A DNA stretch of 64,000 nucleotides from Lentisphaerota bacterium. Lineage in GTDB: Bacteria; Verrucomicrobiota; Lentisphaeria; Victivallales; Victivallaceae. The translations under genes were made by a program, and so were the position numbers. Within the stretch, counting starts at the first letter, position 1; each line of letters starts with the position of its first letter. The notes under the pieces are model-generated. The model saw nothing but the letters and a program-made list of their open reading frames with translations, made no database searches and was not told the DNA's origin. Shown one piece after another: positions 1 to 64,000 of the stretch. The stretch is taken from positions 1 to 64,000 of the forward strand of contig SUWD01000012.1 in assembly GCA_015061685.1 (NCBI GenBank), given 5' to 3'.

Positions 1-110
1 GTGTCCATGGCGGAGCAAAAACACTCGTTCCCTTCCCGAACACGATAGTTAAGGGCTCCAGCGGCGATGGTACTGTAAATTTGACTATGGGAGAGTAGCA
101 CGATGCCGGG
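1..110 (+). rRNA. rrf: 5S ribosomal RNA (5' end cut by window edge)
   Basis: The sequence has the conserved 5S core: a GAACACGATAGTTAAG block near 38-54, CCAGCGGCGATGGTACTG near 58-75 and GGGAGAGTAGCACGATGCCGGG at the 3' end. The final GCCGGG needs a CCCGGY partner at the 5' end, which is absent, so roughly seven 5' bases lie before the window. It is presumably the last gene of an rRNA operon, because a rho-independent terminator follows ten bases later. The 3' end is set by homology to about one or two bases. Confidence 0.95.
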
Positions 111-120
111 AATTTTTCTT

Positions 121-157
121 ACCACCAGCGTTTTCGCACACGTTGGTGGTTTTTTTA
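121..157 (+). terminator. rho-independent terminator of the rRNA operon
   Basis: ACCACCAGCG (121-130) pairs with CGTTGGTGGT (141-150) with one G-U pair, closing a ten-base loop and followed by seven T. It lies ten bases after the 5S 3' end. Confidence 0.93.
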
Positions 158-260
158 TGCTTGTTTTTTGACACGACAGTTAATGGCTCCAGCGGCTGTC
201 CCCGCAGACCGCCGGGTGGATCAGGGCAAAACCACCGCAGACAGCTCTCCGGTGTCTTGC

Positions 261-300
261 TGGTTCCGTACCTCTCCGTACTCCTCCGTATCCCTCCGTA
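261..300 (+). repeat. four-unit decanucleotide array (TCCGTA every 10 bp)
   Basis: TCCGTA recurs at exactly 10-bp intervals four times (units ending at 270, 280, 290 and 300). It is followed by CCGCAGATCGTCGAGCGGAGCGAG. The same arrangement, array then a TCGAG-GAGCGAG hairpin-like segment, is found near 32119 and 54787. Confidence 0.85.
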
Positions 301-328
301 CCGCAGATCGTCGAGCGGAGCGAGCCGC

Positions 329-425
329 TGACCGCAGACCGCCGGGCGGATCAGGGCAATAGGCCGTATAGGCCGCATAAGCCGTATGGGTACTGGATCG
401 TAGGTGCATGGAGCAAGAGCGGTGC
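329..425 (+). repeat. intergenic module shared with 50903-51005
   Basis: Shares CGGATC-GGGCAATAGG, CAGGCCGCATAAGCCG-like blocks and GTGCATGGA with the segment after the tRNA-Cys gene. Both copies follow a stable-RNA gene and its terminator. No coding potential is evident. Confidence 0.7.
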
Positions 426-467
426 AGGGCGATTTCCCATTATTTTGTCTTATTTGTTTGAGGTGAG

Positions 468-495
468 TTGCAAAAATAAAATCCTGTGCTATCTT
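468..495 (+). promoter_or_regulatory. sigma70-type promoter for the 531-3670 operon
   Basis: TTGCAA (468-473), 16-bp spacer, TATCTT (490-495), 35 bp before the start codon at 531. The TATCTTATTA context matches the promoter at 42977-43005. Confidence 0.65.
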
Positions 496-530
496 ATTAA
501 GGTCAAGCCAATAACAAAAGGGATAGGGAT

Positions 531-1670
531 ATGTTATTAAAAGGTAATTTGATTTCTCTGGTATCGTTTTTACTTGTTCTGCTTGTTGTTACTGTCGGTG
601 GTTGTTGTAAAAATGAAAATGATTACACTCTGGTATTTCTCGGAGATATTCACTATGATAAAGAAGAATTTCACGATAAAGAGGTGATGCAATTTAAGGA
701 GCATGTGCCTTATATGAAAGGTGTGATGAATAAAGATGGTAATTTTTCATTGCGGAATCACACTTTCTGGACGACTGAATCCCGGAATATTTCCCATAAA
801 AATATTGCTCTCAACAGTGCTATGTGGGAGAAAGACGTGCCGCAGATCCTTGATAATGCCGCAGTTGATGCTGACAAAAATAATTCTCTTTATGCTATTC
901 AGCTTGGCGATATGATCCACGGTGATTGCGGAAGGCTCGATCTGCACGAAAAAAATCTGCAGGGTGCGTTGGATGAGATGGATAAGCGTTTCAATATGCC
1001 GGTGCTTACTGTTTGCGGCAATCATGATTCCCGGGGGCCGCATGGGCAGCAGGCATGGGATAATATTGTTCTGCCGTATCTGAAAAAGCACGTCGGAAAC
1101 TTTTCTCCGGAAGGAACCAATTATTATCTGCGTATCGGCAAGGACCTCTACTATTTTCACGATCTGATGAAACCGGATTTGGATTATATGGAGAAAGTTT
1201 TCAAAGAAAACAGTGATGTCCGCTATACATTTTTCATTTCACATGTCCTTTTGATGCCGATGGACCGGGGAAGTTTCAACGATATTCTGTCAGATGATTT
1301 CCACCGTCTTTTTGCTCTGCTTGAAGTCCGTGATGCCATCGTTTTGTGCGGTCATACCCACCGTATTTCCCTGACCGATTACCGGAATCCGGTGAATAAT
1401 CACCGGATAACACAATTTGTTCTGAATTCGACAGTCCGTTCCCCGGAAAAACAATCATCATTTGTTCCCGGCACAGATGCCAAACGTAAAATCATGCAGC
1501 CGGAAAAGTTTTATCATGATTTGTGGAAAAACTATTATGCAGGCAGACTGGAAACCACTCTCCATACTAATGGAGCAGGTTTTGCTCTGCTGCGGGTTTC
1601 CGATGATGGGGTTTTTATTGACTACCGCAACATAAATCAGGAAAAATATCATACTTTCAAACTTCGGTAA
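531..1670 (+). CDS. calcineurin-like metallophosphoesterase lipoprotein
   Basis: A 379-residue exported phosphoesterase. A hydrophobic stretch at residues 9-24 ends in a lipobox-like VGGC with the lipidated Cys at 25, so the protein is probably anchored in a membrane. The two-metal phosphoesterase motifs follow in order: GDIH (38-41), GDMIHGD, GNHD, a SHV histidine and GHTH. These ligands normally bind two divalent metals and hydrolyse phosphomonoesters or diesters; the substrate cannot be told. It starts an apparent operon: the next gene begins 10 bp downstream and a third follows. The promoter lies just upstream. Family assignment is firm, function generic. Confidence 0.88.
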   Translation: MLLKGNLISLVSFLLVLLVVTVGGCCKNENDYTLVFLGDIHYDKEEFHDKEVMQFKEHVPYMKGVMNKDGNFSLRNHTFWTTESRNISHKNIALNSAMWEKDVPQILDNAAVDADKNNSLYAIQLGDMIHGDCGRLDLHEKNLQGALDEMDKRFNMPVLTVCGNHDSRGPHGQQAWDNIVLPYLKKHVGNFSPEGTNYYLRIGKDLYYFHDLMKPDLDYMEKVFKENSDVRYTFFISHVLLMPMDRGSFNDILSDDFHRLFALLEVRDAIVLCGHTHRISLTDYRNPVNNHRITQFVLNSTVRSPEKQSSFVPGTDAKRKIMQPEKFYHDLWKNYYAGRLETTLHTNGAGFALLRVSDDGVFIDYRNINQEKYHTFKLR

Positions 1671-1680
1671 AGGAGAGAGG

Positions 1681-2073
1681 ATGAAAAATTTATTTCTCTG
1701 TGTTGTTCTGCTGTTGATATTTTGCGGCTGCCGGAGCAGGATCGATCACAGTACGCCTCAAACTTTAGCAGAATCTTATGTGCGGGCTTTTTCTGCCGGA
1801 GATTATGATGCTATGGTGGAGGCATGGTCTCCGGAAACCAGAAAATTTACCCGGAAATTTGCTTTGGAAAATAATATTCCGGAGCGTGATTTTGTCAAAT
1901 TTATGTTTGCCCTTGCCCGAAATGATGCGGACAAAGAAGCTGCAAAACTGGCAAACGATCCATTGTTTTTTCAACAGACCGTTGAACAACTGCTCAAGGA
2001 CAGGATCGTTACCGGGAAACGGGAAGAGGGTTTTGTCAATATCAACGGTAAGTGGTATCTGCAATTTTTTTAA
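1681..2073 (+). CDS. small lipoprotein with a DUF4878/NTF2-like fold
   Basis: A 130-residue protein with a signal peptide ending in a lipobox-like IFCGC (Cys about 17). The mature part starts with TPQTLAESYVRAFSAGDYDAM and ends with a VNINGKWYL strand. That is the usual layout of NTF2-like proteins such as DUF4878: a helix carrying 'A-x-x-Y-hydrophobic-A-G-D-Y' and a final 'GKWYL' strand. An AAAGGAG ribosome site precedes the ATG. It lies between two other exported proteins, 10 bp after the phosphoesterase, and is probably co-transcribed with it. Ligand and role are unknown. Confidence 0.75.
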   Translation: MKNLFLCVVLLLIFCGCRSRIDHSTPQTLAESYVRAFSAGDYDAMVEAWSPETRKFTRKFALENNIPERDFVKFMFALARNDADKEAAKLANDPLFFQQTVEQLLKDRIVTGKREEGFVNINGKWYLQFF

Positions 2074-2089
2074 TACATGGAGAATTATA

Positions 2090-3670
2090 ATGTTCCGCAA
2101 AGTATTTTTTCTGCTTGGTATGATTTTTTCTGCCGGAGCTGCCGAAATGGTCATGGATATCAATTTTGACGGGCATCCGGATAAACTTGTTGCCGTAAAA
2201 GAGGCGGCTATCGGTTCATCATTTGATGTTATGCTTTATGATCCGGCAAAGGGAGTATATTACCGTGAACCGATTTTTTCCACTTATATTGCAGGAGTAG
2301 CTCCGCTTCTTGATCCGCAGGAAAAGAGTATCCAAACCAGATTACTGATGGAGAATACATTCCTGCCGGGTTATAAATTTTTTGTCCGGAATGGAAAACT
2401 CTGTTTTTCTGACGGCGAAGCAGTGCCGGAGATGAAATTTGACTGGAGTTTTGAAAAGATTTCTCCGCAAATGCTGGAAGTCGATCTGAAAGCCGGAAAA
2501 CCGGTTTTTGATGAGGCTGTATCGCAATGGGAAAAACTGATTCCGGAATTGGAAAAGCGGCAAATCCCTTACACCGCTGAATTGTTTTGCCGCCGTTTCA
2601 ATAACGGATATCGTGCCGATCCCGGCAAGATCGGGCAGTGGGAAAAGAGTATGCAGGAGTTATTCAGCGTATTGCCGAATGATTTGCCATCCGGGGAATT
2701 CACTCCGGAGATCAACTCCCTGCGGGAGACATTTCTGACCGGAAATGCCGAAAAAACAGCTTTGATGGAAAAACAAACTGCTGATCCCCGTGATTTGACA
2801 GTCTCTCCTGATCCGGCAAAGCCGTTTGTCGATCAGTCGTTATGGAAATTCAGTTTATTCCGGGATGCTTCCCGGATATATGCGGTCAAGATCCGCTCTG
2901 CAGCCGTAAAAAAAGATTGGGCGGCAGTGATGGCAAATTTTTCTGCCGGGGAAAAGTTGATTTTACCGGCAAACAGTTTGCTGCATTTTCTGGTAAATAA
3001 TGCGATCGATGTGATTTTGATGCAGGCTTTGTGCGATGCTGTCTATCAGGCTCATAAGCAAAAGGAGCTTACTCCGGAACTTATCTCTTTCGCCCGTAAT
3101 GCTTTCGCCGGAAAAGAAAAACGGATGTTGAAAGATTTTTATTCAGCTTATCAGATGGAAGCCGGCTGTACATTCAACACAATTGACAGTTTGATGCATG
3201 GATACGGATTGGAAAACGATTCTGTCATGCGTCCGGATGGCATGGTACTGTATTATTTGGCTGCAATAATGATGCATGATAAGGTCGCCATCGGTAAATT
3301 TTACTGCAATGCTCTGGATGTATTGAAAAAAGATCCGTATTTGACCGGTGAATATGATTATCAGCCGGAGAAGTTGTATATATGCGGAGCACTTGTCGCA
3401 ATGGATATATTCGTTTCCCCGGTATATAATGCGTTGGCTTTTTACCGCTCTGCCGATGGATTTCTGGATTACCTTGAATATGGCAGACTTCCGGAATATG
3501 AAGACCCTTACACCGGGAAAAAGCTCCGCTTTTACCGGGGAGAATTTACTGTCGGCAGAAAGCAAAAAAAGGTGCGTGGCATCCGTATCTATTCAGTGGG
3601 GAAAAATCAGAAAGATGAGAATGGCTCCGGAGATGACCCCGGAGTTTCTCTGACAGATATTACACTTTGA
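2090..3670 (+). CDS. exported hypothetical protein
   Basis: A 526-residue protein starting MFRKVFFLLGMIFSAGAAEM, a clear signal peptide with likely cleavage after AGAA. The reading frame stays open far upstream, but the ATG at 2090 is chosen because of this signal peptide, an AGGAG-like GGAGAA site just before it, and because an earlier start would overlap the preceding lipoprotein. I recognise no domain: the mature part is rich in charged helical segments with a DINFDGHPD motif just after the signal. Third gene of the operon with the phosphoesterase and NTF2-like lipoprotein. It converges on the GH106-like gene with a 21-bp gap and no clear terminator. Confidence 0.7.
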   Translation: MFRKVFFLLGMIFSAGAAEMVMDINFDGHPDKLVAVKEAAIGSSFDVMLYDPAKGVYYREPIFSTYIAGVAPLLDPQEKSIQTRLLMENTFLPGYKFFVRNGKLCFSDGEAVPEMKFDWSFEKISPQMLEVDLKAGKPVFDEAVSQWEKLIPELEKRQIPYTAELFCRRFNNGYRADPGKIGQWEKSMQELFSVLPNDLPSGEFTPEINSLRETFLTGNAEKTALMEKQTADPRDLTVSPDPAKPFVDQSLWKFSLFRDASRIYAVKIRSAAVKKDWAAVMANFSAGEKLILPANSLLHFLVNNAIDVILMQALCDAVYQAHKQKELTPELISFARNAFAGKEKRMLKDFYSAYQMEAGCTFNTIDSLMHGYGLENDSVMRPDGMVLYYLAAIMMHDKVAIGKFYCNALDVLKKDPYLTGEYDYQPEKLYICGALVAMDIFVSPVYNALAFYRSADGFLDYLEYGRLPEYEDPYTGKKLRFYRGEFTVGRKQKKVRGIRIYSVGKNQKDENGSGDDPGVSLTDITL

Positions 3671-3691
3671 ATATCGCTTTACCGGGGAAAA

Positions 3692-6600
3692 TCAACCGAA
3701 CAAACCGCAGGGAACCAGTTGTTTTTCATTTTGCAGACAGGTTTTGAATTGCAGCGGTCCCACCCATGCCGGAGACGGTTCATCCAGATAAAATGGTCCG
3801 AAAGCGTTGCGGCGGTGTCCGTAAACGGTGATTTCCAATCGGTTTTCTCCTGTTTTGAGATACCGGGCGATATTCACCGTGTATGGCGGCCACGGCAAAA
3901 TGATTTCTTCTGAACCATTTACGGAAATGCCGAGAGCCACTCCCCGGAAATTATCCAGTTTCAACCAGACCGGTTCATCCGGCAGAGCTGGCAAATCCAC
4001 GTTGTTTATATAGGTCATATTGTCGGCATAGTACGGGAAACCTTGTTTGCACCAGTCGCCCAAAAGCAAAGTGTCTGGAAGTTCAGTCAGCCGGTCATCG
4101 GCAACTCCGAAATCTCCCAGCAGAAACATCGCTTCCAGACCGGGGTGATATTCGTGGTAAAGCGTGGAGAGAAGCAGAATATTTTCTCCCTGTTGCAAAA
4201 GTTCTGCCGGCAGCAGAGATTTCCGCAGGGCAGGATCGACCCAGTAACCATCATCGGAGGGAGCGAATTTTTTACCGTTGAGGGAGAACTCCCACAATTC
4301 CGGATGTTCAACTGCCATGAAAAGTTTTTCCGGCAGATGATCGGCATTGAATTTATAACGCAGTTTCACCGGGAAAAGTTTTTTCGGTTCACGGTTCTGC
4401 CGGGTGTAAGGTTGGGACATCGCTCCGCCCCGCCGGGGAATGGAGTGTTTGTCCCGCAAAATATTATCAACATTAAGAATATAATCCGCTTTTTCCCAAT
4501 CGCCGTTGTCAACAGCGTATTCCGGACGGTCTAGCACCAGAGTATTGGGGCCATGACAGCGGTACGACCAGGGATCATGCGGCAAGCGGAGAGCATATTT
4601 TTCATCAAATGTTTCCGGACGGAGAGATACCGGCAGAGATTTTTCTGTTTCAATAAAAAGCCGGGAACCGAGTTTTTCCAGCGAGGTATTGAAAAACCGT
4701 TTGCCGTCTTTGAATGACGATACTACCGGGTAATAGTTCCCTGTATCGGGATCAAGTTCGAAAATTTCTCCTTTGCCGCTTGAGTTCCAGGCGATCGCAA
4801 GGGTCGGGAATTCATCGTTGCGTTCCAGCACTCCCGGCTCTTTTTTCTGCTCCGTAAGGTCAAGTTTATGACTGGCGTTGCAGATGAAAAGTGTCCGGAA
4901 ATCACTGCCGGTTTTAATGAGAGATAAAACCGGATCTGCTTCTTCGCCGTCAGCGGTAATGGATATTTCGCGTGCCGGAAAAAGGGCATCGGGCAGTTCT
5001 TTGAGTGTAACTCCGGTAAAAGCAGAGAAAAATTCTTCCGCAGCCGGTGATTTTATGCCGTCAACGTGTTTTGGTATTTCTCCGGTATAAAGAACAATAC
5101 CGTTGTCATCCCGGAATTTTTTCAGCAGTTCGAGCGTGGTTGCCCTCAATGTTCTTACTTCCGGGATGACCACCGCCTTGTAAGAAGCTTTGCCGACGGT
5201 GAATCTGCCGCCTTTTATCTCTGCCAGACGGGAGAGCATCTCCTCATCACCGTAGTCAAAGTCCAGATTTGCTCCGAGCAGGCAGTTGCGTAAATCGATA
5301 AGTTTCTGATCTTCCTCATCCATATCCTGCTGGGTGGTGATCGTTTCAGATTTCCATCCCCAGACCGATTCAATGGGGTGGATCACCAGTATGCTCCGGA
5401 GATCCTGTCCCTCGGACAAAACGGCTCCCAGCCGGGCAAAATGATCTTCCACCACGGCATATTTTTTGTGCCACGGCGACTGGAAAGAGATGCTTGCCGG
5501 GTAATCTCTTTTGGCATCGCCCGCCATTGAATACCATGCCAGATGCTGACAGCGGAAATTGATCCCCAGTGCGTACTGCCATTCTCCGATCGCCTTGTGA
5601 CCGGCAAATGGGAAATCCCACCCGGTACAGCCGTAACACTCGGTCAACCGCCATTTTTTATCCAGTTGTGCCGCCACGGAAACGCATTGTTTGACGGTAT
5701 CATATATCTGCCAGTGTTCAGTAAGCATATCCACTCCGGGCATTTGCATATATTCATAGGAACGCATGGCAGCTCCCACCTGATGACGTTGGCAGGTCAA
5801 AGTGTCTTCCCAGTGCATGTGTCCGGTCAGCGGGATGTGGTGTTCACTGCACCATTTGCCGATCTGTCCGGCAAAAGAATTGACAAACATGGTGGTCAAC
5901 ATTTCATAGTAATCCCGGCGTACCCGGGAAAATTCTTCACCGTTGAGAGAATAGAATAATTCCGGCAGATGTTCCAGAATATCGTAATTGAATTTCTCCC
6001 GGAAAAGCTCCGGCAGTTTCTTTGTCCACGGCAGTATCTGCGGCGGAGGCGGCGGTTCCTCACCGGGGAGGACGACGGTTTTGGCATTTTCCGAAAAAAG
6101 AGCCGTCCGGTAATTGGGTTCATCGGTGAATATCGCTCCGGCAGAAGTGCCGAATTTGTCCTGAAATTTTTCAGCATAAGGCTCATAGGCGGTTTTTATA
6201 AATGCTTTTACCGCGTCCGGATTGAGAGTATCAAGATAGGTTTGATCATTGTACCAGCTCTCCGGCGGGGAGTGCCGGGTATAGAAGTGCAGCACTCTCC
6301 CCGGAGTTTCCGGGGCGGTTTTGTGCCACGATTCCGGAATACCGTCATTGTCCACGGCAAATGAACCCAGATAAACAGCTTCCGGATCATCCAGCAGTAC
6401 AGTGGTCATGGCGATCGCCTGGATCCGGTACTCTTTGTTTTTGGTCACCATACCCCCGGCAGAACCGCTCGGCCAGCGGTCTTCATCATACAAATAGGCG
6501 GTCATTTCCAGTTTTTCAGCTTCGCTGATACACATTTTGACCGCCTCGAACCACTCTTTGCCGAGGAATGGAGTATCCAGACCGACTCTGGCGTGCATGA

Positions 6601-6745
6601 AAAATCCTCCCAATCCCATTTCGTGCATGGTTTTTATCTGGCGGCGAAGTTCATCAAGTTCCAGACGGCTGTTCCACGCCCAGAAAGGGGCCCCCCGGAA
6701 ACGTGAATCCGGAGCGGAGAAATTTTTTATAATATTTTTCAGCAT
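3692..6745 (-). CDS. GH106-like glycoside hydrolase (alpha-L-rhamnosidase family)
   Basis: A 1017-residue protein. Its N-terminal (beta/alpha)8-type half carries family hallmarks: PFWAWN (20-25), GGFFMHARVGL (46-56) and YLYDEDRWPSG (84-94), followed further in by FTDEPNY and GHMHWEDTL segments with the acidic residues expected at the active site. The C-terminal half looks beta-rich, with jelly-roll-like LGDWCKQGFPYYADN and LDNFRGVALGISVNG segments. GH106 enzymes remove alpha-L-rhamnose from pectic and other polysaccharides; true substrate is not established for this branch. No signal peptide, so probably cytoplasmic. GAGGATC precedes the ATG. It is divergent from the AraC regulator, a likely controller. 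Confidence 0.85.
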   Translation of the reverse strand: MLKNIIKNFSAPDSRFRGAPFWAWNSRLELDELRRQIKTMHEMGLGGFFMHARVGLDTPFLGKEWFEAVKMCISEAEKLEMTAYLYDEDRWPSGSAGGMVTKNKEYRIQAIAMTTVLLDDPEAVYLGSFAVDNDGIPESWHKTAPETPGRVLHFYTRHSPPESWYNDQTYLDTLNPDAVKAFIKTAYEPYAEKFQDKFGTSAGAIFTDEPNYRTALFSENAKTVVLPGEEPPPPPQILPWTKKLPELFREKFNYDILEHLPELFYSLNGEEFSRVRRDYYEMLTTMFVNSFAGQIGKWCSEHHIPLTGHMHWEDTLTCQRHQVGAAMRSYEYMQMPGVDMLTEHWQIYDTVKQCVSVAAQLDKKWRLTECYGCTGWDFPFAGHKAIGEWQYALGINFRCQHLAWYSMAGDAKRDYPASISFQSPWHKKYAVVEDHFARLGAVLSEGQDLRSILVIHPIESVWGWKSETITTQQDMDEEDQKLIDLRNCLLGANLDFDYGDEEMLSRLAEIKGGRFTVGKASYKAVVIPEVRTLRATTLELLKKFRDDNGIVLYTGEIPKHVDGIKSPAAEEFFSAFTGVTLKELPDALFPAREISITADGEEADPVLSLIKTGSDFRTLFICNASHKLDLTEQKKEPGVLERNDEFPTLAIAWNSSGKGEIFELDPDTGNYYPVVSSFKDGKRFFNTSLEKLGSRLFIETEKSLPVSLRPETFDEKYALRLPHDPWSYRCHGPNTLVLDRPEYAVDNGDWEKADYILNVDNILRDKHSIPRRGGAMSQPYTRQNREPKKLFPVKLRYKFNADHLPEKLFMAVEHPELWEFSLNGKKFAPSDDGYWVDPALRKSLLPAELLQQGENILLLSTLYHEYHPGLEAMFLLGDFGVADDRLTELPDTLLLGDWCKQGFPYYADNMTYINNVDLPALPDEPVWLKLDNFRGVALGISVNGSEEIILPWPPYTVNIARYLKTGENRLEITVYGHRRNAFGPFYLDEPSPAWVGPLQFKTCLQNEKQLVPCGLFG

Positions 6746-6838
6746 TTTTGATCCTCTTGTTTGTTTTTTGTAATTTCCTGTAATATAGTATAAAAGATAA
6801 TAAATAACCTTGACTATTATTCAAAAAAACAGCATTAT

Positions 6839-7768
6839 ATGTCAAAAATGCATTCAGAAACGGAAAAACTGGTATTTTCGTTGATCGCAGAACTTTCTCC
6901 GTGGAATAATCTGCCGTTGACGGTGAAGCTCAAACAGCATGAGAATGATACGCTCCGGCACTATCATCCGGATTATTATGAATTGGTACTGGTGCGATCC
7001 GGAGAAGCGGTAAATGCGGGGGATGACTGGGAATTCCCGATCGGAGCAGGGGATTTTTTTCTGCTTCCTCCGGGAGTCTGGCACTCTTACCGCCGGGCGA
7101 GGGGATTGGAAATTTATAACCTCCTTTTCGGTCAGGAGGTGTTGAATTACTTCAAAGATGACATGGCGGCATTGAAAAACACCCATCTGCTTTTACCGGG
7201 GAACAGTTTTGCCGGAGTTCCGCAGTTGTTTTGTCTGCCGGAAAAAGCTTTTCCGGAAACGGTACAGCTTTTGGAAGCTGTAATCCGGGAGGAAAAGGAG
7301 AAAAAGCCGGGGGCAAAAACGGCGATATTGGGGTATTTCCTCCGGGCAGTGCTGATATTTTTCCGGAATGGGATCCCGGCAGGATATGGGAAAAGCATGC
7401 CGCCGGATCATCGGATAAGTTTGCTTATGGGAAAACTTAATGAGAGTTGGTATGAGCAGTGGAGTTTGGCTGAAATGGCGAAGTTTGCCGGGATGTCATT
7501 GAGCAGTTTCCGGCAGCATTTTCTCCGGGCATCCGGAAGCTCTCCTGGAGCGTATCTGTTGAATTTGCGTTTGCGTAAATCCTTGATGATGCTGAAAATG
7601 AAACAAAATTCCATCAGCGAAGTTTCCCGCGGGTGCGGTTTCAGTGACAGCAACTATTTTTCCCGGCAGTTCCGCCGTAAATTCGGTTTGAGTCCACGGG
7701 GATTTGCTGCGGCGGTGCAGTCGGGGAAGGGCCCGGATTTTAATTCGGTATATGAAAAGAAGGAATAA
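6839..7768 (+). CDS. AraC-family transcriptional regulator with cupin sensor domain
   Basis: A 309-residue regulator. Residues about 25-100 form a cupin-like ligand domain (RHYHPDYYELVLVRSG and GAGDFFLLPPGVWHSY). Residues about 200-300 hold the two helix-turn-helix motifs of AraC proteins: SLAEMAKFAGMSLSSFRQHF, then ISEVSRGCGFSDSNYFSRQF ending in a typical GLSPRGF. Such proteins sense a sugar and activate adjacent catabolic genes. It is divergent from the GH106-like gene across 93 AT-rich bases, a typical regulator-target arrangement. The ribosome site is weak and the ATG at 6848 is an alternative start. A truncated MITE lies behind it. Confidence 0.92.
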   Translation: MSKMHSETEKLVFSLIAELSPWNNLPLTVKLKQHENDTLRHYHPDYYELVLVRSGEAVNAGDDWEFPIGAGDFFLLPPGVWHSYRRARGLEIYNLLFGQEVLNYFKDDMAALKNTHLLLPGNSFAGVPQLFCLPEKAFPETVQLLEAVIREEKEKKPGAKTAILGYFLRAVLIFFRNGIPAGYGKSMPPDHRISLLMGKLNESWYEQWSLAEMAKFAGMSLSSFRQHFLRASGSSPGAYLLNLRLRKSLMMLKMKQNSISEVSRGCGFSDSNYFSRQFRRKFGLSPRGFAAAVQSGKGPDFNSVYEKKE

Positions 7769-7811
7769 ATAGTTGGGGCGGGTTGAAATTTCTGTTTTAT
7801 GCGGTATATTC

Positions 7812-7941
7812 TGTGACGTACATGACTGCGAAAACGTCCGCATATTTGCCAAGAGATTGCCCGCAATGCCCCACCGCCTCGTCGCGGCGTAGAGCAACGG
7901 AGACGGAAGGAAAGATTTTTTACAAAAAATGAGACAATAAC
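7812..7941 (+). mobile_element. truncated copy of the MITE-like element (right end only)
   Basis: From TGACGTACATGACTGCG near 7814 to the terminal GAGACAATAAC at 7941 it matches the right part of the 27466-27746 element. It also carries a CGGCGTAG-GCAACGGAGACGG piece found in the 62972 copy. No left terminus and no target duplication are visible. The intact terminus lies 25 bp before the start codon of the zinc-ribbon gene. Confidence 0.8.
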
Positions 7942-7966
7942 TATTTGTTAATTGAGAGGTAAAAAC

Positions 7967-8134
7967 ATGATTTTAAAGTGTCCATTTTGTTCCTATCCCT
8001 ATCTGGTTGAAAATGAGGGGAAATATCAGTGCGGAGTCTGCGGAAGCAAATATTATTATGTTTCCGGTCAGGTGATGATGTGGCAGAAACACCGGCAGAA
8101 AAAAGCGGTATATCGAAGTAATATAAGGAAGTGA
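7967..8134 (+). CDS. small zinc-ribbon protein
   Basis: A 55-residue protein beginning MILKCPFCSYPYL. Two CxxC pairs (CPFC and CGVC) about 18 residues apart form a rubredoxin-like zinc knuckle; the rest is a basic tail. The ATG at 7967 is preferred over the upstream TTG at 7952 because GAGAGG sits seven bases before it. Only three bases separate it from the esterase gene, so the two are co-transcribed. It may be a small metal-binding or nucleic-acid-binding protein; nothing more specific can be said. The upstream MITE end lies 25 bp away. Confidence 0.72.
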   Translation: MILKCPFCSYPYLVENEGKYQCGVCGSKYYYVSGQVMMWQKHRQKKAVYRSNIRK

Positions 8135-8137
8135 ATT

Positions 8138-9400
8138 ATGGAAACGGAAAGAAAAGTTGTCCGGGTATCGTTTGAAACAGTTAATTACGATCCGGAAAAG
8201 ATTGCCCCTTACACCTTGGAAGATCCCTTGACCTTTCTGGATGGAAGTAAGGTCAAAAACAGTGATGACTGGCAGAAACGCCGGGAGGAGATCCTCGGAA
8301 TTTTTGCCCGTGAGATGTTCGGCCAGCAGCCGCCGGAACCTCAAGAGCTGGTTATTGAAAAAATTGAAGAAAAAGTCGGAGCTTTGGCAGGTTTCGCTGT
8401 CCGTACCCAATACAAAATGTATTTCCGGAAAGATAAGACTGGCCCAAGCATCAACTGGCTGGTTCTGCGGCCGCGGTATGCGGCAAAACCGGCAACCCCG
8501 GTGATCTTTCTCAATTACAATGGCAATCATGAACTTATTACGGATGAAGAAGTTGTTATTCCCGATACATGGTGTCGGGGAGAAGTGCATACACTTCCGC
8601 GTAAACGCGGCGTGATGTGCGATCCTAACAGTGATACAGTTATGCCGGCAGGAATGTTGTTAAGTGCCGGTTATGCGGTCGTTACGGCATGTTATTGTGA
8701 GGTCTCTCCGGATCCGGTTCATGATGAAACTGATCCGCGTTATTATCAGGATGTGTTTGCTTATACCGGAGTTTTTGAGCTGTGGGGCAAAAGGGATGAA
8801 TCCCGTACCGACAATATTACTGCTTTGGGAGCATGGGCTTGGGCTCTTGCCAGAGGTGCTGATCTGGCGGAATCGATTCCGGAACTTGATTGCAGTAAGA
8901 TGGTGATAACCGGCTTTTCCCGGCTGGGCAAAGCGGCGTTGCTTGCCGCTGCCAGAGATGAAAGATTTGCCGTATGCGTGCCGATCCAGTGCGGTGGAGG
9001 CGGGGCAAAGCTTGCCAAACGCAATTTCGGTGAAAATATCACTACTGAAATGGAGAAGTTTCCCCATTGGTATTGCAAGGCTTACCGGAAATATGCGGAC
9101 GATCCGGCGAAACTGCTGACCTTTGATCAGCACTTGCTGGTTGCTGCTGTCGCCCCCCGGAAGCTGTTGATCGGCGGATTTGATTCACCGTGGTTTGATA
9201 CCGAGGGAGAATATCTTGCCTGCAAAGCCGCTTCAAGTGCGTGGGAAATTTGCGGTAAATCGGGATTGCCGGCGGTGGATTATCCGGCTGATTATGATAC
9301 TTCGGCGATCGGTGAATATCTGGGGTATTACCGCCGGACCGAGGGGCATGGGATTGCCGATTTTGACTGGCTTCAGCTGCTCCGTTTTACAGAAAAATAA
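8138..9400 (+). CDS. CE15-like glucuronoyl esterase
   Basis: A 420-residue alpha/beta hydrolase. The nucleophile elbow GFSRLGKAALLAAARDERF has Ser261 in the G-x-S-R-x-G-K arrangement typical of carbohydrate esterase family 15. It is followed by the family-like CGGGGAKLAKRNFGE and FPHWYC segments, an FDQHLLVAAVAPRKLLI strand, and a TEGHGIADFDW segment with probable catalytic His404. CE15 enzymes split ester bonds between glucuronate in xylan and lignin alcohols. There is no signal peptide, which suggests action on imported fragments. The stop codon lies inside the A-rich left edge of a repeat module. A more general acetyl-xylan esterase is an alternative. Confidence 0.82.
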   Translation: METERKVVRVSFETVNYDPEKIAPYTLEDPLTFLDGSKVKNSDDWQKRREEILGIFAREMFGQQPPEPQELVIEKIEEKVGALAGFAVRTQYKMYFRKDKTGPSINWLVLRPRYAAKPATPVIFLNYNGNHELITDEEVVIPDTWCRGEVHTLPRKRGVMCDPNSDTVMPAGMLLSAGYAVVTACYCEVSPDPVHDETDPRYYQDVFAYTGVFELWGKRDESRTDNITALGAWAWALARGADLAESIPELDCSKMVITGFSRLGKAALLAAARDERFAVCVPIQCGGGGAKLAKRNFGENITTEMEKFPHWYCKAYRKYADDPAKLLTFDQHLLVAAVAPRKLLIGGFDSPWFDTEGEYLACKAASSAWEICGKSGLPAVDYPADYDTSAIGEYLGYYRRTEGHGIADFDWLQLLRFTEK

Positions 9401-9590
9401 AAAAAACAAAAAAATTTCGCCCTCCGTCGTACGGAGACGTGATCCAACGGCGGAACGTTGGTCGCCGCCATAAGCGGCGAAACATCCGCCGTAGGCGGTC
9501 AGGTCGTCGTAAGGCGACACCACCTGCCGGAAGCGATGTCATGCAAATTGTTTGCATGACGAGTGAGCGAGAGGCAGCAACAAAATGACG
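9394..9590 (+). repeat. hairpin-rich intergenic module, copy 1
   Basis: Begins AAAATAAAAAA over the stop codon of the esterase, then ATTTCGCCCTCCGT, and ends with TTTGCATGACGAGTGAGCG and AGAGGCAGCA. The same beginning and end are at 54540-54750, with a different middle. The middle here consists of short hairpins (CTCCGTCGTACGGAG, CGCCGCCATAAGCGGCG, CCGCCGTAGGCGG and GTCGTCGTAAGGCGAC). No gene. Confidence 0.8.
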
Positions 9591-9596
9591 GATATC

Positions 9597-9764
9597 TGGG
9601 AGGGGAAAAACTTCTTTTCACGGGAAAAGAGGTTTTTCCCCTCCCCGTACCCCTCCTCTTTTCAAGAAAAGCGGAGTACTTTTGCTCCCGTTGGTCGCAG
9701 TAACTAACGGTGCCCGCGGGTGCATGGAGCAAAAGCCACGCAGACTGCTCTCCGGTGCCTTAAG
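9597..9764. repeat. imperfect long palindrome and shared modules
   Basis: A degenerate inverted repeat (GGGAGGGGAAAAACTTC ... TTTTTCCCCTCCCC, about 9597-9647) resembles the perfect palindrome at 44615-44670. It is followed at 9655-9702 by the reverse complement of the tandem unit at 44435 (CAAGAAAAGCGGAG ... TTTGCTCCCG-TGGTCGCA). Last comes a GGGTGCATGGAGCAAAAGC / CTCTCCGGTGCC piece also seen near 240 and 400. No gene is seen between 9401 and 9764. Confidence 0.75.
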
Positions 9765-10811
9765 TCAGTAGATTTTGACGTCACACCATTTGCCGCTGGC
9801 TGCGGAAGCGTAAACGGCATGAACCAGTGACGCCGAATTTGCCGCATCTGCCAATGACACTCCGGGGGAACGTTTTTCGCTGATTGCTTCGATGAAGTCA
9901 GCCAACTGGGCGGTGTGTCCGGTTCCGTAATAAGTTTTGCCGTGGACAGTATTATCCTTGTTTTCCTCCTCCATGATCGCCCGGATCTCTGCGAGATTTT
10001 TTTCGCAGTTGCCGTCGAGGTAGGAGAGTTTTTCGTCGATGATCTCAACCTGGACTTCCGTACCGCAGATAGTGAGGGCACTTCTCCACTTTGCCGCGGC
10101 TGAATTTGTGGCATTGACCGTAACGAAAAGACCGCTGGTGAATTCAGCTACAAAAGAGACGGTATCTTCCACCTCAATAATTCCCTGATGGGTCAGATTA
10201 GCGGAGGTCGCAACCACTTTTCTGACGTCCCCAAAGAGGAACCGCAGCTGATCAAGGAAGTGGATAGCCTGATTGATAAGCACACCGCCGCCTTCACCGG
10301 CGATGGTGCCGCGCCAGGAGTCATTCTGGTAATACTGATTGGTACGCAGGCAGGCGAAATTGAGATTGACGGTCAGAAGTTTGCCGAATTTATTCTGCCG
10401 GATAAGCTCTTTTAGAGCGATATTTTTATCATTGAACCGGTGCTGGAAAATACCCGTGGCAATGACTTCCGGGTGGGCAATGGCGGCAGCGATCATTTGA
10501 TCCAGATCTTCCGTCGTGCGGCCGAGAACTTTTTCACAGATGACATGCTTTCCGGCATTGATCGCATCGCAGACGATTTGGGCGTGACTGGCGTGATCGG
10601 TACAGATGCTTACGCAGTCAAGTTTTTTATCGGCAAGCATTTCTTTATAGTCTGTAAAGCACTTTGCTCCCGGGCATTTTTCGGTTAATTTCTCTGCTCT
10701 TTCCGGAATGAGGTCACAGAGATGGGTAACTTTTGCACCGGGGACAGCATCGTAACCGGCGGCGTGGGTTCCGGAAATGACACCACAGCCGATAATTCCG
10801 CACTTTATCAT
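9765..10811 (-). CDS. Gfo/Idh/MocA-family oxidoreductase
   Basis: A 348-residue dehydrogenase-like protein. The N-terminal Rossmann motif CGIIGCGVISGTHAAGY binds NAD(P), and the ICEKVLGRTTEDLDQM segment matches the family EKP motif, although the Pro is replaced by Val. The C-terminal half has the GGGVLINQAIHFLDQL segment that shapes the substrate site. Members oxidise sugars, inositols or sugar acids. The ATG at 10811 is used rather than the longer upstream frame because AGGAG lies ten bases before it. It is downstream of hrpB on the same strand with a 138-bp gap, so may have its own promoter. Substrate unknown. Confidence 0.88.
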   Translation of the reverse strand: MIKCGIIGCGVISGTHAAGYDAVPGAKVTHLCDLIPERAEKLTEKCPGAKCFTDYKEMLADKKLDCVSICTDHASHAQIVCDAINAGKHVICEKVLGRTTEDLDQMIAAAIAHPEVIATGIFQHRFNDKNIALKELIRQNKFGKLLTVNLNFACLRTNQYYQNDSWRGTIAGEGGGVLINQAIHFLDQLRFLFGDVRKVVATSANLTHQGIIEVEDTVSFVAEFTSGLFVTVNATNSAAAKWRSALTICGTEVQVEIIDEKLSYLDGNCEKNLAEIRAIMEEENKDNTVHGKTYYGTGHTAQLADFIEAISEKRSPGVSLADAANSASLVHAVYASAASGKWCDVKIY

Positions 10812-10949
10812 AAAACAAAAACTCCTGTTGTTTGGTTCGTTTATATAATGTAGTTGCAAATATCCGATAAATCAAATGTTTTTGAGGGATATTTCTTTGA
10901 ATATCATGCACTTTATGTTCATGGTGCATCCTTTTGATCGGAAAGGATA

Positions 10950-13376
10950 TCAGGCTTTGGCGGAGTAATTTTCCGGATGTTCCGGCCAGTCGTGTTTGGG
11001 GTAGCGGCTTTTCATTTCGGAACGGACGAGCGACCATGAACCTTTCCAGAATCCGGGCAGATCGCCGGTTATTTGAACAGGTCTTCCGGCGGGGGAGAGC
11101 AATTCGAGTTTGAGCGGCATTTTATTTTTACCGACTGCCGGATGGGTATTTACGCCGTAAAGTTCCTTGATGATGATCGCCAGAACCGGGATCTCTCCGG
11201 AATAATCGATCGGAAAACGGTGTCCGGATGGAGCCGTGAAATATTCCGGGCAGAGGCGGTCAACTTCCATAAGCAGTGAGTAATCGATCGCAGTGTGGAG
11301 GATATTCCAGTAGTCAGCTTTACGCAGATCGTTGAGCGAAGATATGTCATCCGGAAAAAAGTGAGCATTGCGGAGGAAAAAATCGTAAGGATCTTCGAGA
11401 TCCGGCAGCTCATCCATGCCGCAGGATTTGGCAAAACGCAGCCGTTCCACGAGGGCAAAGGCCCGTTTGTTTTCCGGCGGCGGCAAGGCGATCGAACGCC
11501 GTGAACACTCTCTTATCAAAGCAGTTGCGGCACTGCCGGTGGGAATTGGTATCGGGCGTCTGGACAGGATCAATTCATCCAGTTTTGTTTCAACGAAAGC
11601 AGAAAGTTTTTCATTTGCTGAATCAAAAACGGTAACATTTTTTTCAGCGATCCTCCGGGAAAATGCGTTGACAATAGTGGATCTTTCAATGGGAAGTGCG
11701 AGGCGGATCGCTGAATTTGCCGAACTTCCCCCGTCGATCCGGGCGATGGCAAGAAATTCCTCTTTCCGCAGGAAGTCATCATCTCTCAATTTGGCTGCTC
11801 CGCCATTGGCGAGTTGGAAAATCGTGCCGTTGGCAGTGCGGTTTTTCCCGATCCATTCCGGAAAAGCTGTGGCTATGGGCAACCCCGGATCGTCATCCTC
11901 TTTTTCCGGAGCCGGGGGGAATTCTTTAAGTAGCCGGGACAAAATGGTTTGCTGGAGAGCGAATTTACGGGGATTTGCCCGCATCCGGCTGACTCTTTCC
12001 CGCAGATCTGTCGTGTCAAAACCGGGGAAATCATCCCTTTCTTCCAGAATTGCCGCAAATTCAGCGGCACACCGCCGCAACGAGGGGGGTGTAAAGATCA
12101 TCATGGCGGCAATACGGGGCGAGACAGGAAGTTTCGCCGCCTTTTTCCCTGCCGGAGTCAACTCTTTTTTTCCGGTGAAAAATCCAAGTTTATACAGGAC
12201 TTCTCCGGCGGCGGCAACTGCCGGAGGCGGCGGAGGATCCACCCAATTAAGATCCTCAACCCGACTGCCCCAACTGCTTACGGCAAGGAGCAGTGAAGAT
12301 AATTCCGCATTGAGTATTTCCGGAGTGATATGGTCGGGGAATTGTTCAAAAGTGAAGCGGTCGTAACACCTTACAGCAATTCCCGGAGCTGTTCTTCCTG
12401 CCCGTCCGGCACGCTGTGCCGCAGATGCTTTGGTTATTCTGCGGGTTTCAAGGAAGCTCATTTGGGCCCCGGGGTGCCAGATGGCTTTTTTCTCCCATCC
12501 GGTGTCGATAACACAGCAGACCTGATCGATGGTCAGACTGCTTTCAGCGACATTGGTCGCCAGAATTATTTTGCGGCGGCCATTTTTGTCCGGAGCGATG
12601 GCATCTCTCTGTCCGGCAAGCGGCAGCGAGCCGTGCAGAGGGTAAACGGCAAAGCGGTCTTGCGGAAGATTTTCAAGGAGCATGGCAGTCTGCCTGATCT
12701 CCTCGGCTCCCGGCAGAAAAACCAGGATATTGCCGGTTGAATTTTCCAGATTTTCCATGATGGCACGGGCGGTGTGCCGGGGCAGTTCCCGCAGGTCATT
12801 CGGGGTCTCCCGGTAACGGATATCGACCGGGAAGTTTCTGCCGGGTACGGTGATGACCGGAGTGTTGAGCATGGAACTTACTTTGTCTGAATCCATTGTC
12901 GCTGACATGACCGCCAGAAGCAGATCATCCCGCAATGAGTTGCGGATGTCCAGCACCAGAGCAAGTGCCAGATCCGATTCCAGCGAACGCTCATGGAACT
13001 CATCAAATATGATCGCTGAAACATCTTCCAGAAACGGATCACTCTGAAGCATTTGCAGCAATACTCCCGGTGTGGCGGCAAGGATGCCGTCTTTTTGGCA
13101 GTCACATTTTTCTCCTCTGACGGCGAAACCGGTCTCTTTTCCGACCGTAAAACCGTGCATGGCGGCAATGCCGTATGCCGCAGCTCTGGCGGCGATCCGC
13201 CGCGGTTCGACCAGAATGGTGAGTTTCCCTTTGCCGTATTCTTTGGCAAGCACCGGGACAAGCATGGTCTTACCGGCACCCGGTTCGGCAGAGACGATAG
13301 CACACCCGGAGGAGGAAAATGATTTTGAAATTTCATCAAGTTGATGATAGACCGGAAGTTGCGGAAATGTTTTCAT
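10950..13376 (-). CDS. hrpB: ATP-dependent RNA helicase HrpB
   Basis: An 808-residue DEAH-type helicase. Walker A is AEPGAGKTM (30-38), the Walker B box is DEFH (125-128) rather than the common DE[AV]H, and motif III is SAT (158-160). A QRAGRAGRT motif VI follows, then the HA2-like and HrpB-specific C-terminal regions, ending PVQITGDLPGFWKGSWSLVR, a stretch typical of HrpB. Length agrees with the family (about 800-850). Its cellular role is poorly defined even in well-studied bacteria. It starts six bases after the recombinase stop, so the two are one operon. Confidence 0.93.
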   Translation of the reverse strand: MKTFPQLPVYHQLDEISKSFSSSGCAIVSAEPGAGKTMLVPVLAKEYGKGKLTILVEPRRIAARAAAYGIAAMHGFTVGKETGFAVRGEKCDCQKDGILAATPGVLLQMLQSDPFLEDVSAIIFDEFHERSLESDLALALVLDIRNSLRDDLLLAVMSATMDSDKVSSMLNTPVITVPGRNFPVDIRYRETPNDLRELPRHTARAIMENLENSTGNILVFLPGAEEIRQTAMLLENLPQDRFAVYPLHGSLPLAGQRDAIAPDKNGRRKIILATNVAESSLTIDQVCCVIDTGWEKKAIWHPGAQMSFLETRRITKASAAQRAGRAGRTAPGIAVRCYDRFTFEQFPDHITPEILNAELSSLLLAVSSWGSRVEDLNWVDPPPPPAVAAAGEVLYKLGFFTGKKELTPAGKKAAKLPVSPRIAAMMIFTPPSLRRCAAEFAAILEERDDFPGFDTTDLRERVSRMRANPRKFALQQTILSRLLKEFPPAPEKEDDDPGLPIATAFPEWIGKNRTANGTIFQLANGGAAKLRDDDFLRKEEFLAIARIDGGSSANSAIRLALPIERSTIVNAFSRRIAEKNVTVFDSANEKLSAFVETKLDELILSRRPIPIPTGSAATALIRECSRRSIALPPPENKRAFALVERLRFAKSCGMDELPDLEDPYDFFLRNAHFFPDDISSLNDLRKADYWNILHTAIDYSLLMEVDRLCPEYFTAPSGHRFPIDYSGEIPVLAIIIKELYGVNTHPAVGKNKMPLKLELLSPAGRPVQITGDLPGFWKGSWSLVRSEMKSRYPKHDWPEHPENYSAKA

Positions 13377-13382
13377 GGTGAA

Positions 13383-14369
13383 CTACTTTTTATTTTTCCG
13401 CTTTGCCAGCGGATGAGCTTCGCTGTAAACCTGTTTCAATCTTTCCGCACTGACGTGGGTATAGATCTGAGTGGTACTTAAATTCTCATGTCCGAGCATC
13501 TCCTGCACACTTCGCAAATCTGCTCCGGCATCCAGAAGGTGCGTGGCAAAAGAGTGCCGCAGTTTGTGCGGAGTGAAATCCGGCGGCAAACCGGCAGTGA
13601 GCAGATAATTTTTCAAATTCCGCTGAAAAGAGCGTGCCGTCAACCTCGTTCCCTGCTGATTCAGAAACAATGGAGCGGTGGAATCCCTGCTGTTTCCGGC
13701 GGCATTGCGGTTTCGCATATACTCTCTTACCGCCCGTTTTGCCGGATTGCCCATAACGGCGAGCCGTTCTTTTTTTCCCTTTCCCCGCACTTTGATTATG
13801 CCGCTGGAAATATCTGCTTCTCCGTAATTGAGATTAAGTGCTTCGCTGATACGCAGACCGCCGGAGTAGATGGTTTCAATGATCGCTTTGTCCCGGGTGC
13901 GGGCGAAAACACCGCCGTCGGCGGCACGCACTGTCCCTGCAGCGGCGGCGGTATCCCAAAAGGAATCAACAGCTTGGATCAACGTATCTATCTGATTAAT
14001 GCTCATTACTTTGGGCAAAGGTTTGTCTGCTTTTATCTGCGGCAGGGAATCGAAAGGATTGTGATCCGCTTGGTTATTGAGCATAAGATAGCGGAAAAAT
14101 GATCTCATTGCCGAGAGTTTACGCTGGATGGAAGTTTTGGCATTACCGGTTTCATGCAGTGCCATGACAAATGAACGGGCTTGATTGCGGTCAACGCTTT
14201 TCCAGTCGTCAAAAGAGGCGTCGCTGTTGCGGACTTTGACGGCGAATTCGATTATTCCGGATGAGTAGGCGGCGATGGTATGTGCCGATGAATTTTTTTC
14301 TGTTTGCAGATAACGGATGAATCCGGCAAGAGATTTTCCGGTTTTGATAAAATTTTTTTCGTTTTCCAT
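13383..14369 (-). CDS. xerC: Xer-type tyrosine recombinase
   Basis: About 328 residues with an N-terminal SAM-like DNA-binding domain and a C-terminal catalytic domain. Counting from the GTG three codons upstream, catalytic residues are R176 (GGLRISEA), K200, H271-xx-R274 (HKLRHSFATHLL), H297 (GHENLSTTQIYTH) and nucleophile Y306. The complete set means it should be active. Length and sequence fit the housekeeping XerC/XerD recombinases that resolve chromosome dimers; which of the two cannot be decided here. The ATG at 14369 is chosen, but the GTG at 14378 is equally possible because the ribosome site is weak. Divergent from the SH3 gene. Confidence 0.88.
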   Translation of the reverse strand: MENEKNFIKTGKSLAGFIRYLQTEKNSSAHTIAAYSSGIIEFAVKVRNSDASFDDWKSVDRNQARSFVMALHETGNAKTSIQRKLSAMRSFFRYLMLNNQADHNPFDSLPQIKADKPLPKVMSINQIDTLIQAVDSFWDTAAAAGTVRAADGGVFARTRDKAIIETIYSGGLRISEALNLNYGEADISSGIIKVRGKGKKERLAVMGNPAKRAVREYMRNRNAAGNSRDSTAPLFLNQQGTRLTARSFQRNLKNYLLTAGLPPDFTPHKLRHSFATHLLDAGADLRSVQEMLGHENLSTTQIYTHVSAERLKQVYSEAHPLAKRKNKK

Positions 14370-14384
14370 TTGCACCACACAAGT

Positions 14385-14413
14385 TTGTCAAGTATATTAA
14401 GATACTGTATAAT
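14385..14413 (+). promoter_or_regulatory. promoter of the SH3-domain gene
   Basis: TTGTCA (14385-14390), 17-bp spacer, TATAAT (14408-14413), 34 bp before the ATG at 14448. Confidence 0.75.
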
Positions 14414-14447
14414 TGTGAAATGTCAATTTGAAAGGAGCATTTTTGTT

Positions 14448-15296
14448 ATGAAAAAGGTATTTACCGGTCTTTTTGCAGTGTTGATGATCAGTGTTTTTGC
14501 CAGTGAGTCTTCCAAGCCGGTGGTTATCGGCAAAGTCAATGCCGATCTGCTCAATTTGCGTCTGGGGCCGGGATTGAAACAGCCGGTGGTCTGCAAGCTT
14601 GTTGATAAAACCGAGGTGCGTATCCGCCGGGTGGTTGGCAGCTGGCTGGAGATCGAAGCTCCGGCATCCATGGCGATTTATGTTTCCGAAGCCCGTATCG
14701 GCAAGAATGGCGTTTTGAGCGGTGAATTGAATATGCGTTCAGCAATGGACGCCAAAGCTCCTGTATTCGGTACTCTGCCCAAGGGGGCAAAAGTGAAAAA
14801 GATCGGCGACAGCCGCCACGGCTGGGTGCGTATAGAAGTTCCTGCTGAAGCAGACATCAGAATCTATGCGGCGGCATTTCTGGTAAATTACGATCCATCC
14901 AAATTTGATGCTGACGGCAATGTGATTTCTGCTGCTCCGCTTGCATCGGCAACCGAGGTGGTCGCTGAAAAAACTGAAACTCCGGAAAAGCAGGAAAAAG
15001 CTGAAGATCCGGCGGTGGTCGAAGTTACCGCTCCGGCGGAAAAACAGGAGAAAACCGGGGATGCTCCGATCGAAATGCAGGGATTTCTCACCCGCTGGAA
15101 ATACAGTAATTCCGAAGATACCCGCTTTGCTCTGCTCTCTGAACCCAACGGTTTGAATCAGGCTTTTGTTACCGGCGATCAGGCTGCTTTGAGTGCCGCA
15201 GAAAACAAACAGGTCAAAATTTCCGGTAAATCCGCCGGCAGATTCGGCGGGAATGGTGCGATCATTCTGAAAGCAGACGTTATTACTGTTTTGTAA
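14448..15296 (+). CDS. exported protein with two bacterial SH3 domains
   Basis: A 282-residue protein with signal peptide MKKVFTGLFAVLMISVFAS. Two SH3b repeats follow: residues about 27-80 (NADLLNLRLGPGLKQPVVCKL ... GSWLEI) and about 90-145 (GELNMRSAMDAKAPVFGTL ... HGWVRI). A Glu/Pro/Ala-rich linker leads to a beta-rich C-terminal domain of about 75 residues that may be OB-like. SH3b domains usually bind peptidoglycan, so a periplasmic wall-associated role is likely. AAAGGAG precedes the ATG, and the long open frame upstream is ignored because it overlaps the promoter and xerC. It lies 115 bp before the SPFH operon. Confidence 0.82.
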   Translation: MKKVFTGLFAVLMISVFASESSKPVVIGKVNADLLNLRLGPGLKQPVVCKLVDKTEVRIRRVVGSWLEIEAPASMAIYVSEARIGKNGVLSGELNMRSAMDAKAPVFGTLPKGAKVKKIGDSRHGWVRIEVPAEADIRIYAAAFLVNYDPSKFDADGNVISAAPLASATEVVAEKTETPEKQEKAEDPAVVEVTAPAEKQEKTGDAPIEMQGFLTRWKYSNSEDTRFALLSEPNGLNQAFVTGDQAALSAAENKQVKISGKSAGRFGGNGAIILKADVITVL

Positions 15297-15411
15297 AGTT
15301 TTTGTGTGGATTATTTTTACCGCCGGGGTTGAAAAAAGACCTTTGGCGGTGTAATGTTATATAATGTAGTAATGTTTTTTTGGATGTAAAATCATAAAAC
15401 AGGGTGAAAAA

Positions 15412-17331
15412 TTGGAAAAACAGGAAGAATTCAAACGGACGGATGACCGGGCCCGTCTGCTGACAAAATTGTCGGTGATCGGTGCTGCCGGTTCATTGAT
15501 TCTGCTGGTTTCGGTATTGATTCTGGCAGCGAAACGCGGCGGTGATGTGCTGACTCTGGCGGCAATACCATTTGCCTTGTCACTGCTCTTTTCAGCGGTT
15601 TCTTTCATTTACGGAGTGATGTACGGTGCGGTACAGCGGGAAGATGAGGAAAAACGTCTGCTCGCCAAGCGTATGGAAAGCCGTGCTTTGAATGTGGAAG
15701 AAGATGTCCGCTTCACCGCCGGCAGAAGTTTTGCCAATTACACCCGTTTCGCTCCCTATGTTATCGCTGTTGCCGCCGTTGCGGTGATCGGTCTGATGCT
15801 GTGGCGCAGTGTCGGTATCTGGAATTTGCGAGAAGGTGCCGAGGTGGTGATGGTCGGTTCTCCGGTTCACACCGCATTGATAGCCGCAGTGCTGATGATG
15901 GTCAGTGCCTTTGCCGGAGCATTTATGGTAGGACAATCCCGTATGCCCGGTTTCCGCTGGTTGCGTCCGGTGGGTGCATGGCTGTTGATGGGATTTCTTG
16001 TTCTTTGTGCTTCAGCGGTTTCTGCATTGTTTTTCAGCAGCAATATCACGGCTGTTGATCCGGTGGTGAGCAAAGTTTTCCTGTGGATCTTTGTGGTGCT
16101 CGGCTGTGAATTTGTAATCAACTTTGTCATTGAATTTTACCGTCCCCGGACTCTTGCCGAGAGCCGGCCGGTTTTTGAGAGCCAGCTTTTGGCACTTTTT
16201 ACCGAACCCGGCGGTGTACTTCGCAACATTGCTTCAGCATTGGATTACCAGTTCGGCTTCAAAGTCTCCGGCACCTGGGTTTACGGTTTTATTGAACGCT
16301 CCTTTTTTCCGGTGCTGATCCTCTGGGCGGCACTGCTCTGGAGCTTTACCGCAGTCCACGAAGTCGGACCCAATAATGTCGGTATCCGGGAGTGTTTCGG
16401 CAAAGCCGATACGGAAAATCTGCTTGATCCGGGTATTTACTGGACTTTGCCTTATCCTTTCGGCGGCATCCGTCAATTCAGCTGTACCGAGATCCGTCAG
16501 CTTATCATCGGTGAAAGTCCGGAAAGTGCCAAAGAGCGGGCAAATTCACCGGTGATCCTTTGGACGAATGCCCACGGCGGTACCAAAGAACCTTTCATTC
16601 TGGCGGTGAAAAATCCTTCTGCCGGAGAGAATGGCAGCAAGATCGCTGAAAGTTCTGCGATCTCCTTTATCAATATGGCGATTCCGATCGAATACCGTGT
16701 CCGGCGGGACGGCGTTGTGAAATACGCTTACGGCAATGCCGAACCGGAAGTCGTGCTTAAAAAGATCGGTGAGCAGGCTGTTGTGACTTTCCTTGCCGGA
16801 ACTACGATGGAGGATCTTCTTGGTTCCGGCAGAGGTGCGGCAGAAAAAGAGCTTCACTCCCGGATGCAGAAACTTGCCGATCAGAATGAGCTTGGTATCG
16901 AGATCGTCAGAGTGGCAATTCTCGATGCTCACCCGCCGGTGGAGCAGGTCGCACCTGCCTATCAGAGTGTGATCGCCGCCATGGAGGAGGGCAAAACCGC
17001 TGAATTGGAGGCGGTCGCCTACTACAATCGGACGGTTCCTGCGGCAGAAGCTCAGGCGTATGCGATCAAACAGACCGCCCAGAGCAGAGCTTTCGCTTCC
17101 CGGACCGTGGCTGAAGCCGAAAGCAAACGTTTCTCCGCCCAGCTGGATGCTTTCAACAGTATGAAAAGCATGTTCATGCTCAACGCCAAAATGGAGGTGC
17201 TTGAGAATGAGGGCGTACTGATTCAGAAATATGTCATTCCCGCCAACTTGAGAGATATGGTTTACCAGCTCAATTTCGAGAAAAACGAAAGACTTGACCT
17301 GGTCAATCTGGATGTTTCGGAATTGAAATAA
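15412..17331 (+). CDS. large SPFH/band-7 protein (HflK-like) with N-terminal membrane region
   Basis: A 639-residue protein starting with TTG, preceded by AGGGTG. The first 320 residues hold about seven hydrophobic segments (for example SLILLVSVLILAA, PYVIAVAAVAVIGLMLW and FFPVLILWAALLWSF). The SPFH domain begins at VGPNNVGIRECFGK and includes DPGIYWTLPYPFGGI. An Ala/Glu-rich helical tail (AVAYYNRTVPAAEAQAYAIK) follows, as in HflK and stomatins. HflK/HflC normally form a cage around the FtsH protease. The multi-span N-terminus is much larger than in E. coli HflK. First of three consecutive SPFH genes; see findings. Confidence 0.85.
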   Translation: MEKQEEFKRTDDRARLLTKLSVIGAAGSLILLVSVLILAAKRGGDVLTLAAIPFALSLLFSAVSFIYGVMYGAVQREDEEKRLLAKRMESRALNVEEDVRFTAGRSFANYTRFAPYVIAVAAVAVIGLMLWRSVGIWNLREGAEVVMVGSPVHTALIAAVLMMVSAFAGAFMVGQSRMPGFRWLRPVGAWLLMGFLVLCASAVSALFFSSNITAVDPVVSKVFLWIFVVLGCEFVINFVIEFYRPRTLAESRPVFESQLLALFTEPGGVLRNIASALDYQFGFKVSGTWVYGFIERSFFPVLILWAALLWSFTAVHEVGPNNVGIRECFGKADTENLLDPGIYWTLPYPFGGIRQFSCTEIRQLIIGESPESAKERANSPVILWTNAHGGTKEPFILAVKNPSAGENGSKIAESSAISFINMAIPIEYRVRRDGVVKYAYGNAEPEVVLKKIGEQAVVTFLAGTTMEDLLGSGRGAAEKELHSRMQKLADQNELGIEIVRVAILDAHPPVEQVAPAYQSVIAAMEEGKTAELEAVAYYNRTVPAAEAQAYAIKQTAQSRAFASRTVAEAESKRFSAQLDAFNSMKSMFMLNAKMEVLENEGVLIQKYVIPANLRDMVYQLNFEKNERLDLVNLDVSELK

Positions 17332-17381
17332 GTTAAGAGATTAATATTAAACAATAACATATTTGGAGGCTTTACAAGATT

Positions 17382-18356
17382 ATGGCAAACGGTAACTTTT
17401 TCAAACATTGGCCGACGATGCTGCTCGGGTTGATCGTGGCACTGATCCTGCTGACGGCGGTTTTTTCGTTCCAGCTCAATCAGACCGAAATCGCAGTGGT
17501 AACAACATTCGGCAGACCTTCCGTGGTGGAAGATCCCGGCTTGCACTTCCGCTGGCCCTATCCTTTCCAGAAGGTTTATCGTTTCGATAAACGCATCCGC
17601 TGTTACGAGGGAAGCAGCGGCAAACAGGAGGAAACCGTTACCAAAGACGGTCACAATATCATCGTCGGGATCTACGTCAACTACCGCATCAGCAATGTTG
17701 AACTCTTTTTCAGCAAACTGCAGGATATCCCCAATGCCGAAGATGTGCTCAATACCCTGATGCGGAGTGCGAAAAATGCCGCATTCGGTCAAAAAGATTT
17801 CGGTCAGATCATCGTTTACGAGGGTGATATCGCCGCCGAAGCAAAGAGTGTTAAAGATGCCGCTCCGGCAAAGGCTGTGAAAAATGCTTCCGAATTGAAT
17901 TCCGTGATCTCCTCGATCAAGGCAACTCTCGCCAGAGATACGCAGAATTTCGGTATCGAGATCATCGATGTCGGTATCAACAACCTCGGAGTCCCGAAAA
18001 CTGTTACCGAAAAAGTTTTTGAGCGGATGATCGCTGAAAGAAAGCAATTCTCCGACAGTTATCTCGCCGAGGGCCGCAGCAAAGCTGCCCAGATCCGGGT
18101 GGATGCCGATTTGAAACGGGATAAAGATATCGCCATCGCCAAAGCCGATGCCCTCAAACTGCGGGCAGAGGGTGACGCCGCCGCCGCAGAATACTACAAA
18201 GAATTTGCCAAAGATCCCGAACTTGCCGAGTTCCTCCGCAAGATCGAAGCTCTCCGGGAAATGCTTAAAGGCCGTACCACTTTGGTCGTAGATACCAAAA
18301 TGCCGCCATTCGATATCCTCAATCCCGATACCGTGATCCCCGGAACAAATAAGTAA
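17382..18356 (+). CDS. SPFH/band-7 protein, HflC-like
   Basis: A 324-residue protein with one N-terminal membrane segment (MLLGLIVALILLTAVFSF), then the SPFH domain with the typical start QTEIAVVTTFGRPSVVEDPG and LHFRWPYPFQKVYRFDKRI. The C-terminal helix has the stomatin/HflC pattern ERKQFSDSYLAEGRSKAAQI followed by RAEGDAAAAEYYKEFAKDPE. Length and topology match HflC, which assembles with HflK around FtsH and modulates it; no FtsH gene is in the window. It lies 50 bp after the first SPFH gene and 10 bp before the third, so all three are probably made together. Confidence 0.9.
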   Translation: MANGNFFKHWPTMLLGLIVALILLTAVFSFQLNQTEIAVVTTFGRPSVVEDPGLHFRWPYPFQKVYRFDKRIRCYEGSSGKQEETVTKDGHNIIVGIYVNYRISNVELFFSKLQDIPNAEDVLNTLMRSAKNAAFGQKDFGQIIVYEGDIAAEAKSVKDAAPAKAVKNASELNSVISSIKATLARDTQNFGIEIIDVGINNLGVPKTVTEKVFERMIAERKQFSDSYLAEGRSKAAQIRVDADLKRDKDIAIAKADALKLRAEGDAAAAEYYKEFAKDPELAEFLRKIEALREMLKGRTTLVVDTKMPPFDILNPDTVIPGTNK

Positions 18357-18366
18357 GGGTGGTAAA

Positions 18367-19500
18367 ATGGAGGAAAACAAAAGCGTAATCACCAATGAAT
18401 TTGACCGCAGCGGCCGTTATGACGCCGGTCTTAAATCATTGGCAAAAAGTTTGAGGGTGGCGTTTTTACTGCTGCTTATCGGTATTATCGCCACGTTGAT
18501 CTACTTCGTCAGCGGAGCCGGATACTTCTCCGTCGAGCCGCAGCAGGCGGTCATCGTTACCCGGTTCGGCAAAATCGTCGGTACTTATACCACCGGCGGT
18601 CACTGGTTTCTGCCTTACCCGGTGAATCAATTCATCCGGATCCAGACCAGTCAGCAGCTTCTGGAGATCGATTTTGCCGCCGCTCCTGCTCAAGGTGGAG
18701 ATGCGGCACCGTCCTTTGAACCCGGCAGAGATCAGTATGTTATTACCGGTGATGCCAATATCGTTCACAGTGCCTGGACGATCACCTACCGGGTCGATGA
18801 TCCGGAAAATTACTACCTCAATCTGCTCACCCCGGAATTTCCTGTGGTCAACGGCAAAGTTATGCCCGACGATGAATTTGTCGATCTTGACGGTATGACC
18901 GGCACCCGCGGTCCGGTAACTTTCCTGCGGAATCTTTTCCGCCGGTCAGTAATTACCGTCACTGCCGAAGCCAAAGTTGATGACATTCTCTATGAAGGAC
19001 AGGTCAATTACAGCGAAAATGTCCGTCGTGAATTTGTCCGGCTGGTCAATCAGAGCAATTGCGGGATCGTTATCGAGAGCGTTGCTCTCAACCGGATCTA
19101 TCCTCCGGCAAGCACCAAGACCGCCTTTGAGGAGGTTACTTCCGCTGCCAATACCAGTTCATCCGAGTTGAGCAATGCCAAAGCTTACAAAGTTGAGCAG
19201 GAAAATGAAGCCAAAGCTGTTGCCGCCGCTTTGAAAGGCAATGCCGCAGCTTACAAAGAGAGCGTGGAAAACCAGCTTAAAGCTCAAAGTGAATACTTTA
19301 ATAAGATTTATGCCCAGCACAGACAGTATCCCGGTACTCTGACCATGGCTCTTTATACTGAAATGCTTCAGCAGGCCGCTGAAAATATGAGCAGTGGAGA
19401 TAAATTCATGCTCGCTCCCGGCAGCAAGAGTTTGTGGCTGAAACTTAATCCCGAACCGAAAAAAGCCGCCGCCGCTCCCGGTGCAAAGGAGGGTAACTGA
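18367..19500 (+). CDS. SPFH/band-7 protein, HflK-like
   Basis: A 377-residue protein with a single membrane segment (AFLLLLIGIIATLIYFVSGAG) and an SPFH domain starting VEPQQAVIVTRFGKIVGTY, with TTGGHWFLPYPVNQFIRI. The C-terminal half is an Ala/Glu/Lys-rich coiled region, ending in an Ala/Pro-rich tail. It has the N-cytoplasmic single-span layout of HflK. It starts 10 bp after the HflC-like gene and ends two bases before the metal-pump gene, giving tight translational linkage. Partner identity (FtsH or another protein) cannot be inferred from the window. Confidence 0.88.
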   Translation: MEENKSVITNEFDRSGRYDAGLKSLAKSLRVAFLLLLIGIIATLIYFVSGAGYFSVEPQQAVIVTRFGKIVGTYTTGGHWFLPYPVNQFIRIQTSQQLLEIDFAAAPAQGGDAAPSFEPGRDQYVITGDANIVHSAWTITYRVDDPENYYLNLLTPEFPVVNGKVMPDDEFVDLDGMTGTRGPVTFLRNLFRRSVITVTAEAKVDDILYEGQVNYSENVRREFVRLVNQSNCGIVIESVALNRIYPPASTKTAFEEVTSAANTSSSELSNAKAYKVEQENEAKAVAAALKGNAAAYKESVENQLKAQSEYFNKIYAQHRQYPGTLTMALYTEMLQQAAENMSSGDKFMLAPGSKSLWLKLNPEPKKAAAAPGAKEGN

Positions 19501-19502
19501 TT

Positions 19503-21578
19503 ATGAGTGAAAATATCCATCAGCATGAAAATTGTTCCTGCGGTCACGACCACGAACACCACCATCATGAAAATTGTTCCTGCGGTCATGACCACGAACA
19601 CCACCATCATGATCACTGTTCCTGCGGTCACGACCACGGCAAAGAAGACAGCACCTGTATCTGCGGTCACGATCACAAAGCTGAAGGCGGCGTCGGTCAC
19701 GACCGCAGCATGGGCAGAGTCTGTTTCGCACTTGTCGGCGGTATTTTAACTGCCAACTCTTTTATTATGAATTCACTGCTCCCGGAGCAGGAGTTCGCGG
19801 CAAATATGTCGGCACTTTTCGGTGCTTTCATCCTTGCTCTGCCGATCATTATCACTGCGGTCAAAGATCTTGTCCGCGGTAAAGTCTATATGAATGAATT
19901 GGTCGCTCTGGCAATTTTAGCAGCTCTGGTCAAGGCGGATTTCCAGACCGCCGGTATCATTGCCTTTTTCCTGCTGGTAACGATCATTATTGAAACCCGT
20001 ACCGCCAGCGGTGCCCAGCGTTCGATCGAGGAACTGATCAAACTTACTCCCAATACCGCCAATCTCATCACTCCGGATGGCAGTGAAAAAGAGGTTGCCG
20101 CACAGGATTTGAAAGTCGGTGACCGCATCCGCATCCGTCCCGGTGAGAATTTCCCGGTTGACGGCAGGATCGTTTCCGGTGAAAGTACCGTCAATCAGGC
20201 GTCGATCACCGGTGAATCCGTCCCCGTTGAAAAGGTCGCCGGTGAAGATGTTTTCGCCGGTACCCAGAACCTGACCGGTGCGGTGGAAGTCACCGTTACC
20301 AAAGTCGGCGGCGATACTACGCTCGGCAAGGTCAAAGAGATGATCATGCAGGCGGAAGCCAGCCGCACTCCGGTGGTGCGGATCATCGACCGTTATGCCG
20401 GATATTACACTCCGACAGTGTTGATGGTCGCCTGGATCACCTGGTGGTTCAGCAGAGATATGAATTCTGTGATCGCCTTTCTGGTGATCGCCTGTCCGTG
20501 TGCGGTGGTGCTTGCCACTCCGACGGCGGTGGTTGCGGCGGTTGCCGCTGCCGCACGTTTGGGTATATTCATCAAGAATATCAGCCATCTTGAATTGGCA
20601 AGCCGGATCTCCGCCTTTGTCTTTGACAAAACCGGTACTCTGACCGATGGTTTGCTCTCCGTGGTCAAACTGCAGGGTGCAGAGGGCGTTTCCCCCGCCG
20701 AATTGCTCGGCTGTGCCGCTTCGGTGGAGCGTTTCAGTAACCACCCGACCGCTCTGGCGATCGTCAAACTTGCCAATGAAGCGGAACTCAAACTGGATGA
20801 AGTGACCGGATTTACCGAAGTCCACGGCAGAGGTGTTTCCGGTACGGCAAATAATTCGATTTACCGGGTCGGCCGTGCCAACTGGATGCGGGACAATGGT
20901 TTGAATGTGCCGGAGAGCGATCCGGAAGAGGCCGCCGGTATGAGTGTGGTCTATGTGAGTAAAGATGATAAAGTTCTGGGCTGGATCGGTTTCCGTGACA
21001 AGATCCGCAAAGAGTCCCAGGTGCTTCTTTCCGATCTCCGCCGTCTGGGTGTGCGTTACTGTGCGATGGTCACCGGTGACCGTCAGTCAGTTGCTGAAGA
21101 TGTAGCTGCCCAGTTGAGCATTGATGAATTCAAAAGCGGATGTCTCCCGGAAACCAAAGTGGAATTTGTGGAGAATGTCAAGCGTGATCATACTGTCGCC
21201 GTCGTCGGTGACGGTGTTAACGACGCTCCGGCACTTGCCGCCGGTGACTTGGGTATCGCCATGGGAGCCATCGGCAGTGACATTGCGATCAACAGTGCTT
21301 CTGTGGCATTGATGACCAACGATCTGCGTCGTATCGCAATGCTGATATTCCTGGCGAAAAAATCACAGGTGATAATCAATCAGAATTTGATTTTCGGTAT
21401 GCTTTTCGTCTTTGGCGGTATGATTCTTTCCATCGTCGGTCTGATGACTCCGATCTGGGCGGCGGTGATCCATGCCGGCAGTACGCTGGTCATTGTTTTC
21501 AACAGTGCCCGTCTGGTGCGTACCGGTGAAGAATTGACTCTGGCGGAGAAGCCGGAAACAGATAATAAATTGTCGTAA
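19503..21578 (+). CDS. P1B-type heavy-metal ATPase with His/Cys repeat N-terminus
   Basis: A 691-residue metal-transporting ATPase. Instead of a CxxC ferredoxin-like metal domain it has an N-terminal tail with repeats of CSCGHDHEHHHH, then CICGHDH. The core motifs are TGES (about 236), the membrane metal site CPC (331-333), phosphorylated Asp375 in DKTGT, and GDGVNDAPA. The last membrane pair reads HAGSTLVIVFNSARL, where Zn/Cd pumps usually carry a conserved Asp and Co pumps HEGGT, so the exported metal is unclear; Zn or Cu are best guesses. Only two bases separate it from the SPFH gene, and the ABC genes follow. Confidence 0.93.
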   Translation: MSENIHQHENCSCGHDHEHHHHENCSCGHDHEHHHHDHCSCGHDHGKEDSTCICGHDHKAEGGVGHDRSMGRVCFALVGGILTANSFIMNSLLPEQEFAANMSALFGAFILALPIIITAVKDLVRGKVYMNELVALAILAALVKADFQTAGIIAFFLLVTIIIETRTASGAQRSIEELIKLTPNTANLITPDGSEKEVAAQDLKVGDRIRIRPGENFPVDGRIVSGESTVNQASITGESVPVEKVAGEDVFAGTQNLTGAVEVTVTKVGGDTTLGKVKEMIMQAEASRTPVVRIIDRYAGYYTPTVLMVAWITWWFSRDMNSVIAFLVIACPCAVVLATPTAVVAAVAAAARLGIFIKNISHLELASRISAFVFDKTGTLTDGLLSVVKLQGAEGVSPAELLGCAASVERFSNHPTALAIVKLANEAELKLDEVTGFTEVHGRGVSGTANNSIYRVGRANWMRDNGLNVPESDPEEAAGMSVVYVSKDDKVLGWIGFRDKIRKESQVLLSDLRRLGVRYCAMVTGDRQSVAEDVAAQLSIDEFKSGCLPETKVEFVENVKRDHTVAVVGDGVNDAPALAAGDLGIAMGAIGSDIAINSASVALMTNDLRRIAMLIFLAKKSQVIINQNLIFGMLFVFGGMILSIVGLMTPIWAAVIHAGSTLVIVFNSARLVRTGEELTLAEKPETDNKLS
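19527..19640 (+). repeat. in-frame 42-bp tandem repeat in the metal-pump gene
   Basis: Two nearly identical 42-bp units (19527-19568 and 19569-19610) and a partial third encode the His/Cys repeats ENCSCGHDHEHHHH. The near identity at DNA level suggests recent slippage or unequal recombination, so copy number may vary between strains. Confidence 0.88.
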
Positions 21579-21590
21579 GAGGGATTTTTC

Positions 21591-22796
21591 ATGGAACGAA
21601 ATTATGAACCGGTGGTTCAGGCGGTCGGCCTGACCAAAATGTTCCGGGATTTCTGGCACCGCCCCAAGGCCCGGGCGGTGAACGGCATTGATTTTGAGAT
21701 CAAGCCGGGTGAAGTCGTCGGTTTGCTCGGCCCCAATGGTTCGGGTAAATCCACCACAGTGAAAATGCTGCTCGGTCTGCTCTATCCGACCGGCGGCAGA
21801 GTTACTGTTTTCGGTAAGTCGCCCCGGGCGGTGGAAACCAAACGGGAAATCGGCTATCTGCCCGAAGAATCTTACCTGTACAAATTCCTTACTGCGGAAG
21901 AAACGCTGGACTTTTTCGGTTCGCTTTTCAACATCTCCCCGGAAGACCGCAAACGCCGTATCGATCAGCTTCTGGATATGGTCGGTCTGGATCATGCCCG
22001 TTACCGCCGGGTAGGGGAATTTTCCAAAGGTATGGCGCGTCGTATCGGTTTGGCACAGGCGATGATCAATGACCCGGCATTTCTGATTCTGGATGAACCG
22101 ACCAGCGGTCTTGACCCTTTGGGCTGCCGGGAGGTCAAAGATCTGATACTCGCTCTGAAAAAACGCGGCAAAACGGTGCTTATCACCAGTCATTTGCTCA
22201 GCGATGTCGAGGATATCTGCGACCGGGTCATTATTCTTTACGGCGGTCAGATCCGTGCCGAGGGTGCATTGGATGATCTTCTTACCGTCAGTGACAAGAC
22301 CCGGATCATGACTCCGCAGCTGCCGAAAGAGGCGATGGACAAACTTCTGGCCCTGCTCCGGGAAAATCTCCATGGAGAGGAATTCAAAGTTGACCATCCC
22401 CGCCGCACGCTGGAGGAATTTTTCCTTGATGTCATCACCCAGGCACGCAATGAAAGCGTGGAAACGGCCGGTGTTTCCGGCAGCGGCGGTATCGCAGATT
22501 ACCTTGCCAACGGCGATAACGTTGACAAAGAGGATAAAAATGCGGTGCTTGATTCGCTTTTGAAAAATCCGGTCGCTCCCGCTCCGGCGGCAAAGACCGT
22601 TGAAGAAGATAAGTCCGATGTTGTCCCGGAAAGCACTTCTGCGGATGACAAGATCGCCTCGGCACTCGGCATTGCCGAACCGGAAGTGCCGCAAGTCAAT
22701 CCCGTTGCAGAAGAAGATACTGCGGCACAGCAGGAGGCTCTCCAGCGTGCCAATGACAAGCTTGATTCTCTGCTCGGCGGCAAATCAGGTGAATGA
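21591..22796 (+). CDS. ABC transporter ATP-binding protein with acidic C-terminal tail
   Basis: A 401-residue ATPase. Walker A is GPNGSGKST, the signature is FSKGMARRIGLAQA (SKGM in place of SGGQ), and Walker B/D-loop is FLILDEPTSGLDP, with TSH as the switch His. After about residue 300 there is an extra Asp/Glu/Ala-rich region of about 100 residues with no known fold. The core belongs to the DrrA/CcmA-like export ATPases. It overlaps the permease gene by four bases (ATGA), so the two form one transporter, and it starts 12 bp after the metal pump. Substrate unknown. Confidence 0.92.
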   Translation: MERNYEPVVQAVGLTKMFRDFWHRPKARAVNGIDFEIKPGEVVGLLGPNGSGKSTTVKMLLGLLYPTGGRVTVFGKSPRAVETKREIGYLPEESYLYKFLTAEETLDFFGSLFNISPEDRKRRIDQLLDMVGLDHARYRRVGEFSKGMARRIGLAQAMINDPAFLILDEPTSGLDPLGCREVKDLILALKKRGKTVLITSHLLSDVEDICDRVIILYGGQIRAEGALDDLLTVSDKTRIMTPQLPKEAMDKLLALLRENLHGEEFKVDHPRRTLEEFFLDVITQARNESVETAGVSGSGGIADYLANGDNVDKEDKNAVLDSLLKNPVAPAPAAKTVEEDKSDVVPESTSADDKIASALGIAEPEVPQVNPVAEEDTAAQQEALQRANDKLDSLLGGKSGE

Positions 22797-24280
22797 TGAA
22801 AGCGTTTCGTGCGATTGTAGCTTTGACCTTCCGCAATGCGATGCGGTCCCACATATTCCAGCTGCTGCTGGTGCTGCTGCTGCTCTGCGTGACGGTGATC
22901 CCGATTTCGGTTTCCGTGGGTAAAACCGAAGACCTGATCCGGGTTTCACTGCTTTACAGTCTGTGGTCGGTAAGTGCGATTCTGGCACTTTCTTCGCTGT
23001 GGCTGGGCTGTTATATCATGTCGCATGATATTGACAGTTACCAGATCCACATGGTGGTTTCCAAACCGGTTTCCAGGATCACTGTCTGGCTGGGAAAATG
23101 GGTGGGGATCAACCTGATCAATATCGTTCTGCTGCTGATTTCCGGATTGGTGGTTTACGGCGTGGTCATGTACCGTTACCAGAGTGCCGGAGAGGAGGAT
23201 ATCCGCTTCTCCGAAAGGGCTCAGGCAAGGAGAAATGCTGAATCCGAGCGTGACCGTATCCGCAATCAGATCCTGGTCGGCAGACGCAGTTACATGCCGG
23301 AAAAACGTGATCCGGAAGCCGCCGCACAGGAAGCTGTCCGCCGCCGGGTGATCGATCTGCAGAAAGAGGGAAAGGTGTTGAGTGATGAAGAAATTCAGAA
23401 AATGTACACCGATTACAAAGAGCAGATAGACCAGCTGCCCGTGGAGGTCATCCCCATCGAAGTGGATGCCAACGGCAGACCGCTGGCGGTCAATTCCCAT
23501 ACCTGGGTTTTCAAAAATATTCCGGAAGATCTGAATAAAAAAGCGGTGGTACTCCGTTTCCGTCCCTATCTGAATAAGATCGCCAGTGAAGATCAGCGTT
23601 TAAGTACGATGTGGTGGGCGGTACAGAATCCGGTACTGGTCAAAAGTGCCGGAGAGGATGGTTCTTTCCGGGCGGTAACTGATGAACCGGAGAGCTATTT
23701 TACCGGGGAATTCCATGAGATCCCCCTGCCGTACAACGTTGAGGACATGCCTCAAGGTATGGTCGGTGAAGATGGGACCGTCAAAATCCGGGTGATCAAT
23801 GCCGATATCCAGAAAGGAAAACACTACTATCAGGTCAATGACGGCCCGAAACTGCTGGTGCCGGTCTGCAGTTTTGAGATGAATTATCTGCGTGCGATGG
23901 CGGCTATGATCCTGCAGTTGATGCTGCTTTCCGGTCTGGCATGTGCATTCGGCGGATTTCTGACCATGCCGACAGCGATATTCATGGTGGCAAGTTATTT
24001 GCTTTTCGGTTCGCTCTCCATGGTGCTGACAGATTCCAGTTTCTACGTCTCAACGGCGTGGGATCATCTCGGTCAATTTCTGGCCCAGGCTCTGCTGCTG
24101 ATCGTCATACCGCTGCAGAATTTTGATGTTACCAATCTGCTTTCCGGCGGGGATCTTATCGAATTTTCCCTGCTTGGTGAATTGTTTTTCAACTACTTCC
24201 TGCTGCGTGGAGTGCCGCTCTTTGTTCTGGGCATCTGGCTTTACGTGCGGCGTGAATTGGGATCGGCGGTGAGAAAATGA
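22793..24280 (+). CDS. ABC transporter permease
   Basis: A 495-residue ABC-2-like membrane protein. Hydrophobic segments lie near residues 20-40 and 60-80, near 105-125 (IVLLLISGLVVYGVVMYRY), and several between about 365 and 485. A large soluble loop of some 200 residues lies between, with a charged helix early on (QARRNAESERDRIRNQI). This layout is seen in permeases with a big periplasmic domain. It overlaps the ATPase gene and the following gene by four bases each, so the three products are probably made together as one complex. Transported substrate unknown. Confidence 0.85.
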   Translation: MMKAFRAIVALTFRNAMRSHIFQLLLVLLLLCVTVIPISVSVGKTEDLIRVSLLYSLWSVSAILALSSLWLGCYIMSHDIDSYQIHMVVSKPVSRITVWLGKWVGINLINIVLLLISGLVVYGVVMYRYQSAGEEDIRFSERAQARRNAESERDRIRNQILVGRRSYMPEKRDPEAAAQEAVRRRVIDLQKEGKVLSDEEIQKMYTDYKEQIDQLPVEVIPIEVDANGRPLAVNSHTWVFKNIPEDLNKKAVVLRFRPYLNKIASEDQRLSTMWWAVQNPVLVKSAGEDGSFRAVTDEPESYFTGEFHEIPLPYNVEDMPQGMVGEDGTVKIRVINADIQKGKHYYQVNDGPKLLVPVCSFEMNYLRAMAAMILQLMLLSGLACAFGGFLTMPTAIFMVASYLLFGSLSMVLTDSSFYVSTAWDHLGQFLAQALLLIVIPLQNFDVTNLLSGGDLIEFSLLGELFFNYFLLRGVPLFVLGIWLYVRRELGSAVRK

Positions 24281-25944
24281 ACAGATTTCGCAATATGACT
24301 TTGATCCTGGTACTGTTTCTGATCACTCTGGGCGTCTTTTACGGCATCCGGAGGATCGAGTATCGTATGGACAACACCATCAATGAAAACCGACTCCGTT
24401 TCACAGGAGAAGTCACCGATGCTCCTCCGGCAGTGGTTTTCACCACCGTCGCACTGGGCAGTTTCCGGGGGTTGCTGGCAGATATTCTCTGGCTCCGTTC
24501 GGAAACGCTTAAGAGCAAAAAGAATTATTTTGAGATGGTTCAGCTGGCACGGTGGATCACCGATTTGCAGCCGAATTATTCGGCAGGTACCGCTTATCTG
24601 GCGTGGAATCTGGCATACAATATCTCCGTAACCAGTTCCAGTAAGGAAGACCGCTGGTATTGGGTCAATGAGGGGGTCAAGCTTATCCGGGACAAAGCGA
24701 TGCTTTACAACCCGGATGATCCGATGATCTACCGGGAACTGGCGTGGATTTTTCTGCACAAAATGGGTAATCTCATGGACGATGCCAACTTGTATTACAA
24801 AAACCAGATGGCGATCGAGATGACCAATATTCTGGCAAGCACCACCCCTGATTGGGAGAAGCTTGCCGCAGCTCCGGCTGATAAAGAAGAATTGATGAAA
24901 CTCTATCCGGAGGATCATCCGCTGTGGAAGAAAATCGCCGATGCCGGAATCAAAGAAAAAGATAAAGATATTTATGAATCTCTTTACGATGCTTTCCGTG
25001 CCGGAAATCCGACCGGGGATGATAAAGTGGAAGTTATTGCCGGTCTTCCGGATGTGCTGCGTCTGCATCTGACGGCGGAGGAATTTGCCAATCTGGATTC
25101 CTACTTCCGCGGACAGCTGCTCCGGCTCCGGTTGAAACTTGATCCCCGCCGCATGGTGGAAATGGACAAAATATATGGAAAAATGGATTGGCGTGTCCCC
25201 GAATCACAGGGAGTCTATTGGGCAACCATCGGTCTGGAAAAGAGTCTCGCAAACGGCAAGAAACCGGATATCAACTGTCTGCGTCATATCAGTCACGGTT
25301 TGCAGGCGGGATTCAAAAGCGGCAGAATTCTGGAGTTTGATATGGGGGGGCGTTATATCCAGATGGTTCCCAACTTCAATCTGGTCGATTCTGCGTACGA
25401 GTGGTTCGGCAAGGGCGAAGATGAGTTCTCCGACAGTGGAGCCGGAAGCAGTTTCCGCAGTGGTAAAATCAACTTCCTCAAAGATTCCATTCCGCTGATC
25501 TATCTCAATGTAAGTATCTCCAAAGCCCAGGAGCTTTTTGATAAATTGCAGCAGATCGACGGCCCCCAGAAAGGCGGTGATCTCTCCGGCTTTGTGTTGA
25601 CCAATCTGACTGAAGATATCCGGGATGCCGACCTCAAAAAAGCCAGTGCCGTTATCAGCGGTTATATTTACCGGGCGATTCTTGACATGCTTTACGGCAA
25701 TGAGAAAGAAGCGGCAACTTACGCCGATACCGCCCGTCAGCTGCATGTGTTTTATTCCAATCAGAATAAAGATATTGAACGCAATACCCTGCCGCCTTTC
25801 CAGATCATGGTCAAAGGTATATTGCAGAATATGCTGGCAAATCTGCCCGAAAATGACCGCCGCAAACTTGAGGCTGTTATTGAGAATCAGATGGCAGAGC
25901 AGGATGCCGAAAAACGTTTGCTTAAGGAGACAACCGCGATGTGA
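24277..25944 (+). CDS. membrane-anchored helical-repeat protein, partner of the ABC transporter
   Basis: A 555-residue protein with one N-terminal membrane anchor (MTLILVLFLITLGVFYGI), then a long helical soluble part. ADILWLRSETLKSKKNYFEM and ARWITDLQPNYSAGTAYLAW suggest TPR-like helical pairs, though no clean TPR consensus is seen. Its start overlaps the permease stop (ATGA), a strong sign of a shared function. I know no characterised homologue. It ends the seven-gene run; the next gene is 143 bp away. A role holding or feeding substrate at the periplasmic or cytoplasmic face is inference. Confidence 0.72.
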   Translation: MNRFRNMTLILVLFLITLGVFYGIRRIEYRMDNTINENRLRFTGEVTDAPPAVVFTTVALGSFRGLLADILWLRSETLKSKKNYFEMVQLARWITDLQPNYSAGTAYLAWNLAYNISVTSSSKEDRWYWVNEGVKLIRDKAMLYNPDDPMIYRELAWIFLHKMGNLMDDANLYYKNQMAIEMTNILASTTPDWEKLAAAPADKEELMKLYPEDHPLWKKIADAGIKEKDKDIYESLYDAFRAGNPTGDDKVEVIAGLPDVLRLHLTAEEFANLDSYFRGQLLRLRLKLDPRRMVEMDKIYGKMDWRVPESQGVYWATIGLEKSLANGKKPDINCLRHISHGLQAGFKSGRILEFDMGGRYIQMVPNFNLVDSAYEWFGKGEDEFSDSGAGSSFRSGKINFLKDSIPLIYLNVSISKAQELFDKLQQIDGPQKGGDLSGFVLTNLTEDIRDADLKKASAVISGYIYRAILDMLYGNEKEAATYADTARQLHVFYSNQNKDIERNTLPPFQIMVKGILQNMLANLPENDRRKLEAVIENQMAEQDAEKRLLKETTAM

Positions 25945-26087
25945 TTTTTTGAATCGGTTCCGATTGTCTTCTTTTCAGTGCGGTTCCCGGTAAGCTGAAA
26001 CCGGGGATCGCCGCAAAAAACGTTTTCAGCAAAATCGACAGGTACGCCGGTTTTTTCAGGAGCGTACATATATTTTTGGGGAATAAA

Positions 26088-27368
26088 GTGGAGGATTCAT
26101 TTATATTGGGCGTGCTTCACGGAGCCGCCGGTAATTGGGTTGTTTTCGGTATCAGTTTGAGTTGTGCATTGGTTATTTCGCACATTTGCTCGCTGATGGA
26201 AGCTGCAGTTTTGAGTATTACTCCCAGCCAGCTTGCCGAATTGCGTCAGAAGCACCCTGCTTTGGGTGAAATTGCCATTAACTTGAAACGGGAGATCGAC
26301 AAACCTCTGGCAGTGATCCTGATTTTGAATACTGCCGCTCACACTATCGGTGCAGCTGTTGCCGGGGCCAGTTTTTCCGAACTGGGGTACGGCAGTTATA
26401 TGGGGGTATTTTCGCTGATCTTTACTCTGGTGATGGTGCAATATACCGAATTGCTGCCGAAAACTCTCGGAGTGCGTTTCAATACCACTGTTTTGCGTGT
26501 GGCATTGAGACCGCTTTATTGGGCTACTGTCATCCTTGCTCCTTTGATCAAACTTACGAAACTTATCAACCGTCCTTTTGAGGGGCGGGCTCCTGCCAGA
26601 CCGACTCCGGCAGAAGAAATTTCGGCATTGGCGGCGATGGCGCGCAGTTCGCAGGCGATTTCCAGCCGTCAGGAGAGGATCATCCGGATGGTTCCCTCGC
26701 TCTCTGAAAAAAGTGCCCTTGAGGTGATGATCGCACTGGAAGATGTTTCATTTCTGGATGCGGATATGTCACTGGATGATGCGATCAATGCCACCGGGAA
26801 TGATTTCCACACCCGTTATCCATTGTGCATCGAGGGCGACCGCAGTCGGGTGCCGGGGTATGTCAATATCAAAGAGATAATTCTGGCGGTACAGCACGGC
26901 AAAGGGGATATGAAAGTATCGGATATTATGCGTCCGATCGCTTTCGCCGATTCCGATGACACGGCATCGAAACTGCTGGAGATGTTTGCTGCCCAGCACT
27001 GTCACATGACGATCATCCGGGATGCGGTTTCCGGTAAGACCTGCGGATTGGTAACTTTGGAAGATATTGTTGAAGAATTGATCGGGGATCTGGATGATGA
27101 ATTTGATCCTCTGCCCCGTACATTTTATGCTCCCGGAGACAATCTCTGGGTCGTCGGCGGCGGTGTGCCGCTTACCCAGCTGGCGAGGGATACGCAGCTG
27201 GATCTGCCCCGCCGGGCGGAATCGGTATCCTCCTGGTTCGGCAGGGAGATGGGCAAGCAGGTCAAAGTAGGCGATACGCTGACCTGGAAAAATGCGGTGC
27301 TTTTTGTCCGAAAAGTCCGTCGCCGTCAGGCATGGGAATTTCACTTGAAACGCCGCAAATTGATGTGA
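26088..27368 (+). CDS. CNNM/CorC-type membrane protein (DUF21 plus CBS pair)
   Basis: A 426-residue protein. The N-terminal DUF21 membrane domain has about four segments and the typical early LMEAAVLSITPSQL and LILNTAAHTIGAA stretches. Two CBS domains follow (about 225-345, ending LVTLEDIVEELIGDLDDE), then the CorC_HlyC domain (DNLWVVGGGVPLTQL). Such proteins are implicated in magnesium/cobalt efflux or homeostasis and sense adenosine nucleotides through CBS. The GTG at 26088 is preferred to the TTG at 26076 because GGGGAA lies just before it. It ends 97 bp before a full MITE copy. Confidence 0.88.
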   Translation: MEDSFILGVLHGAAGNWVVFGISLSCALVISHICSLMEAAVLSITPSQLAELRQKHPALGEIAINLKREIDKPLAVILILNTAAHTIGAAVAGASFSELGYGSYMGVFSLIFTLVMVQYTELLPKTLGVRFNTTVLRVALRPLYWATVILAPLIKLTKLINRPFEGRAPARPTPAEEISALAAMARSSQAISSRQERIIRMVPSLSEKSALEVMIALEDVSFLDADMSLDDAINATGNDFHTRYPLCIEGDRSRVPGYVNIKEIILAVQHGKGDMKVSDIMRPIAFADSDDTASKLLEMFAAQHCHMTIIRDAVSGKTCGLVTLEDIVEELIGDLDDEFDPLPRTFYAPGDNLWVVGGGVPLTQLARDTQLDLPRRAESVSSWFGREMGKQVKVGDTLTWKNAVLFVRKVRRRQAWEFHLKRRKLM

Positions 27369-27465
27369 GGTTTATCTGAAAATAAAAGAATCTGCCGCCG
27401 GATGCGATATGCTTGGCAGCTTTGGCGGGGAGAGAACAGGAATTTTTCAGTTTTATTTTTTTATT
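27369..27465. other. gap before the MITE copy
   Basis: No gene is visible. The T-rich run at 27451-27465 contains the left 8-bp target duplication (27458-27465). The whole interval 27369-27789 has no coding sequence other than repeat. Confidence 0.6.
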
Positions 27466-27746
27466 GATAATGTCCCGAATTTTGTGAAACTCGTAACAGA
27501 AGCTTATAAACAAACACTTTTGTTAACGTATAAAACATATCACATAAGTTGTGATTTGTCAAATCGGCAAGCACGGGTTCGATCCAACCGGTGGATGCAG
27601 TGTGAGGCAAGGTCGCAGACAAATCAAGGCGGATGAGCAGGAGTGTACTGACGTACATGACTGCGAAAACGTCCGCAGATTTGCCAAGAGATTGCCCGCA
27701 ATGCACCACCGCAGGAAAGATTTTTCACAAAAAATGAGACAATAAC
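27466..27746 (+). mobile_element. MITE-like element, full 281-bp copy
   Basis: Left end GATAATGTCCCGAATTTTG and right end ...AAAAATGAGACAATAAC form imperfect terminal inverted repeats (GATAATGTC versus GTTATTGTC). The 8-bp sequence TTTTTATT flanks both sides (27458-27465 and 27747-27754). Internal marks are the palindrome ATCACATAAGTTGTGAT-like block near 27539 and TTAACGTATAAAACAT. It is longer than the other copies by an insert near 27595-27710. No transposase, so non-autonomous. Ends resemble IS256-type termini, an inference from memory. The right end lies 44 bp before rpe. Confidence 0.93.
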
Positions 27747-27789
27747 TTTTTATTATACATAATTAAAACAATATAAAGGAAACTGTATT

Positions 27790-28497
27790 ATGCCGCAGGA
27801 TATCAGAAAATTTGCCGGAGATCAGATTCTGGTCTCCCCCTCGATTCTCGCCGCCGATTTTTGCGAATTGGGCAGAGAGTGTGCTGAAGTTGTCGCCGCC
27901 GGAGCGGAAATGCTCCATTTGGACGTGATGGATGGCAAAATGGTGCCGAATATCTCATTCGGAGTGCCGGTCATCACCTCATTGCGTAAGAAAAACGATG
28001 CTCTTTTTGACGTGCATTTGATGATCGACCGACCGCTTTTCTATACGCCGGCATTTGTCAAAGCCGGTGCGGATCATATCACATTCCATGTTGAAAGTTC
28101 CGATGATCCGATCAAAACCATTGAGTGCATCCACAGTCACGGCTGTACTGCCGGTATGTCCTTGCGGCCGGGAACTCCCGCAGAAGCACTTTTCCCCTAT
28201 CTTGACCAGCTGGAAATGGTTCTGGTCATGACGGTGGAACCCGGTTTCGGCGGTCAGAGCTTCATGGCGGATCAGCTGCCGAAAATTGCCGCATTCCGCA
28301 AAGAGATCCTTAAACGCGGCTTGAAGTGTCACATCGAAGTCGATGGCGGTATCGGTGAAAAGAATGTTGAATCTGTCGTGAGCAACGGAGCTAATGTGCT
28401 GGTTGCCGGAACTTCGGTTTTCCGTCATCCGCAGGGTATGGCTGCCGGAGTTAAAGTCCTCCACGATGCTAAAGACAAATTTGACAGTGCATTGTAA
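27790..28497 (+). CDS. rpe: ribulose-phosphate 3-epimerase
   Basis: A 235-residue TIM-barrel enzyme interconverting ribulose-5-phosphate and xylulose-5-phosphate in the pentose phosphate pathway. Motifs: SPSILAADF at the N-terminus, MLHLDVMDGKMVPNISFG with the metal-site His and Asp, FDVHLMI, VLVMTVEPGFGGQSFM and IEVDGGIG. All catalytic and metal residues are present. AAAGGAAAC precedes the ATG. It is followed 22 bp later by hisI on the same strand. Any upstream signals must lie in the 44 bp after the MITE copy or inside it. Confidence 0.96.
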   Translation: MPQDIRKFAGDQILVSPSILAADFCELGRECAEVVAAGAEMLHLDVMDGKMVPNISFGVPVITSLRKKNDALFDVHLMIDRPLFYTPAFVKAGADHITFHVESSDDPIKTIECIHSHGCTAGMSLRPGTPAEALFPYLDQLEMVLVMTVEPGFGGQSFMADQLPKIAAFRKEILKRGLKCHIEVDGGIGEKNVESVVSNGANVLVAGTSVFRHPQGMAAGVKVLHDAKDKFDSAL

Positions 28498-28519
28498 GAA
28501 TTGTTGACGGAGGACGATC

Positions 28520-28903
28520 ATGGTTGAGCTGGATTTCAGGAAAAGCGGCGGATTGATTCCCGCTGTTGCCCAGGATTGGCAGAGCGGTGAAGTGTTGATG
28601 CTCGCCTATATTTCCCCGGAAGCGTGGGCGGAAACGCTTGCTTCCGGATACGCCACTTACTTTTCCCGCAGCCGGAATAAACTGTGGAAAAAGGGGGAGT
28701 CCAGCGGCCATTTGCAGAAGATCCACTCAATTTTAGTTGATTGTGATCTGGATACTGTCGTTTTCAAGGTCGAGCAGCTGGGACCGGGAGCTTGTCACAC
28801 CGGACACCGCAGCTGCTTCTACCGCAGAGTTGACGGGGAAAATCTTACGGAAGTCGAAGAAACTGTTTTTGATGCAGACAAGATATATAGGGTGGAAAAA
28901 TGA
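28520..28903 (+). CDS. hisI: phosphoribosyl-AMP cyclohydrolase
   Basis: A 127-residue enzyme opening the purine ring of phosphoribosyl-AMP in histidine synthesis. Diagnostic segments: MLAYISPEAW, YFSRSRNKLWKKGESSGH, the metal motif VDCDLDT, and ACHTGHRSCFYR with the zinc-ligand cysteines. It is the stand-alone form, without the HisE pyrophosphohydrolase domain. No other his gene is in the window. It overlaps the murB-ddl gene by four bases (ATGA), which makes translational coupling likely although the pathways are unrelated. Confidence 0.95.
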   Translation: MVELDFRKSGGLIPAVAQDWQSGEVLMLAYISPEAWAETLASGYATYFSRSRNKLWKKGESSGHLQKIHSILVDCDLDTVVFKVEQLGPGACHTGHRSCFYRRVDGENLTEVEETVFDADKIYRVEK

Positions 28904-30972
28904 ATGAAATGATCAACTTGCTTCGCCGGGAACTGCCGGAAATCAATGTATTGGAAAAGGTCTCGTTCAGCGAAATAACTTCATTGGGAGTCGGTAAGGC
29001 TCTGCTCCCGGCGATGATCGAACCGGGTAATACAGAACAATTGGTTCAAGTGCTGAAGTTTCTGGAAAATAAAGAAATTTCCTGGTTTCTTTTCGGAGCC
29101 GGAACCAATCTGGTCGGTACTGATGATGCCGCCAATATTGTCGGTGTCCGGCTGGGAGATAAGGATTTTACCAAAGTTTCCATAGAAGATTGCACTGTGC
29201 GTTGCGGTGCTGCAGTGCGTCTGCCGCTTTTAGCTTCTCTCTGTGCAAAGGCCGGATTGGGGGGATTTGCCCCGCTGTCCGGCATCCCCGGAACCATCGG
29301 CGGAGCATTGCGGATGAATGCCGGTGCCAACGGCGTGGAAATTTCTCAATTGGTCAAAGAAGTTTACGGTGTTCATGTCAATGGTAAAAAATTCAATGCT
29401 TCCGGCAGTGATATCGAGTGGTTTTACCGGGGCAGCTCGATCCCGGCTGATGTGATTATCACAGAAGTCGTTTTTACTCTCAATGCAAGTAATGTTGCTC
29501 TGGAGGAGGAGGAAATCTGTCTGGAAAATGCCCGTCGGAGAAAACGGGAGCCTGCCGGAAAAACTGCCGGATGTGCTTTCCGTAATGTTTCCGATCTTGA
29601 TCCTGCCGGCAAATTGATCGATGAGTGCGGTTTGCGTGGTTTGCGGGTCGGAGATTTGACCGTCAGTGAAAAACATGCCAATTATATTATGAATCTGGGC
29701 GAAGCTTCTGAAGCGGATTATCTGGAACTGGTGCGGATCTTACGCCGGGCAGTAAGCGATAAACATGGATTCTATCTCCAGCCGGAGATCATTCCGGTCA
29801 ATCCGGAACTTCCTTCACTTATTGCCAATGATACTCCCGCTCCCCGGGTCAATCTGCTTTATGGCGGAGTGAGCAGCGAAAGGGAAGTTTCCCTGCAAAG
29901 CGGTGCGGTGGTTGCCAAAGCTCTGCGTAATGCCGGATTCAAAGTTGATATTACTGATATCCGGACTTGCGAAATTACCCCGGAAATGAAAGCGGCAGAT
30001 GTCGTTTATCCGGTACTGCATGGCGGATTCGGAGAGGATGGCACTTTGCAGAAGATGCTGGAGGAGGAATCTTTGCGTTTTGTCGGGTCAGGTTCAGCGG
30101 CAAGCCGGCTGGTCATGGAAAAGATCGCCACCAAAAAACTGCTTGACCGGATCGCTCTGCCGACTGCTCCGTGGGCGGTGGTGACCAGAGATAACCGTAA
30201 ATTCCCTGAACATCTTAAATTCCCGGTGATGATCAAAGCTCCCAGTGAAGGATCTTCTGTGGGTATTGTAAAAGTTTCCTCTCCTGACGAGTGGGATAAC
30301 GCTCTGGATGAAGAATTCAAATATGCCGACGAATTGCTGGTCGAGCAGTTTGTCAAAGGCGTGGAGATCACGGTGCCGATCATCAATTCAAAAGTTTATG
30401 AAGCTATTGAAATCGTTTCGCCCTCCGGTTTCTATGATTACGATGCCAAATATCTTTACAAAAACGGTGAAACACAATACTTCACCCCTCCGAAGTCTCT
30501 GCCTTCTTCGGTGGTTGATCTTGCCAAAGAATACGCCATCAAATTTTATCATGCCGCCGGATGCCGGGATATTCTCCGGGTGGACTTCATCGTTGACAGT
30601 GACGGCGTGCCGCTGATGCTGGAGGGGAACAATCTGCCGGGAAATACAGAACACAGTCTGGTTCCCAAAGCTGCCCGTCAGGCGGGAATGTCCATGGAAA
30701 GCATGACGTCAAATCTGGTCTATTGTGCCATGAAGCGTTCCAACGAAGTGCCTGCGGCTGTCAATGCCGGATCAGGTGAAAAAGAAAAAGGAAATTTTTT
30801 CCGTAATTTCATCTATTCTGTTTGCAATCTGGCAGGTCTCATCGCAGGTTTGCTGCTGATTTATGCCGGAGTTATGCGGAATCAGTGGGGCAAAACGGCA
30901 TCGATTGCCTTGATTGCCGGTGGTTTGATCGTATCGGTGTTTGCTTTTTGCCGCCAGTTTGACCGCCGTTAA
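28900..30972 (+). CDS. murB-ddl: MurB-Ddl fusion with C-terminal membrane segments
   Basis: A 690-residue fusion of two peptidoglycan enzymes. Residues about 20-305 are MurB (UDP-N-acetylenolpyruvoylglucosamine reductase): FAD segment LFGAGTNLVG, GIPGTIGGALRMNAGA, AGCAFRN with Cys where many MurB have the catalytic Ser, and VSEKHANYIMN. Residues about 315-625 are D-Ala-D-Ala ligase: LLYGGVSSEREVS, HGGFGEDGTLQ, IKAPSEGSSVGI, RVDFIVD and LEGNNLPGNT. Two hydrophobic segments follow (about 643-663 and 668-685), which would tether it to the membrane. Fusion is seen directly: one uninterrupted frame. Both halves look complete. Confidence 0.93.
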   Translation: MNEMINLLRRELPEINVLEKVSFSEITSLGVGKALLPAMIEPGNTEQLVQVLKFLENKEISWFLFGAGTNLVGTDDAANIVGVRLGDKDFTKVSIEDCTVRCGAAVRLPLLASLCAKAGLGGFAPLSGIPGTIGGALRMNAGANGVEISQLVKEVYGVHVNGKKFNASGSDIEWFYRGSSIPADVIITEVVFTLNASNVALEEEEICLENARRRKREPAGKTAGCAFRNVSDLDPAGKLIDECGLRGLRVGDLTVSEKHANYIMNLGEASEADYLELVRILRRAVSDKHGFYLQPEIIPVNPELPSLIANDTPAPRVNLLYGGVSSEREVSLQSGAVVAKALRNAGFKVDITDIRTCEITPEMKAADVVYPVLHGGFGEDGTLQKMLEEESLRFVGSGSAASRLVMEKIATKKLLDRIALPTAPWAVVTRDNRKFPEHLKFPVMIKAPSEGSSVGIVKVSSPDEWDNALDEEFKYADELLVEQFVKGVEITVPIINSKVYEAIEIVSPSGFYDYDAKYLYKNGETQYFTPPKSLPSSVVDLAKEYAIKFYHAAGCRDILRVDFIVDSDGVPLMLEGNNLPGNTEHSLVPKAARQAGMSMESMTSNLVYCAMKRSNEVPAAVNAGSGEKEKGNFFRNFIYSVCNLAGLIAGLLLIYAGVMRNQWGKTASIALIAGGLIVSVFAFCRQFDRR

Positions 30973-30981
30973 GGTAGGATT

Positions 30982-32067
30982 ATGGCACAGAATACTTTTT
31001 TCGCCGAGATCCATCAGGAACTTGATGCCAAAATGATCCCCAGCGGCAAATGGAATCTGCCGCTGTTTTACCCCGGCGGCAGTGTGGCGGAACACCGCCA
31101 TACCCGCAGTGAAGCATCCATTTTTGATCTGACCGGCAGACGCTGTTTCCAGTTGACCGGCAGATCTTGCGGAGCGGAGTTGGATAAGATATTCATGTAT
31201 CCGTGCGGATCGCTCCCGGCAGGGAAAGTTATGGATAATATCCTGTTGGGTGAACATGGCAGATTTACTGCACTTTTCACTCTGTGCCGGATGCAGGAAG
31301 ATGACTTCATGCTGCTGCTTGACCGGAATATTCCGGAAGCGGCTGCGGCAGAAATGCTCACAGTACTGAAAAATTTTTCTCCCCGGGAGTTGTCGGATAG
31401 TTTTGCCCAGCTCGCAGTTATCGGCAGAAAAGCAGATGAAGTTCTCCTCTCTGCCGGTGCGGTGGAGTTGCCCGGTGGAGAAAGTTGGAAAATGCTTACC
31501 CTGTACGATGAGGACGGCGATGAATTACGCTGTATTGCAATTCGCAATGATCGTTTCGGTGAAAAAGGGTACGATTTGCTTTGCAATGCGGCACTGGCTC
31601 TGGAAGTTTATGGAGCGATTTACCGGATCAATGGCACTGCACCAGCCGGGGTGGGGGCTTGGGAGAGCTTGCGGATAGAGAGCGGCACTCCTGCTCCGGG
31701 AAGTGAATTGACCGGCGATCTTTTTCCGGTCGAATCCGGCTGGCAGCTTCCGGAAGATATTTCCCGCGATTTCCGGGGTAAAACGGCATTGCTTGCCGCA
31801 TCCTGCCGGTACAGGACAGGGATGATCGAACTTGAGCGTCATCCGGCGTTGCCGGGCAGTCCGGTATCAACTGCCGATGGTTTGACTGTCGGTGTTGTTT
31901 CTTCCGGTGCATTTTGTCCCGGAATCGGGGTTGCGGCAGTTCTGGTGAGGGTGGAGGCAAATATTCCGGAAGATGCTGAACTTTTCTGTCAGGTCAACGG
32001 AAAAAGTGTGCCGGGTATTTTTGTCCCGGTAAAAGAGCAGACGCAAAAAAGTTTGCATGACAAGTGA
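30982..32067 (+). CDS. GcvT/YgfZ-like folate-binding protein
   Basis: A 361-residue member of the aminomethyltransferase family. The N-terminal part (GGSVAEHRHTRSEASIFDLT, GRRCFQLTG) matches the start of glycine-cleavage T-protein, and GKVMDNILLGEHGRFTALFT matches its central fold. GVGAWESLRIESGTPAPGSEL resembles the family RLEaG motif. It lacks other gcv neighbours, so it may be a YgfZ-like Fe-S repair factor or a true GcvT. The last eight or so codons and the stop at 32065-32067 lie inside a repeat module, so the C-terminus was probably rewritten by it. Confidence 0.82.
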   Translation: MAQNTFFAEIHQELDAKMIPSGKWNLPLFYPGGSVAEHRHTRSEASIFDLTGRRCFQLTGRSCGAELDKIFMYPCGSLPAGKVMDNILLGEHGRFTALFTLCRMQEDDFMLLLDRNIPEAAAAEMLTVLKNFSPRELSDSFAQLAVIGRKADEVLLSAGAVELPGGESWKMLTLYDEDGDELRCIAIRNDRFGEKGYDLLCNAALALEVYGAIYRINGTAPAGVGAWESLRIESGTPAPGSELTGDLFPVESGWQLPEDISRDFRGKTALLAASCRYRTGMIELERHPALPGSPVSTADGLTVGVVSSGAFCPGIGVAAVLVRVEANIPEDAELFCQVNGKSVPGIFVPVKEQTQKSLHDK

Positions 32068-32090
32068 GCGTGAGGCAGCATAGACAAGAG
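32042..32090 (+). repeat. repeat module overlapping the end of the GcvT-like gene
   Basis: GCAAAAAAGTTTGCATGAC then AGTGAGCG-GAGGCAGCA and ACAAGAGCC match 54712-54761 closely. The stop TGA of the upstream gene lies within it. The match starts within the coding sequence. Confidence 0.85.
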
Positions 32091-32118
32091 CCTCGCAGAC
32101 TGCTGACTATCCCCAACT

Positions 32119-32148
32119 GTCCGTAAAAGTCCGTTAACGTCCGTACCG
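32119..32148 (+). repeat. three-unit decanucleotide array
   Basis: GTCCGTAAAA, GTCCGTTAAC, GTCCGTACCG at exact 10-bp spacing. It is followed by a TTGTCGAGTGCAGCGAG hairpin-like segment, as in the arrays at 261 and 54787. Confidence 0.82.
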
Positions 32149-32249
32149 CTGCTTGTCGAGTGCAGCGAGCTGCAAACTCCGCATGGAGCAGACCCATGCA
32201 CAAGTATGGTCAAGCTTTCTTTTTCCGTAAAAAGAAACCAGAGAAGAAC
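32149..32249. other. remaining gap before prs promoter
   Basis: Contains CTGCAAACTCCGCATGG, part of the shared module family, and a GACCCATGCACAAG piece. CTTTCTTTTTCCGTAAAAAGAAA forms a small hairpin around 32217-32237. No gene is seen. Confidence 0.5.
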
Positions 32250-32278
32250 TTGACAAAGAGCAGTTTCGGTGCTATATT
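32250..32278 (+). promoter_or_regulatory. promoter of prs
   Basis: Consensus TTGACA (32250-32255), 17-bp spacer, TATATT (32273-32278). It would make a leader of about 200 nt before the start codon at 32489. Confidence 0.85.
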
Positions 32279-32284
32279 AAGATG

Positions 32285-32488
32285 TTTGACAATATAGTTT
32301 TGGAATCTTGATCCGTTGAAAGATGGATCTCGGCAGGTTATCAGTCCCGCCGAACCGTGAGGATTTCCGGAGCCGGGGCGTGTATAAAAAGACAATACGC
32401 CCGGAAGAAGAGAACGATCTTCTTTCGTATCCGGTTTCGAGCTCCTGTCGGTTCTGCGGTAGGCAAATAAAAATTGACAGGGCAAAAA
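32285..32488 (+). promoter_or_regulatory. structured 5' leader of prs
   Basis: About 200 nt of untranslated RNA with several hairpins: CGGCAGG with CCCGCCG (near 32333-32355), GGGCGT with ACGCCC (near 32376-32402), and CGGAAGAAGA with TCTTCTTTCG (near 32402-32427, ten pairs with one G-U). No open frame. It matches no riboswitch I know well enough to name; a PRPP- or purine-responsive element is only a guess from the gene. Confidence 0.5.
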
Positions 32489-33451
32489 ATGAAATTGGCA
32501 GAAGCAACACACATTTGTCTGTATTCCGGTTGCGGACATCCGGAGCTTTCTCAGAACATCGCAAACTATCTCGGAGCAAGCCTCGGAAAAGTGCATATCG
32601 ATCACTTCCCCGACAGCGAGATATTTGTTCAGTTTGAAGAAAACGTCCGTCGTGCCGACGCATTCCTGATTCAGCCGACCTGTACTCCGACCAATGAGAA
32701 TCTGATGGAGCTGCTCATTATGATCGATGCCGCCCGTCGTGCCAGTGCCGCCCGGATCACCGCTGTGCTGCCCTATTTCGGCTATGCCCGGCAGGATCGC
32801 AAAGACAAACCCCGGGTCCCCATTACCGCCAAACTGGTCGCCAATCTGCTGACCTGTGCCGGTGCCGACCGGATTCTGGCGATGGATCTGCATGCACATC
32901 AGATTCAGGGATTCTTTGATATTCCGGTTGACCATCTCTATGCCCGTCCGGTGCTGGTTCCCTATCTGAAACAGCTTATCGGCGACAATGGCGTAGTGGT
33001 CGCTCCCGACTCCGGCAGTACCAAAATGGCGATGAAATACTGCGACATGCTCTCCGCCGGTTTTGCCGTAGTCTGCAAACGCCGCATCAATGCCACTACA
33101 GTTGCCTCCAGTCACCTGGTCGGCGATGTCAAAGATCGTATCTGCGTTATTACCGATGATATGACCAGTACCGCCGGAACTCTCTGTGCCGCTGCCAAAA
33201 TCCTTAAAGAAAATGGTGCTGCTAAAGTTTATGCCGCCGTTTCCCACTGTCTGCTCAGCAGCGTCGGCAAAGAAAAACTGCTCAATACCCCGGAGATCGA
33301 GCAGCTCATTACCACAGATGCCGTGCCGAATATCGATACGCTCAACGGCAAGATCAAAGTGGTCAGCGTGGCACCGCTTCTCGGTGAAGCGATCCGCCGT
33401 ATCCATGAAGGTAAATCAGTTTCTCCGCTGTTTGATACAGCAGGATTCTGA
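32489..33451 (+). CDS. prs: ribose-phosphate pyrophosphokinase
   Basis: A 320-residue enzyme making PRPP from ribose-5-phosphate and ATP. Motifs: HFPDSEIFVQFEENVRR, ARQDRKDKPR, the metal/ATP segment MDLHAHQIQGFFDIPVDHLYA and the PRPP loop CVITDDMTSTAGTL. The ATG at 32489 is chosen over one five codons upstream because AGGG lies seven bases before it and the length then matches the family. It heads a cluster continuing with rplY, pth and the rpsF operon; the prs-rplY-pth order is common in bacteria. It has its own promoter and a folded leader. Confidence 0.96.
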   Translation: MKLAEATHICLYSGCGHPELSQNIANYLGASLGKVHIDHFPDSEIFVQFEENVRRADAFLIQPTCTPTNENLMELLIMIDAARRASAARITAVLPYFGYARQDRKDKPRVPITAKLVANLLTCAGADRILAMDLHAHQIQGFFDIPVDHLYARPVLVPYLKQLIGDNGVVVAPDSGSTKMAMKYCDMLSAGFAVVCKRRINATTVASSHLVGDVKDRICVITDDMTSTAGTLCAAAKILKENGAAKVYAAVSHCLLSSVGKEKLLNTPEIEQLITTDAVPNIDTLNGKIKVVSVAPLLGEAIRRIHEGKSVSPLFDTAGF

Positions 33452-33505
33452 TATTTGATTAATGACAACAAAACAATTCTCCAAAAATAAAGCGAAAGGA
33501 AATCC

Positions 33506-34150
33506 ATGAGCAAAGCAGAGAATGTTATCGCAGCACAGCTGCGGAACGAATTCGGAGATAACGCTTCGCGCCGTCTCCGGAAATCGGGATTCATCCCGGC
33601 TGTCATTTACAGCCGCGGCAAAGAATCCATCGCGGTTACGCTGAAAACCGAAGAGTGGCAGGTCGCTTATGCCAAAAAAGCCAGTCTCTACACCATCGCC
33701 GTTGATGGCAAAGAGATCCCCGCCATTGTCAAGGAAGTTCAGTTCAACCATCTCAAAAACTACGTCTATCACGTCGATTTTCAGGCGGTCGATATGACGG
33801 CGGAAGTCCATGCCAGCGTCAAATTGCATGCTTTCGGCGATTGCTACGGCGCCTCCCACGGCGGTGTGCTGGAGCAGGAAGTTCACGAGCTGCCGGTCTC
33901 CTGTACCCCGGATGCTCTGCCCGATCAGATCAAAGTCGATGTCACCAACCTCAAAGTCGGTGATTCTCTGACTGTTGCCGATCTGGTTCTGCCCGAAGGC
34001 GTCAAAGTCCGCGGTCTGGATGCTGCTGACATCGTTTTCCACGTTGTTCTGCCGACCGAAGAAACTGCTTCCGAAGAAGGTGCTGCCGAGCCGGAAGCGA
34101 TCAACGAGAAAAAAGCCGAAGCCCGTGCGGCTGAAAAGGCTAAAAAGTAA
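33506..34150 (+). CDS. rplY: ribosomal protein bL25 (long CTC form)
   Basis: A 214-residue bL25 of the long type. The N-terminal domain (RRLRKSGFIPAVIYSRG, VQFNHLKNYVYHVDFQAV) binds 5S rRNA. The TL5/CTC beta domain follows (VLEQEVHELPVSCTPDALPDQIKVDVTNLKVGDSL), then an Ala/Glu/Lys-rich tail. AAAGGAAA precedes the ATG. It lies between prs and pth, the usual place for this gene. All conserved positions I can check are present. Confidence 0.95.
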   Translation: MSKAENVIAAQLRNEFGDNASRRLRKSGFIPAVIYSRGKESIAVTLKTEEWQVAYAKKASLYTIAVDGKEIPAIVKEVQFNHLKNYVYHVDFQAVDMTAEVHASVKLHAFGDCYGASHGGVLEQEVHELPVSCTPDALPDQIKVDVTNLKVGDSLTVADLVLPEGVKVRGLDAADIVFHVVLPTEETASEEGAAEPEAINEKKAEARAAEKAKK

Positions 34151-34207
34151 GTTCCCTTCCCGGAGAATTTTCTCCGTGAAATTGCTGATTGACAAAAGGA
34201 TTTTCTT

Positions 34208-34822
34208 ATGGCACCCGGAGTTGGAAGCTGTATAAAATTGATCGTGGGATTGGGAAATCCCGGGGTCGAGTATGCCAACTCCAGACATAATGCCGGATTT
34301 ATGGTGATCGAAAAACTGCTTGCCGGTTTCCCGGAAGGGCGTTTTACCGAGAGCCATCTGGCGGAGAGCCGGGTTTTTACCGGGCGTTTCCGCGGCAAAA
34401 ATCTGGTGCTGCAAATGCCGCAGACCTATATGAATTTAAGCGGCAATGCTGTAGCTCCTCTCTGCCGGAGAATGGAGATCAAACCGCAGGAAGTCATCGT
34501 GATTTCCGACGACCTTGATCTTGCTCCGGGCAGATTGAGATTGCGGCAGGGCGGTTCCGACGGCGGCCACAACGGTTTGAAATCGATCATTGCTGAATTG
34601 GGCAGTGCGGATTTCAAGCGGGTCAGAATCGGGATCGGCAGACCGGAATCCGGCAAAACAGCAGATTACGTTTTGAGCGGATTTGAGGGTGACGGAGAAA
34701 AAGCTTTTGCAGCGGCGATCGAAAGGGCTGCCGAGGCGGTGAAAACCATTCTCGGAGCCGGGATGAGTACGGCAATGAATAAATTCAATGCCGCAGAAAA
34801 GAACGATACTGAAAAAAAGTAA
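34208..34822 (+). CDS. pth: peptidyl-tRNA hydrolase
   Basis: A 204-residue enzyme that frees tRNA from prematurely released peptidyl-tRNA. Motifs: VGLGNPGVEYANSRHNAGFMV (catalytic His in SRHN), PQTYMNLSG, ISDDLDLAPGRLRLRQGGSDGGHNGLKSI with the catalytic Asp, and FKRVRIGIGRPE. Spacing to rplY is 57 bp and to rpsF 27 bp, in agreement with one operon. The N-terminus has seven extra residues before the usual start of the fold; no better internal start is visible. Confidence 0.96.
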   Translation: MAPGVGSCIKLIVGLGNPGVEYANSRHNAGFMVIEKLLAGFPEGRFTESHLAESRVFTGRFRGKNLVLQMPQTYMNLSGNAVAPLCRRMEIKPQEVIVISDDLDLAPGRLRLRQGGSDGGHNGLKSIIAELGSADFKRVRIGIGRPESGKTADYVLSGFEGDGEKAFAAAIERAAEAVKTILGAGMSTAMNKFNAAEKNDTEKK

Positions 34823-34849
34823 AAAGCCATCAAAGAAAAGAGGTTTATT

Positions 34850-35176
34850 TTGAAAAAATACGAATCTGTATTCATTTTGGACATCCGCAAGACGGATGAC
34901 AACGGTGCTGCTTTCTGCAATGGTTTCGCAGAGTTGATCAAATCTCTCGGCGGCGAAATCGAGAAGACCGTTGAAATGGGTCGTAAACAATTCACCTACG
35001 AGATCGACAAACGTCGTGCCGGTCTTTATTTTGATTTTATTTTCACGCTGGATCCCGCCAAACTGGTTGCCATCCGCGAAAAATATCATCTTGACCAGCA
35101 GATCCTCCGCAGCATGACGCTGATCTATGATCGTCCGGAAGGTGCGGATAATGCCGAGCCGCTCCGGTTCGAGTAA
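34850..35176 (+). CDS. rpsF: ribosomal protein bS6
   Basis: A 108-residue protein starting with TTG, preceded by AAAGAGG. KKYESVFILDI at the start and GRKQFTYEIDKRRAGLYFDF in the middle are the family's strands and RNA-binding surface. It pairs with bS18 on the 30S platform. The rpsF-ssb-rpsR-rplI order that follows is the classical operon of this gene. Confidence 0.95.
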   Translation: MKKYESVFILDIRKTDDNGAAFCNGFAELIKSLGGEIEKTVEMGRKQFTYEIDKRRAGLYFDFIFTLDPAKLVAIREKYHLDQQILRSMTLIYDRPEGADNAEPLRFE

Positions 35177-35229
35177 GCTGAATAAATTCAATAACACCCG
35201 AATAACTGAAACACTGGAGAGAGATTAAC

Positions 35230-35796
35230 ATGGCTTCGCTGAACAAGGTTTTTCTGCTGGGAAATCTGACCCGTGATCCCGATTTGCGGGGATTCCCCAA
35301 TGGTCAGAGTGTCTGCGATCTGGGGCTGGCTGTCAGCCGCCGTTTCGTCAGCAATGGTCAGGAACAGGAGGAAACCTGTTTCGTCGATGTGGTAGTATGG
35401 GGCAAAGTTGCCAATAACTGCCGTCAGTATCTTTCCAAAGGTTCCCAGGTGATGGTCGAGGGGCGTTTGCAGCTTGACACCTGGGAGGACCGCAATGGCG
35501 GCGGACGCCGTTCCAGATTGCGGGTCGTCGCCGAAAATGTTCAGTTTATGAATCGTCGCCGGGATGATGCACAGGGTTCTGCTCCGGCATCTTATCCCCA
35601 GGACAACGGTTATCCGCAGAATAACGGCGGATATTCCAACGGCGGCTATCAGAATAACTCTTATCCGCCGGCTAACAACGGTTATCAGGCTCCCGGAGCC
35701 GGGGCTCCGCCGCGTCGTATGGATGCTCCGCCGATGCCGGATCCCGGATTTGCCGGAGATGCTTCTGCGATCCCGGAAGATGATATTCCGTTTTGA
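35230..35796 (+). CDS. ssb: single-stranded DNA-binding protein
   Basis: A 188-residue SSB. Residues 1-110 are the OB fold (LNKVFLLGNLTRDPDLRGFPNG, ETCFVDVVVWGKVANNC, QVMVEGRLQLDTWED). A Gly/Asn/Pro/Tyr-rich disordered linker follows, ending in the acidic tip EDDIPF that recruits replication partners. The linker gene segment is repetitive (YPQNNGGYSNGGYQNN). It sits between rpsF and rpsR with 53- and 67-bp gaps, the common arrangement. Confidence 0.96.
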   Translation: MASLNKVFLLGNLTRDPDLRGFPNGQSVCDLGLAVSRRFVSNGQEQEETCFVDVVVWGKVANNCRQYLSKGSQVMVEGRLQLDTWEDRNGGGRRSRLRVVAENVQFMNRRRDDAQGSAPASYPQDNGYPQNNGGYSNGGYQNNSYPPANNGYQAPGAGAPPRRMDAPPMPDPGFAGDASAIPEDDIPF

Positions 35797-35863
35797 CGGG
35801 TGTGAAAGAATTGTGAAATAAGCAACCAATATTGCAGTATAATAAAGAAAAGAGAGGATTCCC

Positions 35864-36100
35864 ATGCAGGGTCAGAAAAAACAGGGCGGCCGTCGTCGTG
35901 CGGCTGCGAAACCCAAGGTTTGCCGCTTCTGTGAGGCAAAAGTCCGCTACATCGACTTCAAAGATGCTGAAACGCTGATGAAGTTCCAGACCGAGAAAGG
36001 CAAAATCATGCCGCGTCGTATCACCGGCAACTGCCTCGATCACCAGAAGATGCTGTCCATCGCCATCAAACGGGCGCGGATGCTCTCGCTGGTCTATTGA
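35864..36100 (+). CDS. rpsR: ribosomal protein bS18
   Basis: A 78-residue protein with an Arg/Lys-rich start and the family core [13 protein letters not shown] ... [29 protein letters not shown]. It has CRFC near the N-terminus and C-LDH in the core, a likely zinc site of the kind seen in some bS18 proteins. It binds bS6 on the 30S platform. AGAGAGGA precedes the ATG. Confidence 0.95.
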
Positions 36101-36128
36101 TAAATTCCGAACTTGGAGGTATTTACCT

Positions 36129-36581
36129 ATGGCTAACGTCAGTCTTATTCTTTTGGATGATGTCGAACATCTCGGTCTCGCCGGTGATGAGGTGCGTGTC
36201 GCCCCCGGCTATGCCAGAAACTATCTTATTCCCAAAAAACTCGCCGCCAAAGCCACTCCCGGCACGCTGCGTCTGATCGAATCCCGCAAAGCGGCCATCG
36301 CCGCCCGCCGGGCCGCCGATCTCGCCAAAGCTCAGGAACTCGCTGAAAAACTGGCGACGGTTGAAATCTCTATCGCCATGCAGGCTACTGAAGACGATCA
36401 GCTTTTCGGCTCCGTCACTCCGCGTATGGTCGCTGAAGAACTCAACGCTCAGGGCTATGCCATCGAACACAGCCGTGTCATCATTGATCCCCCGATCAAA
36501 ATGCTCGGCAATTTTGAAGCTGAAGTCAAACTTCACAGCGAAGTTACCGCAGCGGTCAAAGTCTGGGTCGTCCGCGGCTGA
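36129..36581 (+). CDS. rplI: ribosomal protein bL9
   Basis: A 150-residue protein. The N-terminal domain (LILLDDVEHLGLAGDEVRVAPGYARNYLIPKKLA) carries the family signature, a long connecting helix follows (about 40-80), then the C-terminal domain with QLFGSVTPRMVAEEL. Length is exactly typical. It precedes dnaB by 17 bp, the standard neighbour. Confidence 0.96.
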   Translation: MANVSLILLDDVEHLGLAGDEVRVAPGYARNYLIPKKLAAKATPGTLRLIESRKAAIAARRAADLAKAQELAEKLATVEISIAMQATEDDQLFGSVTPRMVAEELNAQGYAIEHSRVIIDPPIKMLGNFEAEVKLHSEVTAAVKVWVVRG

Positions 36582-36598
36582 TTACCGCAGGTGATTTT

Positions 36599-38023
36599 AT
36601 GCCTGAAGTTGCCGGAAAAACTTCTGTTTCCGCACGCCCGGCGGGTATTTTACCCGACCGGGCGCAACCGCATAATTTGAAAGTGGAGCAGGCGGTGCTT
36701 GCCGCCATGCTCCGCGAACCAAAAAGCTGCATTGATACGGTTATCGAGAAACTCGGTACTTCCGGAGATGCTTTTTACACTGCTGCCAACCGCAGCATAT
36801 TCAACGGAATCATTGATTTGCACAAAGCCGGCACCGTGCCGGATCTGTTAGTCGTTGCCCAGAAACTCAAGGCTTCAGACAAACTGGAAGCCGCAGGCGG
36901 CGAACTTTATCTTGCCGAAATTTATTCGGCGATCGCCACGACGGTAAATATTGAATCGTGGTGCGAAATTCTGCGTAATTTAGCGATGCTCCGGCGGATG
37001 ATCGATGCCTGTTCCGGAGCGTTGATGAAGTGTTTCGACGGTGATGCCGACCCCAATAAACTGGTCGAGGAGATCGAAACAGATATATACAATATCCGTA
37101 CTGCCGGAGCGACAGAGGCGATCCGGGATCTGCGTTTCCTGGTGGCACAGGAATTCCGGACTTTGATGGATATCAAAGACCGCAAGATCGAGGTGGGTAT
37201 TCCCACCGGATATACGCCGCTGGATGATTTTACCGGCGGGTTGAAAAAGGGGGAGATGTTTGTGCTGGCGGCACGTCCCTCCATCGGAAAGACCAGTTTG
37301 GGTCTGAATATTATCGCCAACGTCGCCATCAAAGGCGAAAAACATTATCCGGTAGCGTTTTTCAGTTTGGAAATGACCGACAGTCAGATCGCCCGGCGTC
37401 TGCTCTGTTCGGAAGCCGGTATCCCGGAGAGCGTTTTCTGGAATGGTACATTCAATGACAGCGACATGGTCAAATTGACCAATGCCGCCGCCAATATCCG
37501 CGATGCGAAGTTGTTTATCGACCCCACCGGCGGATTGACGATCTCTGAATTGCGTGCCAAGGCAAGAAGATTGAAAAATGAACACGATATTCAGCTGATA
37601 GTTATTGACTATTTGCAGCTTATGCACGCTGACGCCAGAGTGGACAGCCGTCAGCAGGAGGTCGCGGAAATTTCCGGCGGCATCAAAAAACTTGCCAAAG
37701 ATCTCGATGTCCCGGTGCTGGTTCTCGCCCAGCTCAACCGTGAAATCGATAAGAATACCAGTGCCAATGCCCGCCCGAAACTGGCTCACCTGCGTGAATC
37801 AGGAGCTATCGAGCAGGATGCTGATATTGTGACATTCCTGCACCGTAACCGTGACGATGCCAAAAACATCGCTGACGGAGCAAGTACGGAAGCAGAATTG
37901 ATCGTGGAAAAAAACCGTAACGGTAAAATCGGGACGGTGAAGTTGAATTTTTATCCTTCGAAAATGTACTTCGAGGCCGCTCCGCCGGTCAATCGGGAGT
38001 ACGGGCCCGGAGGCGGTGAATGA
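36599..38023 (+). CDS. dnaB: replicative DNA helicase DnaB
   Basis: A 474-residue helicase that unwinds DNA at the replication fork. N-terminal helical domain: PHNLKVEQAVLAAML and FYTAANRSIFNGIIDL. RecA-like domain: IPTGYTPLDDFTGGLKKGEMFVLAARPSIGKTSLGLNI (Walker A near 224), FFSLEM, LIVIDYLQLM, and the final VAEISGGIKKLAKDLDVPVLVLAQLNR and ARPKLAHLRESGAIEQDAD. No intein. It follows rplI and precedes bamA by 28 bp. Confidence 0.97.
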   Translation: MPEVAGKTSVSARPAGILPDRAQPHNLKVEQAVLAAMLREPKSCIDTVIEKLGTSGDAFYTAANRSIFNGIIDLHKAGTVPDLLVVAQKLKASDKLEAAGGELYLAEIYSAIATTVNIESWCEILRNLAMLRRMIDACSGALMKCFDGDADPNKLVEEIETDIYNIRTAGATEAIRDLRFLVAQEFRTLMDIKDRKIEVGIPTGYTPLDDFTGGLKKGEMFVLAARPSIGKTSLGLNIIANVAIKGEKHYPVAFFSLEMTDSQIARRLLCSEAGIPESVFWNGTFNDSDMVKLTNAAANIRDAKLFIDPTGGLTISELRAKARRLKNEHDIQLIVIDYLQLMHADARVDSRQQEVAEISGGIKKLAKDLDVPVLVLAQLNREIDKNTSANARPKLAHLRESGAIEQDADIVTFLHRNRDDAKNIADGASTEAELIVEKNRNGKIGTVKLNFYPSKMYFEAAPPVNREYGPGGGE

Positions 38024-38051
38024 TATGATCTTTTAACGGGGAGAAAAGAAT

Positions 38052-40379
38052 ATGTTCCGTAAATTTTTCAAAGGCGTGCTGCTGTTGTCGCTTCTCTTTC
38101 CGGCAGCTTCCTTGAGTGCTGCCGAGGTGGGGGCAGTCAGATTCATTCAGGAGGGCGGCGAAGCGGTTCCGGTGGATCTGCTGCAGGTCGCTCTGCGTTT
38201 GCGGCCCGGAATGGAATTTACCACCGGCTACATGGATGAGGACTTGAAAAATCTGATTAAAACCGGTAAAGTTTCCGATGCTGTCGCCGAATTTCAAACC
38301 ATGCCCGACGGCAAAATCGAAATCATTTACCGGATCAAACCCTCCCCGGTGATCTCACTTTTCCGGATCGAGGGAAATAAAAAATTCGACACCAAAGATT
38401 TGCAGGATTGTCTGCTCATCGCCGATGGCGACCGTCTCAACAGTGCTGCTTTGAGTCAATCCGTGGAGAATTTGCGGAAATTCTATCAGGATAAGGGTTA
38501 TACCGATGTCAAAATCCCGATGCCGTCGATTGTACCGGACGGCAAAGGCGGCGTGATAGTTACGGTCAATATCGAGGAAAATCTCCGGTTGAAAGTCAAC
38601 GATGTCACCTTTGAGGGGATCTCTGTTTTTTCCGGAAGAGAGCTGCGTTCAGTGATGTTCAATACTTACAGCTATTGGAATTTGCTTCCCTTTATCAACG
38701 ATTATCTGAATTTCGGTCTGCTTGACCGGACTGAATTGGAAACCGACCGTGCCCGTCTGCGTGAATTGTATCACAACAAAGGTTATCTGGACTTCAAGAT
38801 CAAAGATATCAAAATCACTCCGACGGAGGACGATCCGGAATTTGTTGATCTCCACTTCATCATCGAGGAGGGCGAACCTTACACCGTTGATCAGATCTCC
38901 ATTGAGGGAAGTGACAAACTCAACGTTGAAACTCTGATGCCGCTGGTGCGGTTGAAAAGCGGAGAAAATTACTCTCTGGAAAAAGAAACAGCTTCCATCC
39001 GGGCGATTTCAGCATTGTACGATGCCGAGGGTTACAGCGACTTGACGGTGAGACCGGTTCTTGCCACTGACTATCCCAATCATAAAGTTTCCGTGAAATT
39101 CCAGGTTTCCGAGGGCAGAAAATATTTTGTCCGCAATGTGGATATCATCGGCAATACTGCGACTAAAGAAAAAGTCCTCCGCCGGGAACTGGCGATCCAG
39201 CCGGGTGATCCGGTAACCAAAAGACGTATCGAGATCAGCCGTCAGCGTCTGATGGGCATGGGTTATTTTACCAAAGTCGAGGCCGAAGCGGTCAATGCCG
39301 ATGCTCTGGATGAAAAAGATGTTCGGATCACCGTCGAGGAGAAGCCCGACCGTTTCAACTTCCGTATCGGTGCCGGTGCTTCTGATGTCAACAGCTTTTT
39401 CGGTATGGCGGAGATCTCCACAAATAACTTTGATATTGCCAATCCGGGCAACTGGTTTTACGGCGGCGGTCAGCGTTTGCGTATTCAGGGTATTTACGGT
39501 ATTGATGATGCAGGATTCAATGTGGATTTCGTTGAGCCGTGGCTCTTTGATCTGCCGCTGCGTTATGAATTGTCCGGATTTCTGACCACTTCCGAATATG
39601 ACAACTGGGATGAGCGTCATATAGGAGTGCGTACTTCGCTGCAACGTAAGATTTTTGATGATTTTACCACGGTTGCCGCCGGATACAAATTTGAAGTTGT
39701 CCGGGTGCATAATATTTCTCCTGCGATCAGATCCTATCTGTCACAGCGTGATTTGGACGGTACTTCCAGAGTGAGCCAGTTCTCCTTGAGTTTGACCCGT
39801 GACACCCGTGACAGCATCGTCGATCCAACGGAAGGATATTTCATCAACCTTTTCGGCTCAATTTCTCCTGAAGTGCTGGGTTCAAGCGACAACTTTTTCC
39901 GCATGGAAGCCAAAGGCAGTTACCATGTGAGCTTCTTTGACAAGGCGATAACCTTGATGCTCGGTGCCAAAATCGGTGTGGTCACCGGTTTCGACTACCA
40001 TGATGAAGTACCTCTTTATGAGCGTTATATGCTTGGCGGCAGCGGTTCAGTACGCGGTTTTGAATACCGTTCGATCGGTAAAGTCGTCAATGGCGAAAAT
40101 ATCGGCGGACAGACCATGCTGGTGCTGACTGCGGAGATCTCTCACCCGATTTGGGGACCTCTGCGTGGAGCGGCATTTGTTGATGCCGGTGACGCCTGGA
40201 GCAATGCTTACAGTATGGATTTTGCCGATATCAATGTCGGTGTCGGTTACGGCTTGCGTTTGAAACTGCCGATGATCCAGGCTCCTTTGAAACTGGATCT
40301 GGCTTATCCGGTGGTCAGAGGTCAGGATAACCTGAAACGCAAATTGCGTGTTCACTTTAACGTCGGATTTTCTTTCTGA
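38052..40379 (+). CDS. bamA: outer-membrane assembly factor BamA
   Basis: A 775-residue Omp85-family protein. Signal peptide MFRKFFKGVLLLSLLFPAASLSA, then POTRA domains (visible repeats such as IRFIQEGGEAVPVD-, IEGNKKFDT, VTFEGISVFSG, IEGSDKLNVETL, DIIGNTATKEKVLRRELAIQPGD). From about residue 430 a 16-strand barrel follows, with the VRGFEYRSIG loop motif and a C-terminal Phe strand (RVHFNVGFSF). It folds proteins into the outer membrane, proof of a diderm cell. Its stop codon overlaps the mazG start by one base. Confidence 0.95.
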   Translation: MFRKFFKGVLLLSLLFPAASLSAAEVGAVRFIQEGGEAVPVDLLQVALRLRPGMEFTTGYMDEDLKNLIKTGKVSDAVAEFQTMPDGKIEIIYRIKPSPVISLFRIEGNKKFDTKDLQDCLLIADGDRLNSAALSQSVENLRKFYQDKGYTDVKIPMPSIVPDGKGGVIVTVNIEENLRLKVNDVTFEGISVFSGRELRSVMFNTYSYWNLLPFINDYLNFGLLDRTELETDRARLRELYHNKGYLDFKIKDIKITPTEDDPEFVDLHFIIEEGEPYTVDQISIEGSDKLNVETLMPLVRLKSGENYSLEKETASIRAISALYDAEGYSDLTVRPVLATDYPNHKVSVKFQVSEGRKYFVRNVDIIGNTATKEKVLRRELAIQPGDPVTKRRIEISRQRLMGMGYFTKVEAEAVNADALDEKDVRITVEEKPDRFNFRIGAGASDVNSFFGMAEISTNNFDIANPGNWFYGGGQRLRIQGIYGIDDAGFNVDFVEPWLFDLPLRYELSGFLTTSEYDNWDERHIGVRTSLQRKIFDDFTTVAAGYKFEVVRVHNISPAIRSYLSQRDLDGTSRVSQFSLSLTRDTRDSIVDPTEGYFINLFGSISPEVLGSSDNFFRMEAKGSYHVSFFDKAITLMLGAKIGVVTGFDYHDEVPLYERYMLGGSGSVRGFEYRSIGKVVNGENIGGQTMLVLTAEISHPIWGPLRGAAFVDAGDAWSNAYSMDFADINVGVGYGLRLKLPMIQAPLKLDLAYPVVRGQDNLKRKLRVHFNVGFSF

Positions 40380-41179
40380 TGCACTATCGGGATGCCAATG
40401 CTGAAACTTTGATGGAGATTCTGCGGAAGCTCCGTTCTCCGGATGGTTGTCCCTGGGATAAAGAGCAGACCCGTCATTCGCTGATCCGGCATCTTGAGGG
40501 CGAATGTGCCGAATTGATCTATGCTCTTGACCGCAACGATGTCCCCAATATCTGCGAAGAATTGGGCGATGTGCTGATGAATCTGTTCTTTCAGGCGGTG
40601 ATCGCCGAGGAACTCGGTGAATTCACTCTTACGGATGTCTGGAAAAATATCATTGACAAAATGATCCGGCGGCACGCCCATGTTTTCGGGACGGAAAAAG
40701 CTGCCAATGCCGGTGAAGTCGCCGTTTTATGGCAGAAAATAAAAGCACAGGAGCATGGACACGCGGATCGTGAACAATCGGTCATGGACGAGGTGAAACC
40801 TTGCCTCTCTGCTCTTGACCGGGCGGAAAAACTCCAGAAAACCGCCGCCAAACAGGGCTTTGACTGGACAACGGAAAGCGGCATATTGGATAAGATCTCC
40901 GAGGAGACCGCTGAAGTCGGTGAGGCTCTGGCTTCCGGAGATGATGATCACATCGACGAGGAATTGGGCGATCTGCTTTTTGCCGTGATAAATCTGATAC
41001 GTTTCCGGGGAAAAAGCCATGCTTCCGATTTGCTCCGCAAGGCGAATTTGAAATTTGAAAACCGTTTCCGGGCGATGGAAAAACTGCTCTCTGCCGGAAA
41101 GAAGGATTTGTCCGGATATACCGCAGAAGAATTTGACCGGGCATGGGAAAAGGTTAAAAACAGTACGGCTGAAAGATGA
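40379..41179 (+). CDS. mazG: nucleoside triphosphate pyrophosphohydrolase MazG
   Basis: A 266-residue protein with two MazG domains. The first (KLRSPDGCPWDKEQTRHSLIRHLEGECAEL ... CEELGDVLMNLFFQAVIAEE) has the metal-binding ExxE-xxD pattern; the second repeats it (EETAEVGEALASGDDDHIDEELGDLLFAVINLIR). It removes unusual or excess NTPs. It overlaps bamA by one base and the following membrane gene by four (ATGA). Confidence 0.94.
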   Translation: MHYRDANAETLMEILRKLRSPDGCPWDKEQTRHSLIRHLEGECAELIYALDRNDVPNICEELGDVLMNLFFQAVIAEELGEFTLTDVWKNIIDKMIRRHAHVFGTEKAANAGEVAVLWQKIKAQEHGHADREQSVMDEVKPCLSALDRAEKLQKTAAKQGFDWTTESGILDKISEETAEVGEALASGDDDHIDEELGDLLFAVINLIRFRGKSHASDLLRKANLKFENRFRAMEKLLSAGKKDLSGYTAEEFDRAWEKVKNSTAER

Positions 41180-42906
41180 ATAAGAGACACGTTGCAATTG
41201 ACTTTGCTCCGGATACAGTGCTGCACCGGCATCCGCTCTGGCTGATCTGGCTTGCTGCGGCGGTAATATTGCTGATTCTGCTCGGGCATGATTATTTCTT
41301 TCCGGGCGAGGGGGATCTGGCAGAGAGTATCCGGCGTATTGCCGCCGGCGAAGATCTCTTTAACAATCAATGGCAGCCGGAGAGTCCGGCAGCTTTTTGG
41401 GGCAGCAGTTTTCGCTCATTCTGGAGCGGTTTGCTGGGGATAAATGAATTTGCCATCCGTTTCCCGTCGGTTATTTCCGCGTTGCTGCTGCTGGGCGGTA
41501 CGATGATTCTGGCGGAAGATTTTTTCAATCACAAGGTCATGTGCTGTACGGCATGGATGCTGATCGGTTCCTGCGGATTTATCTACTGGGGGCGTTATGC
41601 CGGGAATTATATTACGCTGGCGGCATGGGTAGTGTGGAGTGCGGTGCTTCTCCGCAATGCGAGAGATTACTTCTGGTGGCGGGGGATGTTTTTCCTCCTG
41701 TTTTTCGGCGGCACAGCCTGGTGGGGCGTCCATTATCTTTTGTTGATGCCCGGTTTACTGGTGATGAATATGGCAAGCTGTCAGAGAGCTTTGTTCCGGG
41801 CGAGGTCGTTTTTGGCGGCAGGTTTTGCATTACCGGTCATACTGGGAATACTTGCATGGATGGTCAGCACTCCGGATATCGGTGTGCTGGAATATCCGGT
41901 ACGGGTATGGATCCTGTTGAAAGGGACTTTTGTTGAATCATTGCAAAGTGCAGTTTACCCCAATCGCAATCTGTATCTGGGATGGTTCAATCTTTTCTGT
42001 CTGCTTTTGCCGTGGACACTGCCGGCAGTGCTTGCGGTCATCGGCATGTTCTGGCAGTGGAAAGAATTATCTGCGGATCACCGGAGACTGCTTCTGGGCA
42101 GTTTATTCATGCTGTTTTTTGCCGGTATATTTCCGGGCCGCAGCTGGCAGTATCAACTGCCGCAGCTGCCGTTTTTTCTGATGCTTTGCGGTGCGGGAGT
42201 TTCCGGGGAGACCGGGGTGTGGCTCTGGCAGGAAAAGTGCAATCTGGTGATGAAATGGGTGGCGATGATACTTTGCTCACTGGCGGCAGCGGTGATCGTT
42301 ACCTGGCCGCTCTGGGAATTGGTTTTCTTTGCTCCTCCGTCAAAATGGCTGATGTTTGCGGTGCCGTTTTTAGGGTTGCTTGGTCTTGGGATGCTGGTTT
42401 TTGACACGGGTATTTCAAGTGCGGTGGAACAATCCAGCGGTATGCGTGGATCGTGGAGCGGTTATATTCTGGCATTGGTCTGTTTCATGACGGCATTTCT
42501 TGCGGTCGGCAAACCGGCTCTTGCCGAATACCGTACCAAGAGCAATTTCTGGAAGGAGTGCGGAGGTGTTTCCGGCCGTTACCCGGTCAATGAGACGGTA
42601 TTTTTCGGTTCGCATCCCGGATCATTGGCACTGTATTATATGGACTTGCCGGGAGATCCGCAGTCGGCACCGGATGCGGCGGCTTTGGAGAATGTACTTG
42701 CATCGATCACCTCGGGGGATGCGAAAATCATTGTCCGGTGTTGTGATGTTGTGCCGTTGAAAAACGGCTTGGAGAAGTTGTCCTGGCAGTTGGAAAGTAC
42801 TCCGCTTGTTTTGGAATCAGGAGCAGGAGATTTTTCTGCAGATGCCCCTTGCGGCGGCGGCAAATTTCTGCTCTTCCGGTGTTGGAAAATTTCTCCCTCA
42901 AAATGA
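41176..42906 (+). CDS. GT39/ArnT-like membrane glycosyltransferase
   Basis: A 576-residue polytopic protein. The first segment ends LLILLGHDYFFPGEGDLAESIRRI, where the acidic loop after the first membrane helix is typical of the dolichyl-phosphate-mannose transferase/ArnT superfamily. NEFAIRFPSVISALLLLGG matches its second segment. About ten hydrophobic helices follow, then a soluble C-terminal domain of about 120 residues (NETVFFGSHPGSLALYYMDL). Such enzymes move sugars from lipid carriers to lipid A or proteins at the periplasmic face. Overlap with mazG suggests co-translation. Donor and acceptor unknown. Confidence 0.78.
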   Translation: MNKRHVAIDFAPDTVLHRHPLWLIWLAAAVILLILLGHDYFFPGEGDLAESIRRIAAGEDLFNNQWQPESPAAFWGSSFRSFWSGLLGINEFAIRFPSVISALLLLGGTMILAEDFFNHKVMCCTAWMLIGSCGFIYWGRYAGNYITLAAWVVWSAVLLRNARDYFWWRGMFFLLFFGGTAWWGVHYLLLMPGLLVMNMASCQRALFRARSFLAAGFALPVILGILAWMVSTPDIGVLEYPVRVWILLKGTFVESLQSAVYPNRNLYLGWFNLFCLLLPWTLPAVLAVIGMFWQWKELSADHRRLLLGSLFMLFFAGIFPGRSWQYQLPQLPFFLMLCGAGVSGETGVWLWQEKCNLVMKWVAMILCSLAAAVIVTWPLWELVFFAPPSKWLMFAVPFLGLLGLGMLVFDTGISSAVEQSSGMRGSWSGYILALVCFMTAFLAVGKPALAEYRTKSNFWKECGGVSGRYPVNETVFFGSHPGSLALYYMDLPGDPQSAPDAAALENVLASITSGDAKIIVRCCDVVPLKNGLEKLSWQLESTPLVLESGAGDFSADAPCGGGKFLLFRCWKISPSK

Positions 42907-42976
42907 AAAATAAGCCGGAGTGATCTTTGAGGCTGTAAAATTTGCAGAAAATAGGTTTTTTTTGCAATTACTTTGA

Positions 42977-43005
42977 TTGAAAAACTTACCATTGCGGTGT
43001 ATCTT
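42977..43005 (+). promoter_or_regulatory. promoter of the 43061 oxidoreductase
   Basis: TTGAAA (42977-42982), 17-bp spacer, TATCTT (43000-43005), 55 bp before the start codon. Confidence 0.7.
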
Positions 43006-43060
43006 ATTAGAAGTGGTTTGTAAAGCCGTTTAACTATATAAATTTCAGGAGTTTTGAGAA

Positions 43061-44350
43061 ATGGGAAAAAAACGTTATGCAGTCTGCGGCGTTTCCGCAC
43101 GTGCGATCGGTATGTATATCGGTCCTATGGCAAGACAATTCGGTCACTGTGCTGAATTGGTCGGTATGCTGGACATTGATCCGCTGCGTTTCAAAGTTTG
43201 CAAAGAGAGCGTGCCGGAAGTCAAAGATGTACCGGAGTATCTTGCTGCTGACTTCGACAAAATGCTCGCCGAAACCAAACCGGATGCCTTGCTGGTCGTC
43301 AGCATGGACTGCACTCACGTCGAATATATTGTCCGCGGTCTGGAAAAAGATCTGGATGTGATCTGCGAAAAACCGATGACCACCAATACCGAGGATTCAC
43401 TGCGGGTTCTGGCTGCTGAAGAGAAATCCAAAGGCAAAGTCATCTGCACATTCAACTACCGTTACAATCCGGTTCACCGCAAAGTCCGTGAAATGGTTCT
43501 CGCCGGTAAAGTCGGCAGAGTTACCCATGTTGACCTCAACTGGTATATCGACATCAAACACGGTTCAAGTTATTTCCACCGCTGGAACCGTATGCGGGAA
43601 AATTCCGGCAGTCTTTCCATCCACAAATCCAGTCACCACTTTGACCTGGTCAACTGGTGGGTCGATGGTATTCCGGAACAGGTTCACGCTTTCGGTGCTT
43701 TGAATCACTATGGTCCGGATGGTGAATTCAATCCCTCCAAAAAAGACGGCAGAGACTGCACCAACTGTCCGGAATTGATGAAGTGCCCCTACGAAGCACG
43801 CTGGGCGACCCGTAACTCCTCCATTTTTGTTGCCGATGACCACATCAACGCCTTTGATGGTGCGGAAAGCAAATATTCCGAATACAGCCCGCACATGTGC
43901 ATGTTTGATTCCAAAATCAACATCTATGATACTTTCGTTGCCAATGTCAAATACCGCAACGGTGTACTGTTGAACTACTCTGCCAACTTCTCCACTCCTT
44001 ACGAGGGCTACCGTCTGGCGATCAATGGTACCCGCGGCCGTCTGGAGACCATGGAATTCATCGGTGCCGGAGCCTCCCAGCTGCCTGCTTTCCATGAAGG
44101 CAGCCAGTACATTGACTACTTCCCGATTTTCGAGGGACGTGAACGCGTCCACGTCGCAACCGGAGTCGGTGGTCACGGCGGCGGCGATCCGCTGATCCTG
44201 GAAGATATTTTCCTCGGCGAAAACCCCGATCGCAAATATGATATTCTTGCCAAATCGGTTGACGGATTGCGTGCCATTGCCATTGGTGATGCTGTTTACA
44301 ACTCCATCAAAGATGGCGGTATCAAAGATCTGACCGGTTTCATCAAGTGA
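43061..44350 (+). CDS. Gfo/Idh/MocA-family oxidoreductase with cysteine cluster
   Basis: A 429-residue enzyme. The Rossmann start AVCGVSARAIGMYIGPMA departs from the usual GxGxxG (here GVSARA), but VICEKPMT is intact and FNYRYNPVHRKVREMVLAGKVG marks the start of the C-terminal domain. SIHKSSHHFDLVNWW holds the catalytic His pair. An insertion DCTNCPELMKCPYEARW at about residues 230-247 adds three cysteines that could bind metal. AGGAG precedes the ATG. Codon use is very uniform (many GCC, AAA, GGT), suggesting strong expression. Substrate probably a sugar or inositol derivative. Confidence 0.87.
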   Translation: MGKKRYAVCGVSARAIGMYIGPMARQFGHCAELVGMLDIDPLRFKVCKESVPEVKDVPEYLAADFDKMLAETKPDALLVVSMDCTHVEYIVRGLEKDLDVICEKPMTTNTEDSLRVLAAEEKSKGKVICTFNYRYNPVHRKVREMVLAGKVGRVTHVDLNWYIDIKHGSSYFHRWNRMRENSGSLSIHKSSHHFDLVNWWVDGIPEQVHAFGALNHYGPDGEFNPSKKDGRDCTNCPELMKCPYEARWATRNSSIFVADDHINAFDGAESKYSEYSPHMCMFDSKINIYDTFVANVKYRNGVLLNYSANFSTPYEGYRLAINGTRGRLETMEFIGAGASQLPAFHEGSQYIDYFPIFEGRERVHVATGVGGHGGGDPLILEDIFLGENPDRKYDILAKSVDGLRAIAIGDAVYNSIKDGGIKDLTGFIK

Positions 44351-44434
44351 TGGTCCGGCGTTAAAATGCGATACAAGTGAGCTGTTGAATTGTGGAATAT
44401 GGCAATTTGACAGCTCATTTTCTATCTGTGATTT
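44351..44434. other. start of a 350-bp repeat-filled gap
   Basis: CAGCTCATTTTC region with ACAAGTGAGCTGTTGAATTGTGGAATATGGC; AGCTGTTGAATTGTG/GCAATTTGACAGCT could pair around 44381-44416. No gene is seen in 44351-44701; the rest is tandem repeats and a palindrome listed separately. Confidence 0.5.
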
Positions 44435-44604
44435 GCGACCATCGGGAGCAAAAAAAGAATTCCGCTTTTCTTGAAAAGGTCTGATCTTTTTGCCAATATG
44501 CGACCATCGGGAGCAAAAAGAATATCGCTTTTCTTGAAAAGGTCTGATCTTTTTGCCAATATGCGACCATCGGGAGCAAAAAGAATATCGCTTTTCTTGA
44601 AAAG
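44435..44604 (+). repeat. tandem repeat, units of 65, 63 and a partial 42 bp
   Basis: Units begin GCGACCATCGGGAGCAAAAA at 44435, 44500 and 44563, each continuing CGCTTTTCTTGAAAAGG; the first two add TCTGATCTTTTTGCCAATAT. The reverse complement of one unit is at 9655-9702. CTTTTCTTGAAAAG is itself a hairpin. Adjacent to the palindrome at 44615. Confidence 0.93.
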
Positions 44605-44614
44605 GGGAGAGGGT

Positions 44615-44670
44615 TTGGGAGAGGGGAAAAACTTCTTTTCACGTGAAAAGAAGTTTTTCCCCTCTCCCAA
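44615..44670. repeat. 56-bp perfect palindrome
   Basis: Arms of 28 bp (44615-44642 and 44643-44670) are exact reverse complements, centred on CAC|GTG, with no loop. Left arm starts TTGGGAGAGGGGAAAAAC. A degenerate relative lies at 9597-9647. No T tract follows, so it is a poor standard terminator; as RNA it would make a very stable hairpin 31 bp before the BASS start. Confidence 0.95.
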
Positions 44671-44701
44671 GATATCTGCCATTTATAAAAAAGGAACAGA
44701 A

Positions 44702-45628
44702 ATGAAAAGATTGATTCGTCCGGCGATGCTGTTGGTGCCATTGATTTCAGGTGTGTGCTTCCCGGGATTGCATATTTTTGCATCGGCACCGTACAATTTC
44801 ATCCGCTGGGCATTGTGTGTGATGATTTTCATCAATGTTCTTCAGATCGAAGTCAGGGATTTGAAGCCTTGCCGTGAGCATTTCATTTTGCTTGCCGCCA
44901 ATATTTTGATAGGGGTTGTTCCGTTTTTTCTTTTGAAGTATATTTATCCGGCGTCGGTGATTCCGGCACAGGCGGCATTTTTTGCCGGGATAGCACCTAC
45001 TGCGGCAGCGGCAGCGGTGATAGTTTCTCTGCTCAATGGACGGGTGGGCTTTGTGGTTACCGGATTTATGATCAGCAATATTGGAATATCCATTGCATTG
45101 TTGTTTTTGCTGCCGGTGGTTACGGGAAATCTGACGGCGGCATTTTTTTTGACGGTACTTGAATCATTGGTAACGGTGATCGCCATTCCGCTGACGGCGG
45201 CACAGATCGTCCGTCGTTTTTTTCCGGGGATATTGAAATACAGAGGGAAATTAAAAAATCTGACCTTGGTTCTCTGGTCGCTTTCCTTGCTGATAATTGC
45301 TTCTGTGGCGGGCAATTTCTTCCGGAACAATGCGGGCAATTCAACCGGTTTTGCGGTATTTTCGGTAGTTTTGGCGTTTCTGATCTGTGCGGGAAATTTC
45401 TCCATCGGCTACTGGCTTGGCCGTCCGGGGTACCGGAGAGACACATCGCAGATGCTCGGACAGAAAAATACCACGTTTGCGATCTTCATTGCTCTTGAAT
45501 ATTCCAGAGGGGCGGCGGCACTGACGACGATAGCTTATGTATTGTTCCACAATTTGTGGAATTCGATCCAGCTTTTCACCGCTAAAAGCCGGAATAACTC
45601 TGACGGAAACGACTTGAAAAAACAGTAG
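44702..45628 (+). CDS. bile acid:sodium symporter (BASS) family transporter
   Basis: A 308-residue membrane protein with eight to ten hydrophobic helices. NVLQIEVRDL near 50, FFAGIAPTAAAAAVIVSLLNG with a TAAAAA-type bend, and GQKNTTFAIFIALEYSRGAAAL with the conserved Asn near the sodium sites are typical of this family, which imports bile acids, pantothenate or other organic anions with sodium. The ATG at 44702 is chosen because AAAGGAAC lies just before it; the open frame further upstream runs through repeats and the palindrome and is discarded. Substrate cannot be told. Confidence 0.83.
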   Translation: MKRLIRPAMLLVPLISGVCFPGLHIFASAPYNFIRWALCVMIFINVLQIEVRDLKPCREHFILLAANILIGVVPFFLLKYIYPASVIPAQAAFFAGIAPTAAAAAVIVSLLNGRVGFVVTGFMISNIGISIALLFLLPVVTGNLTAAFFLTVLESLVTVIAIPLTAAQIVRRFFPGILKYRGKLKNLTLVLWSLSLLIIASVAGNFFRNNAGNSTGFAVFSVVLAFLICAGNFSIGYWLGRPGYRRDTSQMLGQKNTTFAIFIALEYSRGAAALTTIAYVLFHNLWNSIQLFTAKSRNNSDGNDLKKQ

Positions 45629-45642
45629 AAGCGTGTTATATT
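45614..45642 (+). promoter_or_regulatory. promoter of the NifU-like/GGGtGRT operon
   Basis: TTGAAA (45614-45619), 17-bp spacer, TATATT (45637-45642). It overlaps the end of the BASS gene and leaves a 5' leader of about 150 nt before 45801. Confidence 0.75.
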
Positions 45643-45800
45643 ATTACCACGGTTATGTGTTGAACTTCCGGAAGCTGGATCATGCAGTTTTCTTGTGTGA
45701 TATTTGAGCGTAATGCCGCAGATTTGCCGGTCGTTTATTGCAGAATCAGAAGTGTTTTTTTCCGCTTGAACTAACATAAAACAAAATGGAGAAGCGACAA

Positions 45801-46505
45801 ATGAGTTGTCCGTATCAGTGCTCGCATGAAGTCGAGCAGATGTGCCGCGTCGCCAAAGGCGTCAAGCACGGTCCGGCCCCGATCCCCGAAGAGGGTAAGT
45901 GGGTGAAATCCAAACAGATCAGCGATATTTCCGGTCTTACCCACGGTATCGGCTGGTGTGCCCCCCAGCAGGGTTGCTGCAAACTGACTCTGAACGTCAA
46001 AGACGGCGTCATTCAGGAAGCTCTCGTCGAGACCCTCGGCTGCTCCGGTATGACTCACAGTGCAGCTATGGCTTCCGAGATCCTGCCCGGCAAAACCATC
46101 CTCGAAGCTCTCAACAGCGACTTGGTTTGCGATGCGATCAACGTTGCCATGCGTGAACTTTTCAAACAGATCGTTTACGGCCGTACCCAGACTGCTTTCA
46201 GCGAAAACGGTCTGCCCATCGGTGCCGGATTGGAAGACCTCGGCAAAGGTTTGCGTTCACAGGTCGGTACCATGTTCTCCACCGCCGAAAAAGGTCCCCG
46301 TTATCTGGAAATGGCCGAAGGTTACGTCCTGGAAATCGGTCTGGATGCCAATGACGAGATCATCGGTTACAAGTTTGTCCACCTCGGCAAAATGATGGAA
46401 GCCATCCGTAACGGCGTCTGCCCCGGTGAAGCTTTTGAGAAAAACGTCAAGACCTACGGCCGTTTCGATGAAGCGGTCAAGACCATTGACCCCCGTAAAG
46501 AGTAA
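45801..46505 (+). CDS. NifU-like iron-sulfur scaffold protein paired with GGGtGRT protein
   Basis: A 234-residue protein. The ATG at 45801 is preferred to that at 45786, because GGAGAAG lies six bases before it. MSCPYQCSHEVEQMC, GWCAPQQGCCKL, LGCSGMTHS and VCPGEAF give many cysteines in NifU/IscU-like places, and VKDGVIQEALVETLGC-SGMTHSAAMASEIL is the scaffold-fold segment. Family assignment is from this layout and from the next gene, with which this family commonly pairs. Function is unproven; Fe-S or metal handling is inference. Codon use is highly biased, as in the next gene. Confidence 0.85.
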   Translation: MSCPYQCSHEVEQMCRVAKGVKHGPAPIPEEGKWVKSKQISDISGLTHGIGWCAPQQGCCKLTLNVKDGVIQEALVETLGCSGMTHSAAMASEILPGKTILEALNSDLVCDAINVAMRELFKQIVYGRTQTAFSENGLPIGAGLEDLGKGLRSQVGTMFSTAEKGPRYLEMAEGYVLEIGLDANDEIIGYKFVHLGKMMEAIRNGVCPGEAFEKNVKTYGRFDEAVKTIDPRKE

Positions 46506-46517
46506 GGAGATCCGACC

Positions 46518-47516
46518 ATGAGTGTTAAATTTGAAGGTTACGAGCGCCGGATCGCCAAAATCGAAAAGGCCTTGAAAGAATTCGGTATTGAATCTCTGGA
46601 AGCCGCCCGTGAATTGTGCCTTGCCAAAGGCGTCGATGTTGAAGCCATCGTCCGCGGTGTCCAGCCGATCGCTTTTGAAAACGCCGTTTGGGCATATACC
46701 CTCGGTGCCGCCATCGCTATCAAAGCCGGTACCAAGACTGCCGCTGAAGCCGCCGAAAAAATCGGTTTGGGTCTGCAGGCATTCTGCATCCCCGGTTCTG
46801 TGGCTGACAGCCGTGAAGTCGGTATCGGTCACGGTAATCTCGCCGCCATGCTGCTGCGTGAAGAAACCAAATGCTTCTGCTTCCTCGCCGGTCACGAATC
46901 TTTCGCCGCCGCCGAAGGTGCTATCGGTATCGCCAAAACTGCCAACAAAGTCCGTAAAGAGCCGCTCCGCGTCATCCTGAATGGTCTGGGCAAAGATGCT
47001 GCTTACATCATCAGCCGTATCAACGGATTTACTTTCGTTGAGACTGAATATGATTACTACACCGGCGAACTCAAAATCGTTGAGGAAAAAGCTTTCTCCA
47101 ATGGTCCTAAAGCCGCTGTCAAATGCTACGGTGCCGATGATGTCAGCGAAGGCGTTGCCATCATGATCAAAGAAGGTGTGGACGTTTCCATCACCGGTAA
47201 CTCCACCAACCCGACCCGTTTCCAGCATCCGGTTGCCGGAACTTACAAGAAATGGGCGATCGAACACGGCCGTAAATACTTCAGCGTCGCTTCCGGCGGC
47301 GGTACCGGCCGTACTCTGCACCCGGACAACATGGCTGCCGGTCCTGCCAGCTACGGTATGACCGATACCATGGGCCGTATGCATGGTGATGCTCAGTTTG
47401 CCGGTTCTTCCAGCGTGCCGGCTCACGTTGAGATGATGGGATTGATCGGTATGGGTAACAACCCGATGGTCGGAGCTTCCGTTGCCGTCGCTGTTGCTGT
47501 TTCCGAAGCCCTCTGA
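46518..47516 (+). CDS. GGGtGRT protein
   Basis: A 332-residue protein of the family named for its own motif, seen here as SVASGGGTGRTLHPDNMA. Other typical stretches are FCIPGSVADSREVGIGHGNLAAML, CFCFLAGHESFAAAEGA and the C-terminal SSSVPAHVEMMGLIGMGNNPMVG. No catalytic role is known; the motif suggests phosphate or nucleotide binding (inference). It lies 12 bp after the NifU-like gene, which it accompanies in many anaerobes. A strong terminator follows 14 bp downstream. Codon bias suggests high expression. Confidence 0.93.
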   Translation: MSVKFEGYERRIAKIEKALKEFGIESLEAARELCLAKGVDVEAIVRGVQPIAFENAVWAYTLGAAIAIKAGTKTAAEAAEKIGLGLQAFCIPGSVADSREVGIGHGNLAAMLLREETKCFCFLAGHESFAAAEGAIGIAKTANKVRKEPLRVILNGLGKDAAYIISRINGFTFVETEYDYYTGELKIVEEKAFSNGPKAAVKCYGADDVSEGVAIMIKEGVDVSITGNSTNPTRFQHPVAGTYKKWAIEHGRKYFSVASGGGTGRTLHPDNMAAGPASYGMTDTMGRMHGDAQFAGSSSVPAHVEMMGLIGMGNNPMVGASVAVAVAVSEAL

Positions 47517-47530
47517 AAAAGCCCGGTAAA

Positions 47531-47567
47531 AACCCTTGAGGAGTATTTTCCTCAAGGGTTTTTTTTA
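47531..47567 (+). terminator. terminator of the GGGtGRT operon
   Basis: Twelve perfect pairs, AACCCTTGAGGA with TCCTCAAGGGTT, six-base loop, then a run of T. Confidence 0.95.
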
Positions 47568-47589
47568 TGCCTTTGATCCATAATGAAAA

Positions 47590-47777
47590 GTTATTGTCTC
47601 ATTTTTTGTGAAAAATCTTTCCTTCCGTCTCCGTTGCACTACACCGTGACGAGGCGGTTAGATCGAACCCGTGCTTGCCGGTTTGACAAATCACAACTTA
47701 TGTGAGTTTTATACGTTAACAAAAATGTTATGTTTATAAGCTTCTGTTACGGGTTTCACAAAATTCAGGACATTATC
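47590..47777 (-). mobile_element. MITE-like element, 188-bp copy in reverse orientation
   Basis: Starts GTTATTGTCTCATTTTTTG and ends CAGGACATTATC. Flanks AATGAAAA (47582-47589) and AATAAAAA (47778-47785) agree at 7 of 8 positions, an aged target duplication. It contains TTTGACAAATCACAACTT and TTTATACGTTAACAAAAATG as in the other copies. It sits in the gap between two convergent terminators, the only copy not just before a start codon. Confidence 0.92.
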
Positions 47778-47779
47778 AA

Positions 47780-47817
47780 TAAAAAAAATCCCGTACCGTT
47801 TTGAACGGTACGGGATT
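47780..47817 (-). terminator. terminator of the 2-oxoacid oxidoreductase operon
   Basis: On the minus strand AATCCCGTACCG pairs with CGGTACGGGATT (47787-47798 and 47806-47817), loop seven bases, followed by seven T (47780-47786 on plus as A). Confidence 0.93.
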
Positions 47818-47841
47818 ATCAGTTTTAAGAAGCCCGGAAGA

Positions 47842-49311
47842 TTACTGCAGAGCTTTCAGACCGGCGTTGTAAGCGTTGATATTGGCTTCGACCGCACCGG
47901 GTTTCTTGCCGAATTTTTCTTCGACTGCTTCGGCGAATGCCCGGGAGAAGTCTGCCTGGTCGGCTTCATTCATGCCGTTTTTGGCAAGCACAGCTGCCAA
48001 AGCACCGATAAGCACCGAGTTGGCAAATTTGGAATTGCCCAGCTGATTTCCGGCGATATCCAGAGCATCAATGCCGTAGGTTTTCATCGTGGCAGGCAAT
48101 TCCGGCAGTTTTACAGCGGTGTGGTCGTAGATGAGAATACCATCTTCACGCAATTCACCAATGTATTTGTCAAATGCCGCCTGCGTCATGGCGATCAGCA
48201 GATTGCCGCCCCGGTCGATGATCGGCGAGGGGATCGCTTTTCTGCTGACAGTAACAGCACAACATGCAGCTCCGCCACGCTGTTCCGGACCATAGGAGGG
48301 CATCCAGCTGACGTTGAAGTTACGCAGACGTGCCATATTGGCGAGCATAACACCCAGACTCAAAACGCCCTGACCGCCGAATCCGCCGATCTTGACCCGC
48401 AATTCCTGATCGAAAAATTCAGAAGTGTTGCGGAAGTTGTCGGCAACGGCATTTTCATTACGCTGCGGGAAAAGGATCTCCCGGACAGCTTCTTCCTCCC
48501 GGATGACCGGCGGGGGCAGTTTGCCCTCGGGCAATTCGGCGGTTTTGTCCCGCAGACAGCCCAGCGGGAAGTAATTGAGCATCTGTTTTTCGATAAATTC
48601 ATTGACCTGATCGGCACTCATTTTGAGGTTGATCGGGCAGGGAGCGACCACTTCGATCAAGGAGAAACCTTTGCGTTCCTTGAGGTTCTGGATGCCTTTA
48701 TAGACCGCTTTTTTGGCGGCGGCGATCCTGGCGGGGGTGGTCAGGGCGACCCTTTCAATGTAAACCGGGGCAGTCAGAGAATTGACGATCTCGCAAACCG
48801 GAGTGGGGTAACCCTCGGTTTCGGGGTTTCTGCCGTAGGGGCTGGTGGTGGTTTTCTGCCCGGGCAAAGTGGTCGGAGCCATCTGACCGCCGGTCATACC
48901 GTAGTTGGAGTTGTTGACGAAAAAGACCGTCATTTTTTCTCCGCGGTTTGCCGCCTGCAGAAATTCATTGAAACCGATAGCCGCGAGGTCTCCGTCACCC
49001 TGATAACTGATGACGTAAGATTCGGGATTGGCACGACCGGCACCGGTACCGACGGCGGGGGCTCTGCCGTGGGGTACGGAAATGCTGCCGACATTGAAGT
49101 AGTAATAGGCGAAAACCGCACAGCCGACCGGAGCGATCAGCGTGGTATTCTCCTGAATACCGAATTTTTCAATGGCTTCAGCGACCAGTTTGTGCAGAAT
49201 ACCATGACCGCATCCCGGACAGTAGTGCATATTCTTTTTGATGGGACCCGGACGGCGGTGGAAAGTATCAAAAAAGACTTTTGAACGGCCGAATTTAACT
49301 TTTTCGCTCAT
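47842..49311 (-). CDS. 2-oxoacid:ferredoxin oxidoreductase, fused beta-gamma subunit
   Basis: A 489-residue fusion. Residues about 1-280 are the thiamine diphosphate subunit: HYCPGCGHGILHKL, VGCAVFAYYYFN, SYQGDGDLAAIGFNEFLQAANRG (metal-TPP motif GDGD) and NNSNYGMTGGQMAPTT. Residues about 305-489 are the gamma subunit, starting VKIGGFGGQGVLSLGVMLA and continuing SYGPEQRGGAACC. Normally these are separate genes. Together with the next two genes it makes a VOR/KOR-type enzyme turning 2-oxoacids into acyl-CoA and reduced ferredoxin, typical of anaerobes. Which oxoacid is not clear. Overlaps the alpha gene by one base. Confidence 0.9.
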   Translation of the reverse strand: MSEKVKFGRSKVFFDTFHRRPGPIKKNMHYCPGCGHGILHKLVAEAIEKFGIQENTTLIAPVGCAVFAYYYFNVGSISVPHGRAPAVGTGAGRANPESYVISYQGDGDLAAIGFNEFLQAANRGEKMTVFFVNNSNYGMTGGQMAPTTLPGQKTTTSPYGRNPETEGYPTPVCEIVNSLTAPVYIERVALTTPARIAAAKKAVYKGIQNLKERKGFSLIEVVAPCPINLKMSADQVNEFIEKQMLNYFPLGCLRDKTAELPEGKLPPPVIREEEAVREILFPQRNENAVADNFRNTSEFFDQELRVKIGGFGGQGVLSLGVMLANMARLRNFNVSWMPSYGPEQRGGAACCAVTVSRKAIPSPIIDRGGNLLIAMTQAAFDKYIGELREDGILIYDHTAVKLPELPATMKTYGIDALDIAGNQLGNSKFANSVLIGALAAVLAKNGMNEADQADFSRAFAEAVEEKFGKKPGAVEANINAYNAGLKALQ

Positions 49312-50375
49312 TATTTGACCTCCTTCAACATAGTCCGTGCCGCTTCGCAGACATCGGCGACGGTAAGCAGATTTCCGCCCATGCGGTTGCAGAGTTTGAC
49401 CGGGCGTTTACATTCAATGGTAAGCCGGATATCCTCGATCAGCTGACCGGCACTGTGTTCACAGCAGAGGAAGCCTTTGACATGTTCAGCGGCTTTTTTC
49501 AAGCTGTCCTGCGGGAAGGGGAATACCATTTTTGGACGGATGAGACCGACTTTCAATCCTTCGCCGCGGAGAATTTCCACGGCACCCTGTGCCACACGGG
49601 AACTGATTCCGTAGGCAACCAGCACCAATTCAGCATCGTCAACAGCGATCTCCTCGACCTGCTGTTCAGTTTTCTGGATCAGAGCATATTTTTCCTGGAG
49701 ACGGTTGTTGAGGGCCTCAAGGTCATTGTATTCCATATAGATACTGGAAATGATATTGGCTTCGCCGTTGACCCGGCGTCCCATTTTCCACTCCGGATCG
49801 TAATCATATTTGACCGGTTCGGGCAATTCCAGACTTTCCATCATCTGACCGATGACGCCGTCGGTAAGGACGTAGGCAGGCATCCGGTATTTTTCAGCCA
49901 TCGGGAATGCCTGGAAGGTCATGTCGCACATCTCCTGGACGGAGTTGGGCGTGAAAACCAGACAACGGTAACTGCCGTGACCGCCGCCTTTGACGACCTG
50001 GAAGTAGTCGGACTGTTCCGGACCGATATTTCCCAGACCGGGGCCGCCACGCATGACGTCAACGATGACGGCGGGCATTTCGTAGGCGGCGAGGTAACTC
50101 ATACCTTCCTGCTTCAAGCTGATACCCAGACCGCTGCTGGCGGTCATGGTGCGTCTGCCGGCGGCGGCACATCCGATGACCATATTGATCGCACCGATTT
50201 CGGATTCAGCCTGCACGAAAGTACGGTTGAGTTTGGGGAAAAGCAGAGCTGCAGCCTGAGCGATTTCGCTGGCAGGGGTGATGGGATAACCGAAATAGCA
50301 GTCGCATCCGGCAAGGAGAGCACCGTAAACGGCAGCTTCATTGCCTTTGAGCAAAAGTCGTTTGTTGTAAGCCAT
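49311..50375 (-). CDS. 2-oxoacid:ferredoxin oxidoreductase, alpha subunit
   Basis: A 354-residue subunit. LLKGNEAAVYGALLAGCDCYFGYPITPASEIAQ at the start and GAINMVIGCAAAGRRTMTASSGLGISLKQEGMSYLAAYEMPAVI are diagnostic of KorA/VorB-type pyrimidine-binding subunits. SPGPGTGNI-like RGGPGLGNIGPEQSDYFQVVKGGGHG follows. It binds the pyrimidine part of TPP. Its stop overlaps the beta-gamma start by one base, so the subunits are made together. Confidence 0.92.
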   Translation of the reverse strand: MAYNKRLLLKGNEAAVYGALLAGCDCYFGYPITPASEIAQAAALLFPKLNRTFVQAESEIGAINMVIGCAAAGRRTMTASSGLGISLKQEGMSYLAAYEMPAVIVDVMRGGPGLGNIGPEQSDYFQVVKGGGHGSYRCLVFTPNSVQEMCDMTFQAFPMAEKYRMPAYVLTDGVIGQMMESLELPEPVKYDYDPEWKMGRRVNGEANIISSIYMEYNDLEALNNRLQEKYALIQKTEQQVEEIAVDDAELVLVAYGISSRVAQGAVEILRGEGLKVGLIRPKMVFPFPQDSLKKAAEHVKGFLCCEHSAGQLIEDIRLTIECKRPVKLCNRMGGNLLTVADVCEAARTMLKEVK

Positions 50376-50378
50376 GGA

Positions 50379-50603
50379 TTACTCCTCCTCGTAGATGGTG
50401 ATAGCACCCGGTTCGGGGCACTGGTAGAAGCAGGAACCGCAACCGATACAGTTGCCGGGGTTGTCAACGATCACCGGGAAATATCCCTGAATATTCAACT
50501 CTTTTCCCCGGGAAATGAGCTTTTTGGGGCATACAGCCACGCACCGGTAACAGCCTTTGCACTCATCGGCTGTCACCTCTATTCTGAATTTTTTTGCCGC
50601 CAT
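50379..50603 (-). CDS. 2x[4Fe-4S] ferredoxin subunit of the oxidoreductase
   Basis: A 74-residue polyferredoxin with two clusters: CKGCYRCVAVCPKK and CIGCGSCFYQCPEP, each the CxxCxxCxxxC-P pattern. It passes electrons from the catalytic subunits to ferredoxin. GGAGG lies before the ATG and only three bases separate it from the alpha gene, so it leads the operon. Confidence 0.94.
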   Translation of the reverse strand: MAAKKFRIEVTADECKGCYRCVAVCPKKLISRGKELNIQGYFPVIVDNPGNCIGCGSCFYQCPEPGAITIYEEE

Positions 50604-50656
50604 AATGTAAAATCCTCCATATTTAAGCGGAAACCGACATTCTTGTTGAACTATTT

Positions 50657-50685
50657 AATATAATATATACAGGGCGATTTTTCAA
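50657..50685 (-). promoter_or_regulatory. promoter of the oxidoreductase operon
   Basis: On the minus strand TTGAAA (50680-50685), 17-bp spacer, TATATT (50657-50662), 54 bp before the ferredoxin start. Confidence 0.8.
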
Positions 50686-50724
50686 GAGAATATGAAAAAA
50701 AACGCTTTTTTTACAAACCCGGGG

Positions 50725-50753
50725 TTGACAAAACGGCATAATGGAGTTATTTT
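50725..50753 (+). promoter_or_regulatory. promoter of tRNA-Cys
   Basis: TTGACA (50725-50730), 17-bp spacer, TATTTT (50748-50753), ending 14 bp before the mature tRNA. Confidence 0.8.
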
Positions 50754-50767
50754 ATATGACATAACGG

Positions 50768-50841
50768 GGCGTGGTAGCCAAGCGGTTAGGCAGCGGTCTG
50801 CAAAATCGCGTAGATCGGTTCGACTCCGATCCACGCCTCCA
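50768..50841 (+). tRNA. trnC: tRNA-Cys (GCA anticodon)
   Basis: A 74-nt cloverleaf. The acceptor arm GGCGTGG/CCACGCC has seven pairs, discriminator T then an encoded CCA. Anticodon stem GCGGT/ATCGC with loop CTGCAAA gives anticodon GCA. T arm ends GATCGGTTCGACTCCGATC. U73 and GCA are both cysteine identity elements. It stands alone and has its own promoter and terminator. Confidence 0.96.
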
Positions 50842-50855
50842 ATTTTGATCATTTT

Positions 50856-50886
50856 AAGACAGTCTTTTCGGGCTGTCTTTTTTTTG
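50856..50886 (+). terminator. terminator after tRNA-Cys
   Basis: AAGACAG (50856-50862) pairs with CTGTCTT (50873-50879), then a T run (50878-50885). Confidence 0.85.
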
Positions 50887-50902
50887 TGTATGTTTATGGA
50901 GC

Positions 50903-51005
50903 AGAGCCGGTAACCGCAGGTCGCATGGCGGATCTGGGCAATAGGTAGTACAGGCCGCATAAGCCGGATAGGCAGGGGGGCGTGGGTGCATGGATCTGAG
51001 CCGTG
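50903..51005 (+). repeat. module shared with 329-425, after tRNA-Cys
   Basis: GGATCTGGGCAATAGG, CAGGCCGCATAAGCCGGA, then GGGTGCATGGATC and CCGTGCAGACTGC match the segment behind the 5S gene. No gene; the gap 50887-51373 is entirely modules. Confidence 0.7.
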
Positions 51006-51025
51006 CAGACTGCACTTCAAAGCCC

Positions 51026-51083
51026 GTCCGATCAAGGCAAGCGAAGCCGCCGCGACTTTTCGCTTTTCTTTGCTTACTTGTTT
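51026..51083 (+). repeat. short module, first of three copies
   Basis: GTCCGATCAAGGCAAGCGAA through GCTTACTTGTT. The same unit begins the long repeats at 51127 and 54915. Confidence 0.85.
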
Positions 51084-51126
51084 GAGTCGAACCAAGCCGG
51101 AGTTTTGCCAAGCTTTTTCAAAAAGC

Positions 51127-51374
51127 GTCCGATCAAGGCAAGCGAAGCCGCCGCAATTTTCCGCTTTTCTTTGCTTACTTGTTCGAGGTACTTGCTGCAA
51201 ATCCTCAGTGATCTTAAAAGTCCTCTGCTTCGATCTGCAAAAGGGGCATTTTCGGCAGTTACCCCTTGGGTAGCTGCCTCAAATTACCTTTTACAGCTCA
51301 TCGCAGATGATCTTTTAATCTTCCCTGAATGATTTTTGCAAATACCTCTCTTTTCTCGTGAAAAGAAAGTAAGT
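51127..51374 (+). repeat. 248-bp structured repeat, copy 1
   Basis: Starts with the GTCCGATCAAGG module and ends GTGAAAAGAAAGTAAGT. Between 51177 and 51374 it matches 54965-55163 with, by eye, eight substitutions and one single-base indel over about 198 bp. It holds a hairpin GGCAGTTACCC / GGGTAGCTGCC around 51255-51280. Its right edge is the last base of the stop codon (minus strand) of the lipoprotein gene. Confidence 0.92.
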
Positions 51375-51580
51375 TACCAGTTGGCGATGAGATCGACCAG
51401 CAGTTCGGCGAAAAGCCAGCTGAAAAAGGTGGAGCTGTCAGCGTCATCCGGCGGAGGTTCAAGATAATACTCTCCGGATTTCTGAATAGTTGTTGTGGAG
51501 GTGGTTTGATTCTGACTTTGCGGAGTTGCACAGGAAGTCAGCATGAATGCAACTACGGAGGCAAGCAGCAGTTTTTTCAT
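51374..51580 (-). CDS. small lipoprotein
   Basis: A 68-residue protein with signal MKKLLLASVVAFMLTSCA and a lipobox LTSC (Cys 17). The mature part is Gln/Thr/Ser-rich, then a Pro/Asp-rich segment and a hydrophobic C-terminal stretch FFSWLFAELLVDLIANW. AAGGAG precedes the ATG. It lies 22 bp after the helicase stop on the same strand. No family recognised; it may be an envelope lipoprotein with a membrane-active tail. The stop codon touches the long repeat. Confidence 0.68.
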   Translation of the reverse strand: MKKLLLASVVAFMLTSCATPQSQNQTTSTTTIQKSGEYYLEPPPDDADSSTFFSWLFAELLVDLIANW

Positions 51581-51602
51581 TTTAATTCTCCTTGGATTAA
51601 AT

Positions 51603-53642
51603 TTATGTACCCGGATCCATCAGCATCCGGATGGCATCTTCAAACGTTTTGCGGACAGTTTCCTCATCGGCACGCTTTATCAGATCACTTTCCTCGGCTT
51701 TTTCGGCGGATTTGCCCAACAGATCAAGGAAAGCTGACGGCAGAGCCGGCCGTACCACGCCACGCACCATGCGGCTGCGGCACCGGGTCAGATACAACTC
51801 TTCTTTTGCCCGGGTCAGAGCTACATAAAAGAGCCGCAATTCCTCTTCGTAGCCGTTTTCCTCCAAAGCTCTTTCGTGCGGGAAAATATTGCGTTCCATG
51901 GCGATCTGGATGACGACCGGATATTCCAATCCTTTGGCGGCGTGGATACTGCTCAAAGTCACAGCGTCGGCATCGGGAGATTCCTCCTGGGTACGGTCAT
52001 TTTCCTCCATGAGCGAATAGGATTCGAGGTAGTCGCTCAAAGTGATTTCGCTGCCGTATTTTTTCTCAAACTGGGCGACGGCATTGATAAATTCATCGAC
52101 GTTGTCCCGGCGTTTGATGCTGTCATCGTGATCGCGGTAAATTTTTTGCAGACCGTCGTAATAGCCGACATTTTTGAGGAAGGTCAAAATTTTACCGGCG
52201 AGCATCCCCGGACTTTTAAAAGCTTCTTTAGCTTCGGCGAAAGCTTTGAGCATTGTATTCAATTCGGCCTTGCCTTTGGCGGTGAGAGTTTTGGAGAAGA
52301 CCTCACTTTTCAGCGATGACATCATGGGGATATGTTCTTCTCCCCGGCGTCTTTTAAGTTCTTTGACCGCTTTGGGGCCGATGCCTCTGGGGGGGGCGGC
52401 GAGGATCCGCAATACGCTCTGGTCATCCCGGGGATTTTCCAGAAGTTTCAAATACGCCACGGCATCTTTCACCTCCCGCCGCTGGAAGAATTGCTGACCG
52501 CCGACCAGCCGGAAAGGTATTCCGGCACTCATCAAGGCCTGTTCGATCTGACGTGAGAGCTGATTTGAGCGGTAGAGGACGGCGAAGTCTTTCCAGCGTA
52601 ATTCGGGTCTTTCGCCTTTGCGTGAACGGATGAGATTGGCGGCAAATTCAGCTTCCTGATCGTCCCGGTCAAGCATGATGATCCGGGGTTTTTCTCCTTT
52701 GCCCAAAGCACTCCACAATCTCTTTTCATGCCGGTTAGTTCCGGTGCCGATAACGGCATTGGCGGCTTCCAGAATGGCACTGGTGGAGCGGTAATTCTGT
52801 TCGAGTTTCACGGTCAGAGTGCCTGGGAAACGCTGGGGAAAGTCCAGAATATTGCCCACATCGGCTCCCCGCCACGAGTAAATACTCTGGTCATCGTCGC
52901 CGACTACACAGAGATTGCAGGATTTACCGGCGAGCATTCTGACCAATTCAAACTGGGCACCGTTGGTGTCCTGATACTCATCGACCAGAAGATATTCATA
53001 CCGGGCCTGATACTCTTTGAGAATGTCGGGATATTCTTTGAAAAGCCGCCAAGCCAGAAGCATCATATCGTCAAAATCGATAAGATTCTGCATTTCCATC
53101 AGATCCCGGTACTTTTCATAGACGTGAGCGACGGTGGCTTCAAAGGAACTTTCCGCTTTTTTCAGTGCGGTTTCCGGGGTTTGCAGCTGGTTTTTCCACG
53201 AACTTATCATTGCGAAAGCTTTACCGGCAGGGAATCCGTCATGGGAACAGCCGCATTCGCCGAGAGCCTGTTTGAAAATCCCCTGCTGATCTGATTCGTC
53301 AGCGATCGTGAAACCGGTCTGGAAACCGAGACGGGAGATGTGTTTACGCAAGATTCTGATACAGAAGCTGTGAAAAGTACCCAGCGTTACTCTTTTGGCG
53401 GCATTTTCATCGACGAGCAGGGCGAGACGCTCTTTCATTTCTCTGGCGGCTTTGTTGGTAAAGGTAAGTCCCAGAATACTTTCCGGAGCGATCCCTTCGG
53501 CGAGCATACTGGCTATCCGGAAGGTGATGACCCTTGTTTTACCGGTTCCGGCACCGGCGAGAACCAGTACCGGACCGCGGTGTCTGGCGGCGGCGGCACG
53601 CTGTTCATTATTCAGTTGACTTAAAATCTCCTGCGAAGTCAT
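51603..53642 (-). CDS. uvrD: UvrD/PcrA-type DNA helicase
   Basis: A 679-residue superfamily 1 helicase unwinding 3'-5' in repair. Walker A is AGAGTGKT (29-36), then LLVDEYQDTNGAQFEL, VVGDDDQSIYSWRGADV, LEQNYRSTSAIL, LSRQIEQAL, TLSSIHAAKGLEYPVVIQI and VALTRAKEELYLT complete the motifs. Length is a little short for UvrD (about 720) and closer to Rep/PcrA. It begins six bases after the amidohydrolase stop. Confidence 0.94.
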   Translation of the reverse strand: MTSQEILSQLNNEQRAAAARHRGPVLVLAGAGTGKTRVITFRIASMLAEGIAPESILGLTFTNKAAREMKERLALLVDENAAKRVTLGTFHSFCIRILRKHISRLGFQTGFTIADESDQQGIFKQALGECGCSHDGFPAGKAFAMISSWKNQLQTPETALKKAESSFEATVAHVYEKYRDLMEMQNLIDFDDMMLLAWRLFKEYPDILKEYQARYEYLLVDEYQDTNGAQFELVRMLAGKSCNLCVVGDDDQSIYSWRGADVGNILDFPQRFPGTLTVKLEQNYRSTSAILEAANAVIGTGTNRHEKRLWSALGKGEKPRIIMLDRDDQEAEFAANLIRSRKGERPELRWKDFAVLYRSNQLSRQIEQALMSAGIPFRLVGGQQFFQRREVKDAVAYLKLLENPRDDQSVLRILAAPPRGIGPKAVKELKRRRGEEHIPMMSSLKSEVFSKTLTAKGKAELNTMLKAFAEAKEAFKSPGMLAGKILTFLKNVGYYDGLQKIYRDHDDSIKRRDNVDEFINAVAQFEKKYGSEITLSDYLESYSLMEENDRTQEESPDADAVTLSSIHAAKGLEYPVVIQIAMERNIFPHERALEENGYEEELRLFYVALTRAKEELYLTRCRSRMVRGVVRPALPSAFLDLLGKSAEKAEESDLIKRADEETVRKTFEDAIRMLMDPGT

Positions 53643-53648
53643 AAAAAC

Positions 53649-54440
53649 TTACTGTTCCAATCTCAAAAGTTTTGCGGCATTCAGATAAAAGATTTTTTCA
53701 TTATCTTCACTGCTCAAATCCATACTTAAAACGTCGGCGATCGCCTGGGCGGGCATGGATGCCGGATAGTCACTGCCGAAAAGAATTTTATCCGTACCGT
53801 GTTCCAAAGCGATTTTGCGAGCCTCATCGACCGGCAATTCCCAGAGCGTACTGGAGGTGTCGAACCAGATATCTCTGCCGCACAGGTGTTTACGCACCTC
53901 ATCCCATTCGGAATATCCTCCGAAGTGGGCGGCTATTACCCGGATGAACGGCAGGTCATCCAATACTTCAGCCAGCCGCCACGGTGAAGAAAAGTCGGTT
54001 CTTCTGTCTCCCATGTGGATCATTATGGGCAATTCATCACCGACAAGCTCATATATCCGCATCATTTTCGGCTCATTGATGTATATTTTCTGGAAATCGG
54101 GATGGATCTTGATCCCTTTCAGCCCCATTTCCTTAATGCGTTTGATTTCACCGGCGATATCCCGGTAGTCCGGATGCAGGGTGCCGAATGCACAGAAACG
54201 TGACGGATGTTTCTGCTGCTCACAGTAGAGGAAATCATTGGCGGCAGTGACCTGTTCCGGCTTGGTGGCACAGGAAAAGATCAATGCTTTATCCACCCCC
54301 GCAGAATCCATCCCGGAGAGCAGATCATCAACATTGCCTGCCCCCGGCCAGCGGTGGTGATAATAATCCTCCAGAAAAGATACTGCTTTGTCAGCGATCT
54401 TTGCCGGGAAAATATGGGTATGTATATCAAAGTATTTCAT
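53649..54440 (-). CDS. amidohydrolase-family metal-dependent hydrolase
   Basis: About 263 residues. MKYFDIHTHIFPAKI is the metal-binding HxH strand of the amidohydrolase/ACMSD family; GIKIHPDFQKI, IMIHMGD and GSDYPASMPAQ supply the other ligands. Substrate class unknown; relatives decarboxylate or hydrolyse small aromatic acids. The ATG at 54440 is chosen over a GTG three codons earlier because GAGGTG precedes it closely. It leads a run with uvrD and the lipoprotein. Confidence 0.85.
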   Translation of the reverse strand: MKYFDIHTHIFPAKIADKAVSFLEDYYHHRWPGAGNVDDLLSGMDSAGVDKALIFSCATKPEQVTAANDFLYCEQQKHPSRFCAFGTLHPDYRDIAGEIKRIKEMGLKGIKIHPDFQKIYINEPKMMRIYELVGDELPIMIHMGDRRTDFSSPWRLAEVLDDLPFIRVIAAHFGGYSEWDEVRKHLCGRDIWFDTSSTLWELPVDEARKIALEHGTDKILFGSDYPASMPAQAIADVLSMDLSSEDNEKIFYLNAAKLLRLEQ

Positions 54441-54462
54441 TATGTTCACCTCAACATTGGAT

Positions 54463-54490
54463 AATATACCATAAAATTTTGTTTCTGCAA
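54463..54490 (-). promoter_or_regulatory. promoter of the amidohydrolase-uvrD operon
   Basis: On the minus strand TTGCAG (54485-54490), 16-bp spacer, TATATT (54463-54468), 23 bp before the start codon. Confidence 0.65.
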
Positions 54491-54539
54491 TATCTCTGTT
54501 TTATTTTTGTGAAAAAAGAGTTGACGGAGGGATGGTGGT

Positions 54540-54761
54540 AAAATAAAAAAACAAAAAAATTTCGCCCTCCGTTGTACGGAGACGTGATCAAGCGGCGGAA
54601 CGCCCGCTCGGCGGGTTGCGAGGTTATCGCACTGCTCCGTTGTCGCAGTTTGATCGGTAAATAGCGTGGATATGCGACAGGCGACACCACCTGCCGTAAG
54701 CGATGTCATGCAAAAAAGTTTGCATGACGAGTGAGCGAGAGGCAGCACAAACAAGAGCCGG
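54540..54761 (+). repeat. hairpin-rich intergenic module, copy 2
   Basis: AAAATAAAAAAAC then ATTTCGCCCTCCGT as at 9394, a different middle, then GCGACACCACCTGCCG-AAGCGATG and a GTCATGCAAA / TTTGCATGAC hairpin (about 54704-54727), and GAGTGAGCGAGAGGCAGCA. The end part also matches 32042-32090. Confidence 0.82.
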
Positions 54762-54786
54762 TGCAGACTGTAAACTATCCTCGGAG

Positions 54787-54836
54787 TTGTCCGTAAGTGT
54801 CCGTACATGTCCGTAAAAGTCCGTTTGCGTCCGTAC
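54787..54836 (+). repeat. five-unit decanucleotide array
   Basis: GTCCGT recurs every 10 bp five times (starting near 54789, 54799, 54809, 54819 and 54829) and ends GTCCGTACCG. A TTGTCGAGCGGAGCGAG segment and CACAAACTCCGCAGACTGC follow. Confidence 0.85.
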
Positions 54837-54914
54837 CGCAGTTTGTCGAGCGGAGCGAGTCACAAACTCCGCAGACTGCTATGCAGGGGGTATCTCCATA
54901 AAGGGCGACAGTCC

Positions 54915-55163
54915 GTCCGATCAAGGCGAGCGAAGCCGCCGCGACTTTCCGCTTTTCTTTGCTTACTTGTTAGAGGAATTTGCTGCAAATCCTCATTGAT
55001 CTTAAAAGTCCTCTGCTTCGATCTGCAAAAGGGGCATTTTCGGCAGTTACCACTTTGGGTAGCTGCCTCAAATTACCTTTCACAGCTCATCGCAGATGAT
55101 CTTTTAATCTTCACTGAATGATTTTTGCAAATACCTCTCTTTTCCCGTGAAAAGAAAGTAAGT
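54915..55163 (+). repeat. 249-bp structured repeat, copy 2
   Basis: Second copy of the 51127-51374 repeat. The hairpin GGCAGTTACC / GGTAGCTGCC is kept with a changed loop. Its right edge coincides with the last base of the ABC-F stop codon. No gene lies between 54450 and 55162. Confidence 0.92.
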
Positions 55164-57133
55164 CAGGAGTTGATGCGGTCGTTTTCCTGCCGGAGAGCTT
55201 CCAATTCCATGGCTTGTTCTTCCCACTTGCTCTCGGTTTCGGTGATTTGTTTGTCGAGTGCGGCAAGTTCGGTATTGAGTTTGGCGAAATCGACTTTTTC
55301 ACCGCTGGCGAGTTTGGCGACGATGACCGCTTTTCTGGAGGATTGCTGATCGAGGAGAGCTTCGAGTTTCTCCACCTCTTTTTTGGCTTTGTTGAGCTGC
55401 TGCTGGATGGCGGATCTTGCCTGGGCTCTTGCCCGGCGGCGGTCTTTGGCGGAGATGGTATTTTCTCCGTTGGCATCGGGGAAGGCCCTGCTGACAGAAT
55501 TCATCGGATCGGCGGCATTGAGGGCAGCTGATTTTTCCAGATAGTAGTCATAGTCTCCGTAGAATTTGGTAACTTTGCCGGGGGCGACCTCCCAGACGGT
55601 CTGGGCGGTATTACGGACGAATTCGATATCGTGGCTGACCATGGCGACGGTGCCGGAATAGTTTCTGACGGCTTCCTGGAGCAATTCTCTGGCGGCGAGG
55701 TCGAGGTGAGTGGTCGGCTCGTCAAGGATCAGGAAATTGGGCGGATTAACGAAAATACGGGCCATCTGGAGACGGATCTTTTCGCCGCCGGAAAGCACTC
55801 CGCAAGGTTTTTTCATCGCATCCCCCGAGAATCCGAATGCCCCGGCGACATTGGCGACATTGGCTGTGGAAGCATTGGGGGGCAGAGCAGCTCTGACGGC
55901 ATCGTAAACGGACAACTCATCATTGACCAATTCGGCAAATTCCTGTGCCTGATAGCCGATCTGGATGTGGTGACCCGGCACTATTCTGCCGGACAGAGGT
56001 TTCAAAATTCCGGCGATAAGTTTGAGCAAAGTGGTTTTACCCATACCGTTGTAACCGATGATCGCCAGTTTTTCACCGGCAGGGATATCCAGAGAGACAT
56101 CCTCAAAGAGCAGTTTATCGGGGGTATATCCGAAAGAGAGATTTTCGATCCGGGCGGCTTCTGCTCCGGCAGGCGGCGGTTCGGGGAAGCGGATAACTCC
56201 ATGGTAATCGAGGGATTCAGTCAATTTGACATCTTCGATCCGGTCAAGTTTTTTCTGGGCACTTTTGGCGGCGGCGGCTTTGGTACTTTTTGCCCGGAAA
56301 CGGTCGATCATTCTTTCGAGTTGTTCTTTTTTATGATCGGCATTGCGTTTGGCTGCTTCGAGGGAAATTTTCCGCTGTTCTCTTTCCCGGCGGTAAAAAT
56401 CGTAATTTCCGGCGTAACGGGTGACGGTTCCGCGGTTGACTTCGAGGGTGATATCTGCAAGTTTCCGCAGCAGGAAGCGGTCGTGGGAAATCAGGAGCAA
56501 AGTTCCCTGAAAATTGGCGAGGAACCGGCAGAGCCACTCCACCGCCGGGATATCCAGATAGTTTGACGGCTCGTCCAGCAGCAGTATATCCGGCCGGGAG
56601 ATCAGAACTCTTGCCAGAGCTGCCCGCATCTGCCAGCCGCCGGAAAAGGAGGATAATTTATCATCAAGTTTTGCCACCGGGAAACCGAGACTGGTCAAAG
56701 CCTGTTTTGCTTCGACGTCGAGGTGATAAGCTCCGAGATGTTCAATGGAACTTTGGAGGAAGCCGTGACGTTTGAGCAAGGTGTCGAGCAGGGCATCGTC
56801 CTCACACTCTGCCATCAGGTTTTCGATTTTCTCCAATTCGGCGGAGTAGGTTTTCAATTCCGGGATGGCATCGGAGGTAAATTCCAGAAGCGATCGTCCG
56901 AGATCACATTCAGCGATATGCTGACGCATGATACCCAGACGGCTGTCTTTGGGGATGACGATTTCGCCTGAATCCGGTACGATTTCGCCGGTGACCATGC
57001 CGAAAAGGGTACTTTTACCGGCACCGTTGGGGCCGACGACACCGACTCTTTCGCCGGTATTGATCCGGCAGTTGACATCTTTGAGGATGTATTCTCCGGA
57101 ATAGGTTTTTGAAATATTTTTAAAGTCGATCAT
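55163..57133 (-). CDS. ABC-F ATPase (Uup/YdiF-like)
   Basis: A 656-residue protein with two ABC domains and no membrane segments. First Walker A GPNGAGKS (34-41), signature FSGGWQMR, Walker B LLLDEPSNYLD; second Walker A YNGMGKTT, signature LSGGEKIRLQ, Walker B LILDEPTTHLD. The interdomain linker holds the MIDRFRAKSTKAAAAKSAQ helix, and a charged coiled coil (about 570-655) ends it. ABC-F proteins act at the ribosome, in rescue or antibiotic protection. The MITE copy ends five bases before the ATG, so the natural leader was replaced by element sequence and the ribosome site is weak. Confidence 0.94.
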   Translation of the reverse strand: MIDFKNISKTYSGEYILKDVNCRINTGERVGVVGPNGAGKSTLFGMVTGEIVPDSGEIVIPKDSRLGIMRQHIAECDLGRSLLEFTSDAIPELKTYSAELEKIENLMAECEDDALLDTLLKRHGFLQSSIEHLGAYHLDVEAKQALTSLGFPVAKLDDKLSSFSGGWQMRAALARVLISRPDILLLDEPSNYLDIPAVEWLCRFLANFQGTLLLISHDRFLLRKLADITLEVNRGTVTRYAGNYDFYRREREQRKISLEAAKRNADHKKEQLERMIDRFRAKSTKAAAAKSAQKKLDRIEDVKLTESLDYHGVIRFPEPPPAGAEAARIENLSFGYTPDKLLFEDVSLDIPAGEKLAIIGYNGMGKTTLLKLIAGILKPLSGRIVPGHHIQIGYQAQEFAELVNDELSVYDAVRAALPPNASTANVANVAGAFGFSGDAMKKPCGVLSGGEKIRLQMARIFVNPPNFLILDEPTTHLDLAARELLQEAVRNYSGTVAMVSHDIEFVRNTAQTVWEVAPGKVTKFYGDYDYYLEKSAALNAADPMNSVSRAFPDANGENTISAKDRRRARAQARSAIQQQLNKAKKEVEKLEALLDQQSSRKAVIVAKLASGEKVDFAKLNTELAALDKQITETESKWEEQAMELEALRQENDRINS

Positions 57134-57138
57134 AATTT

Positions 57139-57313
57139 GTTATTTATTGTCTCATTTTTTGTCTTCGTTGCACTACGCCCTGACAAGCCGGTTGGATCGA
57201 ATCCGTGTTTGCCGGTTTGACAAATCACAACTTATGTGATATGTTTTATACGTTAACAAAAATGTTTGTTTATAAGCTTCTGTTACGGGTTTCACAAAAT
57301 TCGGGACATTATC
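57139..57313 (-). mobile_element. MITE-like element, 175-bp copy beside the ABC-F start codon
   Basis: Starts GTTATTTATTGTCTC (a TTAT duplication within the usual GTTATTGTCTC) and ends GGGACATTATC. The 8-bp CATAATTT flanks both sides (57131-57138 and 57314-57321). The left duplication contains the ABC-F start codon. It lies between the kinase gene and the ABC-F gene, both on the minus strand. Confidence 0.94.
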
Positions 57314-57336
57314 CATAATTTACTGTTTTTATCAGA

Positions 57337-59427
57337 TTACTTTACTTCTCTTATCACATACAGTGAACCTGTTATTCCGGGGCTGCTGCTTTCAATTTTT
57401 CCGGTCACCGGATCGTAAAATCTGCCGTCATTGAGCAGGATAGCACCATCGCATTGCGGAACTTGATAAAATGTTTTTCCGCTGCTGCCGGTGCTGAATG
57501 CCTTTTGCAGCTCAATGATATTGGGCAAATGCCACAAAACGTTTTTATTTTGATTGATTTCCCGGAGGATATTTTCAACGCCGGCAAAATCGGTATTTTC
57601 ACTGATTTTGCGGATCGCAAATGCCGGCAGATCGCAGCGGATTTGTCCGATCCCTTGAACGTCGAGGAAAAAGTGATCTCCCGGTATCAAAATGCCGTCT
57701 TTTTCCTTGTTCGCAGCAAGAGAGAACATCTCGTTGCCGCCGGGGATCACGGTGAAACGGCAGGAAAGTCCCTTATCCGAAGTCATTTCGTACTCTCCGG
57801 CAGGCAGTTTCATTCTTTTTTCGCCGTCGATATCCACTTTTTGTCCGGTACTGCCGGAAGATATCACCGCATGTAAAGGCAGCAGGGCATCATCCGGAAT
57901 GAAGGTTATATACCCCATGCCGGAATCAATATTTGCCGCCAATTCAGCTAAAGACGGATCCTGATCGCAGGCATCCTTGAAAAATTCCCAGCGGCGGCAT
58001 CTTTCCAGTACGTCTCTGGTTTTGCCCGCATCACCGGAGAGTATCTGCATTCCCAAAATCCGCCGGAAAATATAAGGTGCAAATTTACTGACGAACTCCT
58101 TTTCTCCGGCATCGGTCAGCCCGGTCGCCGTATCCAGAATGGAGAAATATTCCGTCAGAGCAAGATGTGCCTGAAACTGCATATTTTTCTCCTCCACCGC
58201 CAGTTTTACCGGTGAGGAAAACAATTCTTTGCGGTTTTGGGCGTATGGCATCTGCATCATTTTGCGGTAAAAATTATCGGCGATCTGCAAGTTTATCTGT
58301 GAAGACTTCAATATCGAGCGGTCATGGACATACTCAAAAATCCTGGTGGTAAGACTGTATGATCCCAATGTTACCGCCGCTACGATCACTGCTACCGGGA
58401 TCGCCGGATGGCGGAGGCAGAGTTTGAAAAAACGGTAAACGATATTGGGTGAATAAGCTTTCACCGCCCGGCTGTCCCGGAAATTGTAAAGATCGGTGAG
58501 CAATTCTGTGACTGTGGAGTAGCGTTCATTGCGGTCAAGGGCCATCGCTTTGCGGCAGATGGCGGCAAGTTCCCGGGGCAGACGCTCCCCGGATATATTG
58601 CGTAAGGAGTAATATTTGCCGGAAGCAACCTTTTCCATCAGGGTATCTCTGTCCAGATTCATGTCAAACGGGGAGGCGTGCCAGGTCAGTATCGAGTGGA
58701 GGATCGTCCCCAGAGCGTAAATGTCAGTTTTTTCATCCGGAGTTTTGCAGAGACCTGCGACTAATTCCGGGGCCATGAATGCCGGAGTGCCGGAGATGCG
58801 GTTGCCCTGCATTGGCGGAGTGTCAAATTCCCGTGCCAATCCCCAATCCAGCACCAGAACTTCACCAAAAGAACCGATCATGATATTTGCCGGTTTGAGG
58901 TCACAGTGCAGAATTTTTTTCTCATGGGCGGCGGCAACTCCGTTGCATCCGGCAATGAATATATCCAGCAGCCGCCGCAAAGTGTAGTGCCGCCTGGTCT
59001 CCTTATCGCCTTCCCGGAGATGGCGGATGACATTCTGCAAAGTTTCCCCGCTTATTTTCCGCATGGAGAAGTACACTCCGAGATGCTCATTGACCCCCAG
59101 CTGGTGTACGGCAACGATATTGGGGTGGTCGATACGGGCAGTGATGCGTGCCTCGTTGACGAATTTGGCGATCTGTTCCCGGTCGTTGCGGAATGGTTCC
59201 CGGAGGATCTTGATAGCGACAACTCTTTCCAAGGTGGGATCTTCGCCGCTGTAAACCACGCCCATGCCGCCCATACCGAGCAGCTTGAGATCCTGATATT
59301 TGCAGCCGTCTTCGCCGGGGCAGATGCGGAAGTCCTGCCGCAATTCTCCGTAATCGGTGTAATTTTTCCCTCCGGCGGCGGCGGATATTGTCTGACCGGG
59401 GTCGGTGGTGTCGTTGAAATTACTCAT
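57337..59427 (-). CDS. Hanks-type serine/threonine kinase with extracytoplasmic domain
   Basis: A 696-residue kinase. Gly loop GMGGMGVV (51-58), Lys73 in AIKIL, catalytic loop HCDLKPAN (174-181; Cys replaces the usual Arg, a non-RD kinase), DWG (194-196) in place of DFG, and APE (220-222). One membrane segment at about 343-361 follows, then about 335 residues outside. Its end (WHLPNIIELQKAF ... GSLYVIREVK) resembles DUF1566-like carbohydrate or adhesin domains. Catalytic Lys and both Asp are present, so it is probably active. Overlaps the coiled-coil gene by eight bases. Confidence 0.9.
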   Translation of the reverse strand: MSNFNDTTDPGQTISAAAGGKNYTDYGELRQDFRICPGEDGCKYQDLKLLGMGGMGVVYSGEDPTLERVVAIKILREPFRNDREQIAKFVNEARITARIDHPNIVAVHQLGVNEHLGVYFSMRKISGETLQNVIRHLREGDKETRRHYTLRRLLDIFIAGCNGVAAAHEKKILHCDLKPANIMIGSFGEVLVLDWGLAREFDTPPMQGNRISGTPAFMAPELVAGLCKTPDEKTDIYALGTILHSILTWHASPFDMNLDRDTLMEKVASGKYYSLRNISGERLPRELAAICRKAMALDRNERYSTVTELLTDLYNFRDSRAVKAYSPNIVYRFFKLCLRHPAIPVAVIVAAVTLGSYSLTTRIFEYVHDRSILKSSQINLQIADNFYRKMMQMPYAQNRKELFSSPVKLAVEEKNMQFQAHLALTEYFSILDTATGLTDAGEKEFVSKFAPYIFRRILGMQILSGDAGKTRDVLERCRRWEFFKDACDQDPSLAELAANIDSGMGYITFIPDDALLPLHAVISSGSTGQKVDIDGEKRMKLPAGEYEMTSDKGLSCRFTVIPGGNEMFSLAANKEKDGILIPGDHFFLDVQGIGQIRCDLPAFAIRKISENTDFAGVENILREINQNKNVLWHLPNIIELQKAFSTGSSGKTFYQVPQCDGAILLNDGRFYDPVTGKIESSSPGITGSLYVIREVK

Positions 59428-61480
59428 AACGGGACTTTACATTACTGCGGAATTCCCGCATTTTATTGGCGAAAGAGGAGTAAAAATCCTCCTGCGGATT
59501 TTTATCCAGCGGAATCATCCACGGCTGCTCCCACATTTTGGCAACATCATTTACCAGCGGCACTTTTACCGCATTGGCGATATTGGCATTGTCAACTTTT
59601 ACTGCTCCGGCAACTATGCCGACAAATTCTCCCTGTGCAGTAAGGACAAGGTCGCCGTAAGCTGCTTTGATGCTCATGCCGCTGTTGCGGATGAAAATTG
59701 CCGGGGATTCCGGATCGGCAGAGAGCGACACCCGGCCGGTAAGTTTGGTCTGGGCATCAGGTACATCGCACTTGAAAAGATAAAGCTCTTCGATTCCCCG
59801 TTTGCGTAATTCGCTGAATGTCAGCGGTTTGATCGGCTGGCAGGTTTTGGGCAACTGCACCGGGAATCCGGCGATGTGCGGCATATTTCTGCTGATGAGC
59901 ATATTTCCTGAGACCGGAGTAAGTTTGTTGTCGTAAAATGAAGCAAAGTTTATCTCCACTTTGTTGACGTCGATGAATTTTAAAGCATCCAGCCAGTCTC
60001 CGGCGAAGCGGTGGGAGGCTCCGGTGATCATGATGCGGTTGTTGCCGAAATCCACTGCCGGGTAGAAACTTGCCAATTTCTGACCTCTTTCGCCGAAGAG
60101 TTTTTTCTCGGTTATCAGATTTTCCACCCGGAGCAGACTGCCGGAGTAACGCTCAAAAACAGTTACCGGGGCGAGAATGGCAAGTTCGGGGGAGGGCGTA
60201 TCTGCCGGATTGTTCTTTTCCGAAGCTTTTTCGGCGGCGATCCGGGCATTTTCCTGAACGAGCCGGGTATTTTCCTGCTGGGTTTTGCTGTTGTGTTCGA
60301 CCAATTCTTTATAAGCACTTTCGGTCATGGCGGTACGGGTTTCGGCGTCCTGGCGTTTGAGTCTTTCGACGAGGAGTTTCTGGCGTTCCCGGTTGAGTTC
60401 ATCACGTAATTCGGCGAGATCTTTTTCTCTGGTGTTGACGACGGATTCGACTTTGACCAATTTCAAATTGAGCTTATTTACTTCGCCCTCCATTTTGCTG
60501 TTGCTGTTTTCCAGAGATTGCAGATCCCGGCAGGAATTGCTCAAATCCCGCTGCAAAGTACGCAGATCGCTTTGAGCTGAAGCAAGTCTGGTTTGAGCTT
60601 CGCTTCCGGCATTCCGGGCGGCATCTCTCTGCTGCCGGGTATTTTCCAATTCGGTATTGGCGGCGGCGAGGGCTTTCCCGGCGGCTTCGGCACTGGCAGC
60701 GGCGGCATTTTTCTCAACTTCTGCGGCGGCGAGTCTGCTTTTGGTTTCGCTGTGGGAACGGGTCTCATCGAGTAATTCTTTTTGGACGACGCCCAGTTCC
60801 CGGCGGGCTTTGACGGCATCGGCACTGCTCAAAGCCGCTGAAGCAACTGCGGCATCCCGGGCAGCTTCACTGGCGGCAAGTTTTTCCTGCGTAATGCCGT
60901 GACGATCCTGTTCTTTAAGCAGATCCCGGCGGGTGTTATCCAATGCTTCGCCGGTTTTTTCCAGTGAATGACGGGTACGTTTAAGCTCAAAATTGAGAAC
61001 GGCGTTATCTCTTTCCTTATCCCGCAGCTCAATGGAATTATCTGCCAAAAGCTGGATTTTGGCGGCGAGATCTTTTTGGGTATCTGCGAGAGTAAGTTCA
61101 AGTTCCTTTCTCCGCTGTTCTTCTTCTTCGAGGCGGATCTTCAACTCTTTTGAATCAACTGCATCACCGGGGGGCAATGCGAGCTGGGAACGCAGTTTAT
61201 CCTGCTGAACAAGATTTTTTGCCAGTTCTTCGGTGATTTTCCGCAATTCGGCTTCCTGTTCCGGGGTGCTTCCGGTACGGGCAAAAGCTTCCATAAGTTT
61301 GGCACGCATGACCTCCAATTCGATCTGGCGGCGGTTGAGTTCGCTTAAAAGCACTTTGGTGGTGCTTTCATCCAAGCCGACCCCGGTTCCCCCGGAGTGT
61401 CCGGGAACCATGCCGGTCATCATCGTCAGCATGGCGGAAACCAGAAAGTCGCAAATGACTATCAGAATCGCCTTATTCAT
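59420..61480 (-). CDS. membrane-anchored coiled-coil protein with protease-like C-terminus
   Basis: A 686-residue protein. The N-terminus MNKAILIVICDFLVSAMLTMM is one membrane helix, as in MotB/ExbD-type stator subunits. Residues about 40-440 form a long coiled coil of Glu/Ala/Lys/Arg repeats (for example ELNRRQIELEVMRAKL). The last 240 residues are globular, with YSGSLLRVENLI near the start and VLTAQGEFVGIVAGAVKV near the end; the latter resembles the final strands of trypsin-like folds, but no GDSGG motif or clear triad is seen, so it may be inactive. It overlaps the kinase gene by eight bases and the MotA-like gene by four. Confidence 0.7.
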   Translation of the reverse strand: MNKAILIVICDFLVSAMLTMMTGMVPGHSGGTGVGLDESTTKVLLSELNRRQIELEVMRAKLMEAFARTGSTPEQEAELRKITEELAKNLVQQDKLRSQLALPPGDAVDSKELKIRLEEEEQRRKELELTLADTQKDLAAKIQLLADNSIELRDKERDNAVLNFELKRTRHSLEKTGEALDNTRRDLLKEQDRHGITQEKLAASEAARDAAVASAALSSADAVKARRELGVVQKELLDETRSHSETKSRLAAAEVEKNAAAASAEAAGKALAAANTELENTRQQRDAARNAGSEAQTRLASAQSDLRTLQRDLSNSCRDLQSLENSNSKMEGEVNKLNLKLVKVESVVNTREKDLAELRDELNRERQKLLVERLKRQDAETRTAMTESAYKELVEHNSKTQQENTRLVQENARIAAEKASEKNNPADTPSPELAILAPVTVFERYSGSLLRVENLITEKKLFGERGQKLASFYPAVDFGNNRIMITGASHRFAGDWLDALKFIDVNKVEINFASFYDNKLTPVSGNMLISRNMPHIAGFPVQLPKTCQPIKPLTFSELRKRGIEELYLFKCDVPDAQTKLTGRVSLSADPESPAIFIRNSGMSIKAAYGDLVLTAQGEFVGIVAGAVKVDNANIANAVKVPLVNDVAKMWEQPWMIPLDKNPQEDFYSSFANKMREFRSNVKSRYE

Positions 61481-62040
61481 TTATTGTCTCCCGTTTCAGC
61501 AAGGGTATCCTCCCGGACAAGCTTTTTCCGCAGGGGATATTGGAGCGTCAGACGCAGAAACAAGCTGAATATGATTCCGATCAAGGTCGAACTGTACGCG
61601 ATCAAACGGCTGCTCTGCGGCGAAAAAGTCATCACCAGAAACGCCGAAACCGTACCGAAAAGTCCGAAATAAAGCGGCACGTCAAAGAAAACTTCGGCAT
61701 TGTCCAGATTGCGTAATTTGAGCTTTACCGGATCGGCACTGTTGCGGATGGAGGAGATCACCGCATAACCCACCCAGAGAGCGGCAAGCTGGAGCAGTGT
61801 GATGAAAAGAAAGATCCACATGGAAACTTTGGCGGCAAATTCGACCTGCATCTGCAAGGCATCTTCCGCACCGATGCCATTGCTCCCGGCAGAGGCGGCG
61901 GCACCGGCATCAGCTCCGGAAAAGAGAGCTTTGAATGCCGGATTGTGGGAGAAGGAATAACTTACTGTGATCACAAGCAGAATACCGACAACGATTGCGG
62001 CAATGAGAGTGCCGAAAAACCACTTTTTATTTTTGTCCAT
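61477..62040 (-). CDS. MotA/ExbB-like membrane protein
   Basis: A 187-residue protein with about four hydrophobic helices: GTLIAAIVVGILLVITVSYSF, KVSMWIFLFITLLQLAALWVGY, VPLYFGLFGTVSAFLVMTF and LIAYSSTLIGIIFSLFLRL. The third, with LGLLGTV-like FGLFGTV, recalls the proton-channel helix of MotA/TolQ/ExbB proteins. The ATG at 62040 is chosen because AAGGAGC precedes it; the upstream frame is longer by 20 residues. It is overlapped by the coiled-coil gene (ATGA) and leads the three-gene unit. Homology is suggested by pattern, not proven. Confidence 0.62.
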   Translation of the reverse strand: MDKNKKWFFGTLIAAIVVGILLVITVSYSFSHNPAFKALFSGADAGAAASAGSNGIGAEDALQMQVEFAAKVSMWIFLFITLLQLAALWVGYAVISSIRNSADPVKLKLRNLDNAEVFFDVPLYFGLFGTVSAFLVMTFSPQSSRLIAYSSTLIGIIFSLFLRLTLQYPLRKKLVREDTLAETGDNK

Positions 62041-62087
62041 GCTGAAAGCTCCTTTTGTTTGAATTTGTGTTGTATAAGCATCTATAT

Positions 62088-62116
62088 AAAATAGACTCAC
62101 TTATGGCAATAGTCAA
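62088..62116 (-). promoter_or_regulatory. promoter of the MotA-like/coiled-coil/kinase operon
   Basis: On the minus strand TTGACT (62111-62116), 17-bp spacer, TATTTT (62088-62093), about 48 bp before the start codon. Confidence 0.75.
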
Positions 62117-62184
62117 GAAATTTTGTCAAAAAATGGATAATCTCCCTCCGGAGCTGTCGATTGAGGGAAATTTTCCGGTAAAGT

Positions 62185-62213
62185 TTGTGTTTCACTTCTA
62201 TCCGGAGTATATT
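62185..62213 (+). promoter_or_regulatory. promoter of yigZ
   Basis: TTGTGT (62185-62190), 17-bp spacer, TATATT (62208-62213), 35 bp before the start codon. Confidence 0.65.
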
Positions 62214-62247
62214 AAGAAAACGTATAACTTGCAACGGAGAAAATATC

Positions 62248-62847
62248 ATGCTGATGATCCATACCCCCGGAAAGGCGGAAACAAAGGTGAAAAATTCCCG
62301 CTTTTTGGCGGAAGTTTTTCCGGTTTTTTCTCCGGATGAAGCCAAAGAAGCGTGGAAAATACGCAAAGATACTTATGATAACGGCGGCCATATCGTCTAT
62401 GCTTTCACCGTGGGAAAAAGTCAGAATATCTCCGGTTGTTCCGATGACGGCGAACCTGCCGGTACTGCCGGACGTCCGGTTTTGGCGGTGCTTCAGGGCA
62501 GTGGTTTGACCAATGCCATGATCACTGTTGCCCGCTGGTTCGGCGGTACCAAGCTTGGTACAGGCGGACTGGTTCACGCTTACAGCGATGCCGCCAAAGC
62601 AGCTTTGGCAAATTGTGTTTCAATACCGTTGATACCGGTGTTGAGAGTTGAATTTACTATCCCAGGCAATCTTTATTCCCGGTGCCGCTACTTTCTGGAC
62701 TCCATAAATTTCAACACCGAAAAGGAGGAGTTCACCTCAAGTATCTTTATTTCCGGCACGATAAGGGAGTGTGACCGGGAGATTTTTGAAAAATTTATCA
62801 CCGGATTGGGCAGCGGAAAGATAGTTTATTCATTTTTCGCCGTCTGA
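62248..62847 (+). CDS. yigZ: YigZ/IMPACT-family protein
   Basis: A 199-residue protein of the YigZ (UPF0029/IMPACT) family. The domain spans about residues 15-125: KNSRFLAEVFPVFSPDEAK, HIVYAFTVG, SDDGEPAGTAGRPVLAVLQGSGLTNAMITVARWFGGTKLGTGGLVHAY, the last being the family's signature. The C-terminal part is the usual ferredoxin-like half (DUF1949-like). The ATG at 62248 is used because GGAGA lies before it; the longer upstream frame would overlap the promoter. Role in cells is uncertain, probably RNA or translation linked. Confidence 0.93.
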   Translation: MLMIHTPGKAETKVKNSRFLAEVFPVFSPDEAKEAWKIRKDTYDNGGHIVYAFTVGKSQNISGCSDDGEPAGTAGRPVLAVLQGSGLTNAMITVARWFGGTKLGTGGLVHAYSDAAKAALANCVSIPLIPVLRVEFTIPGNLYSRCRYFLDSINFNTEKEEFTSSIFISGTIRECDREIFEKFITGLGSGKIVYSFFAV

Positions 62848-62971
62848 ATAGTGCAAAATTCCCGGTTTTACGGTTGTAAAAAGCCTCATTTCAGGATATA
62901 TTATATATTGGTTTGTTCCGTTCTGTCAACAGAAATAAAAAAGCTGATACAGTATTATGTTTTTATAATTT
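62848..62971. other. gap before the last MITE copy
   Basis: No gene or clear terminator. Contains AATTCCCGGTTTTACGGTTG and a TATATTATATATTGG run. The left target duplication TATAATTT is at 62964-62971. The whole gap 62848-63196 is without coding sequence. Confidence 0.5.
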
Positions 62972-63173
62972 GATAATGTCCCAAATTTTATGAAACCCAA
63001 GCAGGAGCTTATAAACAAACATTTTTGTTAACGTATAAAACATACCACATAAGTTGTGATTTTTAACCCCGGCAAACACGGGTTTGATCCAACCGGTGGA
63101 TTCCGTCTTCGCCTTACGGCGTAGTGCAACGGAGACGGAAGGAAAGATTTTTTACAAAAAATGAGACAATAAC
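62972..63173 (+). mobile_element. MITE-like element, 202-bp copy
   Basis: Left end GATAATGTCCCAAATTTTA and right end AAAAATGAGACAATAAC, with exact 8-bp flanks TATAATTT (62964-62971 and 63174-63181). The middle lacks the insert of the 27466 copy but carries a GTCTTCGCCTTACGGCG-type hairpin. The right end lies 23 bp before the start codon of the final gene. Confidence 0.94.
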
Positions 63174-63196
63174 TATAATTTTCGGAGAAAGAATTT

Positions 63197-64000
63197 ATGG
63201 CAAAAGATATTGAAGAATTGATGCTCGCAGTCATCGATGCCCCCAAACCGGATAATCTGGAGGCTCTGAAAAAAGCTGTCGCCGGTCAGCCGGATGAAAA
63301 TTGTGCCGGAGAATTGGAAATGCTCTGGGAGGAGTGGGAAAACCGTAAAATTTCCACCCCGGAAGCCAAATTCATCATGGATATCGCCAAAAGCGGCGTC
63401 CCCGGTAAACCCTTTTTCCGCAAAGCCCTGATCAATGCCGTCAAAGTTCTTCTGCCCCCCTATATCGCCCAGGCTCCCGTAGTCAAGGCCGCCGGGGTCA
63501 GAGATGACAGTAAAACTCCGGCAGAGATCGCCGCCAGAGTGGAAAGACTCCTCGCTTTACGCAGCGGTTCGATCGTCTTTCTGCCCGGTTCCCGCCGCTG
63601 GGGAGTTGCCGGTACGATCGATGCGATGAATGCTTCTCTGCCGATGATGCCCTTTGCCCAGCTGGGCAGCAATGCCGCTGTGCCGCTGGAGATCGTCCTC
63701 AAGGATGCGGCGATCCTTGCTTCCGGTCCGGATGTCTCCCGTCTGGCAGTTGCCGGAGCAGTGCCGGTGTCGGCAGCTCTTTTCCGTCTGACCGTGGAGA
63801 AACGCCGCCAGACCGCCATTCCCGAAGAAACCCTCAAACTTATGGCCCGCTGCGGCTGTGCCAGAAAACTTGATGATGCCGCTTTTGAGCGTTACTGGAG
63901 CATCGGAACCGCCCAGAGTCAGGCGGCTAATGCTCCGGCTTCCGGTGCCGGACGCACCGGAAGCCGCAGGGCATGTGACGGCAGAAGTCTCAAAGAGATC
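63197..64000 (+). CDS. hypothetical protein (runs off the window)
   Basis: The frame is open from the ATG at 63197 (GGAGAAAG precedes it) to the window end, so at least 268 residues are seen. It begins MAKDIEELMLAVIDAPKPDN and has a helical N-terminal half rich in Ala/Glu/Lys. A short strand-rich region follows (SGSIVFLPGSRRWGVAGTI), then a segment ending in MARCGCARKLDDAAFERYW. I do not recognise a family with confidence. A large GreA-like N-terminal extension is a vague possibility. Codon use resembles the neighbours, so it is a native gene. The MITE end lies 23 bp before its start. Confidence 0.75.
   Translation, partial: MAKDIEELMLAVIDAPKPDNLEALKKAVAGQPDENCAGELEMLWEEWENRKISTPEAKFIMDIAKSGVPGKPFFRKALINAVKVLLPPYIAQAPVVKAAGVRDDSKTPAEIAARVERLLALRSGSIVFLPGSRRWGVAGTIDAMNASLPMMPFAQLGSNAAVPLEIVLKDAAILASGPDVSRLAVAGAVPVSAALFRLTVEKRRQTAIPEETLKLMARCGCARKLDDAAFERYWSIGTAQSQAANAPASGAGRTGSRRACDGRSLKEI

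Follow-up and report, generated by a model that had tools for sequence, protein, structure and literature searches.

Bacterial MITEs such as the ERIC, RUP and Correia elements are short, intergenic sequences with a high copy number and strong hairpin potential. A partner has been described for ISH2 of Halobacterium, a MITE that is moved in trans by ISH8 (PMC10264941). ISH6, or p-MULT 2, belongs to the prokaryotic Mutator superfamily, within which it forms a family separate from IS256 (PMC3942029). Earlier work describes the family as occurring almost only in haloarchaea (PMC9208149, PMC3942029). Its published members duplicate AANATNTT (PMC3942029), and the duplication made by the Halobacterium element is 8 bp long (PMC10264941).

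Here we analyse a repeat in a Lentisphaerota bacterium that is best explained as a MITE family with ISH6-type ends, mobilised by an ISH6-family transposase acting in trans, a reading to which we assign a probability of about 0.9. Like ISH2, these elements are gene-less and carry the termini of an autonomous insertion sequence, and the described relation is the same; ISH2 differs in its transposase family (ISH8), its 10-bp duplications and its archaeal host. Shortness, intergenic sites, copy number and hairpins are shared with ERIC, RUP and Correia elements, which have other partner families and duplication lengths. Neither the kind of MITE nor the mechanism is new; within the literature searched, novelty lies in the host phylum and in the family of the partner, and no MITE driven by ISH6 was found there. 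The results place ISH6 as a Lentisphaerota element, with intact and high-copy forms, and connect it with a MITE family numbering about 100 copies in a genome. They also explain contig breaks in these drafts, V. vadensis included, by the repeat, and offer the A/T target as a testable basis for intergenic insertion.

Copies of the element in the window

Reading the sequence and searching it with the element ends, we recovered all four copies that the first-pass annotation had claimed in the window (the whole 64,000-nucleotide stretch analysed), each with the shared terminal inverted repeats (0 expected in shuffles). The left-end consensus GATAATGTCCNRAATTTTRTGAAA has four matches in the window, with 0 mismatches each, and the right-end consensus GTTATTGTCTCATTTTTTGT has five, again with 0 expected. 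The interiors hold no gene, and the 8-bp flanks are as described, three pairs being exact and one having a single mismatch.

Copy 1 (27466–27746, plus strand, left end at 27466) belongs to the 281-bp class, which outnumbers every other class genome-wide, and lies between the two halves of its target duplication, TTTTTATT, at 27458–27465 and 27747–27754. Its left terminal repeat GATAATGTCCCGAATTTTGTGAAA (27466–27489, plus strand) is of the ISH6 left-end type and its right terminal repeat GTTATTGTCTCATTTTTTGTGAAA (27723–27746, minus strand) of the ISH6 right-end type. Copy 2 is a 188-bp element at 47590–47777 (minus strand, left end at 47777), and its duplication reads AATGAAAA at 47582–47589 and, with one mismatch, AATAAAAA at 47778–47785. 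Copy 4, 202 bp long at 62972–63173 (plus strand), is flanked by TATAATTT at 62964–62971 and 63174–63181.

Copy 3, a 175-bp element at 57139–57313 (minus strand, left end at 57313), has CATAATTT on both sides, at 57131–57138 and 57314–57321. Here the earlier description needs a correction, as the right end carries a 4-bp insertion (GTTATTTATTGTC), and an addition is a fifth, 5′-truncated copy at about 7814–7941 (plus strand), which consists of the right half and right end only. The insertion of copy 3 hit the start codon of the open reading frame at 55163–57133 (minus strand), whose product looks, by its sequence, like an ABC-type ATPase: the ATG lies within CATAATTT at 57131–57138, and the duplicated 8-mer now stands on both sides of the element. 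In 11 of 11 relatives examined the gene adjoining copy 3 has no element beside it, and one relative, G008, retains a single CATAATTT where the duplication sits. The insertion of copy 3 is therefore lineage-specific.

Copy number and target sites across the genome

Searching the draft genome (2.94 Mb, 61 contigs, 93.75% complete) returned 99 left and 106 right ends, amounting to about 100 dispersed copies, with 72 end pairs within 1.2 kb and mostly 280–283 bp apart. Members of the 281-bp class are 88–99.6% identical to one another (median 94%). Duplications were counted in the stretches around the matched ends of 77 distinct end-paired elements. Exact 8-bp duplications flank 58 of the 77 and duplications with at most one mismatch flank 66, while an exact 9-bp match was found for none. 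Random re-pairing of the flanks gave a mean of 1.3 exact 8-bp matches and a maximum of 7 in 1,000 trials, so that the duplications first noticed in the window match far above chance genome-wide.

The view that insertion sites are A/T-only or nearly so likewise extends beyond the window: the duplications are 91% A/T, compared with 67% for the adjacent flanks and 50% for the window. Of the 58 sites, 37 combine A at position 2 with T at position 7, as against 22% of A/T-rich 8-mers from the window. Insertion occurred between open reading frames in 28 of 30 well-flanked copies. An apparent orientation bias relative to flanking genes in these 30 copies (15 ++ versus 4 −−) was not supported by a larger, cruder count (24 + versus 34 −), and we discarded it.

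The elements are mostly 148–640 bp long, have inverted ends and target duplications, lack genes, and are dispersed in high copy number; their ends are shared with an autonomous element, represented by two intact ISH6 copies described below. Taken with their spread in the genus, the ends, the 8-bp duplications and the copy number identify a genuine MITE family.

Longer classes of 421–639 bp contain nested repeat modules rich in GC, and several of the contig breaks in the draft are due to them; they were seen at the contig edges L219–L223 of this genome and in L054, L063, L065, L076, L082, L085 and L097. A 967-bp element at L148:3920–4886, which has the MITE ends and is flanked by an exact duplication of AATTTATT, is a composite of duplicated GC-rich repeats. 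We considered it as an autonomous copy and rejected it, as it holds no transposase; a 1,168-bp pairing in L108 also lacks one and is a chance pairing of ends across other genes.

Folding and conservation of the interior

Beyond the ends, the MITE interior has no recognisable relation to ISH6. Size classes from 148 to 640 bp differ by nested palindromic modules, and copy 1 contains the central palindrome of the 281-bp class, GCAGGAGTGTACTGACGTACATGACTGC, at 27637–27664 (plus strand). Folding of the 281-bp class is far stronger than that of its shuffled versions (z = −6.9), and one part of the element resembles a tRNA T-arm when the sequence is read by eye. Both features would suit RNAs of conserved structure, or a housekeeping RNA gene, in place of a transposon, yet folding is far weaker in the 202-bp copy (z = −2.7), and the roughly 100 dispersed copies have variable interiors and each its own 8-bp duplication. 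The only Rfam matches in the window are 5S rRNA and a tRNA, and the sole find of ARAGORN is a tRNA-Cys gene at 50768. The repeats match no Rfam family, and we regard an RNA identity as extremely improbable. Inverted repeats together with nested palindromes account for the strong fold, as they do in many MITEs.

Between species, conservation of the interior is highest in ATCACATAAGTTGTGATTTGTCAA, whose opposite strand carries a promoter-like site (TTGACA-17-TATGTT) that surrounds a palindrome and is directed outward through the left end. Elements were selected for this comparison solely on their ends, and the block came out as the top interior segment, by a modest distance and with some double counting. 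In copy 1 it lies at 27534–27562 (minus strand) and encloses the palindrome ATCACAACTTATGTGAT. This block, with its palindrome, occurs in all four window copies.

ISH6 as the probable partner element

Intact ISH6 elements turned up in two more genera of this bacterial family, at L259:1422–2871 (1,450 bp) and L260:1422–2872 (1,451 bp). Each is thus about 1.45 kb long and has a single transposase gene and an exact 8-bp duplication (AATTATTA in L259 and GAACCTCC in L260). The transposases, of 449 aa each, score 484.5 and 481.8 bits with the ISH6 transposase model NF041731, which has a curated cut-off of 240 bits, compared with 44.5 and 37.4 bits with the IS256 model.

The left end of both elements, GATAATGTCCCAAATTTTGTGA, is identical over 22 of 22 bp to the MITE left end in variants with A at position 12, and matches at 21 of 22 where that position is G. 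Their right end, GTTATTGTCCCAAATTTTGTGAAA, differs from its MITE counterpart at three of 24 positions and agrees at the remaining 21; the same correspondence (22/22 left, 21/24 right) holds for Victivallis vadensis, and the pair of ISH6 ends can be given in short form as GATAATGTCC/GTTATTGTC. Handedness is also kept between ISH6 and MITE, with GATAAT at the left end versus GTTATT at the right. Across ISH6-family ends, the agreement with the MITE is 20–22 of 24 positions on the left and 19–21 on the right. The MITEs also share with the ISH6 family an 8-bp A/T duplication, and the A2/T7 preference of their sites agrees with the ISH6 target AANATNTT; they differ from it in being mostly 150–640 bp long, without a transposase and with an unrelated interior.

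V. vadensis has about 20 copies of ISH6, with contig breaks located 95 bp in from either end of the element. When the contig edges on the left were matched by flank with those on the right, 15 exact 8-mers (14 distinct sites) resulted, with one pairing at 9 bp and two at 7 bp, a peak indicating that ISH6 duplicates exactly 8 bp there. The duplicated sites are A/T-rich and conform to AANATNTT: A1 occurs in 10 of 14, A2 in 13, A4 in 10, T7 in 13 and T8 in 8, whereas position 5 is mixed (T in 5 of 14). One complete but damaged copy lies at L211:106–1556, where two open reading frames match NF041731 at 4e-63 and 2e-72. The copies in the DSM 14823 assembly were seen at the ends of contigs L192–L211 and L239–L258, and their constant position, always 95 bp inside the element, explains many breaks of that draft.

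On this evidence, the MITE is a short, non-coding DNA bounded by asymmetric terminal inverted repeats of about 24 bp, and these repeats are ISH6-family insertion-sequence ends. A full-length ISH6 element would supply the DDE transposase in trans, which would recognise both MITE ends and move the element. Joining of the element to staggered 8-bp cuts at A/T-rich nAnnnnTn sites, mostly intergenic, followed by repair of those cuts, would then give rise to the 8-bp duplications.

The first-pass annotation had attributed mobilisation to an IS256-like (Mutator-type) transposase acting in trans. The MITE itself, the Mutator type and, as we infer, the action in trans stand; the IS256 family does not. 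There is some likeness: the transposase superfamily is related, the ends share GRTARYGTCC and begin, as the MITE ends do, with GATAA.GTCC / GGTAGTGTCC, and IS256 elements generate duplications of 8–9 bp, close to those of the MITE. They are present in few genomes of the genus, with PF00872 matches in 6 of 34 and in none of the most MITE-rich ones, and a search of the draft genome that carries the MITE gave no PF00872 match. Nor do the termini fit: the ends of IS256 elements in the genus, GATAACGTCCG..TTGCGCAC, match the MITE ends at 11–17 of 24 positions, against 19–22 for ISH6, and have subterminal TTGCGCAC in contrast to TTTTGTGAAA in the MITE. IS256 also shows no target motif (PMC3942029), whereas the MITE sites do. 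Given the absence of IS256 from this genome and from MITE-rich relatives, and the poorer agreement of its ends, we rejected it as the partner and consider its involvement very unlikely. The IS256 elements of the genus (L039, L041, L042, L044 and L048) are mostly broken, with ends GATAACGTCCG..TTGCGCACATTTTGAA / GGTAGTGTCCG; those of L039 are GATAACGTCCGAAAAATTGCGCAC and GGTAGTGTCCGAAGTTTTGCGCAC.

Source of the transposase

An intact ISH6 transposase was not found in the genome that carries the window or in MITE-rich relatives. A sensitive protein search detected a C-terminal ISH6 fossil at C23:2759–2863 (E = 2.3e-7), in which 99 bp, running up to the right terminal repeat, align at 76% identity. 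Three other genomes of the genus contain ISH6 fragments and a 728-bp deletion derivative, and such remnants are all that was found in the genus. The absence of an intact copy from the draft may be an assembly effect, since short-read assembly is expected to miss a multi-copy ISH6, as in V. vadensis. An active ISH6 in the same genome today is, moreover, not strictly required of a MITE. We infer that the supplying copy either has been lost from the lineage or lies within the unassembled fraction.

Loss would make the family a fossil here, amplified by ISH6 and left without its transposase, with copies persisting as intergenic elements and possibly kept for their promoter-like block. This is a variant of mobilisation by ISH6, and the two can hold together; we give it an appreciable, if less than even, chance. 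That the genome has a fossil as its only ISH6 and the genus only fragments is consistent with such a history, as is the rank of the promoter-like palindromic block as the most conserved interior segment across species. However, some copies are 99.3–99.6% identical and retain intact duplications, suggesting recent movement, and a draft that is 94% complete and split into 61 contigs has gaps in which a multi-copy ISH6 would land, as in V. vadensis.

Distribution among relatives

Among 34 genomes of the genus, about 20 carry the left end, with up to about 90 copies each, and the elements of these relatives are likewise flanked by 8-bp duplications. Outside the genus, the relatives sampled gave only stray left-end matches; L031–L035, which lie in other families of the order and differ from the left end by 2–3 mismatches, are unrelated loci. 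Named records with the end comprise V. vadensis DSM 14823 and Lentisphaeria or Lentisphaerae genomes obtained from gut samples, ruminant ones among them. One might picture the whole as an ISH6-powered MITE family, spread through a gut Lentisphaeria genus, in which a conserved outward promoter with a palindromic operator-like box (TTGACAAATCACAACTTATGTGATATGTT) at about 100 intergenic insertions could constitute a portable regulatory network, a proposal that we consider unlikely. V. vadensis also has a second short sequence, at L166:96–309 and L176:1–91, which joins the ISH6 left end (GATAATGTCCCAAATTTTGTGAAAGAATGG) to another interior and, judged from that end, is probably another non-autonomous ISH6 element.
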